Below are positions 1-56,711 of a DNA stretch of 56,711 nucleotides, piece by piece (position 1 is the first letter of the stretch; the number at the start of each line of letters is the position of its first letter). Under the pieces are notes generated by a model. That model saw only the letters and a program-made list of their open reading frames with translations, was not told where the DNA came from and did no database searches. The position numbers were made by a program, and so were the translations under genes. Source of the DNA: Lachnospiraceae bacterium (GTDB taxonomy: Bacteria; Bacillota; Clostridia; Lachnospirales; Lachnospiraceae); the NCBI GenBank assembly GCA_017535945.1, contig JAFXTJ010000120.1:1-56711 (forward strand), written 5' to 3'.

Positions 1-1143
1 CACCATGCGGGAATCCCGCTCGATCCCGTCATTGGACATGAAGATGATGTCCCGCATGACCTCCTCGCCGCGCAGTGCGACACGTTCCTCGGGCAGCTCC
101 ATGTATTTGGCGATCGCTTCCGCATAACCCTCGATCTTGCCGCCTCCGCCGACAATGAACACGGCACTCACCGGTTCTCCGCCGTTGAGTCTGCGGATCT
201 CGTCGGAGACCTGCTTCGCCATATCATCCACGGCAGGGGCCGCGACCGCGAGGATCTCCTTGGAGGTCAGGGACTTATCCAGTCCCATGATATCGGTGTA
301 TTTCACGACCTCCTCTTTGCTCGCGCGGACCTTGATATCATCACCGGTGTTGAAATCCACCAGGCAATGTCTCGCGATGACCTCCGTCAGATGGTCTCCG
401 GCGATCGGCAGCATCCCGTAGGCGATGATGGTGCCGTCGTCCGTGATACAGATATCGGAGGTACCGGCGCCCACATCCACCAGCGCCAGATTCAGCATCC
501 GGAACTTCTCCGGGATCGCGATCTCAATCGCCGCGATGGGCTCGAGGGTCAGATTGGCGACCGCAAGTCCCGCGCGCTCACAGGCCTTGTACAGCCCGTC
601 CACGACATCATCCGGCAGGAAGGTCGCGATCAGATCCACGCCGATCCGGCCGGCATCGTGTCCCTCCAGATTGGCGATCTGATACTCGTTTAAGTAATAA
701 TGCATGGTGGAATAGCCCACCAGATAATACTTGAGGAACTCTCCCTCCTGGGCTTTCAGGAATTCCGCATAGGCCTGTTCCACCGCTCCGGATTCCAGAT
801 GATAAACATCCTCGTTGGTCAGCGTATGCCCGTCGGGGAATTCCATCGTGAAATGCGTCTGCACGGTTTTGAGCACGCGTCCGGCGGCAGCGATACACAC
901 ATCGGTCAGCTCGATATTGGTGGCTTCCTCCAGATCGTTCTTCACCGCCTTGATGGTGCCCGCGACTTTGCCGATATCATGGATCTGCCCGTCGAGCATC
1001 GAACGGGTATCGTGCTCGCGCACCCGCTGTGCGATACAGTAAAAGCGTCCCTTGTCCATGTAGCCGACGGTACCCACCACACTGCGGGTGCCGAGATCCA
1101 GGCCAAAGACGATATTCTCACTGTGCTGATCTTTCCGTTCCAC
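1..1143 (-). CDS. FtsA/PilM-like actin-fold ATPase, 3' end outside the window
   Basis: The visible 381 codons encode an actin/Hsp70-fold protein of the FtsA type. The phosphate-1 loop GLDLGTRSV lies near residue 13, the phosphate-2 loop LVDVGAGTSD near residue 200, and the adenosine motif FIVGGGGKIEGY near residue 330. The start is taken as GTG at 1143, which follows GGGGGA by eight bases and gives an N-terminus just ahead of the phosphate-1 loop; no ATG fits. It overlaps the end of coaE by 26 bp, so translation is probably coupled. Clostridia carry long FtsA-like proteins of about 700 residues in this position after polA and coaE, so roughly half is probably missing beyond position 1. A role in division or cell shape is inferred from the fold; it need not be the main FtsA. 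Confidence 0.8.
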   Translation of the reverse strand, partial: MERKDQHSENIVFGLDLGTRSVVGTVGYMDKGRFYCIAQRVREHDTRSMLDGQIHDIGKVAGTIKAVKNDLEEATNIELTDVCIAAAGRVLKTVQTHFTMEFPDGHTLTNEDVYHLESGAVEQAYAEFLKAQEGEFLKYYLVGYSTMHYYLNEYQIANLEGHDAGRIGVDLIATFLPDDVVDGLYKACERAGLAVANLTLEPIAAIEIAIPEKFRMLNLALVDVGAGTSDICITDDGTIIAYGMLPIAGDHLTEVIARHCLVDFNTGDDIKVRASKEEVVKYTDIMGLDKSLTSKEILAVAAPAVDDMAKQVSDEIRRLNGGEPVSAVFIVGGGGKIEGYAEAIAKYMELPEERVALRGEEVMRDIIFMSNDGIERDSRMV

Positions 1144-1747
1144 CGATATGTTCCCCCAGGATCCTGTCTATCTGTTTGCGTGTCTCTATCAGTTCATCGC
1201 TGTTGTCGATCACGACAGCGCAATGTGCGCGGAATTCCGCATCGGATAACTGTCTGGCAAATACATCATCGATACGCTGTTCCGTATAACCGCGGGTTTC
1301 GGCAAGACGCCTCCGCCGGACCTCTTCCCTCGCATAAATATACCACATTTCATCGACAAATGCTTCATAACCTGATTCAATGAGAAGGGCGGCCTCCACG
1401 AAGACAAAGTCATGTGCGGCCGATCTCCGCTCCGCTTCGATCATGTCCCGGATCCTTGCGTTCACCACCGGATGGATGATCGCGTTCACCGCCTGCGTGA
1501 GCGCCGGATCCCCCAGGATCTTCCGCGCCATAAGCGCGTTGTCGATCTCCCCGTCCTCCCCGAGGATCTCTTCTCCCAGCAGTTCCACGACCGGCTCATA
1601 GCAGCAGGCGCCGCGTTTTTTGAGCTTTGCGGCCTCGGGATCCGCGTAAATGACGAGGCAGTCATAATTTGCTTCGATATAGGAGAGGCAGGCGCTCTTG
1701 CCGGCACCGGCTCCCCCGGTCACCCCGATGACGAACGGCCTCTTCAC
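1118..1747 (-). CDS. coaE: Dephospho-CoA kinase
   Basis: This 209-residue cytoplasmic kinase phosphorylates dephospho-CoA with ATP, the last step of coenzyme A synthesis. The P-loop TGGAGAGKS is at residues 9-17, and the family segments GEEILGEDGEIDNALM and IIHPVV follow. Length is normal for CoaE. The reading frame is open further upstream, but GTG at 1747 is chosen because it puts the P-loop at the usual distance from the N-terminus and forms a GTGA overlap with the polA stop codon. Translation is probably coupled to polA upstream and to the FtsA-like gene downstream, which overlaps its 3' end. Confidence 0.93.
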   Translation of the reverse strand: MKRPFVIGVTGGAGAGKSACLSYIEANYDCLVIYADPEAAKLKKRGACCYEPVVELLGEEILGEDGEIDNALMARKILGDPALTQAVNAIIHPVVNARIRDMIEAERRSAAHDFVFVEAALLIESGYEAFVDEMWYIYAREEVRRRRLAETRGYTEQRIDDVFARQLSDAEFRAHCAVVIDNSDELIETRKQIDRILGEHIGGTERSAQ

Positions 1748-4497
1748 TTGGCTTCGTACCAGTCCGTGCCCGTGTGGCAGTCTGCTTCCAGCGGCACGGC
1801 CAGATCCGCCGCGGCACACATCTCCTCCGTGAGGATCCGTACCACGGCATCCTTCTCTTCCTCAGGGGCCTCGATGAGCAGCTCGTCGTGGATCTGCAGG
1901 ATGAGCTGTGCCTTTCTCCCCTCCTCCCGGAGTCTCTTCCATACGCGGATCATCGCGATCTTCATGATATCCGCCGCTGTTCCCTGGATCGGCGCGTTCA
2001 TGGCGACGCGTTCGCCGAAGCCCCGCTGTACGAAATTGCTGCTCTTCAGCTCCGGCACCGGGCGTCTCCTGTGATAGAGCGTCTCCGCGTAACCGCGCTC
2101 CTTTGCGAGCGCTACCTGCCTGTCGAGGAAGGTCTTGATCCCGGGGTAGGTGGCAAAATACTGTTTGATATAAGCCGCCGCCTCCTGCCTGGAAATATCG
2201 ATATTCTGACTCAGACCAAAGGAGCTGATCCCGTAGACGATCCCGAAATTCACCGCCTTGGCATTGCGGCGCATGAGCGGCGTCACTTCCTCCATCGGGA
2301 CACCGAAGACCTTGGATGCCGTGATGGCGTGAATGTCGCTGCCCTGCCGGTAGGCTTCGATGAGCTCCCCGTCACCGCTCATGGCGGCCAGGATCCTGAG
2401 CTCGATCTGGGAATAATCCGCATCCGCGAAGATACAGCCCTTTGCCGGCACAAAGACACGCCGGATGGCCCGCCCCAGTTCCGTCCGCATCGGGATGTTC
2501 TGGAGATTGGGATCCGAGGAACTGATACGTCCCGTTGCCGTCACCGTCTGATGATAAGTCGTATGGATCCGGCCGTCCGCCGCGATATAATCCGCCAGCC
2601 CGTCCGCATAGGTGCTCTTCAGCTTTGTGAGACCGCGGTACTCCAGGATATCCCGTACGATAGGGGCATCCTCCGCGATTTTTTCCAGTACATCCGCCGC
2701 GGTGGAATAACCGGTCTTGGTCTTCTTGCCGCCGGGCAGCCCCATCCGGTCAAACAGGATCTCGCCGAGCTGCCTGGGCGAATTGATATTAAACACCGAT
2801 CCCGCCGCCTCATAGATCGACTGCTCGAGTTCGGCGATCCGTCCGGTCAGCTGTTCCCCGTACGCTTTGAGTTCATCGCGGCGCACACCGATGCCGATCC
2901 GTTCCATGTCATAGAGGATATAGGACAGAGGCATCTCGATCCGTTCAAACAGATCGAGCATCCCGGTCTCCGCCAGCTGTTCTGCGAGGATCGGTGCGGT
3001 GAGCGCGCAGATCCTCGCGCAGTCACCCGCATAGGCCGGAGCCTTGTCGGCGGCATCCGCGAAATCCGCTTTCCCGAAGATCTCCGCCCGGGATGCATGG
3101 ATCTCGCCGAGGAGCGTTCCCGCCAGATCCTCCGGTGTCATTTCATTCACCAGCGGATTCAGCAGATAAGCAGCGATCCTGCAGTCAAAAACCTGCTCAG
3201 CCTTGTTCTCTTCATCATTGAGGATCCGGGCGGGTGTAAAGAAATGATAAGCGTCGCCCGCATCGAACAGGGCGATCCGGACAGCCTGGGAAAGCCGTTC
3301 GAGCGCCCCGCCGAGGTACTCCGCCGTCACCTCCGCTGTCACCGGGACATAGCAGAAGACATGCCCGGCGGCATAGACAGCTGCGCCTGTGAGCTTGCGT
3401 CCGTCGATCCGCACCGCCCCGTTGCTGATAAAGGACAGCTGTCCGTCCGCATCACCGCGGTCCCGGTCCCACAGCAGGCACACACCGGTAAAGCCGGCTG
3501 TGCCGTGTGCAGCCTGCTCAAAAGCCCGATCCGCATCCTTCCTGCCGGCGCAGATCTGGAGCGGCATATCCGGCACTGCCTGTGCCGCCTTTGCCGGCAC
3601 TCCCGCCTCCGCCGTCAGATCAAACCGATTCAGGAGATTTTTGAAGCCGAGACGTTTATAGGTTTCATAGGCTTTTGCCGTGAAATACCCGTTCACGCCG
3701 TTCTCCGGCAGACGGGCCGCATCGAGCGGGAAATCGAAAGGTGCGTCCTGATCGATCGTGGCGAGCCTGCGGCTTAAGTCATAATCCGCCCTGTGGTTCT
3801 CCACGGTCTCGCGCAGCGCCTTTTTCGTGATGGATGCGGCACCGGCAAAGATCGCCTCGCCGGAACCGAACTGCGCCATGAGTTCTTTGGCGGTCTTCTC
3901 CCCCACCTTGGGAAGACCCGGGATGTTGTCGGAAGCATCGCCCATGAGCGCCTTGAGATCGATGAAGCGTTCGCCGCTCACTCCCCACTCGGCCTCGACA
4001 GCAGCCGCATCGTAGCGTGTGACGGTGGTCTGCCCGCGCACGGTCTTGGGCTGTGCGATGATGATCCTGTCCGTTGCGACCTGCAGCAGATCTCTGTCTC
4101 CGGAAACGATCGTGGCATCCCATCCGGCGGCCTGCGCTCGTCTGGCGGCCGTCCCGAGGAGATCGTCCGCCTCCAGTCCGGCCTGTTCCATGCGGTAGAC
4201 CCCCATATCGTCCAGGACCTCTTTGAGGAGCGGGACCTGGCTGCGCAGCTCCTCCGGCATCGGCTTGCGCTTTCCCTTATACTCCGCATACATCTCATGA
4301 CGGAAAGTCGGGGCGTGTACATCAAAAGCGACCGCAAGGGCGGCCGGCTTTTCTTCGTCAATAAAACGTAATAAAATATTCAAAAATCCGTATACAGCAC
4401 CGGTGTGGAGTCCTTCGGCGTTGGTCAGATCGGGTAATCCGTAAAACGCCCGGTTGATGATACTGTGTCCGTCTATGAGCAGCAGTTTGTCTGACAT
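1744..4497 (-). CDS. polA: DNA polymerase I
   Basis: This is a 917-residue family A DNA polymerase used in Okazaki fragment maturation and repair. The 5'-nuclease domain (about 1-295) keeps its acidic residues (LLIDGHS, EADDLLG, SGDRDLLQ, GDASDNIPG). The polymerase domain carries motif A DADYSQIELRI near 692, motif B RRNAKAVNFGIVYG near 741 and motif C QIHDELLIEAP near 866. The central 3'-5' exonuclease domain (about 310-490) has no recognisable DxE or other DEDD acidic motifs, so proofreading is probably absent, as in many Gram-positive Pol I enzymes. It lies 14 bp after the zf-HC2 gene and overlaps coaE by 4 bp. Confidence 0.97.
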   Translation of the reverse strand: MSDKLLLIDGHSIINRAFYGLPDLTNAEGLHTGAVYGFLNILLRFIDEEKPAALAVAFDVHAPTFRHEMYAEYKGKRKPMPEELRSQVPLLKEVLDDMGVYRMEQAGLEADDLLGTAARRAQAAGWDATIVSGDRDLLQVATDRIIIAQPKTVRGQTTVTRYDAAAVEAEWGVSGERFIDLKALMGDASDNIPGLPKVGEKTAKELMAQFGSGEAIFAGAASITKKALRETVENHRADYDLSRRLATIDQDAPFDFPLDAARLPENGVNGYFTAKAYETYKRLGFKNLLNRFDLTAEAGVPAKAAQAVPDMPLQICAGRKDADRAFEQAAHGTAGFTGVCLLWDRDRGDADGQLSFISNGAVRIDGRKLTGAAVYAAGHVFCYVPVTAEVTAEYLGGALERLSQAVRIALFDAGDAYHFFTPARILNDEENKAEQVFDCRIAAYLLNPLVNEMTPEDLAGTLLGEIHASRAEIFGKADFADAADKAPAYAGDCARICALTAPILAEQLAETGMLDLFERIEMPLSYILYDMERIGIGVRRDELKAYGEQLTGRIAELEQSIYEAAGSVFNINSPRQLGEILFDRMGLPGGKKTKTGYSTAADVLEKIAEDAPIVRDILEYRGLTKLKSTYADGLADYIAADGRIHTTYHQTVTATGRISSSDPNLQNIPMRTELGRAIRRVFVPAKGCIFADADYSQIELRILAAMSGDGELIEAYRQGSDIHAITASKVFGVPMEEVTPLMRRNAKAVNFGIVYGISSFGLSQNIDISRQEAAAYIKQYFATYPGIKTFLDRQVALAKERGYAETLYHRRRPVPELKSSNFVQRGFGERVAMNAPIQGTAADIMKIAMIRVWKRLREEGRKAQLILQIHDELLIEAPEEEKDAVVRILTEEMCAAADLAVPLEADCHTGTDWYEAK

Positions 4498-4511
4498 GAT
4501 CTCTCCATCAG

Positions 4512-4850
4512 CTACAACAACACAAACCAGGATATGACGGCAACCGTCAGGATCCCCAGGATGACGGTGCCGACGCCGTAACCGGCGATCCGGTGCAGAC
4601 GCTTGCGGCGCACGAGCCTGGACCGCGCCGTCTTCATGAGTCTGCCGAATTCGTCGCCGAGATTAAAATTCCTGCCGTCCTCCAGCCGCTTTAATCCGAT
4701 CCGGATCAGCAGCCGGATGGTCAGCTCCTCCCTGCAGTCCTTGCAGGAATCGATGTGAACCAGGAATGCGTCCAGTTCGTCGGTATCCAGATCATCGTCG
4801 AAAAAGGACTCGATCTCCCGTTCGATCGTCTTGCAGTCAGGTTTTTCCAT
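4512..4850 (-). CDS. zf-HC2 single-pass membrane protein, anti-sigma-like
   Basis: This small protein of 112 residues has an N-terminal zinc-binding anti-sigma-like motif (H32-x3-C36-x2-C39, HIDSCKDC), an acidic N-terminus, a basic stretch around 75-88 (RSRLVRRKRLHR), and one membrane span at about 90-111. This is the architecture of zf-HC2 anti-sigma factors such as RsiW, with the zinc domain in the cytoplasm. No ECF sigma factor lies beside it. Its start codon is inside the end of the EAL gene (14 bp overlap) and polA follows after 14 bp, so it may instead be a membrane tether or regulator for its neighbours. The anti-sigma role is inferred from the fold only. Confidence 0.75.
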   Translation of the reverse strand: MEKPDCKTIEREIESFFDDDLDTDELDAFLVHIDSCKDCREELTIRLLIRIGLKRLEDGRNFNLGDEFGRLMKTARSRLVRRKRLHRIAGYGVGTVILGILTVAVISWFVLL

Positions 4851-6816
4851 CCCGGATGAGCGCCTCGTACTCCGCGCGTGTGAGGATCACATAATCCGCG
4901 CCGTCACCTTCGTTCAGGAGCGCTTCCGCTTCCTGTCTGTCTGCGGCACGGCGCACGTAATAATCGTTGCCCAGGATATCGGCAGGGGTAAAGGCCCCCT
5001 CTTCAAAGTCGCCGATGAGCAGCACCGTCTCGGTAAAGGGGGTATCATCACGGTCCCTGGAGGTGAATCTGCCGGGAATGGATTCGCCGGCAGTATACTC
5101 CGGGACATCTCCTTCATCAAGGAGCTTTTCGAATTCGGCCTCCGGTACCGGTTTGGAGAAATAATATCCCTGAATGGAATCACAGCCGATGCCGCGCAGG
5201 TAATTGTACTGCTGCTCCGTCTCCACCCCCTCTGCGATGATCGGGATGTAGAGACGGTTGGCCAGACGCACAATGGTGGAGAGCATGGCCTTGCCGCGGT
5301 CACTGCTGTCGACATCCGCCATGAGGCCGCGGTCGATCTTCATGATATCCACCGGCATATCCTTTAATACATTGAGCGAGGAATAGCCGCTGCCGAAATC
5401 ATCCATCAGGATGATGAAGCCCTTCTGCCTGAGCTCATGGATCGTAGCGGCGAGCTGCGTCTGCACCTCCTCGTCGATATAGGCGCTCTCCGTGACCTCG
5501 ATATGCAGATACGTCGGATCGATCCGGTACTCCGTCAGCAGTTCCTGCAGTTCCTCCGCGAGCTTCGGATGGAAGATATCCTGTCTCGACATATTGACGG
5601 AGATCGGGACGATCTTTTTGCCTTCATCCAGTCTGCGCCGCATGAACGACAGCACGGAACGCCAGACGGAGAAATCCAGCTGGGAGATGAACCCGTTGCG
5701 CTCCATGACGGGGATGAAATACCCCGGCGTGAGCAGCCCGCGTTCCGGGTGATCCCAACGGACCAGCGCTTCCGCACTGATGAGCTTTTTGGAATTGGCG
5801 AGATAAACGGGCTGGAAATAGGTGACGAACTCTCCCTTCTTCAGCGCCTTCTCCGCCTGGGAGACGAGCTCCTGCTCCTCCAGCAGGATCCGCCTGAGAT
5901 CATAATCATAAAAGGCGTAACGCTGGCGCATGTTGTGCTTGACCGTCGCACAGGCGAGATAGGCCTGTTCGATGATATCCGAGATCTCCAGGGTATCCTC
6001 CGGCACCTCGCACAGCCCCAGATGCATGAAGATCCGGTAATTGAAATCCAACTGCATGAGAGATTCGTCGGTCCAGTTGATGATCCGCTCCGGATCGACC
6101 ATCTCCGTCGGGAGACAGACCGCGAACCGGTCGGAGCCGATCCGCCCGTAGGAGCCGGGCACGCCGTTCTTGAACAGCGTCGCAAAATGCTCCTTGAGCT
6201 TGCGGCCGATCATGATGAGGATCTGATCCCCCACCTCGTCGCCGAACATGTTGTTGATGGTCTTGAAGCTGTCGATATCGCTGACGACGACCGTGAAACG
6301 CCGTTCGGGATAAGTGGCGAGAAGCTCGGCCGTCTGCTGGCAGAAGCCCTTCATGTTGAAGATATTGGTCAGGGCATCATGTTCGACATAATGCTTCTTG
6401 ATGATCGTCTCGGGATCCTTGTCATCATAGCGGTGGAAGGTGACCACAAAGAACACGGCATCGCCGATCTTCTCAAGCGGTCTCGCGTGAATGCGGCAGC
6501 GCATATAGGTGCCGTCGATCCGTTTCACGGAAGCATCCATGGCCACCGTGCACATCTGCTCCACGGCGGTACCGAATTCCGTCAGAACGCGGATCTTATC
6601 CTCGGTGGCGATGTCCGCAAGGTTCGGGATATCATGGTCGCCGAATTCGATCGCGTCCTGCGCGATCCCGGTGAGCGTATAATACTCCGTATTCGCGCAC
6701 AGGACACTGATCTGTCCCTCCATGCGGTTATCCATCGACACAAAGGCCGCGCAGGGGAAATTCCTGACCATTTCTTTGTAGTACAGGAGCTTCTCCCGAC
6801 TGATCTTCACACCCAT
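4837..6816 (-). CDS. PAS-like/GGDEF(degenerate)/EAL c-di-GMP phosphodiesterase
   Basis: This is a 659-residue cytoplasmic signalling protein. A PAS-like region (about 10-125) is followed by a GGDEF domain whose signature is degraded to GSDRF (near 223), so cyclase activity is unlikely. The EAL domain is intact: EALVRW near 348, SVNMSRQD, EVTESAY, DDFGSGYSSL, MKIDRGL, AEGVET and QGYYFSKP all keep catalytic or metal-binding positions, so c-di-GMP hydrolysis is expected. The last 85 residues look like a receiver-fold tail without a clear phosphorylation site. ATG at 6816 is chosen over the upstream ATG because an AGAGAGGAG ribosome site precedes it. It is the first gene of the polA operon, with a sigma-A-type promoter at 6889-6917. 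Confidence 0.9.
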   Translation of the reverse strand: MGVKISREKLLYYKEMVRNFPCAAFVSMDNRMEGQISVLCANTEYYTLTGIAQDAIEFGDHDIPNLADIATEDKIRVLTEFGTAVEQMCTVAMDASVKRIDGTYMRCRIHARPLEKIGDAVFFVVTFHRYDDKDPETIIKKHYVEHDALTNIFNMKGFCQQTAELLATYPERRFTVVVSDIDSFKTINNMFGDEVGDQILIMIGRKLKEHFATLFKNGVPGSYGRIGSDRFAVCLPTEMVDPERIINWTDESLMQLDFNYRIFMHLGLCEVPEDTLEISDIIEQAYLACATVKHNMRQRYAFYDYDLRRILLEEQELVSQAEKALKKGEFVTYFQPVYLANSKKLISAEALVRWDHPERGLLTPGYFIPVMERNGFISQLDFSVWRSVLSFMRRRLDEGKKIVPISVNMSRQDIFHPKLAEELQELLTEYRIDPTYLHIEVTESAYIDEEVQTQLAATIHELRQKGFIILMDDFGSGYSSLNVLKDMPVDIMKIDRGLMADVDSSDRGKAMLSTIVRLANRLYIPIIAEGVETEQQYNYLRGIGCDSIQGYYFSKPVPEAEFEKLLDEGDVPEYTAGESIPGRFTSRDRDDTPFTETVLLIGDFEEGAFTPADILGNDYYVRRAADRQEAEALLNEGDGADYVILTRAEYEALIRDGKT

Positions 6817-6888
6817 TTCTCTCCTCTCTCCGGCGCCGTCGGAATGCGGTCCGCCGGGTGCCCGCGGCAGATACCCGCAAGCCATAAT

Positions 6889-6917
6889 ATTATAGCAAAT
6901 CGCGGCGCGGGAAACAA
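6889..6917 (-). promoter_or_regulatory. Sigma-A-type promoter of the EAL-polA operon
   Basis: On the minus strand TTGTTT (6917-6912) and a perfect TATAAT (6894-6889) are separated by 17 bases, about 70 bases upstream of the EAL gene start. The nearly consensus layout supports it as the main promoter of the five-gene operon. Confidence 0.7.
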
Positions 6918-6963
6918 CCGGAAATAGACACCGGATCGCATCTTATCCTGTCATAATATGCCC

Positions 6964-6992
6964 TTGCATTTTTTGCATGCCTGTGATAATAT
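6964..6992 (+). promoter_or_regulatory. Promoter of tRNA-Val
   Basis: TTGCAT (6964-6969) and TAATAT (6987-6992) are separated by 17 bases and end 17 bases before the mature tRNA start at 7010. It is divergent to the EAL-polA promoter. Confidence 0.7.
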
Positions 6993-7009
6993 TGTCTGCG
7001 TTGATGTTC

Positions 7010-7082
7010 GGGAGCATAGCTCAGCTGGGAGAGCGTCCGCCTCACACGCGGGAGGTCACGGGTTCGAGCCCCGTTGCGCCCA
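7010..7082 (+). tRNA. tRNA-Val (anticodon CAC)
   Basis: A 73-nt cloverleaf is readable: acceptor GGGAGCA/TGCGCCC, D-arm GCTC/GAGC, anticodon stem TCCGC/GCGGG with loop CTCACAC (anticodon CAC, reads GUG), variable loop AGGTC, T-arm ACGGG-TTCGAGC-CCCGT and discriminator A. The acceptor stem has one A-G mismatch at pair 4-69. The 3' CCA is not encoded. It has its own promoter and terminator. Confidence 0.93.
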
Positions 7083-7090
7083 TGAAATAA

Positions 7091-7127
7091 GCCCCGGATG
7101 ACGCTGCAGGTGTCATCCGGGGCTTTT
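7091..7127 (+). terminator. Terminator after tRNA-Val
   Basis: A 12-bp perfect stem (GCCCCGGATGAC at 7091-7102 with GTCATCCGGGGC at 7112-7123) and a 9-nt loop are followed by TTTT. On the opposite strand it could also stop transcripts from the ATP synthase operon, whose last gene ends at 7145. Confidence 0.85.
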
Positions 7128-7144
7128 GTTCTGCCTGCGTACCC

Positions 7145-7630
7145 CTATTCCGCCCCTTCCTCCGAGATCATATCGGCATCGTCGTGCAGGATCGCGAGCA
7201 TATAACGGATGCGGATATTGGCACGATCATAATACTGTCGCGCCAGCGATTCGGCATTTTCATCAAAGTCCCCGTCGTAGGCGTCATGAAACGCGGCCAC
7301 CGCCTTGGTCATGTAATCTGCCGCCTCCGCGGGCAGATCCTCCATGGTCTCGAATTCCTCCGGGATCTCCACGCCCGACATCTCCGTAAAGAGCGCATCG
7401 AGACGGTCCATCTGTGTCAGAAATTCCTCCGTCGCATCGGGACTGTCCGGATCGATGCCGTTGATGAGCCCGTCGATCTCGCCCACCTCGGTGTAGAAAG
7501 CATCCATCTCCTCGCAGTACACATCCAGCGGATCCGGAGTCTGATCCCCGCAGCCGGCCGTGAACATCAGCATCAGAGATACGGCGGCGAGAACCGCGAT
7601 CTGTTTTTTCTTCCCCTGTTTCATGATCAT
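7145..7630 (-). CDS. Small lipoprotein at the end of the atp operon
   Basis: This predicted lipoprotein has 161 residues. The basic N-terminus and a hydrophobic stretch end in the lipobox FTAGC with C27 as the lipidated cysteine. The mature part is acidic and alpha-helical, with many Asp/Glu and Tyr, and matches no family I know. A second ATG at 7624 would remove two residues and is equally possible; neither has a strong ribosome site. It starts 11 bp after atpC, so it is probably transcribed with the ATP synthase genes, but nothing in the sequence ties it to the enzyme. Confidence 0.8.
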   Translation of the reverse strand: MIMKQGKKKQIAVLAAVSLMLMFTAGCGDQTPDPLDVYCEEMDAFYTEVGEIDGLINGIDPDSPDATEEFLTQMDRLDALFTEMSGVEIPEEFETMEDLPAEAADYMTKAVAAFHDAYDGDFDENAESLARQYYDRANIRIRYMLAILHDDADMISEEGAE

Positions 7631-7641
7631 ATCGTGACCGG

Positions 7642-8106
7642 TTATCCCAGTTCCTTCTTGTGATCCACTGCCCGGATCCTGGCCATGGCACGTGCCATCG
7701 CCATCTGGGAGACCCGGTATTCGCGCATGGACAGCTGCTTCTGCATTCTCTCCTGCGCACGCTCCAGCGCACGTCTGGCGCGGTTCTCATCGATCTCATC
7801 GGGACGTTCGCAGGTCTCGGCGAGCACCGTACAGGTATTGTCGCTGAAATACACGACACCGGAACCGATGACGGCTTCCTGCCACTCGTCCGTCACCTTG
7901 TCCTCATCACCTGTCTGTCCCTCTTTGAGAACGGGCACGCGGAAACGCATCTCCCCGTTGGAGACGGAATAGACCGAGGTCTCATGATGCGCGAGAAACG
8001 CCTTTTCCCCGTCCGCGCAGGGAAGGATCAGTTCGATCGCGTCGCCCCTGTAGAAGACGCCTTCCTCCGCGTAGATCTTCAGTTGAAAGATGTGTTCGCC
8101 CTGCAT
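7642..8106 (-). CDS. atpC: F1 ATP synthase epsilon subunit
   Basis: The product has 154 residues. It has the beta-sandwich N-terminal domain (about 1-90) that binds gamma and the c-ring, with the conserved FLAHHETSVYSV segment, followed by a helical hairpin rich in Arg/Glu/Ala (about 108-150), the usual inhibitory C-terminal domain. It is slightly longer than the typical 130-140 residues. It starts five bases after the atpD stop, the normal last place of an F1 gene cluster. Confidence 0.93.
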   Translation of the reverse strand: MQGEHIFQLKIYAEEGVFYRGDAIELILPCADGEKAFLAHHETSVYSVSNGEMRFRVPVLKEGQTGDEDKVTDEWQEAVIGSGVVYFSDNTCTVLAETCERPDEIDENRARRALERAQERMQKQLSMREYRVSQMAMARAMARIRAVDHKKELG

Positions 8107-8111
8107 GCCGG

Positions 8112-10381
<2,270 letters not shown>

Positions 10382-10395
<14 letters not shown>

Positions 10396-12166
10396 CGGGT
10401 TCCTTCTTTATCCGCTCGGCATGCTCCAGGATCTGGTTCTTCATCACCTCATCCAGTACGGCGCCGCCGTTGATCTGCATGATGATATCACGGTAGAGTT
10501 CCTTCATTCTCATGAGGAGCTTATTCTGCGCCGCTTTCACTTCCGCCGGCGGGTAGTCATCAAAATACCCGCTGTTTGCGCACACCAGCGTGATGACCTG
10601 CTCCGCCTGTGACAGCGGATGATAAAGCGGCTGCTTCAGCAGTTCCATCAGCGCCTTGCCGTGGGCGAGCTGTTTCTTCGTCGCATCATCCAGATCGGAG
10701 GAGAACTGCGTGAAGACAGCCATCTCCCGGTACTGGGCGAGATCGATACGGATCGAACCGGCCGCTTTCTTCATGGCTCTGGTCTGTGCGGCGGAACCGA
10801 CGCGGGACACGGAGAGACCGACATTGACAGCAGGACGCATGCCCTCAAAGAACAGATCGCTCTCTAAGAAGATCTGTCCGTCCGTGATCGAGATCACGTT
10901 GGTCGGGATATAGGCGGACACATCGCCCGCCTGGGTCTCGATGATGGGCAGGGCCGTCATAGACCCGCCCCCGTTCGCATCGTTTAATTTGGCCGCCCTC
11001 TCGAGCAGTCTCGAATGCAGATAGAAGACGTCGCCGGGATAGGCTTCACGCCCCGGCGGACGCTCGAGAAGCAGGCTCATGGAGCGGTAGGCGACAGCGT
11101 GCTTGGAGAAATCGTCATAGACGATGAGCACATCCTTGCCCTGCCGCATGAAAAATTCGCCCAGCGCGCAGCCTGCATAGGGTGCGATATACTGAAGCGG
11201 CGCGGGATCGGATGCCGTGGCCGACACGACGATCGTATAGTTCATCGCTCCCGTATCATGGAACATCCGCACCAGACGCGCCACCGTGGACACCTTCTGT
11301 CCGATGGCGACGTAGATGCAGATCACATTCTTATCCTTCTGGTTGATGATGGTATCCGTGGCGATCGAAGTCTTGCCCGGCTGGCGGTCGCCGATGATGA
11401 GCTCTCTCTGTCCTCTTCCGATCGGGAACATCGTATCGATCGAGAGGATCCCCGTCTCCATCGGCTGGCAGACACTGCGTCTGTCCATGATCCCCGGCGC
11501 CTTCTGCTCGACGGGGTAATATCCCTCCGCTTCGATCACTCCGGCTTCGTCGATGGGATCTCCCAGTGCGTTGACGACACGGCCGAGGAAATTCCTGCCC
11601 ACGGGGATACCGGCCTGCTTGCCGGTCCGTACCGCCTTGGCGCCGGCACTGATCCCCTGCTCGCCGCCGAAGAGGATGCAGCCGATCTCATTCTCCCTGA
11701 GATCCTGCACCATGCCCCGCGTACCGTCCTCAAAGATCAGGATCTCGCCGTAAAATGCCTTTTCCACCCCTTTGACGATCGCGATGCCGTCGCCGACCCA
11801 GGTCACCTCACCGACTTCTTCGATCCTGGCCTGCAGCTCGAAATCATTGATCTCCCCCTTTAACAGGGAGATCAGCTCCGCCTCCGAGGGAGCAGACAGA
11901 CCCGCAAGATGTTCTCTGAGCTGTACTTCCCTGCCCGCTTCGCTGAAATCAAACTCATGGGAATCCATGCGGATCTTGAAGCCCGATCCGATCGTCGGAT
12001 CCTTGATGAGATCGATGATCAGGGTATCCAGCTTAAACCGTCTGCAGAGCGAGGAACGGATCCGCTCCAGCTGCGCCTGTTTGGGCGGGATATGTGCATA
12101 AAGGAGACTGGCCTGTGCCGGTCTCCTCAGGATATTATCATTCTTTCCTGCGGAAGGCATGCTCAT
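10382..12166 (-). CDS. atpA: F1 ATP synthase alpha subunit with an N-terminal delta-like domain
   Basis: The gene encodes 594 residues, about 90 more than a normal alpha subunit. The alpha core starts near residue 92 ([19 protein letters not shown]) and is complete: P-loop GDRQPGKTS at 259-267 (Pro for the usual Thr), then the nucleotide-binding and C-terminal domains. Residues about 30-90 resemble the C-terminal domain of the delta subunit (AtpH), ending in the family-like stretch [21 protein letters not shown] and [15 protein letters not shown]. The delta N-terminal six-helix bundle is missing, and no separate atpH lies in the operon at its usual place between atpF and atpA. The ATG at 12166 overlaps the atpF stop (ATGA), so the fused product is probably real. 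The role of the extension is inferred. Confidence 0.93.
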
Positions 12167-12656
12167 GAAGCCTCCTCCGATTCGGTGAGCTTGCGGATGA
12201 ACTCGTCATAGAGCGCGCCCTCGGATTCCTCATCGGCCGTATGCATCGCGATATGCGCCGCAGCGTCGATGACCATTTCCTTAAGCGCCGCCTGATTCTT
12301 GTCTCTGGCGATCTGTGCCTCGTTCTCCGCATCCTTGCGGGCGCCGGCTATGATCCTGCGGCTTCCACCTTGGCTTCCTCCACGATCCGGTTATACTCCT
12401 CATAACCGCGGCCGCGCCAGTCCGCCAGCGTCTGCTCCTTTTCCTCGGCGAGCAGGCGGGCCTCTTCTTCATATTTGTCATGCTCCGCCTTAGCCTTCTC
12501 CAGTTCCTCGTCGAGGTGCGCATTGATCCCCTCGATCTGCTCCCTGCGCTCCTCCAGGATCTTGTTGACCCTGCCAAAAAGGAACTTGCGGAAAAAGGCA
12601 TAGAGGATCAGGAGATTGATGATCGTATAGACGATGCTCATATTGACACTTAACAC
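12163..12656 (-). pseudogene. atpF: F0 ATP synthase subunit b, frameshifted
   Basis: The first 102 codons (from ATG at 12656) give a normal b subunit: one membrane helix (YTIINLLILYAFFRKFLFG), then a charged helix ending EEAKVEAAGS and a TAG at 12350-12348. Shifting the frame near 12355-12364 restores the rest: RRIIAGARKDAENEAQIARD and onward to a stop at 12163 that overlaps the atpA start. The 494-bp span is one base short of 165 codons, which fits a single-base deletion in a normal-length b subunit. Loss of b would inactivate the ATP synthase, so a sequencing or assembly error is likely, but a true mutation or recoding cannot be excluded. All neighbours are intact. Confidence 0.85.
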
Positions 12657-12675
12657 GGTGATCTCCCTCCGCTGT

Positions 12676-12894
12676 TTACTTCACAAAGACGATGACGATA
12701 GCCACCAGCAGGCCGTAGATCGCGGTTGCTTCCGCAAGAGCGCCGCCCAGCAGGAGCAGCGTCATGATCTTGCCGTTCGCCTCAGGCTGTCTGGCGACCG
12801 CCTCAACGGCTTTGGCTGTGGCGATACCGATGCCGATACCCGCACCGATGCCGGTCATAGCCGCGATACCTGCGCCCAGAGCTGTCAGATCCAT
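12676..12894 (-). CDS. atpE: F0 ATP synthase c subunit
   Basis: This is a 72-residue hairpin of two membrane helices joined by the polar loop ARQPEANGK. The first helix has the Gly-rich [11 protein letters not shown] pattern for ring packing, and E55 (LAEATAIYG) is the ion-binding carboxylate of helix 2. Against the sodium-binding Ilyobacter c subunit, the Gln ligand (Q32) is replaced by Ile22 and the Ser after the Glu (S66) by Ala56, while the next Thr is kept. This suggests proton rather than sodium coupling. It is 31 bp after atpB and 19 bp before atpF. Confidence 0.95.
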
Positions 12895-12925
12895 AGTATT
12901 CCTCCTTCTTGTTCGTTGAACAGAT

Positions 12926-13627
12926 TTATTCCACCGCTTCCTTGATGTAGAGGGAAGTCAGAAATACAAACACATACGCCTGCAGCAGACCGTCAAACAG
13001 ATCGAAATACAGGCAGAAGACCGCCGGCACAAAGATCGGTACCAGCGTCTTGAGCATCTCCATGATGACCGTCGCCGCCAGGATATTGCCGAAGAGTCGC
13101 ATGCACAGGGACAGCGGTTTGATCCCCAGCTCCAGGATGTTCATGGGCAGGATCACCGCGATCGGCTTCGCAAAGGATTTGAAATACCCCTTCCCGCCTT
13201 TTTTGCGGATCGAGGCGATCTGTACGAGGACGATGCTCGTGATGGCCAGTGCGGCCGTGACATTGAGATCCATCGTGGCGGGCGTAAAGCCCAGGATGCC
13301 CACCAGATTGGAGAATCCCAGGAAGATCAGCAGCGTCATGAGCCACCCGGTGTACTCTTTCGCCTCCTCGCCGAGACCTCCGCCGACCAGGCTTCTCAGC
13401 TTCACCACGGCCGTCTCGATGATAAGCTGCCGCTTCGAGATGTTCGTGACACGCATCTCCGCCGTCATGATGAGCGTCAGGATCATGAGAAAGATCATGA
13501 CTCCCCAGGAGACGACGACGGATTTGGAGATATCAAAAAAACCCGCCGGACCGAAGCCCGGATCGATCGCGATCGCTGTCTTGTCGGAGTTTAAGAGCTC
13601 CTGTACGACTTCACCGACCTTATCCAT
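12926..13627 (-). CDS. atpB: F0 ATP synthase a subunit
   Basis: This is a 233-residue multi-helix membrane protein forming the ion path with the c-ring. The essential Arg lies in [13 protein letters not shown] on the penultimate long helix, and [19 protein letters not shown] is typical of the family. It is the first F0 gene of the cluster and follows the small membrane protein gene by 13 bp. No atpI is seen upstream; the small protein at 13641 holds that place. Confidence 0.95.
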
Positions 13628-13640
13628 GAAACCCGCTCCT

Positions 13641-13886
13641 CTACTTCTTTGCGCCTGCCGCCACGCTCATGGGTGCGGACGCATTGTTCTGCGCGCGCTC
13701 GATGGGCTGCACCTTGGTCTCCGTGCGCAGATACTGATCTTCCTTGACACGGATGGACACATCTTCCTTCTGTGTATACTGCGCCGCGTCATGCTTGCGC
13801 GCCACGGGCCGCATCTGGCCCTTGAGCATCGCAAGGATGATCCAGGCGATGATGACCGCTATGACAATGCCGATAATGATTCCCAT
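13641..13886 (-). CDS. Small single-pass membrane protein ahead of atpB
   Basis: This protein has 81 residues. Residues 2-20 form one membrane helix (GIIIGIVIAVIIAWIILAM), followed by a basic stretch (KGQMRPVARKHD) and a polar cytoplasmic tail rich in Gln, Glu and Lys. It matches no family I recognise. Its place just before atpB is where atpI sits in many operons, but it has one span rather than AtpI's several. It is 9 bp from the zinc-ribbon gene and 13 bp from atpB, so it is probably co-transcribed with both. Confidence 0.75.
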   Translation of the reverse strand: MGIIIGIVIAVIIAWIILAMLKGQMRPVARKHDAAQYTQKEDVSIRVKEDQYLRTETKVQPIERAQNNASAPMSVAAGAKK

Positions 13887-13895
13887 GATCCCTCC

Positions 13896-15056
13896 TTAAC
13901 TCCCCATCAGATAGCCAAGAAACGCGAAGACGATGCTCAGGCCTGCAGCGATCAGGAAGAACAGGCGTGCCGCCTTGCCCTGATCGATCGGCAGATTGCC
14001 GATCATCTTGCCGGTCTGTCCGTTCATCGCAAAGATAAAGGTCTCGTTGTTCCATTTGGTCGAGAGCATCCAGACCGGGAAGAGCGCGTATTCGATCTTC
14101 TCCATATCCACCTTGATATGACGGTCCTTCTCGATGACCTCATCGTGCGAGACGCTGTCCCGCATCTCCTGCGCGGCTGTATTCTCGGCGCGCTCCCGGA
14201 TCCTGGGATCGACGTCTTCTTTTTTCACATCAAAACGGTTGGCGAGGAAGCCCGGCAGATACGCCATGGAAAAAGGCTTGAGATCCTTGTAGTCAAAAGG
14301 CTCGATGGAATCCATCAGGTCATCCGGCATCTTCTCGGAGGCATCCGCGGGAACGCGGTGGAATGCGACATCGCCGCTGCGGCGCACGTCGTAGATCTTG
14401 GTCTCCGTGACCTCCACCTCGCCGCGCAGCTGCTCGGGTGTGAGATTGAACTGCCTGAGATCGACCCCGTGGAAGGAGGCGGCATGCCCGCGGCGGGTAT
14501 TGTTATCCCGCCCCTCAAAGCGCATGTCGGCATGCGCCTTGCCGGAAAAGAGCCAGAACGGCACATAGACGCCCTGGATCTCTTCCAGATGGTTGTTCTC
14601 GGTAAAAGACTTGGGCAGCAGGTGCTTGCCTTCATAGTATTTCTTCAGCGCGGCGACCGCATCCTTCTTCTCATAACGGAAAGGGATGCAGTAATCCGGC
14701 TTCACCGCCTTGGACATCTGTCCGGCGATCGCAGTGGGATTGCCGCAATACGGGCAGGTGGTCACCGCCGTGGAGGGATCCGTATCGAGTGCCGCGCCGC
14801 AGGAGGTGCAGACATAGGTATTGGTCTCCATCTCCCCGCCGTAAGAGGCGGCCTCGGCATTGGCGGCATCGATCCGGGCGTCTTCCTTCTCCCTGGCGGC
14901 TTCCGCTTTGGCGTTCTTCTCCGCCATCCACTTCTCCACCTCTTCCACGGTATAGAGCCCGTCGCAATAGTCGCATTTCAACTTCTGTGTCGCCCCGTCA
15001 AAACGAAGCGGTCCTTCGCACGCGGGACACTTATAGGAGGTAACCTGTTCAGCCAT
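13896..15056 (-). CDS. Double zinc-ribbon membrane-anchored protein
   Basis: The product has 386 residues. Two zinc ribbons stand at the N-terminus (CPAC...CDYC at about 10-31 and CTSC...CPYC at about 82-105), joined by a charged Lys/Glu/Ala-rich helix. The middle holds a conserved region with YVPFWLFSGKAHADMRFEG and VFPVWML-type segments. A single hydrophobic helix (LFFLIAAGLSIVFAFLGYLM) ends the protein at the membrane. Similar TFIIB-type zinc-finger proteins are common and uncharacterised in Lachnospiraceae. A promoter lies directly upstream, and the gene probably heads the ATP synthase operon. Function unknown. Confidence 0.85.
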   Translation of the reverse strand: MAEQVTSYKCPACEGPLRFDGATQKLKCDYCDGLYTVEEVEKWMAEKNAKAEAAREKEDARIDAANAEAASYGGEMETNTYVCTSCGAALDTDPSTAVTTCPYCGNPTAIAGQMSKAVKPDYCIPFRYEKKDAVAALKKYYEGKHLLPKSFTENNHLEEIQGVYVPFWLFSGKAHADMRFEGRDNNTRRGHAASFHGVDLRQFNLTPEQLRGEVEVTETKIYDVRRSGDVAFHRVPADASEKMPDDLMDSIEPFDYKDLKPFSMAYLPGFLANRFDVKKEDVDPRIRERAENTAAQEMRDSVSHDEVIEKDRHIKVDMEKIEYALFPVWMLSTKWNNETFIFAMNGQTGKMIGNLPIDQGKAARLFFLIAAGLSIVFAFLGYLMGS

Positions 15057-15095
15057 ACTCTCTCCTTATGAGACCGTTTCAAAGCAGACGCTCCC

Positions 15096-15124
15096 ATTAT
15101 ATCCCTTGTGGACTGGAAATGCAA
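15096..15124 (-). promoter_or_regulatory. Promoter of the zinc-ribbon/atp operon
   Basis: On the minus strand TTGCAT (15124-15119) and TATAAT (15101-15096) are 17 bases apart, about 40 bases upstream of the zinc-ribbon start, which is preceded by AAGGAGAG. With no later intergenic gap longer than 31 bp, it could serve the whole cluster down to 7145. Confidence 0.65.
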
Positions 15125-15163
15125 CCGATACTATATCATGTGGTCATACACAGGAAAGACACG

Positions 15164-16159
15164 TTAAACCGATCCCGAGGCCGCCAGATCCACATGCTGT
15201 ACCAGCCCGGCTCCGCCGCTCTCCCTGAGGAAGAAGCCCGTGGAGCGGATCATGCCCTTTGTGCGGTTCATGGCATCCTTCAGCGCGAAGTCGGTCCGCT
15301 GCTCCTTCAGACAGATCGCGCCGATATCCGCCTGCTTCAGATCGAGCAGTTCCTGACTGCCGTCTCCGTTTTTATACCAGACCTTCAGTCTGTCAAAGAT
15401 CTCATCATTCTCATCGATCCAGCCGTTGCCGTCGCTGTCATAAGCCGCGAGATCGCCGAACCCGTCGCCGGAGCGCGTACCGAAGAGCTCCGAGCCGTCG
15501 TCGATCCGGCCGTTCCCGTCCCTGTCCAGGGCGAGGAATCCGCAGCCTGCCGAGGGGAGCTTCACCTCCTCCTCTTTGCCGTCCGCATCCAGATCAAAGC
15601 GGAAGGTCTGGTCCGAGACCTGTGTGATGCCGCTTCCCGTATTGATGATGAGCGGATCCATGAGCGCACCCGCGAGAGCCGGCGTGCTGATCTTCGTATA
15701 CTGCAGGAATTCCCTGGACATGTACAGATTGATGTCAAAACCGATCCGGCGCCCGTCCTCCGTCACGGCCACCCCCTGTGCCGAATACTGCATCTCCTCA
15801 TATTCGTACTCATAGCTCTGCAGGTAACCGCCATCCGTCCCGGCAGACATGCCGAAGATCCGGAAAAGCCGGTTCATGATGAGGGATAAAAGTGCATACC
15901 GGAAGTTCCCTGCACTCATGAGAGCCGAACTGCCCCGTCCCGTTCCGACCGTTCTCTCCCGGAAGCCGTTTGAGAGCAGATCGCCGCGCGATGAATAATT
16001 GGCATAAGGATCCGATGCCTCGTCACGCTTCCCCGACAGGCGCCTCCGGAACAGGGAAGCGTAATCCTCCTGTTCCTTATAACTCCCCGTGCGTCCCGCT
16101 CCCTCGTGCTCGTAATGTCCCGCAGCCGCCAGGCTGAAGGATGCCTCTTTGATCTTCAT
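15164..16159 (-). CDS. EF-hand-like calcium-binding protein
   Basis: This protein of 331 residues has no signal peptide or membrane span. Three Asp-rich calcium-loop motifs lie in the C-terminal half: FDLDADGKEEEV (about 190), LDRDGNGRIDDGSELFG (about 210) and YDSDGNGWIDENDEIF (about 238), as in EF-hand/dockerin-like bacterial proteins. The rest is polar, with a Tyr/Glu-rich stretch (SYEYEYEEMQYS). Similar cytoplasmic-looking proteins with the DxDxNGxID repeat occur in many bacteria without known function. The ATG at 16159 follows AAAGGAGG. It is monocistronic, with a long structured leader and operator-like repeats upstream. Confidence 0.8.
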   Translation of the reverse strand: MKIKEASFSLAAAGHYEHEGAGRTGSYKEQEDYASLFRRRLSGKRDEASDPYANYSSRGDLLSNGFRERTVGTGRGSSALMSAGNFRYALLSLIMNRLFRIFGMSAGTDGGYLQSYEYEYEEMQYSAQGVAVTEDGRRIGFDINLYMSREFLQYTKISTPALAGALMDPLIINTGSGITQVSDQTFRFDLDADGKEEEVKLPSAGCGFLALDRDGNGRIDDGSELFGTRSGDGFGDLAAYDSDGNGWIDENDEIFDRLKVWYKNGDGSQELLDLKQADIGAICLKEQRTDFALKDAMNRTKGMIRSTGFFLRESGGAGLVQHVDLAASGSV

Positions 16160-16188
16160 ACGCGTCCTCCTTTGTCCGTGTGAAACAA

Positions 16189-16252
16189 GAACGCACGGAT
16201 CCGCCGGCGGATCCTGTCCTTTGGATCCCTTTGCCTGCGGACTCGTGCGTTC
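16189..16252 (-). promoter_or_regulatory. Long hairpin in the 5' leader of the EF-hand gene
   Basis: The 64-nt segment folds on itself almost completely: a 9-bp outer stem (GAACGCACG/CGTGCGTTC), a G-U plus TCCGC/GCGGA, GGC/GCC, a 4-nt bulge, and GGATCC/GGATCC around an 8-nt loop, with single mismatches between blocks. It lies 30 bp upstream of the EF-hand start on the minus strand and is followed by the modest T-tract TTCTTGTTTC. It may be an attenuator, a stabilising leader or a binding site for RNA or protein. It matches no riboswitch class that I know. Confidence 0.7.
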
Positions 16253-16294
16253 CTTCGCCGTCCGATCTGTGTTTCGGACAAAAAAGGCTCTGAT

Positions 16295-16339
16295 CTTATA
16301 CGGATGTCATGAACGGACGTCTATATGTCATGAATGGAC
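16295..16339 (-). promoter_or_regulatory. Promoter with two tandem operator-like repeats
   Basis: On the minus strand a weak -35 (TAGACG) and a -10 TATAAG (16300-16295) are 17 bases apart. Two copies of GTCC(A/G)TTCATGACAT at 16339-16325 and 16318-16304 start exactly 21 bp apart, two helical turns, and cover the region just upstream of and inside the promoter. Each copy contains the palindrome TCATGA. The placement suggests binding of a regulator as two aligned units. Confidence 0.6.
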
Positions 16340-16359
16340 AACCCCGTCCGTAAATCTCA

Positions 16360-17034
16360 TCAATCCTCCCGGATCGGGACGATATTGTCCGGAGTTTTGA
16401 AAATGTGCCCGGCCGGTACAAAACCGCGCACGCAGGAGGTGGGATAGATCCTGGTGCCGCGTCCGACCACGGTACCGGGATTCAGCACGGTGTTGCAGCC
16501 GACCTCCGCACGGTCGCCGAGCATCGCGCCCATCTTGCGTAAGCCCGTCTCAACAGTGTCCGCACCCTCATGCAGAACGAGGTTCTTGCGGTCGCTCTTG
16601 ATATTGGAGGTAATGGCGCCGGCCCCCATATGTGCGCGGAAGCCCAGGATGGAATCCCCCACGTAGTTGAAATGCGGCACCTCCGCCCGGTTGAACAGGA
16701 TGGAATTCTTGCATTCGCAGGAATTGCCGAGGGTGGCGTTTTTGCCGATGACGACACTCCCGCGGACAAATGCGCCGGGCCTCAACTCCGCCTCCTCGTC
16801 GACGATGCAGGGGCCGGAAATGCAGGCCGCCGGATGGATCTTTGCGGAGCGTGCGATCCAGATATTTTCGCCCTTTTGCTCATAGACGGCGGGATCCAGC
16901 GTCGGTCCCTTCTTCAGGATCCAGTCTTTGATCCCCGCGAGCGCCTCCCAGGGCCATACAAAGTCCTGCAGATATTCCGCAGCGATGGTCTCCTCCAGCG
17001 CGAACAGTTCGCTGATCCGATAATCGTCAAGCAT
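16360..17034 (-). CDS. Left-handed beta-helix acyl/nucleotidyltransferase-like protein
   Basis: This protein of 224 residues is built of hexapeptide repeats from about residue 60 (IARSAKIHPAACISGPCIV, then GAFVRGSVVIGKNATLGNSC) to the end, the fold of the GlmU C-terminal domain and sugar acyltransferases. It keeps HMGAGAITSNIKSDRKN, similar to the GlmU acetyltransferase segment with its GAGTxxxN pattern. There is no N-terminal nucleotidyl-binding Rossmann domain. The start at 17034 follows AAAGGAGG and overlaps the topB stop by 8 bp. It is usually annotated as a UDP-N-acetylglucosamine pyrophosphorylase-like protein. The substrate is unknown. Confidence 0.82.
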   Translation of the reverse strand: MLDDYRISELFALEETIAAEYLQDFVWPWEALAGIKDWILKKGPTLDPAVYEQKGENIWIARSAKIHPAACISGPCIVDEEAELRPGAFVRGSVVIGKNATLGNSCECKNSILFNRAEVPHFNYVGDSILGFRAHMGAGAITSNIKSDRKNLVLHEGADTVETGLRKMGAMLGDRAEVGCNTVLNPGTVVGRGTRIYPTSCVRGFVPAGHIFKTPDNIVPIRED

Positions 17035-19234
17035 CCTTTTTTCCTCCTTTGGCTGATGTGCTCCGGCTCCTCTTCGCCGTGCTCTTTTTTCTGCCCGTGT
17101 CCGATGATCCGTGATGTCCACCCGTGTATCCGTCCTTCCAGGCCGGATAGACACTTTTCAGATACGTGAACTGTGCGGAGAGCGCCGCGTTATGATCCGC
17201 GCCGTTTACCGCCAGGGTCCTTCTGGATACAAAATCCGCCAGTTTCTCCATATAGGCGCTCTCGTCGAGAGAACCGTCGGCCACCATTGTAAGTCCCTTC
17301 TCCCAGCTGGCTGTGAGCGCGGGATTCAGCATGGGCTTCATGGAACAGGTGACCGTGTCGTAGATCATCTCACCGAGCAGTGTCGGTGTGATGATCTGGG
17401 TCTTTTTGTTGAGCGAAAGATACCTGTTCTTGAAGAGCTTCTCGAGGATCCCGGCGCGCGTGGCGCTCGTGCCGATCCCGCTCCCCTTGATCTGCGCGCG
17501 GAGTTCCTCATCCTCGATGAACTGTCCGGCGTTCTCCATCGTGAGGATCATCGTGCCGGAGCTGTACCGCTTGGGCGGCGTCGTCTCGCTCTCTTTGATC
17601 TGCGGATCCTTCAGGGTACATCTGCTCCCCTTCTTCAGACCCGAGAGTGCTTCAAGCATCTGCTCCCCCGTGAGGGTCACTTCCTCGCCGTCCGACTCCT
17701 TCTGCACATTCTCCTCCGGATCTTTGGAGGCATCGGCATCCTGAGCATCCGCGGAACTGCCCTGTGCCGCCCTCTTTGCACTCTGTCTTTCCAGGACATG
17801 CAGATATCCCTTGGACTTCAGCGCCTTAAAGGACGCACGGAACAGTTCCTTATGTCCCTCCCCGTCCGCGGCGGACAGAGTGAGCGACGTCTTCTGCCAG
17901 ACCGCCTGGGGATAGAAGATCGCAAGAAACCTCCGGCAGATCAGTTCATAGACGGCGGCCGCCATCGGGGAAAGTCCCTTCAGTGCCCCCAGCCCCTGCC
18001 CCGTCGGGATGATCGCGTAATGGTCCGTGATCGCCTTGTCGTTGACATATCGCGTCTTCGCGATCCCTTTGTAAGCCTCATGCTGGATCACGGATCGCGC
18101 GTAGAGAGAGACCGATTCTACTTTGGTCAGACCGTCGATGTTGTTTTTGATCACCTTGGCGATCGCCGTGGAGAGGACCCTGGCGTCCGTTCTGGGATAC
18201 GTGGTCAGCTTCTTCTCGTAGAGTTCCTGTGCGATCGAAAGCGTTTCTTCGGGACTCAGCTTGAAATACCGCGAGCAGTCATTCTGCAGCTCCGCGAGAT
18301 TATAGAGGAGCGGCGCGTTCTTCTTCTCGGTCTTGTGCTCCGCCTTGTCCACGACGGCTTCAACCGTGCGCTCTCCCGCTACACCCTGCGGAAAAAGTCT
18401 GTCGATCAGAGCCTGCGCATCCTCTTTCTTCTGGAACCCGCTGTCCTTGTAGAGTGCGGGAGATCCCGCGTATGCGCTCTCATCATTGGGGATCCAGCGT
18501 GCCGCAAAAGACGCCTCCCCCGCCTGCGCGGTGACCTCCACGCGGTAAAACGGGACCGGCGTAAAGGCGCGGATCTGCCGCTCTCTCTCCACCACGATCC
18601 CGAGGACACAGGTCATCACCCGTCCGACCGCGATCACGCATCGCTTCTCCGAGCCCAGATGGCGCTGTATCATATCGCCGTATTTCAGGGTCAGGGCACG
18701 GGTGAAATTGATCCCCATGAGATAGTCTTCCTTGGCCCGCAGATAGGCGGAAGCCCCAAGACCGTCATATTCGCTGTCGTCCTTCGCCTCGCGGATCCCG
18801 CGCAGGATCTCCTCATCGGTCTGGGAATCGATCCAGACCCGTTTGCGCACCTTATCCGGACTGACACGGGCCTGCGCATCGACCAGACGGTAGATGTATT
18901 CGCCCTCTCTCCCCGAGTCGGTGCAGATGTAGATGGTATCCACATCCTGGCGGTTTAACAGCCGCTCGACGATGCGGAACTGCTTCGCCACATTGGGGAT
19001 CACTTCGTATTTCCAGTCCGACGGGATAAAAGGCAGCGTTGCAAAGCTCCACCGCTTGAACTTCGGATCATAGACCTCCGGATAACTCATGGATACGAGA
19101 TGCCCGACGCACCAGGTCACCACGGCCTCGTCACTCTCCAGATAGCCTCCCGAATCACTCATCCGGTAGCCCAGGGCGGCGGCGAACTGCCTCGCCACAC
19201 TCGGTTTTTCCGCGATAAACAGTTTCTTAGACAT
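17027..19234 (-). CDS. topB: DNA topoisomerase III (type IA)
   Basis: This 735-residue type IA topoisomerase relaxes and decatenates DNA. The Toprim domain starts KKLFIAEKPSVARQ and has TDSGREGEYI; the catalytic Tyr lies in LTTYPRTDARVL near residue 345, with SxxRAGIL- and IGTSATRAG-type segments further on. An acidic Ser/Asp/Glu-rich insertion (about 485-520) and a Lys/Ser-rich tail (KKSTAKRSRSTSAKGGKK) are additions to the core. ATG at 19234 is chosen because the product then begins like the family; the frame upstream overlaps the previous gene. It overlaps both neighbours by 8 bp. Such TopB copies often occur in mobile or accessory contexts, but here it sits in a biosynthetic operon. Confidence 0.95.
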   Translation of the reverse strand: MSKKLFIAEKPSVARQFAAALGYRMSDSGGYLESDEAVVTWCVGHLVSMSYPEVYDPKFKRWSFATLPFIPSDWKYEVIPNVAKQFRIVERLLNRQDVDTIYICTDSGREGEYIYRLVDAQARVSPDKVRKRVWIDSQTDEEILRGIREAKDDSEYDGLGASAYLRAKEDYLMGINFTRALTLKYGDMIQRHLGSEKRCVIAVGRVMTCVLGIVVERERQIRAFTPVPFYRVEVTAQAGEASFAARWIPNDESAYAGSPALYKDSGFQKKEDAQALIDRLFPQGVAGERTVEAVVDKAEHKTEKKNAPLLYNLAELQNDCSRYFKLSPEETLSIAQELYEKKLTTYPRTDARVLSTAIAKVIKNNIDGLTKVESVSLYARSVIQHEAYKGIAKTRYVNDKAITDHYAIIPTGQGLGALKGLSPMAAAVYELICRRFLAIFYPQAVWQKTSLTLSAADGEGHKELFRASFKALKSKGYLHVLERQSAKRAAQGSSADAQDADASKDPEENVQKESDGEEVTLTGEQMLEALSGLKKGSRCTLKDPQIKESETTPPKRYSSGTMILTMENAGQFIEDEELRAQIKGSGIGTSATRAGILEKLFKNRYLSLNKKTQIITPTLLGEMIYDTVTCSMKPMLNPALTASWEKGLTMVADGSLDESAYMEKLADFVSRRTLAVNGADHNAALSAQFTYLKSVYPAWKDGYTGGHHGSSDTGRKKSTAKRSRSTSAKGGKKDA

Positions 19235-20609
19235 GCTCCAGTTCTTCCAGTCCGATGAGATGCAGGCCTGCCACATGCCGGGCAGCCGTTGTGAGTTCGC
19301 TCCCGAATCCCTCTCCGGAAAAGAGATAGCAGTGATCGGGATCCAGCCCGGCCTGCCTCGCATACTGCAGCGCGAAATGATAATCGTCCTCCGTCAGGAT
19401 CCTGTCGTAGGCGCACAGGCCGATCAGGGTCTCCCCCTCTTCGCTCTCGGCGACGATATCGATCGCGCCGGCCTTACCATTCCACTCCCCCTCCTCCGCG
19501 ATGGCAAAGGGAAGTCTCGACTGTTCATCCAGACGGTTGATGTACTCCGTACACACGATCCGGTAGGCGTTGTTCAGGGTTCCCGCAAGCGAAGGTGCGA
19601 TCCAGAGATCGTAGGCTCTCGCCGGGTCGCCGTAGAGCGCGGCACCGGGATGCGGATACAGTGCCGCATAGGAAAAGCGCATGAACGCGTTGCTGATCCG
19701 GTAGACACCTTTCTTTGTGTGCCGGGCGCCGACCACGCCGTAGGAGAACACCTTTTCCACGAATCCGGGAGACATCAGTGTTTTCAGGTAGACAGACAGC
19801 TTGGCTCTGGGGATCCCGGTGGCATGATAGAGATCGTTGAGTTTTTCCTTGCCGTCCGCGAGATTGGCCAGGATCGTCGCATAGACGGCGGGCTCGCGCA
19901 CCAGTTCGGCCAGCCGCTTCTCCGCGAGATCCGAAAGGCTCGCCGGGTGAGCGTCCGTCAGGAAAAGTCTGCAGATGTTGTTCTTAAAGGAAGCAGCAGG
20001 ATCGATCGTCTGCCAGAGTGCCGTCTCCCCGCCGAAGACGGCATACCAGGCGATGGCATCACGCATGGACAGCCCGGGGAATGCCGCACGCAGCTCCGCA
20101 AACCCGGCCGGACGCTTCTTCACAAAACCGTCGATCCTGCCGGCATAGCTGCCCGCACGCTCCACAAGGGAATTCTCCACCCAGACCTCGTCATCGGACA
20201 GAAGGAAAACAGTGATGCGGCCCGCGTGTTCCGGGGCATCCAGCATCCGGAACAGTGCTTCCGTGAAGCCGCTTTTTTCATAGAAGAAATTCTCGAAATC
20301 ATCAAACAGGAGGACGAGACGCCTGCCTGCCGGGATCATGGAGATGATCGCGGAGAAGACCGCCTCGTATGTCACCTCGCCGGACAGACTGACTCCGCGC
20401 TCCCGCAGCATCAGCGTCAGCCTGCGCAGCTGTTCATGGTCATTGACGCAGGCGGCCCGGTGATACAGGAAACGCCTGCCCGAAAGCAATGCTTCCAGTG
20501 CAGGCTTCCTGTCAATATAGGCACTGCCGTAATAGACGGCAACCCTGTTCTCTCCGTCATCGGCAAAGCGCCGGAGCGCTTCGGCGGTCGCAGCAGAGAT
20601 CCTGTCCAT
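19227..20609 (-). CDS. Degenerate AAA-family ATPase with DUF234/nuclease-like C-terminus
   Basis: The product has 460 residues and the layout of archaeal-type AAA ATPases of the DUF234 family: an N-terminal nucleotide-binding fold, a winged-helix region (about 245-320) and a C-terminal PD-(D/E)xK-like domain. The Walker A position reads YYGSAYIDRKPAL with no GKT/S, so normal ATP binding is unlikely. A Walker B-like LVLLFDDFENFF is kept. In the nuclease-like domain AIDIVAESEEGETLIGL keeps the Asp, but the usual E-x-K is replaced by GLCAYD. Both active sites look lost, which suggests a structural or regulatory role. Start overlaps the asd stop by one base (TAATG); the end overlaps topB by 8 bp. 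Confidence 0.75.
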   Translation of the reverse strand: MDRISAATAEALRRFADDGENRVAVYYGSAYIDRKPALEALLSGRRFLYHRAACVNDHEQLRRLTLMLRERGVSLSGEVTYEAVFSAIISMIPAGRRLVLLFDDFENFFYEKSGFTEALFRMLDAPEHAGRITVFLLSDDEVWVENSLVERAGSYAGRIDGFVKKRPAGFAELRAAFPGLSMRDAIAWYAVFGGETALWQTIDPAASFKNNICRLFLTDAHPASLSDLAEKRLAELVREPAVYATILANLADGKEKLNDLYHATGIPRAKLSVYLKTLMSPGFVEKVFSYGVVGARHTKKGVYRISNAFMRFSYAALYPHPGAALYGDPARAYDLWIAPSLAGTLNNAYRIVCTEYINRLDEQSRLPFAIAEEGEWNGKAGAIDIVAESEEGETLIGLCAYDRILTEDDYHFALQYARQAGLDPDHCYLFSGEGFGSELTTAARHVAGLHLIGLEELEHV

Positions 20610-21694
20610 TATTTCTTATCGATATACCCGAGCGCTTTCAGGAGCTCCGCGCACTCCACCGCACCGCCGGCGGCGCCGCGCATGGTATTGTGCGAGAGCC
20701 CGACGAACTTCCAGTCAAAGAGGGTGTCCTCACGCAGTCTCCCGATGCTCACACCCATGCCGCGCTCGTAGTTCACATCCGCAACGACCTGCGGTCTGTT
20801 CTCCTCGGTCATGTAACGGATGAACTGCTTCGGCGCATTGGGGAGTCCCAGCTCCTGCGGCTTGCCGGAGAAGGCCTCCAGTGCGGCGATGAGTTCGTCC
20901 TTTTCCGCCTTCTTCTTCAGCTTCACAAAGGTTGCCGCAGTATGTCCGTAAAGCACCGGGATCCGGATGCACTGGCTCGTGATCGCGATATTGTCAGCGG
21001 GTACGATCGCATCGTTCTCGATATGTCCGAAGATCCTTAAAGGCTCCTTCTCGCTCTTCTCCTCCTCCCCGGAGATAAAGGGGATCACATTGCCCTCCAT
21101 CTCGGGCCATTCGGCGAAGTTCTTGCCGGCGCCGGAGATCGCCTGATAGGTGCAGGCCAGCACCTCGTAGGGCTCCCACTTCTTCCAGGCGGCGAGAACG
21201 GGGGTGTAGCTCTGGATCGAGCAGTTGGGCTTGACGGCGATAAAGCCGCGCTTTGTCCCGAGACGCTTCCTCTGGACATCGATGATCTGCGCATGCTCCG
21301 GATTGATCTCCGGGATGATCATCGGGACATCCGGCGTCCAGCGGTGCGCGCTGTTATTGGAGACGACCGGCACATCCGCGCGGGCGAAGCGTTCCTCGAG
21401 TTCCCTGATCTCATCCTTGCTCATCGCGAGCGCGGAAAATACGAAATCGACCTCCGACGCGATCTTATCCACCTCATCCACGCCGACGATCTTCAGATCC
21501 CTGACGGCTGCGGGGATCGGGGTCTCCATCTTCCAGCGGCCCTCCACGGCCTCCGCATAAGTCTTGCCGGCGCTCCTCGGGCTCGCTGCGGCCATGACGG
21601 TCTCAAACCACGGATGGTTCTCCGTCAGCGCCACAAAACGCTGACCAACCATACCTGTTGCTCCCAGGATACCGACTCGCAGTTTCTCACTCAT
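20609..21694 (-). CDS. asd: Aspartate-semialdehyde dehydrogenase
   Basis: This 361-residue enzyme reduces aspartyl phosphate to aspartate semialdehyde for lysine, threonine and methionine synthesis. The NADP fold GILGATGMVGQRF stands at the N-terminus, the catalytic Cys is in KPNCSIQSYTP near residue 157, and FVGLSHNTMRGAAGG lies at the C-terminus. The sequence is of the archaeal/fungal type rather than the enterobacterial type. ATG at 21694 is chosen; it follows GAGGAAGAG and overlaps the argH stop by 8 bp. An ATG at 21715 is an alternative. Confidence 0.95.
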   Translation of the reverse strand: MSEKLRVGILGATGMVGQRFVALTENHPWFETVMAAASPRSAGKTYAEAVEGRWKMETPIPAAVRDLKIVGVDEVDKIASEVDFVFSALAMSKDEIRELEERFARADVPVVSNNSAHRWTPDVPMIIPEINPEHAQIIDVQRKRLGTKRGFIAVKPNCSIQSYTPVLAAWKKWEPYEVLACTYQAISGAGKNFAEWPEMEGNVIPFISGEEEKSEKEPLRIFGHIENDAIVPADNIAITSQCIRIPVLYGHTAATFVKLKKKAEKDELIAALEAFSGKPQELGLPNAPKQFIRYMTEENRPQVVADVNYERGMGVSIGRLREDTLFDWKFVGLSHNTMRGAAGGAVECAELLKALGYIDKK

Positions 21695-23105
21695 GATGCT
21701 CTTCCTCCTCTTCATATACTTTTGTCCAGTCTTCCGACAGGACCCGTTTCGACTCTTCGATCTCTTTCCGCATCGCCTCCGTTCCGGGGGCGCCCGTAGT
21801 CAGACGCTTTTCCACGCAGGTCTTTAAGGAGACGGCTTCATAGATATCCTCGTCAAACGCATCGGAAAACTGCCTGAATTCATCGATCGCAAGATCATCG
21901 ATCGCACAGTTTTTATCGATGCAGTACCGCACGAGCCGGCCGATGATCCCGTGCGCATCGCGGAAAGGCACACCCTTTCCGACCAGATAGTCCGCCGCGT
22001 CCGTGGCATTCGTAAAGCCCAGGGCCGCCGACTGTTCCATCCGCTCTTTGCGGAATTTCATCGTCTTTATCATGGCATTGAACAGCAGGAGACAGTCCGC
22101 CACAGTGTCCGCGGCGTCAAAGCAGCCTTCCTTATCCTCCTGCATGTCCTTATTGTAGGCGAGCGGGATGCCTTTGAGCGTCGTGAGGATCTGCATCAGA
22201 TCTCCGTAGACACGGCCGGTCTTGCCGCGCACGAGCTCCGCGATATCCGGGTTCTTCTTCTGCGGCATGATGCTCGAGCCCGTGGAGTATGCGTCATCGA
22301 TCTCCACGAAGCCGTATTCGTTGGAATTCCACAGGATGACCTCCTCGCAAAACCGCGAGAGATGCATCATGATGAGCGACAGCGCCGCATCGAACTCCAC
22401 GATGTAATCGCGGTCCGAAACGGAATCCATGCTGTTCCTCGTGGGCCCGTCAAATCCGAGGAGCGTCGCCGTATAATCCCGGTCCAGCGGATAGGTGGTA
22501 CCGGCGAGGGCGCCCGCCCCGAGCGGGCAGACATTGAGTCTCGCGCACAGATCGCGCAGACGTCCGGAATCTCTGGTGAACATCTCGAAGTAGGCGCCCA
22601 GATGATGAGCGAGCGTCACGGGCTGTGCCTTCTGCAGATGGGTAAACCCCGGCATCACTGTATGGATGTGTTCCTCCATCAGTGTCAGGAGCGTCGTGCG
22701 CAGTTCGCGCAGGAGCTTATCCGTCTCCACCACACGGCGTCTCGTATACAGGCGCATATCCAGCGCCACCTGGTCATTGCGGGAGCGGCCGGTATGCAGC
22801 TTCTTGCCTGCATCCCCGACCCGTTCGATAAGATGGTATTCGACAAAGCTGTGGACATCCTCGAAGCGGTCTTCGATGGGAAGCGCGCCGGCGTAGACAT
22901 CCGCATAGATCGCTGTCAGTCCGCGGACGATATCGGAAGCCTCCTCGTCCGTCAGGATCCCCTGCTTCTGCAGCATCTTGGCATGCGCGATGCTGCCCTC
23001 GATGTCTTCTCTGAGGAGTCTCTGATCAAATCCGATCGAAGCGTTGAAACGCCACGCCTGTTTGTCTGTCTCTCCGGCAAATCTGCCGCCCCAAAGCTGT
23101 GCCAT
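21687..23105 (-). CDS. argH: Argininosuccinate lyase
   Basis: This 472-residue homotetrameric enzyme splits argininosuccinate into arginine and fumarate, the last step of arginine synthesis. The N-terminus LWGGRFAGETDK, the HTGRSRNDQVA motif and the fumarase-superfamily signature GSSIMPQKKNPD (about 277-288) are all present. The ATG at 23105 follows GGAGGG. It is the first gene of a five-gene operon with asd, the degenerate ATPase, topB and the beta-helix gene, and has a strong promoter at 23147-23175. No argG lies next to it. Confidence 0.97.
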   Translation of the reverse strand: MAQLWGGRFAGETDKQAWRFNASIGFDQRLLREDIEGSIAHAKMLQKQGILTDEEASDIVRGLTAIYADVYAGALPIEDRFEDVHSFVEYHLIERVGDAGKKLHTGRSRNDQVALDMRLYTRRRVVETDKLLRELRTTLLTLMEEHIHTVMPGFTHLQKAQPVTLAHHLGAYFEMFTRDSGRLRDLCARLNVCPLGAGALAGTTYPLDRDYTATLLGFDGPTRNSMDSVSDRDYIVEFDAALSLIMMHLSRFCEEVILWNSNEYGFVEIDDAYSTGSSIMPQKKNPDIAELVRGKTGRVYGDLMQILTTLKGIPLAYNKDMQEDKEGCFDAADTVADCLLLFNAMIKTMKFRKERMEQSAALGFTNATDAADYLVGKGVPFRDAHGIIGRLVRYCIDKNCAIDDLAIDEFRQFSDAFDEDIYEAVSLKTCVEKRLTTGAPGTEAMRKEIEESKRVLSEDWTKVYEEEEEHHE

Positions 23106-23146
23106 GATACCCTCCGCAGCACCCGTTCCGATTAATGGTTCAGAGT

Positions 23147-23175
23147 ATCATAGCAAAAATCAAATCTGATTTCAA
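23147..23175 (-). promoter_or_regulatory. Promoter of the argH-asd-topB operon
   Basis: On the minus strand TTGAAA (23175-23170) and TATGAT (23152-23147) are separated by exactly 17 bases, about 40 bases upstream of the argH start. The AT-rich context stands out from the GC-rich surroundings. Confidence 0.75.
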
Positions 23176-23179
23176 TAAT

Positions 23180-23400
23180 TTTTTCCCGGTACCCGCCTTG
23201 CTGCCGGTCTACCCAGTGACTGCCCGCATGGTACTATTGCACCTCATGAACCGTACGGCTGAACTTCCTGTGTATCGTTTCGACGCAAAAGCCGCAAATA
23301 CGATACGCTAATCGGACTGTGATACCTGCAAATACCGGTTTTCCGCGAATGCATGGTATCTGTTGCCACAGGCGATCGAACTGTGAACAGTAACCAACCG
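23180..23400. other. Intergenic stretch without a recognised gene
   Basis: These 220 bases separate the argH promoter from the terminator of the metallo-beta-lactamase-fold gene. I see no convincing gene. Two inverted repeats are present: GTATCGT/ACGATAC at about 23273-23308 and GATACC/GGTATC at about 23321-23360. The only plus-strand open frame with an ATG is about 27 codons (from 23229) and has no ribosome site. A small RNA is possible but unsupported. Confidence 0.4.
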
Positions 23401-23402
23401 AT

Positions 23403-23465
23403 CACAAAAAATGAAGGAGGCCGCGCCTGATCGCGCCCCGGTTCCTGCCGGTTGAGCCTCCTTCA
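23403..23465 (-). terminator. Terminator of the MBL-fold gene
   Basis: On the minus strand a 10-bp stem (TGAAGGAGGC/GCCTCCTTCA, 23465-23456 with 23421-23412) encloses a 34-nt GC-rich loop and is followed by TTTTTT. It ends about 45 bp after the stop at 23511. Confidence 0.8.
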
Positions 23466-23510
23466 ATTCATTCTTAACATACGATCATCAGTAATGCAAC
23501 TGGAACCGCA

Positions 23511-24344
23511 TCACCGTGATACGCCCGTACTGCCCTTCAGGTTCAGATCAAAGGTGACCTCCCCATCTCTGGTGAGCACGACCTCCGCCCCTGCCTCCTC
23601 CAGGATCCGTATCACCTCCGCATCCTCCGGTTCCGTGTCGGAGGAGGTGATGACGGCGTACACGGGATGACAGGCTTCGATAAGCGCTCCGGTATTATCC
23701 TCGATCTTCCCGTGATGCGGGACCTTGAGCAGATCACAGGATATGTCCGGAAGCGCGAGGAGTTCTTCGATCCGCTCCTTTTGTGCATCCCCGGTGAAGA
23801 ATGCCCGCTTCCCGTCCCGCTCCACCATGACGGCCAGCGAGGAATTGTTGCTGTCTTTTTTTTCATACTGTACCTGCATCGGCGGATAGATCGTATAAGT
23901 CGCACCGCCCGCCTCATAGGTCAGCGTGTCCGTCACTTCGGCCGCTTCCATCCCCTGAGCCTCAAGTACCGCATAGAACTCATCGACCTGCTCCGAATCC
24001 TTTTTGCAGGCAGCCGTGTAGATCCGGTCCACGGGAAATGTCCGAAGCACCCGGTCGGCGCCGCCCACATGGTCCTTGTCAAAATGACTGATGATCAGGG
24101 TATCGATCCGCCGGATGCCCTGTTTCCTGAGGTAAGTGACTACGGTATCGCCCTTCTTGTCGGATGCCGTGTCAATGAGAGTAACATCATTCCCGCAGCG
24201 GATCACAAAGGCATCCCCTTTGCCGACATCCAGCGCCGTGACCGTGAAGCGGTCCGCCGACAGGCGAAAGAAAACCAGGATCCCGCCGGCCAGCAGGATC
24301 AGCAGTGTCAGGATGAGGATCAGATCATTCCGTGATTTCTTCAT
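23511..24344 (-). CDS. Exported ComEC-like metallo-beta-lactamase-fold hydrolase
   Basis: This protein of 277 residues has one N-terminal hydrophobic helix (about 8-28), which serves as a signal anchor or signal peptide. The rest is a metallo-beta-lactamase fold of the ComEC C-terminal type: DVGKGDAFVIR, LIDTASD, the metal motif SHFDKDH (H87, D89, D91, H92), FFTGDAQ and VPHHG. The family is found as free secreted proteins in Clostridia and may act on extracellular DNA or other phosphodiesters; this is inference. The gene stands alone, with a promoter so close to the ATG that the mRNA is nearly leaderless. Confidence 0.88.
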   Translation of the reverse strand: MKKSRNDLILILTLLILLAGGILVFFRLSADRFTVTALDVGKGDAFVIRCGNDVTLIDTASDKKGDTVVTYLRKQGIRRIDTLIISHFDKDHVGGADRVLRTFPVDRIYTAACKKDSEQVDEFYAVLEAQGMEAAEVTDTLTYEAGGATYTIYPPMQVQYEKKDSNNSSLAVMVERDGKRAFFTGDAQKERIEELLALPDISCDLLKVPHHGKIEDNTGALIEACHPVYAVITSSDTEPEDAEVIRILEEAGAEVVLTRDGEVTFDLNLKGSTGVSR

Positions 24345-24350
24345 ATATCC

Positions 24351-24379
24351 AAATTAGTCGGACCGGCTCCCGATGTCAA
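24351..24379 (-). promoter_or_regulatory. Promoter of the MBL-fold gene
   Basis: On the minus strand a perfect TTGACA (24379-24374) is 17 bases from TAATTT (24356-24351). The start codon at 24344 lies only six bases after the -10, so transcription would begin at or next to the ATG. It runs divergently and overlaps the region upstream of the tRNA-Leu promoter. Confidence 0.6.
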
Positions 24380-24395
24380 CACGGATAAATCGTAT

Positions 24396-24424
24396 TTGCA
24401 CGGCCCGTGCGGTTGTGCTATAAT
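24396..24424 (+). promoter_or_regulatory. Promoter of tRNA-Leu
   Basis: TTGCAC (24396-24401) and a perfect TATAAT (24419-24424) are 17 bases apart and end 13 bases before the mature tRNA. Confidence 0.75.
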
Positions 24425-24437
24425 CCTTGATGCGCGC

Positions 24438-24521
24438 GCCGGCGTGTCGGAATTGGCAGACGAGGCAGACTCAAAATCTGTTGATGGCAACATCGTGCGG
24501 GTTCAAGTCCCGCCGCCGGCA
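24438..24521 (+). tRNA. tRNA-Leu (anticodon CAA)
   Basis: This is an 84-nt class II tRNA. The acceptor stem GCCGGCG/CGCCGGC is perfect, the anticodon stem GCAGA/TCTGT encloses loop CTCAAAA (anticodon CAA, reads UUG), a long variable arm (TGATGGCAACATCG) follows, then the T-arm GCGGG-TTCAAGT-CCCGC and discriminator A. CCA is not encoded. Confidence 0.95.
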
Positions 24522-24531
24522 GTGAATACAA

Positions 24532-24572
24532 ACAGGGCCTGCGGTTCCTCCGCATGGCCCTGTCTCTTTTTT
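24532..24572 (+). terminator. Terminator after tRNA-Leu
   Basis: The 8-bp stem ACAGGGCC/GGCCCTGT, extended by TGCGG/CCGCA around a bulge, is followed by CTCTTTTTT. It starts 10 bases after the tRNA and may also act on the converging symporter transcript. Confidence 0.85.
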
Positions 24573-24600
24573 CTGCGGTATCAGACGATCAGCTCCCCGC

Positions 24601-26169
24601 TCAATCCTCTCCGGTCTTCCGGATCGCCATCGCATTCTCCGCCTGGATCTTCGGATCATAGGAGAGCATGGGCGCGATCTTCTCTCCGTGGATCCTGCGG
24701 CTGACATAGTTTCTCGTCAGCTTCACCACCAGCGGGCTCATCGCCAGCACGCCGATCAGGTTGGGGATCATCATAAGCCCGTTAAAGGTGTCCGAGATAT
24801 CCCAAGCGATCGAAGAAGTCATGAGCGCTCCCGACAGGATCATGAAAACAAAGGCGAATTTGTAGATCACGGTCGCGGAGGCCGCCCTGTCGCCGGCGAG
24901 GTACTCCACCGCCTTGGCCCCGTAATGCGACCAGCCCAGGATCGTCGTAAAGGCAAACAGCAGGATCGCGATCGCGACGAAATACTTGCCATAGGCCACA
25001 TTGCCGACACGGAAGATCGTGTTGAAGGCCTCCGCGACCAGTGTGGCATCGCTCCCGGTGACCGCGATCCCGGTATCCAGATCGACAACGCCGGAGGTCA
25101 GGATGACGAGCGCCGTCATCGTGCAGACGATGATCGTATCCATGAACACCTCAAAAATACCCCACAGCCCCTGCTTGACGGGTTCGCGCACGTTGGAATT
25201 GGAATGGACCATGACCGAGGAGCCGAGACCCGCCTCGTTGGAGAAAACGCCGCGCTTGCAGCCCTGCGTGATGATCGTCTTAAAGGCGACACCCGTGGCT
25301 CCGCCCCAGGCCGCATGCTTCGTAAACGCCATGCCGAAGATATGGGAAAATGCCGTCCCGATGTGCGTCGCATTGCAGATGATGATGACGAGAGACCCGA
25401 TCACATAGGCGATCACCATGAAGGGGATGATCTTCTCAGCGACGGCAGCGATCCGCTGCAGACCGCCGATGACAACGATACCGACGAGAAACATGAGCAC
25501 CATGCCTACGATCAGCATGTAGATCGTCACATCCGTGCCGCCGGAGGAATAGAGGACGACGGAGGACAGCGCAGGGATATCAAAGGCAGATGTGAAATTC
25601 ATCACGATCTTGTTCACCTGGCCCATATTGCCGATGCCGAAGGAGGCGAGCGCCGCGCAGACAGCAAACACCACCGCCAGGATCCGGCCGACCCGCTTCA
25701 TGTGCTTATAACCGCCGAGGCCGTCCTGCAGATAATACATGGCGCCGCCGGACCACTCTCCGTGATGGTTCTTCCTGCGGTAATAGATCCCCAGGATGTT
25801 TTCGGAATAATTGGTCATCATCCCGAAGAACGCAGCGAGCCACATCCAGAAGACCGCGCCGGGGCCGCCGGTCAGGATCGCCGCCGAGACACCGGCGATA
25901 TTGCCGACACCGACGGTTGCGGCCAGTGCCGTGCACAGCGCCTGAAACTGCGAGATCGATGCTTTCTCGCCCGTATGCTCCGTCACCTTGCTGTCAAACA
26001 ATGATCCGACGGTCTTCTTCATCCAGTGACCGATATGCGTCACCTGGAAGAAGCCCGTCAGCACCGTCATCACGATCCCGGTGGCGATGAGCAGCCAGAC
26101 GCCCACGCTGGTCCATACCCAGGTGTTGACGACATCATTAAATGCTGCCAGTGAATCCATAAAACCCAT
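24601..26169 (-). CDS. Sodium:alanine/glycine symporter (AGCS family)
   Basis: This is a 522-residue inner-membrane transporter with about eleven helices. It has the family features WVWTSVGVWLLIATG near the N-terminus, the conserved ALAATVGVGNIAGVS (about 82-96), GGPGAVFWMW, NYSENILGIYYR and SNEAGLGSS (about 305). The family carries alanine, glycine or related amino acids in with sodium. The ATG at 26169 follows GGGGGA. It lies 36 bp after the lone receiver gene on the same strand, so it may be transcribed with the phosphorelay operon. The exact substrate cannot be told from sequence. Confidence 0.93.
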   Translation of the reverse strand: MGFMDSLAAFNDVVNTWVWTSVGVWLLIATGIVMTVLTGFFQVTHIGHWMKKTVGSLFDSKVTEHTGEKASISQFQALCTALAATVGVGNIAGVSAAILTGGPGAVFWMWLAAFFGMMTNYSENILGIYYRRKNHHGEWSGGAMYYLQDGLGGYKHMKRVGRILAVVFAVCAALASFGIGNMGQVNKIVMNFTSAFDIPALSSVVLYSSGGTDVTIYMLIVGMVLMFLVGIVVIGGLQRIAAVAEKIIPFMVIAYVIGSLVIIICNATHIGTAFSHIFGMAFTKHAAWGGATGVAFKTIITQGCKRGVFSNEAGLGSSVMVHSNSNVREPVKQGLWGIFEVFMDTIIVCTMTALVILTSGVVDLDTGIAVTGSDATLVAEAFNTIFRVGNVAYGKYFVAIAILLFAFTTILGWSHYGAKAVEYLAGDRAASATVIYKFAFVFMILSGALMTSSIAWDISDTFNGLMMIPNLIGVLAMSPLVVKLTRNYVSRRIHGEKIAPMLSYDPKIQAENAMAIRKTGED

Positions 26170-26205
26170 CTGTTCCGTTTCCCCCTTTCCTGTAACGACC
26201 TTGTC

Positions 26206-26607
26206 CTATTCGAGCCTGCTCCTGATATGGGAGAGGATGCTCTCTTTGGTGGCTGTCTTGGTAAGATACCCGGCCGGCTTCAGGTCCATGATCCGGGCCA
26301 GCGCCTCTTTGGTCTCCACGCCGGTGAGGAAGATGACGGGAATACCTGCAGAGTCCGGATCCTCCTGCAGCATCGCAAATACCCGGGGACCGTCCATCAC
26401 CGGCATATCATAGTCAAGCAGGATGAGATCGACCGGCATCCCCGTCTTCGCACCATGCACAAAAGGCAGCACAAATTCGCCGGAGGTGACGACATCCGCG
26501 AGATAAGTGTCCTTGAGCCAGCTGCGCACCAGCGTGGCGTAGACCGGATCGTCATCGACGATCAGGATATGCTTCTTCTGTTCCTCTGTATACTGCCCCG
26601 TTTCCAT
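26206..26607 (-). CDS. Single-domain response regulator
   Basis: This stand-alone receiver domain has 133 residues: the acidic pocket IVDDD at 16-20, the phospho-acceptor D65 (LILLDYDMP), the conserved Thr (FLTGVET) and the Lys (YLTKTATKES). There is no output domain. It is the last gene of a phosphorelay operon, 11 bp after the hybrid kinase, and probably acts as a phosphate shuttle or sink, or by protein contact. Sure of the family, not of the role. Confidence 0.9.
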   Translation of the reverse strand: METGQYTEEQKKHILIVDDDPVYATLVRSWLKDTYLADVVTSGEFVLPFVHGAKTGMPVDLILLDYDMPVMDGPRVFAMLQEDPDSAGIPVIFLTGVETKEALARIMDLKPAGYLTKTATKESILSHIRSRLE

Positions 26608-26618
26608 CGGTCCCCCTG

Positions 26619-29600
26619 TCAGATCCTGCCGGCGTTCTGCTCCGCCTCCCAGATCAGCTCCTCCAGCGACTGATAGAGCCGCTCCGGCTCCACCGGCTTG
26701 GAGAGATGCGCGTTCATGCCGGCCTGCAGAGAGAGCTGCACATCCTCGTCAAAGGCATTGGCGGTCATGGCAATGATCGGTACCACCGGTGCGTCCTTGC
26801 GGCTTAACGCGCGGATCGCCCCCGTCGCTTCCAGCCCGTCCATCTCCGGCATGCGCACATCCATGAGGATCGCATCATAGTAGAATTCCGTGCTGTTCTT
26901 AAACATCTCCAGAGCGATCCTGCCGTTGGCGGCATGCTCCGTCTGCACTTCCTTAACGGAGAGCATCTCCTTCATGATCTCCGCGTTGATCTCCATATCC
27001 TCTACGAGGAGGATCCGGCGTCCGTTAAGCGGCGCGCGCTGCTTCTCCTTGAAGAGACTCATATTGTTCTTGCGCGCGATCCGTTCGAATTCATCGATCA
27101 CATTGGAAGCAAAGAGCGGTTTGGCTAAGAAACTGTCCACACCGGCGTGCAGCGCCTCATCCATGATCTCGTCCCAGTTAAAGGAGGTCAGGATGATGAC
27201 TGTCGTCTCGTTGTCATAACGTTCACGGATCTTTCTGGCCACCTCGACCCCGTCCATTTCCGGCATCTTCCAGTCAAGCAGCACCAGATTGTAATGCTCC
27301 TGCTTCACATGGGCGACCTCGAGCATCTGCAGCGCCTCCTGTCCGCTCAGCGCGATATCCGCCTTGATCCCCGCCTCATCCAGCACGAGTCTCGCATGAT
27401 CGGCGGCGACCTGTTCGTCATCCACGACCAGGACGCGCAGCTCCCTGAAGTTGATCGTGCTGCTGTCGATATTGGAATGTGCGCAGTTCTTCAGCGTCAC
27501 GACCACCGTGAACTGCGTGCCCTCGCCTTTCTTTGAATCCACGGAGATCGTGCCGTTCATGAGCTCCACGATACTCTTCGTGATCGCCATCCCGAGGCCG
27601 GTGCTGCCGTATTTGCTGATGCGGCTGCTATCCTCCTGCGTGAAGGAATCAAAGATCTTAGGCAGGAATTCCGGATCCATACCGATCCCGGTATCGCGGA
27701 TCGTGAACCGGATCGTGCTCTGGTCGTCGAACACGTTGGTCCGCTCGACCGTCAGGTGTACCTCCCCCGGCGCGTCCGTGAACTTGATCGCATTGCTCAG
27801 GATATTGATCAGCACCTGCTTAAGCTTCATGTCATCGCCGATATAGTAATCAGCGACACCGCCCAGAAGCCGGCATTCGTAGGTGAGGCCCTTCTCGCTG
27901 CACTGGGACATGACCATCGTGTTGATCTGCTCCAGCATCGCGCGGAAGGAGAACTCCTCCTTGCGCAGCACGATCCGCCCGGATTCGATGCGGCTCATAT
28001 CCAGGATATCATTGATGAGCCCCAGCAGATGACGGGCGCTCGCGCCGATCTTGTCCAGATAGTCCCTCGTCTCCTGCGGCAGCTCATCGTTGCGAAGCGC
28101 CAGCGCATCCAGCCCGATGATCGCGTTCATCGGCGTGCGGATCTCATGGCTCATGTTGGAGAGGAAGGCCGTCTTGGCACGGCTCGCCTGCTCCGCCGTC
28201 TCCAGCGCATCAGAGAGTGCCTGGTTCTTTGCCAGAGACTCGCGCATCTCGGCATCGATATCCGTAAAGCCCGCTCCGACGGCATGGACGATATGGTCCG
28301 CTCTGTCCTTCGGATGCCGCACGCCTGCCATGCGCAGCATCTCATAGGTCTCCTCGCCGTCCCTCCGCACGAGGTACCGTAGCGTGATGAGCGTCTCGGT
28401 CTTTAATGCCTCTCTGATCGCATCGGGATCGATGAAATGCAGGAACGCCTCCCTGTATTCGTCCGTCACATACCGTGCGGCATAGCCGGCGAATTTCTCC
28501 ATATAGTCAAAACTGTCCCCGGAGCTCACCGATTCCCCGGTCGTCTTTTCATCGCTCCGGTAGCAGATCCCCTTCCCGCTGTCGAGGTCGATATAGTAGA
28601 CACTGCGGTAATCGGAGGCGAGCGCCGTGATCATGCTGTCCTGCTGCGTGCGGGTCTTCTCCTGAGACAGGAGCTCATCCTGCAGCGCGATCCGCTCCTC
28701 CAGCTCCTGCTGCATCATCTCGGAAGCTTCCTGCTCCGATGACAGCCGCACCGCCTTCCTCGTCTGCAGGATCATAAAGGTCGAGATGATGAGCAGGATG
28801 AGCGCAGTCAGGACAGACTGCAGGACACTCTTGCGGATGATCCCGGCCGAGATCGTATCGATCTGTTCACTGATCACGCTCTCCCGGATCAGATAGGTCA
28901 GCATCCAGTCCGTGCCATGGATGGGCACATAGCTCAGGGTCTCCCGGATCCCGTCGTAGGTAAAGGAGGCTTCGCCCCTCTGATGCTCCGCAAACTGTCT
29001 CTTCACCGTGGCACAGTCACAGCCGTCGTCGTAGACGGCATGTTCCATCGCGGTCAGGAGGTTGTCCTCCGCGGAGAGGCCGCCCAGTACCAGGCCCGTA
29101 AAGGGCGCGCCGTCCGAACGGTAGATATTGCAATAGGTGGTACTGTTGTCGCCGGACTGCAGGGATACCGCATCCAGGAAATGATCCATGCTCATCTCCA
29201 TGAAGCAGGCGACGAGAATGTGGCCGCACAGATCCAGCCGGTCCACGGGAACCGCGATGATCACCTTTTTATCATTGCTGCCCGCGTTCCTGACGGAGAT
29301 CTCGGCCCCGGCGAGTTCCTGCGGGTCAAAATCATACTGATCGATGTCCGTCCGGGTCCCGCGTGAGGTATAGATCAGTCCGTCCTCGTCAACAAATGCA
29401 AATTTCTCCAGCCCGTAGAGCAGCTTCATTCTGGACTGGTAGGCCTGCAGGTTCTCGACGCTCTCCAGATCCTGCTTTTCGAGAAGGCCGACAGCAGCAT
29501 CCATATCGCTCACATAATCCTCCAGCGTTGAAGCGACGACCTGCTCCCTGCGGCCCGCGAGCTCGTCCAGATACAGGAGGCTCACGTTGCGCACCGCCGC

Positions 29601-29747
29601 CTCCGCGTCCCTGCTCGCGCTCCGCCCGGTCCAGATCGTGCCGAGGATCAGGACAGCCGCGACAATGATGCTGCCGAGGATCGCGGCCTTGAGGACACCT
29701 CCCGGTTTATTCGCGCCGAATCTCTTTTTCAGCCTGTCAAAAGCCAT
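26619..29747 (-). CDS. Hybrid sensor histidine kinase with two receiver domains
   Basis: This membrane kinase has 1,042 residues. A membrane helix (about 20-40), an extracellular Cache-like sensor (45-295) and a second helix (about 308-330) are followed by a coiled coil, a PAS-like region (370-485), the HisKA box [12 protein letters not shown] (His near 533), the ATPase domain with DTGIGMD and GLGMAI, and two receiver domains (phospho-acceptor Asp near 824 in [11 protein letters not shown] and near 958 in [11 protein letters not shown]). There is no HPt domain, which the separate gene 15 bp upstream supplies. The lone receiver follows 11 bp downstream. Confidence 0.93.
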
Positions 29748-29761
29748 CTTTGCTGCTCCCT

Positions 29762-30106
29762 TTATTCTTCGATGAGCCCGGAAAGCGCATCCCGCATCGC
29801 TTCCAGTTCCTCCGCGAGTGACTGGTACGGTGCATCCGCCCCGGCACGTGCGAGTTCCGTGATCTCCGATGCCTTTTCATAGAGAGGCGTCAGGGACAGA
29901 TTCCCCAGTGCGCCCTTGATCGCATGCGCCGCCTCAAAGACCCGGCGGGTGTCGCCAGTGTTCGCCGCCTCCTTAAGTGCCGTGAAATTCTGATCCCTGG
30001 GGACCATGCCGACAAGTCTCAGATACAGAGCCTCGTTGTTCATGCAGCGTGCGAGACCCTCTTCCACATTTGCGCCGTACTCCCTTAATTTCTCGATCGT
30101 GATCAT
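29762..30106 (-). CDS. Stand-alone histidine phosphotransfer (HPt) protein
   Basis: This HPt domain protein has 114 residues, with the phospho-accepting H61 in [12 protein letters not shown] and the usual four-helix pattern. It overlaps the stop of the REC-GGDEF-EAL gene by 4 bp (ATGA) and precedes the hybrid kinase by 14 bp. It most likely moves phosphate from the kinase's second receiver to the lone receiver or to the receiver of the EAL protein; partner choice is inferred from the operon. Confidence 0.9.
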
Positions 30107-31791
30107 CCTGTCTGCTCCTTTTTGATGAGTGCCTCGAATTCCTCCGGCGGCACGGGTTTGGAGAAATAATAACCCTGCACGAGCTCACAGCCCATATCGC
30201 GCAGTTTGTTAAGCTGTGCTTCCTCCTCCACGCCCTCGGCGACGACCGGGACATCGAGGAAACGCGAGATATCCATCACAAGCCCGCACAGTTTCAGACT
30301 CTTCTCATCCTTTAACATATTGCGGGCGAACTTCATATCCATCTTGAGCACATCGATCGGGATCGATGTGAGCATGTTGAGCGACGAATACCCGGAGCCG
30401 AAATCATCCATCTCGATCCGGAATCCCCTGCCGCGCAGGCTCTCCACGACCTCGATGAGCCGCTTCTGATCATCCGAATAGGCGCTCTCCGTGATCTCCA
30501 GGTGCATCTCTCCTGTCGTCAGTCCGTTTCTGTCGAGGATCGACAGCAGGGTCTCCTCCAGCCTGGGATCGTAGATATCGATCCGTGAGACATTAACGGA
30601 GATGGGGACCGTCCGTCCGTAGGCATCCTTCCAGCGGCGGATCTGCGCGCCGGCTTCCTCCCACACGAAGCGGTCGAGCTTCTGCACCAGACCGTTGCTC
30701 TCAAAGAGCGGGATGAAATCTCCCGGGCTGATCATCCCAAGCTCCGGATGCTTCCATCGGATCAGCGCCTCGGCGCTCCGAAGAGCCGGCTTATCGCCCT
30801 GGATCGCGTACTTGGGCTGGTAGTAAACAATGAAATCCCGGTCCGCGATCGACCGGTCGATATCCCGGATGAGCCGTTCCTGATAGAGCTGCTTCTCATG
30901 CAGCTCCTGATCGTAATAGGCGACCCGCCTCGTGTAATCGCCCCTGAGTCCGTCCTCCGCAAGCTTTGCATGGTCGAACCACTGCTCGGGCGGCAGAGAC
31001 CTGTCCACCTGCCTGTTGATGCCGAAACGCAGGCGGATCCTCGCCCCGGATAGGGAGAGTTCCTCCATCCCGCTCTCGATCCTGTCCGTAAACGCACGGT
31101 AATCCTCCATACCCGCATGGCAGATATAAAAGGTGTCCGCCGACAAGCGGCAGGCGATGCCGAAATGCTCCTCCAGTTCCTCCGTGATGAGCGAAGCGAT
31201 CTTCCTCAGGATCGCATTGCCCACCTCCCGTCCGCAGATCTCATTGATCAGATGGAAATGTTCGATATCGAGGACGATGGCATCCAGTGCTCTCTCATCC
31301 GCCTGTGCGAACCTTCTGATGTATTCAAAGAAGAACTCGTCGGAATACAGACCGGTCAGCGGATCGGTCTCCGTGCGATCGATGAGGCTCTGCTTCTCGT
31401 AGAGATCGATGATCCGCTCGCAGCGTGCGAGGATCACCTCCGGCATGCTGTATGGCTTCTTGATGAAATCGTCCGCGCCGCCCCGGATGCTCGTGACCTC
31501 AGCATCGCCCTCCTGCGTCATGACGATCACCGGGATCCCCGCGAGTGCCGGATCCGCCTTGCATCTTGAGAGCATCTCCTCGCCGCTCATGACGGGCATC
31601 AGCAGATCCAGGAGGATCAGGGAAAATGTGCCTTCTCCGCGCAGGATCTCCAGCGCCTGCTGTCCGTTCTCCGCGCAGGTCACCTCATATTCGCTTTGCA
31701 GGATATTGCTGAGGATCTCGCGGTTGATGGCTTCATCCTCCACCACGAGCACCCGCCTCCTGATACTGTTATATCTCTGTCTTTCTTTCAT
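30103..31791 (-). CDS. REC-GGDEF(degenerate)-EAL phosphodiesterase
   Basis: The product has 562 residues. An N-terminal receiver domain (about 12-130) has D62 in LILLDLLMP. The GGDEF domain that follows has its signature changed to LSADTF near 215, so it is probably inactive. The EAL domain (about 310-555) has EALIRW near 340, SVNVSRID, EITESAY, DDFGSGYSSL, LKMDMKF, AEGVEE and VQGYYFSKP and should hydrolyse c-di-GMP. It heads the phosphorelay operon. ATG at 31791 follows GCGGAGACAGAC. Phosphorylation through the relay could set phosphodiesterase activity, by analogy with RpfG/PvrR-like proteins. Confidence 0.92.
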   Translation of the reverse strand: MKERQRYNSIRRRVLVVEDEAINREILSNILQSEYEVTCAENGQQALEILRGEGTFSLILLDLLMPVMSGEEMLSRCKADPALAGIPVIVMTQEGDAEVTSIRGGADDFIKKPYSMPEVILARCERIIDLYEKQSLIDRTETDPLTGLYSDEFFFEYIRRFAQADERALDAIVLDIEHFHLINEICGREVGNAILRKIASLITEELEEHFGIACRLSADTFYICHAGMEDYRAFTDRIESGMEELSLSGARIRLRFGINRQVDRSLPPEQWFDHAKLAEDGLRGDYTRRVAYYDQELHEKQLYQERLIRDIDRSIADRDFIVYYQPKYAIQGDKPALRSAEALIRWKHPELGMISPGDFIPLFESNGLVQKLDRFVWEEAGAQIRRWKDAYGRTVPISVNVSRIDIYDPRLEETLLSILDRNGLTTGEMHLEITESAYSDDQKRLIEVVESLRGRGFRIEMDDFGSGYSSLNMLTSIPIDVLKMDMKFARNMLKDEKSLKLCGLVMDISRFLDVPVVAEGVEEEAQLNKLRDMGCELVQGYYFSKPVPPEEFEALIKKEQTG

Positions 31792-31845
31792 GTCTGTCTC
31801 CGCGAAGTGTTAGAAGCCACATCAGAAATGACCATAAACTATATT

Positions 31846-31874
31846 ATTATACAGCAAAAGGAAAAGACGCGCAA
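31846..31874 (-). promoter_or_regulatory. Promoter of the phosphorelay operon
   Basis: On the minus strand TTGCGC (31874-31869) and TATAAT (31851-31846) are 17 bases apart. The -35 lies inside the hairpin of the mnmA terminator, so terminator and promoter overlap. Confidence 0.6.
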
Positions 31875-31889
31875 CGAATGCGCGTCTTT
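31853..31889 (-). terminator. Terminator of the mnmA operon
   Basis: An 11-bp perfect stem (AAAGACGCGCA/TGCGCGTCTTT) with a 5-nt loop is followed on the minus strand by TTCCTTTT. It lies 25 bp after the mnmA stop at 31915. Confidence 0.85.
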
Positions 31890-31914
31890 GGTTTGTGCAT
31901 ATCTGCCTGCCGGA

Positions 31915-33012
31915 TCAGGCCACCCGGCCCGGCTGTTCTTTTGCGATGATCCCGCCGCCGATGACACAGCCGTCCGCATCGTAAAAGACGGCCGACTGTC
32001 CGGGAGCCGCGGCGCGGACCGGTTCGTCGAAGAGCACGCGGATCGAAACATCTCCGTCTGCCCCGGTTTCTGCCGGAGTAAGGGTAGCCGGAGCTCCGGG
32101 ATGATGATAGCGGATCTTCACCTGACAGTGCAGTTCCTCCCCCGGGGCAAGCCCTTCGATGCTCATGAAATTCACACTGCGGCAGAGGATCTCTCTGCTG
32201 TAGAGATGCTCTTCGGGTGCGATCACGACTTCCCCGGTCTCCGGCCGGATCTCCTTCACATAGGCAGGATAACCAAGCGGCAGGTTCAATCCCCGGCGCT
32301 GCCCCACCGTGTAATGGATGATCCCCTTATGGATGCCGAGGACCCGGCCGTCCTCATCGACAAAACTGCCCGGCCCGGTCACCTCGCTTGCATGTGCCGC
32401 CACATAGTCCGCGTAATCTCCGTCCGGCACGAAGCAGATCTCCTGCGAATCCGGCTTGTCCGCCACCGGGATCCCGGCCTTCTGCGCGATCGTGCGGACC
32501 TCTTCCTTGGAGAGCGCACCGAGCGGCATGATCGTGCGCATGAGCTGCTTCTGTGTGAGCCGGTAGAGCATATAGGCCTGGTCCTTGTTCTCATGCAGCG
32601 CTTTCTGCACGGTATAGCGTCCCGCAGACGTCTTCACGATCCGTGCGTAATGTCCGGTCGCCACATACGATGCGCCGAAGCGCTCCGCCGCTTTGAAGAG
32701 TCCGCTCCATTTCACATGGCGGTTGCACGCGACGCAGGGATTGGGCGTAAGTCCGGACAGATAGTCCCTGACAAACGGCTCCGTCACATGCGCTGCGAAT
32801 TCCGGGAAGCAATCGATCACATAGTACGGGATCTCCAGCCGGTCACAGACGGCCTCCGCGTCCGAGATCTCGCAGCACCTGCTCTCCTGTCCGTCTTCCG
32901 TCACAAAATGCCGGAGCGTCACGCCCTTCACCTCATGACCCGCAGCCTTTAACAGATATGCCGCCACGGCGCTGTCCACGCCGCCGCTCATTCCGATGAT
33001 CACACCGGACAT
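31915..33012 (-). CDS. mnmA: tRNA 2-thiouridylase MnmA
   Basis: This 365-residue enzyme thiolates U34 of tRNA-Lys, -Glu and -Gln in the cytoplasm. The PP-loop GMSGGVDSAVAA is at residues 7-18; the two catalytic cysteines are C93 (NPCVACN) and C193 (SQEICFVPDGDY). Downstream, GIHKGIIHYTVGQRRGL and the C-terminal beta-barrel (VRAAAPGQSAVFYD) are typical. It starts 10 bp after the esterase gene, as the last gene of the operon that begins with the hybrid kinase at 37729. Confidence 0.96.
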   Translation of the reverse strand: MSGVIIGMSGGVDSAVAAYLLKAAGHEVKGVTLRHFVTEDGQESRCCEISDAEAVCDRLEIPYYVIDCFPEFAAHVTEPFVRDYLSGLTPNPCVACNRHVKWSGLFKAAERFGASYVATGHYARIVKTSAGRYTVQKALHENKDQAYMLYRLTQKQLMRTIMPLGALSKEEVRTIAQKAGIPVADKPDSQEICFVPDGDYADYVAAHASEVTGPGSFVDEDGRVLGIHKGIIHYTVGQRRGLNLPLGYPAYVKEIRPETGEVVIAPEEHLYSREILCRSVNFMSIEGLAPGEELHCQVKIRYHHPGAPATLTPAETGADGDVSIRVLFDEPVRAAAPGQSAVFYDADGCVIGGGIIAKEQPGRVA

Positions 33013-33022
33013 CTTCCGTTCC

Positions 33023-33940
33023 TCACTGTACTCCCTGCTCTCCGGCCAGCTCCGCCGCCGTTCTCGCGATCCAGCCGGTCATGCCGTCCGGGAGGCGCTC
33101 ATCCATCGGCGTCCCGTCGTCAAACAGGAGATTGCAGTGAACGGGGTTCACGAGACAGTGCTGCCCCATCTCCACGCCGAAATTGATGGAGGCGACGCCC
33201 TTGTCCCCGTTGCGTACCCATTCCGGCGTATAGAGGAAGCAGTGCTTCATCCTTTCCAGTCTCGGGATCCGCGGCGCGACCGTCTCTTCAAAGGGATGGA
33301 ATTCATCGCGCCTGCCCATCGCAAAGAAGAGGTATTTTCCCTTTGCATCATAGGCATCGAGCACCTCATCATCGGGCAGTGCGGCACTCCCCACCGGGAT
33401 GACGGCGTCAAAATCATCCATATAGTTGTCCATGAGCCTCAGAACAAAGGTCGCGCCGGAGGAATTGCCAAACAGAAAGACCGGTCCGACCTGATCCTGC
33501 CGTGCTCTGATATGGTCCATGATCAGCGCATGAACGGGTTCCAGATATTCCGGCGACCAGTAGCCCGCCGTCCGGCCGTCCTCTCCCTCATATTCATTTG
33601 CCACGGGGATCAGGATCCGTGCACCGCCCATGCTCTTCTGATACTTCTCCGTGGCATAGAATTCCGCACCCGTATAATTGATGCACAGATCGCCGACCAG
33701 GGAATTCCCCGTGCCGTGCAGGAAGACAAGCAGCGGGAGCCTCTTCTTTTCATCCGCCCCTTCATCCGGATCGTAACAGTAATACTTCAGTTCCGTGCCG
33801 GAAGCATCCCGGTACTTCCCCTGATGAAAGAGATGAAAATACTTCCCGGCCTCATAGGTCGGCGCATAGGAGATAAAGTCCCCCTCCTCCATCTCACCCG
33901 CCCACGGCGGTACGGGTCTGTTCTGCTCGTTCTGTGCCAT
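33023..33940 (-). CDS. Alpha/beta hydrolase, esterase/PHB-depolymerase type
   Basis: This predicted hydrolase has 305 residues and no signal peptide. It has an oxyanion segment LVFLHGTGN (71-79), the nucleophile elbow FGNSSGA with S160, an acid in MGRRDEFHP and a His in MGQHCLVN. These fit the feruloyl esterase/PHB depolymerase-like clade. It starts one base after the neighbouring alpha/beta hydrolase gene, so the two probably act together, but the substrate is unknown. Confidence 0.85.
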   Translation of the reverse strand: MAQNEQNRPVPPWAGEMEEGDFISYAPTYEAGKYFHLFHQGKYRDASGTELKYYCYDPDEGADEKKRLPLLVFLHGTGNSLVGDLCINYTGAEFYATEKYQKSMGGARILIPVANEYEGEDGRTAGYWSPEYLEPVHALIMDHIRARQDQVGPVFLFGNSSGATFVLRLMDNYMDDFDAVIPVGSAALPDDEVLDAYDAKGKYLFFAMGRRDEFHPFEETVAPRIPRLERMKHCFLYTPEWVRNGDKGVASINFGVEMGQHCLVNPVHCNLLFDDGTPMDERLPDGMTGWIARTAAELAGEQGVQ

Positions 33941-33941
33941 T

Positions 33942-34796
33942 TCAAATTCCCTCCTTTTCCTTTTCCCGATCCGTCAACGCGTCATAACATTTCCCGCGTG
34001 CGAGGGCGTTCTTCAGGAATCTGTCCGCTTCGCCCGACACTTCCTCGATGAGATCCGTATCGATATTATGCCCGCAGTTAGAGTAGATCACGAGTTTGCA
34101 ATTGGGAAGCGCCCTGGCGGTCCTCATCATGAGTTCCGGTGTACTGATGGGATCATCGATGCCCCCGATGATCAGCACGGGGATCCGGATCCCGGCAAGT
34201 TTCTCACACAAGGCCTCCTCGCTCCCGCATTTGATGAGCGGTCTTCCGTAATCGATCCTCTTTTCCCTTTCGTCAGGCTCCGGTTGCGCGCTGATGTGTT
34301 CCTCGCGCTCCCGCCGGCGAAGGGATCTGGCTTCGTCATGATCGACCGGCGGATCAAACGGCGGCGGCGCATCGATGATCCCCTGCAGCATCATCTGTCT
34401 GTAGGACATCGTTCCCTCCGCCAGAGAGTGAGGTCCGGGGACCACGGCGACAAAAGCGCTGACCCTGTCCGGATATCCGATGGCCAGATGCCAGCCCACG
34501 CCGGCACCGTGCGAGGCGCCCATATAGATGAAACGCTCCGCGCCGATATGATCCGCCAGTGCCGTCACATCACCGGCAAAGATATCATACCAATCCTCGC
34601 CGTAGTCTTCTGTGACATAGTCGGAAGGGTGAAATCCCCGCAAAGTAAGGCAATACACATGATATCCGAGCTCCGCCATATACTGCTGTGTGCCCTTGGG
34701 ATAAAACCCGACCTGCGCGCAGAGGATGATCCTGTCGCCGCTCCCGTATTCATCGTAATGCAGTTGATATCCGTCTTTCGTTATGATCTGTCCCAT
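33942..34796 (-). CDS. Alpha/beta hydrolase
   Basis: This 284-residue hydrolase has the nucleophile elbow GASHGAG (S95), an acid in IGGIDDPIS and a His in NCGHNID. An Arg/Glu-rich lid segment (RSLRRREREEHISAQPEPDEREKR, in part) lies around 165-190. The start at 34796 gives a family-like N-terminus (GQIITKDGYQLHYDEYGSG); an ATG at 34826 adds ten unlikely residues. It overlaps the hybrid kinase stop by 16 bp. The substrate is not evident. Confidence 0.85.
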   Translation of the reverse strand: MGQIITKDGYQLHYDEYGSGDRIILCAQVGFYPKGTQQYMAELGYHVYCLTLRGFHPSDYVTEDYGEDWYDIFAGDVTALADHIGAERFIYMGASHGAGVGWHLAIGYPDRVSAFVAVVPGPHSLAEGTMSYRQMMLQGIIDAPPPFDPPVDHDEARSLRRREREEHISAQPEPDEREKRIDYGRPLIKCGSEEALCEKLAGIRIPVLIIGGIDDPISTPELMMRTARALPNCKLVIYSNCGHNIDTDLIEEVSGEADRFLKNALARGKCYDALTDREKEKEGI

Positions 34797-37729
34797 TCTT
34801 TCAGTATCTCCCTGATCCCTTCCCAATCCAGCTGTGCAAGCCTGGAATTAATTCGCTTAAACCGCTCATTGTGAGGCTCCGGAAGCCTGTATTCCTTCAG
34901 CGATCTCACGACCATGCGGGCCAGCTCGTAATCCTGCATCTGCGCAAATTCCGACAGTCCCTCATAAGCATCCGCCAGCATTTCCGCGGATATATCCGGC
35001 CGGTCTGAGGATCCCTCCGCGACAGCCGCCAGGATATCTTCATAAGAACGATAGAGGCTCAGTAATCCCGCTGTATTTGCTTTGATATACGCTGTATTGT
35101 TTTCGTTTCCGGCTTCCTCCAGCAATCTTGCCTGTTCGGAAAGCTCCATGGCACCGACTGCTCTGGCAGCTGATTTGAGTGCGTGAACCTTGATCGTATA
35201 GTTCACGAGATCCTCATTATCATAGTAAGTCTCTATCTCATCCGCCCTGTCGCCGACAGCGGAATAAAATCCCTCCAGAACCGACAGGTATTCTTCCGTT
35301 CCGCCGCAGTTTTTGACTCCCTGCCCGGGATCGATCCCTTCGCAATGCAGCAGCCATTCCGGAAGCGGTTTCTCTTCCTCATGAGGTTCCCTGTCATTTT
35401 CGGACAGGACGACTTTTTCCTCCGGAAGATATCTGATGAGCATTTCCTCAAGCTTGTCCGCATCAATGGGTTTGGTCAGATAATCATCAAAGCCCGCGGA
35501 AAGATACTTTTCCCTCGCACCGCTTATGGCATTTGCGGTCAGACATACTGCAACTGTATCTCTGTTTGGATCATACGGCAGTTCCCGCATTTCATGCAGT
35601 GTCTGTATGCCGTCCTTGTCGGGCATCATATGATCAAGGAAGACAATATCATACTTCTTTTTCCCGGACATCTTCAGGCATTCTTCGCCGCTCGATGCGG
35701 TATCGATCCGCACTTTGGTGCGCTTCAGGAGATTCCTGAATACCGCAAGATTGGTATTATTGTCATCAACAACAAGAATATCCGCTTCCGGTGCCGTAAA
35801 CTTTTCCCTGTATTTCGTACGGGCAGCCAGCGCAGCACGGTAGGAAGCTTCATAATCTCCGATGGGATCCCATTTGATCACCTTCTGTCTGATGGCAAAA
35901 TGGAAATCCGAACCTTCCCCGTAGACACTTTCGACTTCCAGGGAGGAATCCATCATCTCAAGGAGTTTCTGGGTGATGCTCATGCCCAGACCGGTGCCTT
36001 CCACATTGCGGTTACGCTTTTCTTCGATACGGTCAAACTTGGAGAACAGTTTGCTCATATCCTCTTCTTTTATCCCGATACCGGTGTCTTTTACCGAGAT
36101 CTTCAGCAGGATCGTCCCGTCATCTGTTTCCGGCCTCTCAAAGCTCACCGCAAAAGTCACGCTTCCCTTTTCGGTATATTTCACCGCGTTTGTCAGGATA
36201 TTCGTGACGATCTGCTTGATCCTTACCTCATCACCATACAGGAAATGCGGGGTATCCTTATCTATGTCGAGCTTCAGCTCCAGTCCTTTGTCATCCGCCT
36301 TCGTCCGGCTCATATTGACCAGATCGTTGATGATCGAAGAAAGGTCATATTCGACCGGGATGATCTCCATCTTGCCGGCCTCGATCTTGGAGAAGTCAAG
36401 GATATCATTGATCAGCCCCAGCAGTGTGGATCCGGCAGTCTTGATGCTGGAAGCGTACGTCAGGATATCCTCATCCTCACTCTCCCTCAGGATCATCTCG
36501 TTCATACCGAGTACGGCATTGATCGGTGTACGGATCTCGTGTGACATGTTTGACAGGAATGCCGATTTGGCCTCGCTTGCCGCAACTGCCCGTTCAGAAA
36601 CATCCTTCAGCCGTTCTCTCTCTCTTCTTTCCTTGTCAATATCCTCAGTCACCCACAGGATACGGGCGATCTTTCCGGTATCGTCTCTTTTGGATACGAT
36701 GATACGGCCGCGTCTCCATTTCTTTTCCGGATTCATGACCTCCTTGGTCCATATATCCGTATCACGCATCCTGTCATTGATGGTTTCCAGATCTGTCGAC
36801 TTCAAAAGATCTTCATCTATGCATGATCCATCGATCGTGCGTCTGATCATGGTATTGATGATCTGCTGAAGATCCGTCGGTTTATCCTCAATTGCCTCAT
36901 CAACGGATACATAACCGGCACGGAGCTCGCGGAAAGTATTATTTTCCAGGTTGAGTTCATACATGGAATTGTAGATATTCGCAATGGTGGAGATGATCTC
37001 CATCTGTTCTCTGTTCTTCTGCTCGATCCTGTCTTTTATCTCTTTAGCGTGATTCAGATCGATCAGCACAAACACATACAGCATCACGCATGTACCGACG
37101 ATGAATATGTCGGTTATGGACAGCCCGTAGATGAAAAACTGTATCAGGGAGCCGGCAAACGGGGCGATCGTGAACAGCAGGAGTGAGATCCGGATATCTT
37201 TGTTGATCATCTTATAATACCGGCATATCACTGTCAGAAGTATGACAAGAGTGATCAGGGGGATGATATAGCAGACCATAAACCCCCATGAACGATGATA
37301 TGTGTTCTGCTCATCGATCACATAATAATACCTGCCGAAGATGTTTCCGATCAGCAGGATCTCACTGATACCGACAAGTACATAGATCCCTTTCAGACGT
37401 TTGGGCAGCTCTTTCAGTCCGACATCATTCCTCAGAAGATCACTGAGATAATGGGTAAATCCGCCAATGAGGACCGGCATCATCGCAAAGGTCATGAAAT
37501 TGCCGACACGGACCATCCAATAGCCGGGTTCGCTCATATCCCCTCTGTAGATATAGGAAAACATCTCGAATATGAGCAGGATCATTCCGCCGATTTCCAT
37601 GATCATGAGGGCGGCTTTTCTGCTTTTCTCCAATGAACCGGTCAGAAAAACCAGAAATGCCGTCATGGCACAGACGCAGCTTAACGAAAGCATGACGTCT
37701 GTCTGATGTCTGATAAGAAAATCAAGCAT
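34781..37729 (-). CDS. Hybrid histidine kinase with receiver and HPt
   Basis: This membrane kinase has 982 residues. About seven membrane helices (10-235) form a sensor unlike the Cache sensor of the other kinase. A PAS-like region, HisKA box [12 protein letters not shown] (His near 396), ATPase domain (DTGIGIKEED, GTGLGMSIT), one receiver (Asp near 698, FLDHMMPDKDG) and a C-terminal HPt (His near 848, KVHALKSAARAVG) follow. The full relay is in one chain, and no response regulator with an output lies beside it. Base composition is more AT-rich than that of most neighbours. It heads an operon with two hydrolases and mnmA. Confidence 0.93.
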   Translation of the reverse strand: MLDFLIRHQTDVMLSLSCVCAMTAFLVFLTGSLEKSRKAALMIMEIGGMILLIFEMFSYIYRGDMSEPGYWMVRVGNFMTFAMMPVLIGGFTHYLSDLLRNDVGLKELPKRLKGIYVLVGISEILLIGNIFGRYYYVIDEQNTYHRSWGFMVCYIIPLITLVILLTVICRYYKMINKDIRISLLLFTIAPFAGSLIQFFIYGLSITDIFIVGTCVMLYVFVLIDLNHAKEIKDRIEQKNREQMEIISTIANIYNSMYELNLENNTFRELRAGYVSVDEAIEDKPTDLQQIINTMIRRTIDGSCIDEDLLKSTDLETINDRMRDTDIWTKEVMNPEKKWRRGRIIVSKRDDTGKIARILWVTEDIDKERRERERLKDVSERAVAASEAKSAFLSNMSHEIRTPINAVLGMNEMILRESEDEDILTYASSIKTAGSTLLGLINDILDFSKIEAGKMEIIPVEYDLSSIINDLVNMSRTKADDKGLELKLDIDKDTPHFLYGDEVRIKQIVTNILTNAVKYTEKGSVTFAVSFERPETDDGTILLKISVKDTGIGIKEEDMSKLFSKFDRIEEKRNRNVEGTGLGMSITQKLLEMMDSSLEVESVYGEGSDFHFAIRQKVIKWDPIGDYEASYRAALAARTKYREKFTAPEADILVVDDNNTNLAVFRNLLKRTKVRIDTASSGEECLKMSGKKKYDIVFLDHMMPDKDGIQTLHEMRELPYDPNRDTVAVCLTANAISGAREKYLSAGFDDYLTKPIDADKLEEMLIRYLPEEKVVLSENDREPHEEEKPLPEWLLHCEGIDPGQGVKNCGGTEEYLSVLEGFYSAVGDRADEIETYYDNEDLVNYTIKVHALKSAARAVGAMELSEQARLLEEAGNENNTAYIKANTAGLLSLYRSYEDILAAVAEGSSDRPDISAEMLADAYEGLSEFAQMQDYELARMVVRSLKEYRLPEPHNERFKRINSRLAQLDWEGIREILKEWDRS

Positions 37730-37777
37730 GATCGCAGGTTCTCCTTTGTCCCATATGTATCTGACATTAAATTGAAA

Positions 37778-37822
37778 AAACCGCGAAGCGAGCGGTTTGA
37801 GAATCGTTCTGTACTTCGCGGT
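37778..37822 (-). terminator. Terminator with a competing hairpin
   Basis: On the minus strand the stem AAACCGC/GCGGTTT (37798-37792 with 37784-37778) is followed by TTTTTT. A second, longer pairing ACCGCGAAG/CTTCGCGGT (37822-37814 with 37788-37780) uses the same 3' arm and is followed by the same T-run. It lies between the recombinase remnant and the hybrid kinase and may end island transcripts or act as a leader attenuator for the kinase. Confidence 0.65.
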
Positions 37823-37858
37823 ATAGTGGGCCTCTCTTCCGTCGTGTCGAACCCCCAG

Positions 37859-38423
37859 TTAAAAAGAAGAACATAACTCCATCTCTTCACCGTCTACCGT
37901 TTCATACTTTAACGGCGTCATCTTAATAGGTTTATACGACTTCAGATCACATTTATAGTTGGGATCGAAATAATTCAGGAATTCTTTCCTACTTTTGATC
38001 AATTCCATGGTTTCCTGAATATTCAATCTTCTCTGGTCCTCTGTAAAAAAGAACGTAACCACGATTTCGTCATTATAAACATATTTTTTCAATCAAAGCG
38101 TCAAGAAGCTTCTGCCTATTTTTTAAATTATCAAGGTTACCGGTAAATGAATAGAAGAAGCGAATGATATCCTCGACTTTAAGTTCGGCATCTTTACGCA
38201 ACAAGGCATTATCAAGTGCTTCCTGCATTGCGGCTTCCTCTTTATCAAGTTCCTCCAACTCGGTATTGAACGCTTTCGTATAAGCTCCGTTCTTTATAGC
38301 ATCCATAATATTCTTCCGGCTCTTTCGTATAGTCTTTAACCCGTCTTCATACGATTCGATCAGCTCTTCAATGCCGTTATGCTCTGAAAGATATTGTTCA
38401 TCAAAGGTCAAAACAAAATACAT
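37859..38423 (-). pseudogene. C-terminal remnant of a large serine recombinase
   Basis: Two overlapping frames (38423-38073 and 38092-37859) together read as the C-terminal part of a large serine recombinase: a coiled-coil with IRKSRKNIMDAIKNGAYTK and ELDKEEAAMQEALD, then the conserved end LLDALIEK with KYVYNDEIVVTFFF. The join is a run of six A at about 38083-38088; one base fewer restores the frame. The catalytic N-terminal domain, DNA-binding zinc domain and about 300 residues are missing, with unrelated sequence upstream. It is a dead fragment of an integrase, evidence of past insertion here. Confidence 0.85.
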
Positions 38424-38498
38424 TTTATTGTATCTCTAATGGCCTTTCAATTATTATACGCACCGGACCGGAAAATGCGACATCCTTTTCAGGATTTT

Positions 38499-41400
38499 TT
38501 ATTTTTGACTCCCGCGCTTGAGGTTTATGCCATCCATGTATCCGTCGTACTGTTTAAACATCCCTTCTTCGGGATAGTTTCCGGAATATATATGCCAGAC
38601 GGCCGGATCGATCTTTGCTCCGCTTGCATATACGGTACCCGCAGGGACACTGTCGGAATCCATGACAAGATCGATCTTTTCATTTCTGTAATCTGCAGGC
38701 GAAAGATCCAACACACCGTTAAGCTTTAAGGGATGTCCGGGTTTTTCTTTTATCCTCGTGTCGGCTTTATCGAACACGGTGATATCGCCAAATACTCCAG
38801 TACCTCCGACAAGGATGACTGCATCTCCGGAGCTTGCCGACTTAGTCCGAAGATCCGTGATGTTGATATTCCCGTCTACCGATATCTCTGCGATCGCCTT
38901 CTGCTTATTTTCCGGATCCGGATTCGGCTCAAACTCAGGATTCAGGAAGACGTTCGGAACCGTAAGATCACCCGTGCAGTAAGCTCTGACCCATCCCCTG
39001 TTTTGTGCCAGAAGCTCCAGTCTCGAGTTCTTACCGCCTGTTATGCCCGAGGCGCGGATCGGTATGTACTCAGTCCCGTATTTTTCCTTGTCTGCGGAAA
39101 GCCGCAATGTGTATGACGAAAGGTTGAAGGCCGAAGTTGTCTCAACATAATCCCGTGCAGCTTTGTTATAGGCAACAGGGATCAGCATTACACCGTCGGC
39201 AAGCGTCAGATTGCCGGAAAGTTTGATATTTCCAGCATATCTAACCCGGACATAGTCAAAGCCCTCGTTATGGTCAACATACAGTTTAAGAGTGCCGGCC
39301 TTTTTCGGAAGCGGGAGAGGCGCATATACACCTTTTGCATTCTTGATGTCATAAATGCCGAGATCATCAGCAAACTGGATATCATAATCCTCATAGTAAG
39401 CACCCGGCCTGTATCCGCCGTCATATTCAAGAAGCTTGTAACGGTTGAGTGCATCTATCTGGGCAACGGCCTCCTCATACGTCAGAAAATCCATGGCCGG
39501 AAGCTCTGTCCTCGATTTTACTTCATCACTGTTGGCCCGTTTAAGGATACTCCGATACATGTGCAGGCAGATCACCGCTTTCTGCGCGGTAAACACGATC
39601 GTGTTGCCCGTCTTGATCACGTGTCCGTTGTCCTTCAGCGGGTCACCGTCATCAAGTTTTGACATCATGGTAGATGACGGCCGGAAGTACCTGTTACCGG
39701 CAAGCGGCGCCGTGGCTAGTATCATTCCTTCCACGGGCTTTGATACATCCGTATAAGTGATAACTCCGCCTTCTTCCTTGCCGCCTTCCGTGTTCTCCCT
39801 TATCTCGACCTGTATTGGTGCATCGTTTGGAAGGTCGGGTCCGATATCGGCAAGACATTTTACTTCACCCGAAACGGTCAGCTGGCTGATGCCTCCTCTG
39901 CCCTTTTTATCAAGAGCGGACTTCTTCAGTGAAAAGACTGCGCCGGGAGAGCCTACAGAATCTACGATGACATCCTTCAGTGATATCTTTCCGTCGGTTG
40001 CTTTGTCTTTTACCGTCCTGTTGTTGTCGCCGACATATGCCTGTCCGGCCTTAAGACAGCTTGAATTATCTATTTCCGTCGTCCCCTTAACGGTGATATT
40101 GGCAGCTGCCACTTCGGAAGTTGTTGAAAGCGTTGCACCATCCGCGGTCAGATTACCGCGTACCCCGAGCTTACTGTTATGAAGCTTAAGTCCTTTGGCA
40201 GTTACCGCACTTACCGATGATTCCGGGATTTCGCAATCATCAAACTCTATCACGGAATCAGCCTTTATACTGTAGGGAATGTCCGTATCATATACCTTTG
40301 ATCTTTTTGACTTGCCCCTGGCTGTTATGCTAAGGTCATGTATCGTCGTGGGCGCATTGAAAGTGAGTACGGAGGACGATGTGTACACATGCTTATCGTT
40401 GCCGGTAATAGTCAGATGACAGATCTTCGAGGGCATGGTAAGTGCCACGGGAGCATCTCCCGTACCGGCATCGCGCTGAAAATCGATCTTTACGTAAGAG
40501 TTATCATCCCCGGCCGTTTTTGATCCGATACGGTCGATCTCGGCTGCTGCATCGGCAAAATCGACGAACAAACCCTCGTATGACTTAGCGGTCATTTGTT
40601 CATCTCTGTATCCCAGAACATGTAAAAGCGGAGATGTATTTGTATTGGTAATGTATACGCCGGATCCCGATTTGATCATATAATCATCATCAGGTTTTGC
40701 TTGCAGCTTAAGGTCTGTAAGCCCGGCTTTACCCATCGTAAGGAGCTTGCAGTTATACCACCCGTTCTCGGTCTTCCATGTTGTCTTATCGCCGTTGAAC
40801 AGTCCCTTGTTATTCGGTGATGAAAGGCTCAGCTTGGCTTTGGTTTCCTCGGGATCGGTAACAAGAGAATACTTGGGGTTACCTGAATCATCAACCTCAT
40901 ATTGGTTCTTCTCCACATCAAACCTTCTGAGCAACGGCATCAGTGTGACCTTCACCCCATCGATCCGGCCGTTTATCGATAATTGGCTCGTACCCGCAGC
41001 TTTGGCCGAAGGTGTCGTGAAACAGTACTTGATGTCAAGCCCGGGGGCACCTGAATCGGAAATGATATCGGTGATGATAGTTGTATTCTGTCCGCCGCCT
41101 ATCAAACACTTGTCAGTACCGTTCGGTTGCTGGCCGACATGCACCGTTTTGACAGAAAGCTTCCCTGTCGTTTTGCCCGACTTATCCGCAGCCATACTGA
41201 GCTCGGATTTCTTGTTCATGATAAGCTCGCCGACTGTTACATCGCCGACTGCATTAACCTTTGCCTCATCATAAAGACGCATTGTTGCTGCAGTCGTCTT
41301 ACCCTCCAGCTTTATTTCGGCATTTTCATGTGCTCTTAACTCGCCTACATTGACGGTTCCTGTAACGGAGGATTTAACAGGCAATACCATGGTGCCCTTG

Positions 41401-44400
41401 CTGCCGGTGATGCTTGAAAAAACAGGTGGAGGAGTGACGTTGTTGTATATCGAATACTCGAGCGTTTTTCCGTTTGCAAGGGTAACGGCGGTTATCCAGC
41501 CATCCAGGTTTCCCGCATAATAAACATAGTAATTCTTTCCGGGAAGCTTCTGTCTTGTAGTAGTGGTAATTGTGATATTCGGTCCGATCGTACAATCGGT
41601 CTGCGGTGCAAAAGCGCCCCTATAAACAAGTATTACCTGTCCATGCACCTCTCCAGCACACTCCAAATCTATCCTACGGGCTGCGGATGCTTTCGGCATC
41701 GTAAGCGCTGCAACGTCTTTTGTTCCATAGACAGCTTCAACATAACTTCCTGCCACCTGGCTTTTCGGATCCGTTATGGCAGAAGCGTCCACGACCGCAT
41801 TCGTGCGCCAGCACCCTCCTTGAAGGAACACGATAGAGTATGCCCTGTTCTTGTTATTCGCAATGTTGATAGCAGCCACGGCTTCATTCCATGACCTCGC
41901 ATAACCAAGCACATCATGCGAATCCGCATCCTCCAGGCGAATAAGCATTTTGGACTTATCATCGTTTATCACATACCCTGAGCTGTCCTTGTAAGAATAA
42001 TATGGCTTCTCTTGCGTTACTACACGACCATCTTTGACAAACAATCCATATGCAAAGAAATGATCGGCATCAGCTACGGGAACATATGCAAGTCTTCTGC
42101 CTGCGTAGGATTTCCACGAAAACTCCGGGACATTCTCCAGTGGCTTAAGGTCTCCCTTATACGGTACAAGAAGCCCTATGAACACAGGGCCTGTAACCGC
42201 CCCCTTGATGCTGAGAAGTGAAGGCCCCTCAAGTGATTTGGTTGCTGCATATATCGTGCTCTTAACCGGATCTCCATTTTCGGCAGTGTTATCCGTCGAA
42301 AGATCACCGATCTCCGCGGTTGTTTCGAAATCAACTCGTGTATTTATAAGGCTCAAACTGCCTATTGTCGTCTTGCCGGGAAATACCAGTTCACAATTGG
42401 TGGCAGTAAACGTTTCAAAGCTGACTTTGCCTTTACCGGGTTCGTCACTCTTGGGCCCGGCAGTATTATAAAAATAAATATCGGTAAGAGTGATCTTGTT
42501 ATAGCCCGTAAGCGCACCGGAATAACAGATCTTTGATGTTTTATTTTCTATCCCCGAGATTATATCCAGTTCTTTCATCCTGTCTTTTGCAGGAAGAGAC
42601 AACGGGCTGAATACGTAATTGTCCGTGATCACGGTGTCCGTAAGCGTAGGATGCGAAGGATCATAATCACCTGCCTTCGTAAGAACCCTCATCTCATACT
42701 TTGCCGAGCTGTCATTAATGCCGTTGATCTCGGCCGTAGCCTGCGCAAGATCACAATAATACGAAGTGAACTCATTTCCTTCATCGACTCTCTTGAGTTC
42801 CACTATCGGAGCAAGTACCATATCATCGGATGACGTTTTCACAAGATAGATCGCGTTGGAATACTTAACAGGATAGTATTCATCCATACTGTATCCATAA
42901 AGGTCTATTTTGAACATGCTCAATGGATTGTTTCCAACAACCGCCAGTTCGCCCGTTGCCGGGAACGAAAGCTTAACACTCTCATTTGCTCCTGCCGCTA
43001 TGGTAGTTACAGCAGGCTGCATCTCTTTGATATCAGGACCACCATACCAACTCAGTTTGACCGGATATCCCGATACTTTTCCGGTGATGGTTACTCGCGG
43101 CTTATTCTTGGCATTTCGGTTGTAATACAAGATGGAGTTATGTTCGTCGTCGTTGCTAACAATATCATTGATCGTAACAAATACATCGCTTCCCCCATCT
43201 GCCGCAACATACGAAGATCCGCCCAGCGTAAGTTTTCCCGTTATCTTGGCATCTCCCTTGTACACTAATCTCCTGTAATGACCAAGCGAAATGTTCCTGA
43301 CATTGACCTTGCCGTTAACCGTGAAATAGTCAGATTGCTCACCGGATGTCCCATTTACCATAGTCACATCGTCCGCTGTAAGGGATCCTACAGTTGCTCC
43401 GTAGTATTCATCCGTCAGATTAAGCTCTCCGGCAGTGACCGCAGTTTTTTCCGCTAAGATCGATCCGGCATTGACAACGGATGCCTTCAGGGTCTTTCCG
43501 TGCATTTCAAATTCACCGGCACTCAGTTTTGTAACACTGATATCTCCCGCAACGATATTGTCCCCTGTATAAAGCTCTTCGAATCCGGTGATTGAGCCGT
43601 TGATGACCGGAGAAAGATTATCTTTATCCTTGGCCAGCCTGAAGACGGCAGAGTTCTTATTGTTGCCCGATACGTTTCCGATAAAAGGTACATATGTCCT
43701 CAATTTGACGTCGAAAGTATTAGCCAGATAAACAGATCCCTTGTCTTCGGAGTCGATATCAAGATTATTGGTCACAACAGCCTGACGGGCATATTCCCCG
43801 AACTCAAGATAGAATCCGCCCGCCTTTAAAGGCTGTGATCTGTTGGCATATGTATTTGATTTTACTTCTATGGTTTGAGGCGCACCGTTAAGAGACGGGT
43901 ATGTGACCGTGCTTCCCTCCCGGTAATATGCCACCGGAGCGATCGAAAGATAATCAAACAGTGTAAACGACGTAAGGGTCAGGGCGTTCGTATAGAGAAT
44001 GGTGCTGCTCATATTCTGTTCATTGCCGACAACATAGAGTTTATCGATGTTGGCCGACTGCGGAAACTTGAGCTCTATAGCCGGATTGCCCGGATCATCC
44101 TCGCTTCCCTGATCTTTGATGACAATGAATTCATACTTCTGCTTTGTCTTCTTTGCATTGACAGCTGCAACGGCACCGTCCCACGAATCATAGTAGTCGA
44201 TCACTGCAAGAGGATCATCGCACGCAGAAGATACAGCTGTCTTACCGTAAGAGGGAGTATAATAATTATTCCTGGCTTCAGGTATGGTAACTACCGCTAT
44301 ATCCACATCGCTTCCCTTATACAGATGGAAAGTATTACCGTCCTTCTTGAGATAGTAGCCGTTTGTGTTATAGTATCCGTCCTTAACCTTTGACCCGTAG

Positions 44401-47400
44401 GCCGTCTTATCAACATCTGTGTAGTATTTTGTCTGACCGCCTTCATCATACGTCCAGCAACTCTCGGGAATGTTTGAATTCCCTGCAACCGGAGGCTCAT
44501 CCGAAGTTATCGCATGATAAGGCACGAACTGGTCGATGGTGCCGTTCTTGGCCGTAAGAAGCGCCATGCCTCCGGAAGGATATGTTGTGTCGTCAGGCTT
44601 CTTCTCCAGTTTGGGAATGGATTTGCCGTCAGCGCTCTTAACACACACCCTTATGCGGCAACCTTTATCCTGCAGTGTCACATTTCCGGTCACGTTAAGA
44701 AATGGTGTGCCGGGTGCCGACCGGAGTGAAGGGTTCTGAACGGTCGCAAGTGTGGCATTTGCTGTGATGTTTGTGATGTTGCCCACATCGAATGCTCCGC
44801 GCGATTCAACCCACGAATCGCCGCTCATGTATAGATCGTTGATCTTCACGGCATCGGCTTTAAGCTCATTGCCGCTTCCGGACATCACAGAATCACCGCA
44901 CATCTGTGCTTCGGTCACGGTAGCCTTGGACGTGCCCGTGCCTCCGTTATCCGTGACCATCCAGATCTGACCGTGGTTCTCAAGCTTTGCTACAGTAAGA
45001 GTCGGTGCGATCCACGATCCTTGTGTGTTCTTATAATCAGACATGATCACCCTGGAGTTCAGGGGGATAACAAGATTGGCAACATTTGCGACGGAACCGG
45101 CAATAACACTTACCTCTCCGCCTTTAAGGTCAAAGTCAGCTCTCGGATCATATGCGGCGTCCGCAAGCTTTCCGCCTGTGGCGGAAGTTGCATATCCAAC
45201 GAGCTTATTTACTTCATCCTGGGTATAACCGGCTGCCTTCTGGACATCGGAAACAACGCACGTCATGACGCGAGTAGGGATATCACCTGCAATCTGCATT
45301 GTTCCCTTCTTGGCAGAATCATTGAATATCACGGGTGAATTGAATCTTATGTCGGAGCCTTTAAGATCCAGCACATGTCCTGCTATATCGATCGTCGCAG
45401 CGGTATAAGGAGAAAGCTCGTTACCCTTTTTGTCACAGACTCTCAGGTCCAGATCCTCGAATGTCACATCGCATGAGAACTTCGTTGATACCTGATATTT
45501 CATGACGGATATCTCGCCGGAAGTTGATCCATGACCCCTGAAGATCATTCTTTTTGCCTTCTTGGGGAAGGTCATCATACGATCCGTATCAATGTCAGAA
45601 TCACCGATATCAAGGTCGAGCATGTATGTCTTGTCCGGATCATTAAGAGCGGCTACGGCTGCAGAAGCATCAGACCACTGCGCATAACTTCCCAGAAGTT
45701 TAAATGCCTGAGATTCATCGTTAAACTCACTTATCTCATACGGAGGTTCTGTCGCATATGCTTTTTTCTGTGTACCGTCGTACTTAACACATACATACGT
45801 CTTTTCATAAGTACTGTTGAGCGGAAGATACACTGACATGAAATCGGGCATCGATGTCTGATCGGTCATGAACAGATAATCCGGAAAATCCGGCTGTTGT
45901 CCCGGTGTGATCACTTTACCGGAACCATTATCCTTGATGGCATGAGCATCCCTGTTTGTGTTTGAATAGTGATACCCGCCGGAGGGATTGATCTGATTTT
46001 GATATTCCACCATCGTCATTATGTCCGAGGACGTGTTGATATCACCATATGATATTCCAAACCGGAGACCGCATCCCTTATCGGCGGTTATGGCACCGAA
46101 GATCTTCACGTCAGTGGCATGGTAATCCTTCAGGATGACCGGAGAATGAAGCGGGTAATTCTTATCGGGATTGCCACTGTCGTCGTTTTCATAGTCCTGT
46201 GTAACCTTTATTGACGTCAAGCCAGGTGTGGTTTCACTATCCACACCGAGAAACGTATCGTTGTTGAGGCACAGTATCGACCCTCCGTGAAGAGTGGTAG
46301 TACCCGTTACATAGAGTATTTCCGCGGCAAGAACGGAAAGCCTCGTCAGTTCAAGAGACTGTACCCGGAAAATACCTTCCTTCATTACCACCGTTCCATC
46401 GATCGCCACGGGAACAGGTGACTGGAAAGTCATTCCTGACGAGATTGTTATCGTGGTAAAATGCTGATCCGACCCTGTGGCAAGATTTGGACAGATCACG
46501 AGACGGGTCACACAGTTGGGAACAACAACATCATCTGTTATAGTGAATTCATTCTTTCCGAGATAGAGGATGTATTCACCCGTTTTGCCTTTAAACCTCT
46601 TATTCGGATCCGTGATATAGCTTATAGCATCTTCTATGGTATCCGCATATTCTCCATGATCCGGATCACCCTTCATTATGATATAGACTTTATCGATCGT
46701 AATGGATATGGCATATACCGAAAAACTGTCGGCTTCAAAAGTCACGGTATGTGCTTCTTCATCAACCCGGCAGGGAACCGATTCATACTCGTAACTTACA
46801 CCTGCCCCTTCAGCTATCTCCTTCTGATGAAGGATCCCGAGGCCGTCAGTATCAAATTCGGGATCAAGGTTAAGAGTGACAGTGACAGAAGCTGCGGGAT
46901 CTTTGATCTCTCTTTCCCACACAGCCTGCTCTTCTTCCTCTGTTCCGGATCCTGCTATTGCAAACGTATCTTCTCCTTCACCGTCTTCGGAAGGCTGGCC
47001 CTGTGCAACATTTACGACGCTGTACAGTGAGATGTCAAGGTAATCCACGATCCTTGCATTATCCCTGCCTCCAATAACATCCGAAGAAGCTTCTTCGCAT
47101 GCGTTTTCAAACGCCTCTATCTGCTCTGCCGTAAGGGAGCCTTCTCCTGTCTCGGGAACATCGGCGACCTCGAGGCGTGCGCTTCCCGGAAATTCAGTCT
47201 GATCACCGTTTGCGGACGGCTGTATCTCTATCTTCCCGCTCACGATATCTTCCGCCTTATCCGTCACGACGGAATCCCCGGTCCTGATAAGTGTGGGCGC
47301 CGGAGCAAATATGGTCTTGTCTACTTTCAGAGTGTATCGTCCGACCTCATTATCATCCGAGTAAGCATCGATATCGGAAATCAGCTCATCCGCAGATCCT

Positions 47401-48602
47401 TCATCACCGGTTTCACAGGATAAGGCCTCCTCATCGACCGCAAGTTCCGTCACCTGGTATCCGTGTTTTGGCAGAAGCTTGATGGCAAGTTCACAGCCTT
47501 TGGGCATGATAAGTGTTCCCTTGCTGTATTCGTCCTCTGAAGTTGTGAACGAGATGTAGTCGGGAAGTGTCCTGCCGTCAGCAGCTTTCCCCGTAAGATC
47601 AAACCCGGCACCGTTATCGAGGCTTTCGGGAAGAGTTAATGAAATGGGTGAAATGTATGCATCTCTTACGTAGTAATCTTCGCCCTCATCGGCGGGATCC
47701 GTAGAGTATCTGAAAATGCTGACCGCACTTTCCTCTTCGGTGACCGGGCGTGCGAGAATACCCACTGAGAGTGCGGGTTCTTCAACAGTATCATCCTCAC
47801 CGGCCGGACGCTCAAGAAGCGCATCTACAGATTCGGAAACATCGACGGTAAATGCCGCATATGCTTTGCCGTCAATATAGACCACCGAACCAATATAGTC
47901 GGCAAACTCGTTTTCGTTGCCCGGTGTGAGCCATTCGGGAACTGCATATTCTTTATCGTTTATGACAAGAGAGGATTCAAGAGTATAACCGCACTCGACA
48001 AGAAACTCGAGCACTGAGGAGTTTTCGGACAACGAACCTTTATCTTCGGGAAGCCTTACGATGACCTTATCAGCAGAATCGACATAATCCCACGTATATT
48101 CCTCATCACCGAAAAGTGCGAACACCCCCGTGAGCGTATCGGATCCGTTGTCGATAACATATGTGTCTATCGGGATACTTGAAATATCAGCTGTCGATCT
48201 TTCCTCCGGTGTTTCCGGGGTTGTCTCATCTTCGCCAACCGCAGCGTTTTCCTCAGCAACCGCGGCTTCTTCCCCGGGTTCTCCACCAACCTCGGAAATA
48301 ACGGAATCTCCCTCATTCACGGGATCCGTCTCATCATCAGAAGAAGTCATAAAATCATCAGCGACCGCTTCGGCCTCTTCCGTGTACACCTCATCAGTGT
48401 CTGCGGGGTCCGCAAACGGAGCCTGCACCTGTTCTTCGTCGCCGGAATAGATGACATCCTCGTTATTGCCGGAATAAATAATCCCTGACTGCTCGGCAGC
48501 ATTTACGGATACGGGCTCTGTTGCTACAAGCGCCGTAGATGCCACCATGACAAACGACAGCAGTCCTGCAAGTGTTCTCCTCATGATCATTTTTATACCC
48601 AT
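38499..48602 (-). CDS. Giant exported beta-solenoid repeat protein
   Basis: This is a 3,367-residue protein. A signal peptide (basic MGIKMIMRRT, hydrophobic core to ATEPVSVNAA near residue 37) precedes an acidic low-complexity region (about 45-140), a mixed domain to about 620 that ends in the surface-protein-like SFSVYAI, and about seven large repeats beginning near 637, 975, 1467, 1954, 2234, 2680 and 3044. Each repeat opens with a helical W/F-x-x-A-x-A-x-I segment (DSWDGAVAAVN, RSWNEAVAAIN, ADAAAEIDRI), then a Leu-x-x-Pro beta stretch and runs of short VxG-V-xx-L turns typical of a parallel beta-helix. No LPxTG, SLH or other anchor is seen at the C-terminus, which may be truncated. Start at 48602 follows AGAGAGG. 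GC is clearly lower than in the flanks. A surface or adhesin-like role is inferred. Confidence 0.85.
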   Translation of the reverse strand: MGIKMIMRRTLAGLLSFVMVASTALVATEPVSVNAAEQSGIIYSGNNEDVIYSGDEEQVQAPFADPADTDEVYTEEAEAVADDFMTSSDDETDPVNEGDSVISEVGGEPGEEAAVAEENAAVGEDETTPETPEERSTADISSIPIDTYVIDNGSDTLTGVFALFGDEEYTWDYVDSADKVIVRLPEDKGSLSENSSVLEFLVECGYTLESSLVINDKEYAVPEWLTPGNENEFADYIGSVVYIDGKAYAAFTVDVSESVDALLERPAGEDDTVEEPALSVGILARPVTEEESAVSIFRYSTDPADEGEDYYVRDAYISPISLTLPESLDNGAGFDLTGKAADGRTLPDYISFTTSEDEYSKGTLIMPKGCELAIKLLPKHGYQVTELAVDEEALSCETGDEGSADELISDIDAYSDDNEVGRYTLKVDKTIFAPAPTLIRTGDSVVTDKAEDIVSGKIEIQPSANGDQTEFPGSARLEVADVPETGEGSLTAEQIEAFENACEEASSDVIGGRDNARIVDYLDISLYSVVNVAQGQPSEDGEGEDTFAIAGSGTEEEEQAVWEREIKDPAASVTVTLNLDPEFDTDGLGILHQKEIAEGAGVSYEYESVPCRVDEEAHTVTFEADSFSVYAISITIDKVYIIMKGDPDHGEYADTIEDAISYITDPNKRFKGKTGEYILYLGKNEFTITDDVVVPNCVTRLVICPNLATGSDQHFTTITISSGMTFQSPVPVAIDGTVVMKEGIFRVQSLELTRLSVLAAEILYVTGTTTLHGGSILCLNNDTFLGVDSETTPGLTSIKVTQDYENDDSGNPDKNYPLHSPVILKDYHATDVKIFGAITADKGCGLRFGISYGDINTSSDIMTMVEYQNQINPSGGYHYSNTNRDAHAIKDNGSGKVITPGQQPDFPDYLFMTDQTSMPDFMSVYLPLNSTYEKTYVCVKYDGTQKKAYATEPPYEISEFNDESQAFKLLGSYAQWSDASAAVAALNDPDKTYMLDLDIGDSDIDTDRMMTFPKKAKRMIFRGHGSTSGEISVMKYQVSTKFSCDVTFEDLDLRVCDKKGNELSPYTAATIDIAGHVLDLKGSDIRFNSPVIFNDSAKKGTMQIAGDIPTRVMTCVVSDVQKAAGYTQDEVNKLVGYATSATGGKLADAAYDPRADFDLKGGEVSVIAGSVANVANLVIPLNSRVIMSDYKNTQGSWIAPTLTVAKLENHGQIWMVTDNGGTGTSKATVTEAQMCGDSVMSGSGNELKADAVKINDLYMSGDSWVESRGAFDVGNITNITANATLATVQNPSLRSAPGTPFLNVTGNVTLQDKGCRIRVCVKSADGKSIPKLEKKPDDTTYPSGGMALLTAKNGTIDQFVPYHAITSDEPPVAGNSNIPESCWTYDEGGQTKYYTDVDKTAYGSKVKDGYYNTNGYYLKKDGNTFHLYKGSDVDIAVVTIPEARNNYYTPSYGKTAVSSACDDPLAVIDYYDSWDGAVAAVNAKKTKQKYEFIVIKDQGSEDDPGNPAIELKFPQSANIDKLYVVGNEQNMSSTILYTNALTLTSFTLFDYLSIAPVAYYREGSTVTYPSLNGAPQTIEVKSNTYANRSQPLKAGGFYLEFGEYARQAVVTNNLDIDSEDKGSVYLANTFDVKLRTYVPFIGNVSGNNKNSAVFRLAKDKDNLSPVINGSITGFEELYTGDNIVAGDISVTKLSAGEFEMHGKTLKASVVNAGSILAEKTAVTAGELNLTDEYYGATVGSLTADDVTMVNGTSGEQSDYFTVNGKVNVRNISLGHYRRLVYKGDAKITGKLTLGGSSYVAADGGSDVFVTINDIVSNDDEHNSILYYNRNAKNKPRVTITGKVSGYPVKLSWYGGPDIKEMQPAVTTIAAGANESVKLSFPATGELAVVGNNPLSMFKIDLYGYSMDEYYPVKYSNAIYLVKTSSDDMVLAPIVELKRVDEGNEFTSYYCDLAQATAEINGINDSSAKYEMRVLTKAGDYDPSHPTLTDTVITDNYVFSPLSLPAKDRMKELDIISGIENKTSKICYSGALTGYNKITLTDIYFYNTAGPKSDEPGKGKVSFETFTATNCELVFPGKTTIGSLSLINTRVDFETTAEIGDLSTDNTAENGDPVKSTIYAATKSLEGPSLLSIKGAVTGPVFIGLLVPYKGDLKPLENVPEFSWKSYAGRRLAYVPVADADHFFAYGLFVKDGRVVTQEKPYYSYKDSSGYVINDDKSKMLIRLEDADSHDVLGYARSWNEAVAAINIANNKNRAYSIVFLQGGCWRTNAVVDASAITDPKSQVAGSYVEAVYGTKDVAALTMPKASAARRIDLECAGEVHGQVILVYRGAFAPQTDCTIGPNITITTTTRQKLPGKNYYVYYAGNLDGWITAVTLANGKTLEYSIYNNVTPPPVFSSITGSKGTMVLPVKSSVTGTVNVGELRAHENAEIKLEGKTTAATMRLYDEAKVNAVGDVTVGELIMNKKSELSMAADKSGKTTGKLSVKTVHVGQQPNGTDKCLIGGGQNTTIITDIISDSGAPGLDIKYCFTTPSAKAAGTSQLSINGRIDGVKVTLMPLLRRFDVEKNQYEVDDSGNPKYSLVTDPEETKAKLSLSSPNNKGLFNGDKTTWKTENGWYNCKLLTMGKAGLTDLKLQAKPDDDYMIKSGSGVYITNTNTSPLLHVLGYRDEQMTAKSYEGLFVDFADAAAEIDRIGSKTAGDDNSYVKIDFQRDAGTGDAPVALTMPSKICHLTITGNDKHVYTSSSVLTFNAPTTIHDLSITARGKSKRSKVYDTDIPYSIKADSVIEFDDCEIPESSVSAVTAKGLKLHNSKLGVRGNLTADGATLSTTSEVAAANITVKGTTEIDNSSCLKAGQAYVGDNNRTVKDKATDGKISLKDVIVDSVGSPGAVFSLKKSALDKKGRGGISQLTVSGEVKCLADIGPDLPNDAPIQVEIRENTEGGKEEGGVITYTDVSKPVEGMILATAPLAGNRYFRPSSTMMSKLDDGDPLKDNGHVIKTGNTIVFTAQKAVICLHMYRSILKRANSDEVKSRTELPAMDFLTYEEAVAQIDALNRYKLLEYDGGYRPGAYYEDYDIQFADDLGIYDIKNAKGVYAPLPLPKKAGTLKLYVDHNEGFDYVRVRYAGNIKLSGNLTLADGVMLIPVAYNKAARDYVETTSAFNLSSYTLRLSADKEKYGTEYIPIRASGITGGKNSRLELLAQNRGWVRAYCTGDLTVPNVFLNPEFEPNPDPENKQKAIAEISVDGNINITDLRTKSASSGDAVILVGGTGVFGDITVFDKADTRIKEKPGHPLKLNGVLDLSPADYRNEKIDLVMDSDSVPAGTVYASGAKIDPAVWHIYSGNYPEEGMFKQYDGYMDGINLKRGSQK

Positions 48603-48650
48603 ATATATACCTCTCTCCAAAACACATTTCCTGTCACATAAAGGAATATT

Positions 48651-48680
48651 ATTATACCAAAAAAACGCGAGAATTCGCAA
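48651..48680 (-). promoter_or_regulatory. Promoter of the giant repeat protein
   Basis: On the minus strand TTGCGA (48680-48675) and TATAAT (48656-48651) are 18 bases apart, about 48 bases before the start codon. Confidence 0.65.
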
Positions 48681-48712
48681 TATAAGCGCATCTTCGCGAA
48701 CAAAAAAACAGT

Positions 48713-48939
48713 ATGAAAAAAATCACATCGGATCTGAAGGACTTTTCCCCTAAACAGAAAACTTTATTCATGATCCGATAAAAAATGACATATCAAACTA
48801 TTCTGACGATTCCCGACTGACTGCGCCTAATGACGGTCAAAAATATAATCTCAAAGAGATGATCAAAGCGTCTGAAAAATTGAGCAGACCGCTCAGTGAC
48901 TCAGAAGCAGAAAAGTTTAGAGTGAACAACAATGTCTAA
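48713..48939 (+). pseudogene. Frameshifted small gene remnant
   Basis: An ATG at 48713 opens a frame of 22 codons (MKKITSDLKDFSPKQK and a few more, stop at 48779-48781); the coding-like pattern then continues in another frame as DPIKNDISNYSDDSRLTAPN to a stop at 48937-48939. The Lys/Asn/Asp-rich composition and the ATG overlap with the next small gene suggest a decayed two-gene unit. I do not recognise the product. It lies divergently from the giant gene. Confidence 0.45.
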
Positions 48940-49084
48940 ACAATCAGCCGAACAAGACTTCAAAAACAAACTGTTCAAAGCCTTGTCCGATCAAACCCCC
49001 GACGCAAAACCTGATAAAGACGGGTTTCTCGTAATCCCGATCAGGAAACGCAACAAGAAAGATAACCCGGATACGCCACCATGA
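48932..49084 (+). CDS. Small charged hypothetical protein
   Basis: The product has 50 residues, is very polar (many Lys, Asp, Gln, Pro) and has no membrane segment; it reads MSKQSAEQDFKNKLFKALSD at the start and ends in KKDNPDTPP. The ATG overlaps the stop of the remnant upstream, and a hairpin that can stop transcription follows nine bases after the stop. It could be a real small gene of the former mobile element or part of its decay. No family recognised. Confidence 0.45.
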   Translation: MSKQSAEQDFKNKLFKALSDQTPDAKPDKDGFLVIPIRKRNKKDNPDTPP

Positions 49085-49092
49085 CGCCAAAA

Positions 49093-49127
49093 TGCCCTCA
49101 TACAGACATATTATCTGTACGAGGGCA
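49093..49127. terminator. Bidirectional terminator
   Basis: The stem TGCCCTC-TACAGA/TCTGTA-GAGGGCA (one mismatch, 7-nt loop) is followed by TATTCTTT on the plus strand and by TTTTGG on the minus strand. It can serve the plus-strand small gene and the minus-strand gene at 49188. Confidence 0.7.
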
Positions 49128-49187
49128 TATTCTTTCGCTAAATCACTTAAAACGTCTGTATGGGCGTCCTGATGCGTTCTTGGCATA

Positions 49188-49490
49188 TCACTCTATCATA
49201 CCGAAATGTCTGAACGCTTCCCGGATCATTTCTTCTCTATCAGGCTTCAGTTTGGGCACATAATGACCTTCCGAGCCCTTGTAACCCTTATATTCGGTCT
49301 TTGAGAGTCCACAGCGCTCTTTTGTCTGTGAAATGCTCAAATTGCTTACATGGACGCCATAATGCGTTTTAACCCATGCCTGTATCTGTCCGTATGTTGC
49401 ACACGGCTCCTGTTTTACAAAATCAAAAATATCAAAAGGGATACTGATACAGGCAATGTTGTGGCGAACCCCTATTTTCAATTTAGACAT
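49188..49490 (-). CDS. Detached RlmD/RumA-type C-terminal tail domain
   Basis: These 100 residues resemble the extra C-terminal tail found on 23S rRNA uracil-5-methyltransferases (RlmD/RumA) of Lachnospiraceae: YGQIQAWVKTHYGVHVSNLS, then QTKERCGL, VPKLKPDREEMIREA and the ending HFGMIE. No methyltransferase domain is present. The beginning MSKLKIGVRHN resembles the join between catalytic domain and tail. It may be a cut-off gene end captured near the tmRNA, or a free small protein with a winged-helix-like fold. The start codon stands directly after GTCGAACCCC, a copy of the tmRNA T-arm in the opposite sense. Confidence 0.6.
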   Translation of the reverse strand: MSKLKIGVRHNIACISIPFDIFDFVKQEPCATYGQIQAWVKTHYGVHVSNLSISQTKERCGLSKTEYKGYKGSEGHYVPKLKPDREEMIREAFRHFGMIE

Positions 49491-49514
49491 GGGGTTCGAC
49501 GGTTGGTTGTAAAG

Positions 49515-49907
49515 TGGATCAGAGGGGAGTCGAACCCCTGTCCAAGCATACTCTCAGCATCCTTCTACGTGCTTAGTCCGTCTATGTACGTCCCGGGCGA
49601 CCGGACGAACAGATTCCTCCCCGGGCGGCTTTCGAGATTATCTTAACGCCTGCTCTCAAGAGCTTACTTACAGGCGGGCAGCCGCTTTCTTTGAACCCCG
49701 GTGATTATAGCGGCGTTATCACCGTGGGCTTAAACCGGGCATTTCAGCCCGGTCGTCGCTCTGGTCACTAACCCTGAGGATTAAGCAGCCATAGCAACAG
49801 GTGCCTCATAGTCGGCATCTATTGGTTGGTGTCGGATTAAGGAGGCCACCACCATGCTCCGCACGCTTCTCTACGTTGACTATACCTGTCGAAACCTTTA
49901 CTGACCC
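49515..49907 (-). ncRNA. ssrA: tmRNA
   Basis: This RNA of about 393 nt frees stalled ribosomes. The tRNA-like part pairs 5' GGGTCAG with 3' CTGATCC; AAAGGTTTCGACAGG stands at the 5' side, and the T-arm GGGGTTCGACTCCCC at the 3' side. The tag frame runs from GCC at 49816 to TAA at 49783-49781 and codes ADYEAPVAMAA, ending in the hydrophobic MAA expected for proteolysis. GC-rich pseudoknot-like pairs (CCGGGCTGAAATGCCCGG) follow the tag. CCA is not encoded. The 3' end faces the island. Confidence 0.93.
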
Positions 49908-49957
49908 ATATGCGATTGCCAAGGAACCGCCGGCACCTCACCGGTACCTGTGCCATC

Positions 49958-49987
49958 ATCTTACAACAGGTTCATCGGCAAATGCAA
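49958..49987 (-). promoter_or_regulatory. Promoter of the tmRNA
   Basis: On the minus strand TTGCAT (49987-49982) and TAAGAT (49963-49958) are 18 bases apart, starting nine bases after the sensor gene stop. The transcript would have a leader of about 45 nt, removed by RNase P. Confidence 0.55.
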
Positions 49988-49995
49988 GTATTCTC

Positions 49996-51477
49996 TTAAC
50001 TCTCATCTTCCCGGTCGGCATCCGTCAGCGTCATGATGATGACCCTGTCGCTGTCGGAGAGACGGATGCTTCTCGCCCGGATCCTCAGGTTGCGTGTGGT
50101 CTCCGGATCCGGATGGACCGGGTGCACAAAAGTCACCTCGCCGTCCCGGCGCCTGATCCCGTCAATGATGGTATGGATCCGTATCCCCTCCTCATCATCC
50201 GTCCGGTTAAAAATCCTCTCCACCGTCACATAATCCTCCGTTCCCGGGCTGAAGCCAAGCATGGACAACGCCATGTCATTGATGAGGATCACATCCTTTG
50301 TGATGGCGTCGGTCACGAGCGTCCCAACCGTCTGCGCCTTGAGGATCTCACGGAAGAGCCTGTTGCGGTCGGACAGCGCGTTGTGCAGGTCCGCCACCGC
50401 CCCGGCGATGGCACCGAATTCATCCTCGCGGGACATATACTGATCCAGACTGTGCGGCTGCGAGAAGTCCCCTCTCCTGAGGCGCCTGATCTCATCGTTG
50501 ATCGCGACCACCGGTTTTGTCAGCCGGTCGACACAGTATGCGCACAGCACGACCATGAGGAGCGTCACGATGACCATGATGGCGATCAGGCTCAGGCGGA
50601 CCCGGCTTACCACATCAAAGGTGTCCGCTCCCGGATCCGTCACCACAAAGATCCAGTCCCTGTCTGCCATATAATAGCAGCTCCCCGCCCGCATCCGGTC
50701 GGAGAATGTGGCGACATTGTCCGGATACTCCCCGTTGTGGAAGCCGAGCAGACGATCCAGGATCACGGGATCCATGCACACGCTTCCGACGATATCGGGA
50801 TCGTAATCAAAGATATAAGTCCCGTCCGCGGCATTGATCAGGGAATACTCGACATCGGCAGTCTCATCATTCACGGATCTCAGACGCTCCCCCAGTCCGT
50901 CCGTATAAAAAGCGGCGCCCGCGAAGCCGATGGCCCGGCCCGACTCATCACAGACCGGTGCATACAGCGGGATCACCATCTTGCCGGTCACCGGCGCACG
51001 GACGATGCCGGTGCAGAACGCATGTCCGTTCGTCCGGATCTGTTCCTCCAGTTCCGCGGCGGATACGGCATCGCGGAATGTCTTGTCCACACTGTCGGGA
51101 TTGATGTGGGCGAGTACATAGGTATCCCACTCGGCCACATAAAGCCCCTCCATATGATCATATGCCTCAGCAAAACCCTCAGTAAAACTGCGCGCTCTGC
51201 GGATCGCCTCCGGATCACGTCCGCTCTTTAACACTTCACGGATCTCCGGGGTCCTGGCATATGCGTCGATCATCTCCACACATCCCTCGATATAAGTCTC
51301 GATGATCTGTGACCTGTCCTTGGCGATCAGATTCATATCCCGCTTGACTCTGTTCGTCAGTTCCATGGAGAGATTGAGATTTACGACGGCAAACAGGAGC
51401 AGCATCGCCAGCGTGACTACGATACCCACGATCATCGCGATCCGGAAACTGATCTTGTTATTGACCCGCTTTTTCAT
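49996..51477 (-). CDS. Cache-HAMP-PAS membrane sensor without output domain
   Basis: This is a membrane sensor of 493 residues: first helix (about 12-38), a double-Cache extracellular domain (45-280, with GLYVAEWDTYVLAH and AGAAFYTDGLG), second helix (about 286-310), HAMP (312-365) and a PAS domain (375-485) that ends in MTLTDADRED. A kinase, GGDEF or methyl-accepting domain would normally follow, but the frame stops. It overlaps the phosphatase gene by 4 bp (ATGA), so the gene is in a working operon. It may signal through a partner protein, or its output has been lost. Confidence 0.85.
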   Translation of the reverse strand: MKKRVNNKISFRIAMIVGIVVTLAMLLLFAVVNLNLSMELTNRVKRDMNLIAKDRSQIIETYIEGCVEMIDAYARTPEIREVLKSGRDPEAIRRARSFTEGFAEAYDHMEGLYVAEWDTYVLAHINPDSVDKTFRDAVSAAELEEQIRTNGHAFCTGIVRAPVTGKMVIPLYAPVCDESGRAIGFAGAAFYTDGLGERLRSVNDETADVEYSLINAADGTYIFDYDPDIVGSVCMDPVILDRLLGFHNGEYPDNVATFSDRMRAGSCYYMADRDWIFVVTDPGADTFDVVSRVRLSLIAIMVIVTLLMVVLCAYCVDRLTKPVVAINDEIRRLRRGDFSQPHSLDQYMSREDEFGAIAGAVADLHNALSDRNRLFREILKAQTVGTLVTDAITKDVILINDMALSMLGFSPGTEDYVTVERIFNRTDDEEGIRIHTIIDGIRRRDGEVTFVHPVHPDPETTRNLRIRARSIRLSDSDRVIIMTLTDADREDES

Positions 51478-52094
51478 ACCCCGCCCTCATTGCTGCGGAT
51501 ATGCTCCCCATCCATCACAAATACGAACAGCCGGCCGTTCTCCACCTTGATGTCCCAGATACCGTGAAGCTCCGCAAGTCCGGCCGCCACATGAAGCGCG
51601 CGGATGATCCCGCCGTGGCAGGCCGCGAGGATCCGTCCCGGGGCGTCGGATGAAGCCGCAAGCTGCTGCATATCCGCAAGAAATGAGCGGGTACGCGCAA
51701 GGACGTGCGTGAAATCCTCTCCGCCGGGCGGCGGCGAATATTTCTCCGGCGCCTCAAACAGTCCGCGGAAGGGCAGTTCATCCTGCTCCCACCCCGGATA
51801 ATCCGGCTTGAAGAAATCCGTCCCCTCAAAGATCCCGAATTCGATCTCCCGGATCCTGGGATCCGTCGGGATCTCTTCCATGGGCAGGCCCGTCACGATG
51901 GAAGCCGTCTCCACGGCACGGACGAGCGGACTCGAGACCACCCGGTCAAAGGTGATCCCCTCCGCGCGGAAGCGCTCCGCGGCAGCTCTTACCTGTTCTC
52001 TGCCGGTATCAGAGAGCGGCACATCCGTCTGCCCCTGAAACCATCCTTTTTCATTCCACCCGGTCCTGCCGTGGCGGATCAGACAAAGTTCCAC
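51474..52094 (-). CDS. Histidine phosphatase (phosphoglycerate mutase-like)
   Basis: This protein of 206 residues has the branch-1 histidine phosphatase RHG motif (LIRHGRTGWNEKG, catalytic His8), SSPLVRAVETA, an acidic EIEFGIFEG and the second catalytic His in ACHGGII. Such enzymes (CobC/GpmB type) remove phosphate from sugars, nucleotides or cofactor precursors. The substrate is not apparent from this operon. Confidence 0.88.
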   Translation of the reverse strand: MELCLIRHGRTGWNEKGWFQGQTDVPLSDTGREQVRAAAERFRAEGITFDRVVSSPLVRAVETASIVTGLPMEEIPTDPRIREIEFGIFEGTDFFKPDYPGWEQDELPFRGLFEAPEKYSPPPGGEDFTHVLARTRSFLADMQQLAASSDAPGRILAACHGGIIRALHVAAGLAELHGIWDIKVENGRLFVFVMDGEHIRSNEGGV

Positions 52095-52099
52095 CTCTT

Positions 52100-52789
52100 C
52101 TACATCTCCTCGATATGCAGCACATAGTCAAGTGAAGAAAGCGCCTCGATGATCTGGCTGTGTGACTTATACTTCTTGAGCTCCGGTGAATCGATGGAGA
52201 GCGAAATGGAGTATACGCTGAGCTTCGATTCCCGGTAGGAACGGTTCAGCTCGATATCGTCGATCTTGAGCCCCAGTCTCCGCAGCGTAGTGATGAAATC
52301 CTTGAGATAGGTGCTCTCCACCAGTTCCAGGTGGATCTCAAACCGGTTGGCGTGTTCTCTTAAGAGATCCTCCATCCAGGGCATCATGATCAGACACAGC
52401 AAGAGCATCAGCGCGGAGAACACGGCGATCACATAAAAGCCCGCACCGCAGGCCATGCCGATCACACAGCATCCCCACAGGGCCGCCGCGGTGGTCAGTC
52501 CCTGGATCTGATTGCGCGCGTTGCGGAACAGCGCGTGCACACTGATGGATGCCCCGCCGATCAGTACGGCGGCGGAGATGAGATACAGTCCTCCGCTGCC
52601 CTCTTTTGCGATGTCACCGGACAGGAGCATCCGTTCCGTCAGCATCGCGGCACAGGAAGCGGTCGCCATCACCATAAAGGTGCGCAGACCTGCGGAATGC
52701 AGCTTTAATGACCGTTCGCAGCCGATCACGGCGGATAAAGCCACGGCGAGGCAGATCCTTATGATAATCTCTCCGGTTTCCGGACTCAT
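52100..52789 (-). CDS. MgtC/SapB family membrane protein
   Basis: This protein of 229 residues has four to five N-terminal membrane helices typical of MgtC (RICLAVALSAVIGCERSLK, HSAGLRTFMVMATASC, AAVLIGGASISVH, AALWGCCVIGMACG) and a soluble ACT-like C-terminal domain (about 150-229, with STYLKDFITTLRRLGLKIDD). MgtC proteins affect magnesium homeostasis and F-ATPase activity in pathogens; here it sits next to a cation:proton antiporter with a 4-bp overlap, which fits ion homeostasis. Confidence 0.9.
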   Translation of the reverse strand: MSPETGEIIIRICLAVALSAVIGCERSLKLHSAGLRTFMVMATASCAAMLTERMLLSGDIAKEGSGGLYLISAAVLIGGASISVHALFRNARNQIQGLTTAAALWGCCVIGMACGAGFYVIAVFSALMLLLCLIMMPWMEDLLREHANRFEIHLELVESTYLKDFITTLRRLGLKIDDIELNRSYRESKLSVYSISLSIDSPELKKYKSHSQIIEALSSLDYVLHIEEM

Positions 52790-54309
52790 TTCTTCTCTCC
52801 TTTGCTCTTGCCGGCTGAGCCGTTCTTCTTCCGCTTCTTGCCGGATGACTTGTCCTTGGCTTTTTCCTTATCCTTCTTCCCGGAGGCATTCTCACCGGCC
52901 TGATCCAGAAAGTACTGATCCGCTTCTTCCGAGAATACCCGCTCGTCCGCATCCACCCGCTCCCCGGCGAGATCCTGCTGGATCCTGTTGATCTGTCCGA
53001 TCAGTTCCTCCACCGGATCAACGGTTGCATCATTATTGGCCGCGTCCTGCCCCGCGATCTCATCCAGATCGTTGGTATAGGATCCGGACAGATACAGGGC
53101 CGCCTTGGCACACACGGGACCGATCAGTTCATAGAGCACACTGGAAGCCAGAATGATCGTCTGCAGCGCTCTCCCGCTGTCTCCCTGCAGAGTCCTGGCG
53201 CCCAGCTCCGCCAGACCGATGGCGATCCCTGCCTGAGGGATGAGGGCCAGTCCCAGATAGTTGCGGACGGAAGCCGATGCGCGTACGGAAAGAGACCCGA
53301 GAAACGCACCGGCATACTTGCCGGTCAGACGCGCCAGAAAGTATCCGATGCCCACGGCGATGAGCGGGACGGATCCCACCGCGTCGCTGACGGCGAACAG
53401 CGCCGAGAGATCAAAGGAGATCCCGGAGCGCACGAAAAACAGCATCAGGATCGGCGGATTGAAATAGGACAGCTGCCTGAAGAGCCGCTCATCATCCGTG
53501 AGATTGATGTAGACCATACCCATGGTCATGCAGCCAAGCAGCGGTGATGTCTCGATCAGGGCGCAGATCCCGCAGAATGTGAACAGCATGGTGACCGAGA
53601 TGATAAGCCGGTTGTCCGTGGAATGCCTCACCTTCATGATGAGTGCCGTGACGGCGCCGAAGAGCCCGCCCGCGATCAGGGTCATGAGGATCGTGAGGAT
53701 GGGGATCAGGATGCCGGAGATTTCCACCGCATCGCCGTTTATCTGCGCTTTGGCAATGGAGATCGCGGCGCTGTAAGCCACGAGCCCCAGGATATTGTCC
53801 AGCGCCACCACTTCCAGGAGCGTATCGACAAATTCTCCGCTGGCACGGACCTGCCGGATCGTCATCATGGTGGAGGCCGGAGCGGTCGCCGCTGCCAGGG
53901 CCGAGAGGACCACGGAAAAGGTCATCGGCAGGTGCAGGATGTTCACGCACAGCACAAACACCAGGATCGTGGCAAGAAACGCCTCCGCCAGCGTGATCAG
54001 AATGACCCGCGGTCCGTTTTTGCGCAGCGTATCCAGCCGGAAGAACTCCCCCGTGGAAAACGCGATAAAGGCCAAAGCGATGTCCGGCAGAAAATCCGTA
54101 CCGGATACGATCGTATCCGGTACGAGATGCAGACAGAAGGGTCCGATGAGGATCCCGGCCACGATGTAGGCCGTCACGTTGGGAAGCTTTAAGAGCTTGG
54201 TAATGCGCGTCATGAGGAAGCCCGCGATGAGCATCACCGACACGGACAGGATCGCGACGGCCGCTCCCGAGGCCGCCGCAAACCGTTCATACAGCATTGT
54301 GATGATCAT
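52786..54309 (-). CDS. Cation:proton antiporter (CPA2/Kef-like)
   Basis: This is a 507-residue transporter of about twelve helices with the Na+/H+ exchanger fold (LLKLPNVTAYIVAGILIGP, ALAFIAFSTGEFF, LDNILGLVAY, SVRNYLGLALIPQAGIAIGLA). The cytoplasmic tail from about 420 is acidic, then turns into a Lys/Ser-rich end (KDKSSGKKRKKNGSAGKSKG); no TrkA-N domain is present. The position next to MgtC suggests control of ions or pH. The transported cation cannot be told. Confidence 0.9.
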   Translation of the reverse strand: MIITMLYERFAAASGAAVAILSVSVMLIAGFLMTRITKLLKLPNVTAYIVAGILIGPFCLHLVPDTIVSGTDFLPDIALAFIAFSTGEFFRLDTLRKNGPRVILITLAEAFLATILVFVLCVNILHLPMTFSVVLSALAAATAPASTMMTIRQVRASGEFVDTLLEVVALDNILGLVAYSAAISIAKAQINGDAVEISGILIPILTILMTLIAGGLFGAVTALIMKVRHSTDNRLIISVTMLFTFCGICALIETSPLLGCMTMGMVYINLTDDERLFRQLSYFNPPILMLFFVRSGISFDLSALFAVSDAVGSVPLIAVGIGYFLARLTGKYAGAFLGSLSVRASASVRNYLGLALIPQAGIAIGLAELGARTLQGDSGRALQTIILASSVLYELIGPVCAKAALYLSGSYTNDLDEIAGQDAANNDATVDPVEELIGQINRIQQDLAGERVDADERVFSEEADQYFLDQAGENASGKKDKEKAKDKSSGKKRKKNGSAGKSKGEKK

Positions 54310-54335
54310 ATGATGTCCTTACCGTCAGTCACTCC

Positions 54336-55418
54336 TTATGCCTCGAGTACATGAATGTCATTGGGATCGAAGCGGATAAAGGCCTTCTCTCCCACATTGA
54401 AGATCCTCTTGTGCTTGGGGTTGAAATCGGTGATCTTGACGGTCTTGCCGTCCACCAGAGCTTCATAGTTCTGATAGGAACCCATGAAGCAGGACAGTGT
54501 GACCTCGCAGGGCAGCTGTCCCTCTTCCGCGATGACGGCCGATTCGGGACGCAGCACCAGGGAGCACTGTGCGCCCTGATCGATGGTACCGACACCTTCC
54601 ACGGAGATCCTGCCGCCGGCCAGTTCCATCTCGCCGCGGTCACCGTCCCTGGATACCAGCGTGCCGCGCAGGAAATTCGCCTCGCCGATGAAATCGGCGA
54701 CGAACTCGCTCTGCGGATGATAATAGATCTCCTGCGGCGTGCCCATCTGTGCCACGACGCCCTTCTCCATGACGATGATCTTATCGGAAAGCGCCATCGC
54801 TTCCGACTGGTCGTGCGTCACATAGACCGCCGTGATGCCCGCCTCCTGCTGGATGCGGCGGATCTCCGTACGCATCGAGACACGCAGTTTTGCATCCAGG
54901 TTGGACAGGGGTTCGTCAAAGAGCAGCACACCGGGTTCCAGCACGAGTGCGCGCGCGAGTGCCACACGCTGCTGCTGTCCGCCGGAGAGCTGATTGGTCA
55001 TGCGCGCTTCCATCCCCTCAAGGCCGACGAGCTTTAAGATGTCGAGCACCTTCCTCCGGATCGTCTCCTTGTCCATCTTGCGCAGTTTCAGACCGTAGGC
55101 AACATTGTCGAAGATGTTGTAATGCGGCAGGAGCGCGTAACTCTGGAACACCATCGCCGTGTCACGCTTGTTGGGCGTCAGCTCATTGATCGGCTCGCCG
55201 CCCAGATAGATCTCGCCCTCATCCGGGCTCTCAAAGCCCGCGATCATGCGCAGGGTCGTCGTCTTGCCGCAGCCCGAGGGACCGAGCAGCGTCACGAAGC
55301 TGCCGGGCTCGATCTCGAGTGACGTATCATGCACGGCATAGAAATCCTTGTGTGTCTTGGGGTCCTGGTAGATCTTGGAGATGTGCTCGAGACGAACACC
55401 TTTCTTTTCTTTTGCCAT
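54336..55418 (-). CDS. ABC transporter ATP-binding protein (PotA/FbpC-like)
   Basis: This ATPase subunit of an importer has 360 residues. Walker A GPSGCGKT is at 46-53, the signature LSGGQQQRVALARAL, Walker B VLLFDEPLSNLD and switch His VTHDQSEAMALSD follow, with a C-terminal TOBE-like domain (about 245-360). The sequence is of the spermidine/iron(III)/2-aminoethylphosphonate type. It follows the permease stop by 3 bp. Confidence 0.93.
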   Translation of the reverse strand: MAKEKKGVRLEHISKIYQDPKTHKDFYAVHDTSLEIEPGSFVTLLGPSGCGKTTTLRMIAGFESPDEGEIYLGGEPINELTPNKRDTAMVFQSYALLPHYNIFDNVAYGLKLRKMDKETIRRKVLDILKLVGLEGMEARMTNQLSGGQQQRVALARALVLEPGVLLFDEPLSNLDAKLRVSMRTEIRRIQQEAGITAVYVTHDQSEAMALSDKIIVMEKGVVAQMGTPQEIYYHPQSEFVADFIGEANFLRGTLVSRDGDRGEMELAGGRISVEGVGTIDQGAQCSLVLRPESAVIAEEGQLPCEVTLSCFMGSYQNYEALVDGKTVKITDFNPKHKRIFNVGEKAFIRFDPNDIHVLEA

Positions 55419-55421
55419 GTC

Positions 55422-56711
55422 TTATTCCTCCACGATTTTCCGGCTTGTGCCGAAGAATTTCATCAACAGTTCCATGAGCAGCACCGATCCGTAGGTGATC
55501 AGGATCAGGATGGATGCAAACGCGCAGGCGATGCTGTAGGAGCCCTTCTCCGCAAATTCGTTGATCTGCACGGTGATGAGCAGGAATTGCGGCGTGACGA
55601 GCAGGATGATCGCCGAGATCGCGGTGATGCTGCGGACAAAGGCCGTCACCAGACCGCTTAAGAAGGAGTCCTTGATGAGCGGCAGCGTCACGGTCATGAA
55701 GACTTTAAAGCTGTCCGCGCCCATGTCATAAGCGGATTCCTCGATGGATTTGTCGATCTGCCTGAGCGCCGAGATACCGCTTCTGGTGCCCGTCGGGAGC
55801 GAACGCACGACGAAGACGATGATGAGGATCGCCGCGCTGCCGTAGATCCCGCTCAGGAAGCCGGTGTGGAAGAGGCCGCCGGAGAAACCGCGGATATAAC
55901 CGACACCGAGGACCGTCCCGGGAACCGCCATGGCAAGCATCGACACCGCCTCGATAAAGCCCTTGGCCTTAAACTTCCGCTTCACGACCAGATAAGAGAT
56001 GATCATGGACAGCAAAGCCGTGATCGGCGAGGCGATGAGCGACAGGACAAAGGAATCCTTGAACGCCTTGAAGCCCTTGTACTTGGAAAAGACCTGGCCG
56101 AACCATTTGAGGGTGAGCGGTGTGAACTTGTACCCCCAGGTCGGGAAGCATGCCCCGATGGGCACGCAGATATACATGAGAATGACGAACAGCGCGCTTA
56201 AGGAGCACAGGATCGTGAGCGGTATCGTGACGCTCTTGTCCTCGATGAGCATCCTCGCCCGCGAGGCCTTGCCGGTCAGCGTGGCTGCCGTCTTGGATTC
56301 CAGATAATACTTCTGCACCGCGAACATGAGCAGCGTGATGCATAAGAGCACCACAGCCATGGCGGCTGCGCCCTGCTTATCATATGCGCCGGTGATCTGC
56401 AGATAGATCGTCGTGGCCAGCGTGTCATAGGAGCCGCCGATGATCATGGGGTTTGCGAAATCCGCGATGGATTCGATAAAGGTGACGAGGAACGCATTGC
56501 CGATACCGGGTAAGAGCAGCGGCAGCGTCACGCTCGTGAACACGCCCCAGCGGGAAGCCCCCATGTCACGGGCCGCCTCCTCCAGGGACGGATCGATATT
56601 CTTTAAGAGCCCCTTGAGCATCATGTAGCAGACCGGGAAAAAGGTGAGTGTCTGCACGATGACGATGCCCCAGAAGCCGTAGACATTGTTGTCATAGATC
56701 CCCAGCAGGAA
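55422..56711 (-). CDS. Two-domain ABC permease (FbpB-like), 5' end outside the window
   Basis: The frame is open to the right edge, so the start is missing; 429 codons are visible. It contains two copies of the permease EAA loop: EEAARDMGASRWGVFTSVTLP and EESAYDMGADSFKVFMTVTLP, as in FbpB-type fused permeases with about twelve helices. With the PotA/FbpC-like ATPase it forms an importer, probably for iron(III) or an organophosphonate/polyamine. The binding protein gene would be expected upstream, beyond 56711. Confidence 0.92.
   Translation of the reverse strand, partial: FLLGIYDNNVYGFWGIVIVQTLTFFPVCYMMLKGLLKNIDPSLEEAARDMGASRWGVFTSVTLPLLLPGIGNAFLVTFIESIADFANPMIIGGSYDTLATTIYLQITGAYDKQGAAAMAVVLLCITLLMFAVQKYYLESKTAATLTGKASRARMLIEDKSVTIPLTILCSLSALFVILMYICVPIGACFPTWGYKFTPLTLKWFGQVFSKYKGFKAFKDSFVLSLIASPITALLSMIISYLVVKRKFKAKGFIEAVSMLAMAVPGTVLGVGYIRGFSGGLFHTGFLSGIYGSAAILIIVFVVRSLPTGTRSGISALRQIDKSIEESAYDMGADSFKVFMTVTLPLIKDSFLSGLVTAFVRSITAISAIILLVTPQFLLITVQINEFAEKGSYSIACAFASILILITYGSVLLMELLMKFFGTSRKIVEE

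Follow-up and report, generated by a model that had tools for sequence, protein, structure and literature searches.

A delta-alpha fusion in the F-type ATP synthase of Butyrivibrio and other Lachnospirales, with a possible capacity for more than one stalk

Every ATP synthase described so far carries one a subunit, so that the ions spent per ATP depend solely on the c-ring, as stated in the available text of PMC12229609. Its authors argue that the N-terminal domain of the delta subunit, lying on the threefold axis, restricts the enzyme to one stalk. They engineered a fused FoF1 from Bacillus PS3 (delta-deltaN-alpha), in which the delta N-domain is deleted and the C-domain is joined to alpha, and solved its structure (PDB 9jc1). 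Stalks numbered zero, one, two and three in 15, 51, 26 and 8% of its cryo-EM particles (mean 1.26), with two thirds of the particles having one stalk or none. Gels indicated about two a subunits, H+/ATP was 5.8 against 3.0, and the enzyme was less active than wild type (PMC12229609). One passage of the same paper notes a natural delta-alpha fusion without the N-domain in the operon of Acidaminococcus fermentans, also names UniProt G4Q3K6 and A0A1I2C5T3, and calls for verification; the available text gives no distribution, full-length fusions or tree for natural fusions. The initial annotation of the DNA treated here had taken a delta-alpha fusion to be undescribed; given these two precedents that view falls, and the idea is not wholly new.

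Two further systems come close. In mycobacteria and Gordonia, as in the present case, delta is joined to a neighbouring stalk-related gene (PMC5709465, in its available text), but there it sits on b, whereas in Lachnospiraceae it sits on alpha and would thus be present three times per enzyme; identity with the b-delta fusion was rejected because the delta domain of our locus is on alpha, not b. The operon of the N-ATPase (alternate F1F0) is, like ours, listed without delta (PMC5709465, same text), but its gene order differs from that described below.

The window is a stretch of 56,711 nt, contig JAFXTJ010000120.1 of a Lachnospiraceae genome whose genus (g1) we take as Butyrivibrio. Open reading frames and family profiles place an ATP synthase operon at 7642-13627 on the minus strand, in the order atpB-atpE-atpF-atpA-atpG-atpD-atpC, where atpA is the fused gene:

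12926..13627, minus strand: atpB, a subunit (NF004486, 284 bits, cut-off 272; PF00119)
12676..12894, minus strand: atpE, c subunit (TIGR01260, 60.8 bits, cut-off 43.95)
12163..12656, minus strand: atpF, b subunit, its frame broken near 12350 and the rest in another frame; ends in the ATGA of atpA
10382..12166, minus strand: fused atpA, delta C-domain joined to alpha, 594 aa (open reading frame; PF00213, PF02874, PF00006 and PF00306 in that order; TIGR00962, 733.5 bits)
11903..12115, minus strand: delta (OSCP) C-terminal domain, residues 18-88 of fused atpA (Pfam match 26-87; hhalign 99.7%; dN/dS)
11882..11902, minus strand: short variable linker, residues 89-95 (median dN/dS 0.83)
10385..11881, minus strand: alpha core with its N-terminal helix, residues 96-594 (TIGR00962 match begins at residue 96)
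9508..10395, minus strand: atpG, gamma subunit (TIGR01146, 245 bits, cut-off 194.45)
8112..9503, minus strand: atpD, beta subunit (TIGR01039, 792.3 bits)
7642..8106, minus strand: atpC, epsilon subunit, by operon position (best match NF009984, 68.7 bits, below its cut-off of 164; TIGR01216, 54.1 bits, below its cut-off of 67.25)

The outer limits of the delta domain, 18 and 88, are our choice. The listed frame of atpD begins at 9632; the family match covers it only from residue 46, which, with a reading of the sequence, suggests a TTG start near 9503. Subunits a, c, b, gamma, beta and epsilon are thus all in one operon, epsilon scoring below curated cut-offs and atpF frameshifted, and atpB and atpF have one copy each. 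In place of a separate delta with N- and C-domains there is a C-domain only, inside alpha. The alpha itself is of the ordinary atpA family (733.5 bits against a TIGR00962 cut-off of 484.45); identity with the N-ATPase was rejected, TIGR03324 giving 586.2 bits against a cut-off of 750.5. Around the operon, a small lipoprotein-like gene (7145-7630, minus strand) lies 3′ of atpC, as in some other operons, with a similar start in L042 (9685-10200) and L044 (9582-10106), the last two numbered in the orientation used by the script. Ahead of atpB, at 13641-15056 on the minus strand, are genes for an 81-aa one-helix protein with no Pfam match and a 386-aa zinc-ribbon-like protein with sub-threshold matches; similar neighbours occur in L033, L035 and L037.

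The reading of the extension as a delta C-domain depends on several comparisons. Residues 26-87 match the Pfam OSCP/delta family PF00213 at profile positions 111-172 of 172. This match is weak by itself, reaching 22.7 bits (cut-off 22.3) for the first 105 residues alone and 19.8 bits, under the cut-off, for the whole protein. All 15 extensions put to Pfam, from the window and relatives, matched OSCP at E <= 1. Profile-profile alignment (hhalign) of the extensions with 15 separate deltas spanned 73 columns of the delta C-domain with a probability of 99.7% (E 6.6e-26), and the control comparison with b gave 0.2%. Against solved structures the extension profile found delta and OSCP chains, the best being Bacillus PS3 delta (E 1.4e-6), with the fusion 9jc1 at E 7.6e-6. 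By homology residues 18-88 are a putative docking domain for the b2 stalk. The matched part is the last 62 positions of PF00213; the N-terminal domain, which makes up the first half of delta, is missing. Because atpF terminates within the ATGA of the atpA start, there is no room for atpH between the two. In these respects (an extension of alpha resembling the AtpH C-domain, loss of the delta N-terminal bundle and no atpH between atpF and atpA) the initial annotation is borne out.

It had also proposed that no separate delta gene exists. That part stands for the window genome (G000; 2.65 Mb in 144 contigs, 81.9% complete), where a profile search of the assembled sequence for an intact atpH found no complete delta and the single other OSCP match at E <= 10 was sub-threshold (14.9 bits). 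Neither was a complete delta found in the near relatives G061 (97% complete) and G075 (95% complete). We conclude that the window genome has no other delta able to cap F1, its incompleteness leaving a small doubt. Across the genus the proposal fails, as the counts below show.

Of 61 Butyrivibrio genomes examined, 55, cultured strains included, have the delta C-domain in one frame with alpha. The tally was done by hand and then rechecked; it takes in one frame cut by a contig end (G010), one with an in-frame stop (G036) and three cases below the Pfam cut-off, the window among them. A complete or nearly complete separate delta is present in 45 of the 61, together with the fusion in 43, which leaves 12 with the fusion alone. 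Four of these 12 (G008, G061, G066 and G075) are at least 95% complete, so that no delta need be borrowed there. The fusion was not found in six genomes (G003, G007, G031, G063, G077 and G083), of which only G077 is more than 90% complete; at 99% complete it has no delta or fused-delta match at E <= 1 and does have a V-type enzyme. Six Butyrivibrio-type extensions scanned against named genomes returned 48 loci: 40 from Butyrivibrio, six from other Lachnospiraceae and two from Bacteroidota, the alphas at the last two being unfused. The Butyrivibrio loci include the cultured strains B. hungatei DSM 14810 (L089) and B. proteoclasticus P18 (L107), and also B. hungatei XBD2006 (L097).

Selection was assessed from dN/dS among 37 Butyrivibrio sequences (608 non-independent pairs, with 269 to 469 usable values depending on the region). 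Medians were 0.19 for the delta domain, 0.83 for the linker, 0.89 for the N-tail, 0.31 for the alpha N-helix and 0.04 for the nucleotide-binding domain. The delta domain is under purifying selection and the linker and N-tail are near-neutral, which argues that the extension is selected as protein. These counts and rates bear on whether the locus is an artefact of joining during assembly, or is decaying into pseudogenes in a cell that lives by another ATPase. The window does offer grounds for this: its genome is in 144 contigs and incomplete, a V-type enzyme is also present, and atpF is broken at 12340-12355 on the minus strand, either by assembly error or by real mutation, two cases that look the same here. 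Against it, the fusion recurs in 55 of 61 genomes and in the cultured strains DSM 14810 and P18, its delta domain is constrained, and atpF is intact in sister genomes (164-165 aa in L033, L035 and L037). We give decay very little credence, and reject an assembly or start-codon artefact on the grounds of the 55 genomes, the cultured strains and the purifying selection. With atpF frameshifted in the window and intact in near relatives, the fused enzyme may or may not be produced in the window strain.

An internal start could in principle yield plain alpha beside the fusion, perhaps leaving one alpha in three with a delta domain in a nearly canonical enzyme. An in-frame ATG does fall at the same place in the alpha N-helix (residues 86-106) in 27 of the 37 Butyrivibrio sequences, six of them with AGGA upstream. 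However, the search for six ribosome-binding motifs found none of them in 21 of the 27, the ATG is missing from the other 10 sequences, including the window, and starting there would remove most of the alpha N-helix. Such mixed subunits are improbable, and regular internal initiation of alpha appears unlikely. That the true start of alpha might lie near residue 92, an alternative raised by the initial annotation, is contradicted by the constraint on the delta domain and because no internal start accompanied by a ribosome-binding site is conserved.

The separate deltas of the genus belong, where their operons were fetched, to a second F-type enzyme. All 12 canonical operons fetched have a separate delta, the complete delta of those genomes, and a c subunit with a helix-1 glutamate and the motif ETTGIY. 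In the fused operons of the window and of 20 of 20 loci from the genus, the c subunit has neither and reads AEATAIY. We take a c subunit with helix-1 Gln/Glu and ETTGIY to be the Na+ type, and AEATAIY to be the H+ type; by this motif the fused window enzyme is predicted to be of the H+ type. Fused and canonical alphas of the genus lie far apart in the alpha tree, on starred branches, with 4 of the 12 canonical rows placed; an origin of the fused alpha as a recent duplicate of the second Butyrivibrio F-type enzyme was rejected for this distance. V-type subunit D occurs in 10 of the 61 genomes, the window genome among those with a V-type enzyme, and a complete separate delta in none of these 10 against 45 of the other 51 (Fisher 9e-8, kinship ignored). 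The second rotary ATPase is thus a canonical F-type in 45 genomes and a V-type in 10, never both, which indicates that a typical member of the genus has the fused enzyme and one other rotary ATPase. Six of the 61 have neither a V-type enzyme nor a complete delta; the most complete of these is at 84%, and one, G083, has a piece of delta. A link to ion pumps was not discernible: of the 61 genomes, 60 have RnfC and 50 have the large subunit of the Ech type (PF00346), too even a spread to discriminate.

Scans of the order and the phylum used a profile (A2) built from Butyrivibrio, which may miss distant fusions. The delta C-domain profile matched in at least 188 of 392 sampled Lachnospirales genomes, separate deltas counted in. 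Of 39 genomes outside Butyrivibrio chosen among the matches listed with long frames, 38 were confirmed as fused by reading, and the count over the order is at least 38 outside Butyrivibrio; the remaining genome, G370 (L075), has no alpha in its stretch, and G364 is represented twice (L068 and L180). Of these 38 confirmed fusions, among the matches listed, 22 have only the C-domain, while 16 are long enough to hold a complete delta ahead of alpha; in the four of the 16 put to Pfam, the OSCP match runs over almost the whole family. The full-length proteins, which keep the N-domain, measure 669-690 aa (one 756): L065-L067, L069-L073, L076, L077, L167-L169, L179, L181 and L184. Each F1 would then have three delta N-domains but a single site for them on the axis. 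A sample of 398 genomes from the phylum added five fused frames outside the order, compared with over a hundred separate deltas. In the fused operon L080 (2257-3506; similar layout in L081-L083) the a subunit is long, at 293 aa, and the c subunit, at 124 aa, has an N-terminal extension that resembles a signal peptide; the Pfam matches behind these two assignments are those of L080.

Trees were built leaving out loci without alpha in their stretch (L075, L158, L160, L161, L162, L164 and L166). In a tree of the alpha core (67 rows) the main fusions fall in one clade of 35 rows (support 99/93). Fused versus separate requires four changes on this tree, three of them forced by well-supported branches, and the fusion therefore arose more than once; the tree implies one main origin plus others. 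On a second tree of a chosen subset (68 rows), full-length versus all other states requires five changes, four forced. Well-supported sister sets of full-length and short fusions are found within g53 (100/98), within g29 (100/96) and for L076 with three short forms (99/96). Parsimony itself gives no direction, but regain of a homologous N-domain in place is implausible, and we read the sets as at least three probable losses of the delta N-domain after fusion. As to the fusion step, delta and alpha overlap by four bases in nine and by ten bases in three of 24 separate-delta operons (first start codon taken; e.g. L133 and L134), such that a single indel could have fused the genes.

How closely does the natural protein follow the engineered one? 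The window atpA has the delta-deltaN-alpha design, with the delta C-domain directly before alpha and the N-domain gone. Butyrivibrio L086 aligns with 9jc1 all the way from the delta C-domain across the linker and into alpha, interrupted by a single gap of two residues. The spacing between the delta motif and the alpha core is 52 residues in the window, 56 in L086 and 54 in 9jc1 (the last counted by hand); among 98 distinct fused proteins, 94 have a spacing of 49-63 residues, in a search limited to 45-66. The conserved end helix of the b C-terminus is kept (LYDxF). The two enzymes are therefore alike in the missing N-domain, the C-domain before alpha, a linker within two residues and no other delta in the complex. 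They differ in that the PS3 enzyme was built by design, also without the epsilon C-domain (PMC12229609, available text), and had its stalk number measured, whereas the Lachnospiraceae fusion is natural and has variable linkers. The A. fermentans fusion, as the paper describes it, is likewise without the N-domain but belongs to a different class, Negativicutes.

F1 contains three alphas, and fusion would therefore put three delta C-domains on each F1 and leave nothing from delta on the threefold axis. We infer that the peripheral stalk was rebuilt. The mechanism we propose is that one to three b2 stalks attach, each bringing one a subunit; that extra a subunits would raise the number of protons per turn and per ATP; and that the enzyme could then make ATP, or pump many protons for each ATP, where the membrane potential would not suffice for an ordinary synthase. 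The second rotary ATPase (canonical F-type with a Na+-like c, or V-type) would handle other ion traffic. The full-length fusion would be an intermediate whose three N-domains, all tethered, have to compete for a single position, and loss of the N-domain would free all three positions; repeated loss after fusion is what would be expected if tethered N-domains obstruct one site.

The parallel with the engineered enzyme makes more than one stalk likely, the stalk number being a prediction. We accordingly lean, if only slightly, towards a natural F-type enzyme in which the docking C-domain has become the alpha N-terminus, the N-domain has gone, and more than one stalk and a subunit may be carried. 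Several findings count against it. At most one stalk was seen on two thirds of the engineered particles, and their activity was below wild type (PMC12229609, available text). The alpha N-helix normally pairs with the delta N-domain, and it has stayed fairly conserved (median dN/dS 0.31). Six genus genomes, with the 99% complete G077 among them, show no fusion, and atpF is frameshifted in the window. Since 16 of the 38 fusions outside Butyrivibrio, among the matches listed, keep the N-domain, fusion alone does not mean several stalks. A single-stalk enzyme, with one of three docking domains binding the sole b2 stalk, two idle and the ion/ATP ratio ordinary, is a serious possibility that we nonetheless doubt. 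It agrees with the half of engineered particles that have one stalk and the 15% that have none (PMC12229609), with the full-length relatives that retain the N-domain thought to hold stalks to one, and with the single copies of atpB and atpF; it sits poorly with the approximately two stalks and a subunits of the engineered analogue, by gel and thermodynamic ratio (PMC12229609), and with the absence from the window protein, and repeated loss in relatives, of the very domain held to enforce one stalk.

Taking the multi-stalk reading to its full extent, Lachnospirales, Butyrivibrio above all, would have natural F-type synthases in which stalks and a subunits may each number as many as three, a state arising from delta-alpha fusion and then repeated loss of the N-domain. 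With ten or eleven c subunits, a size we assume, and three a subunits, such an enzyme would move some ten protons for every ATP and need only about one third of the usual proton-motive force. We put this forward tentatively, holding it a little short of even confidence.

Earlier work on these bacteria credits butyrivibrios with all F-type subunits, in a text (PMC4478896) whose available part has no word starting ‘fusion’; neither ‘fusion’ nor ‘fused’ occurs in the available part of PMC6131620, and the fusions mentioned in that of PMC5706428 are other ones. No further report of a delta-alpha fusion was recognised in the open literature, by titles and abstract openings, with most subscription journals outside this scope. 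As far as the literature was searched, four things are new: that nearly all Butyrivibrio carry the fusion, that full-length fusions exist, that the N-domain was lost several times, and that the fused enzyme is accompanied by another rotary ATPase whose type varies. The natural series from separate delta through full delta-alpha fusion to C-domain-only fusion, found partly in cultured strains, parallels a laboratory design made to break the single-a rule. The question of multi-stalk ATP synthases in nature thereby becomes directly testable in rumen bacteria, and the answer would bear on how anaerobes earn ATP at low proton-motive force.
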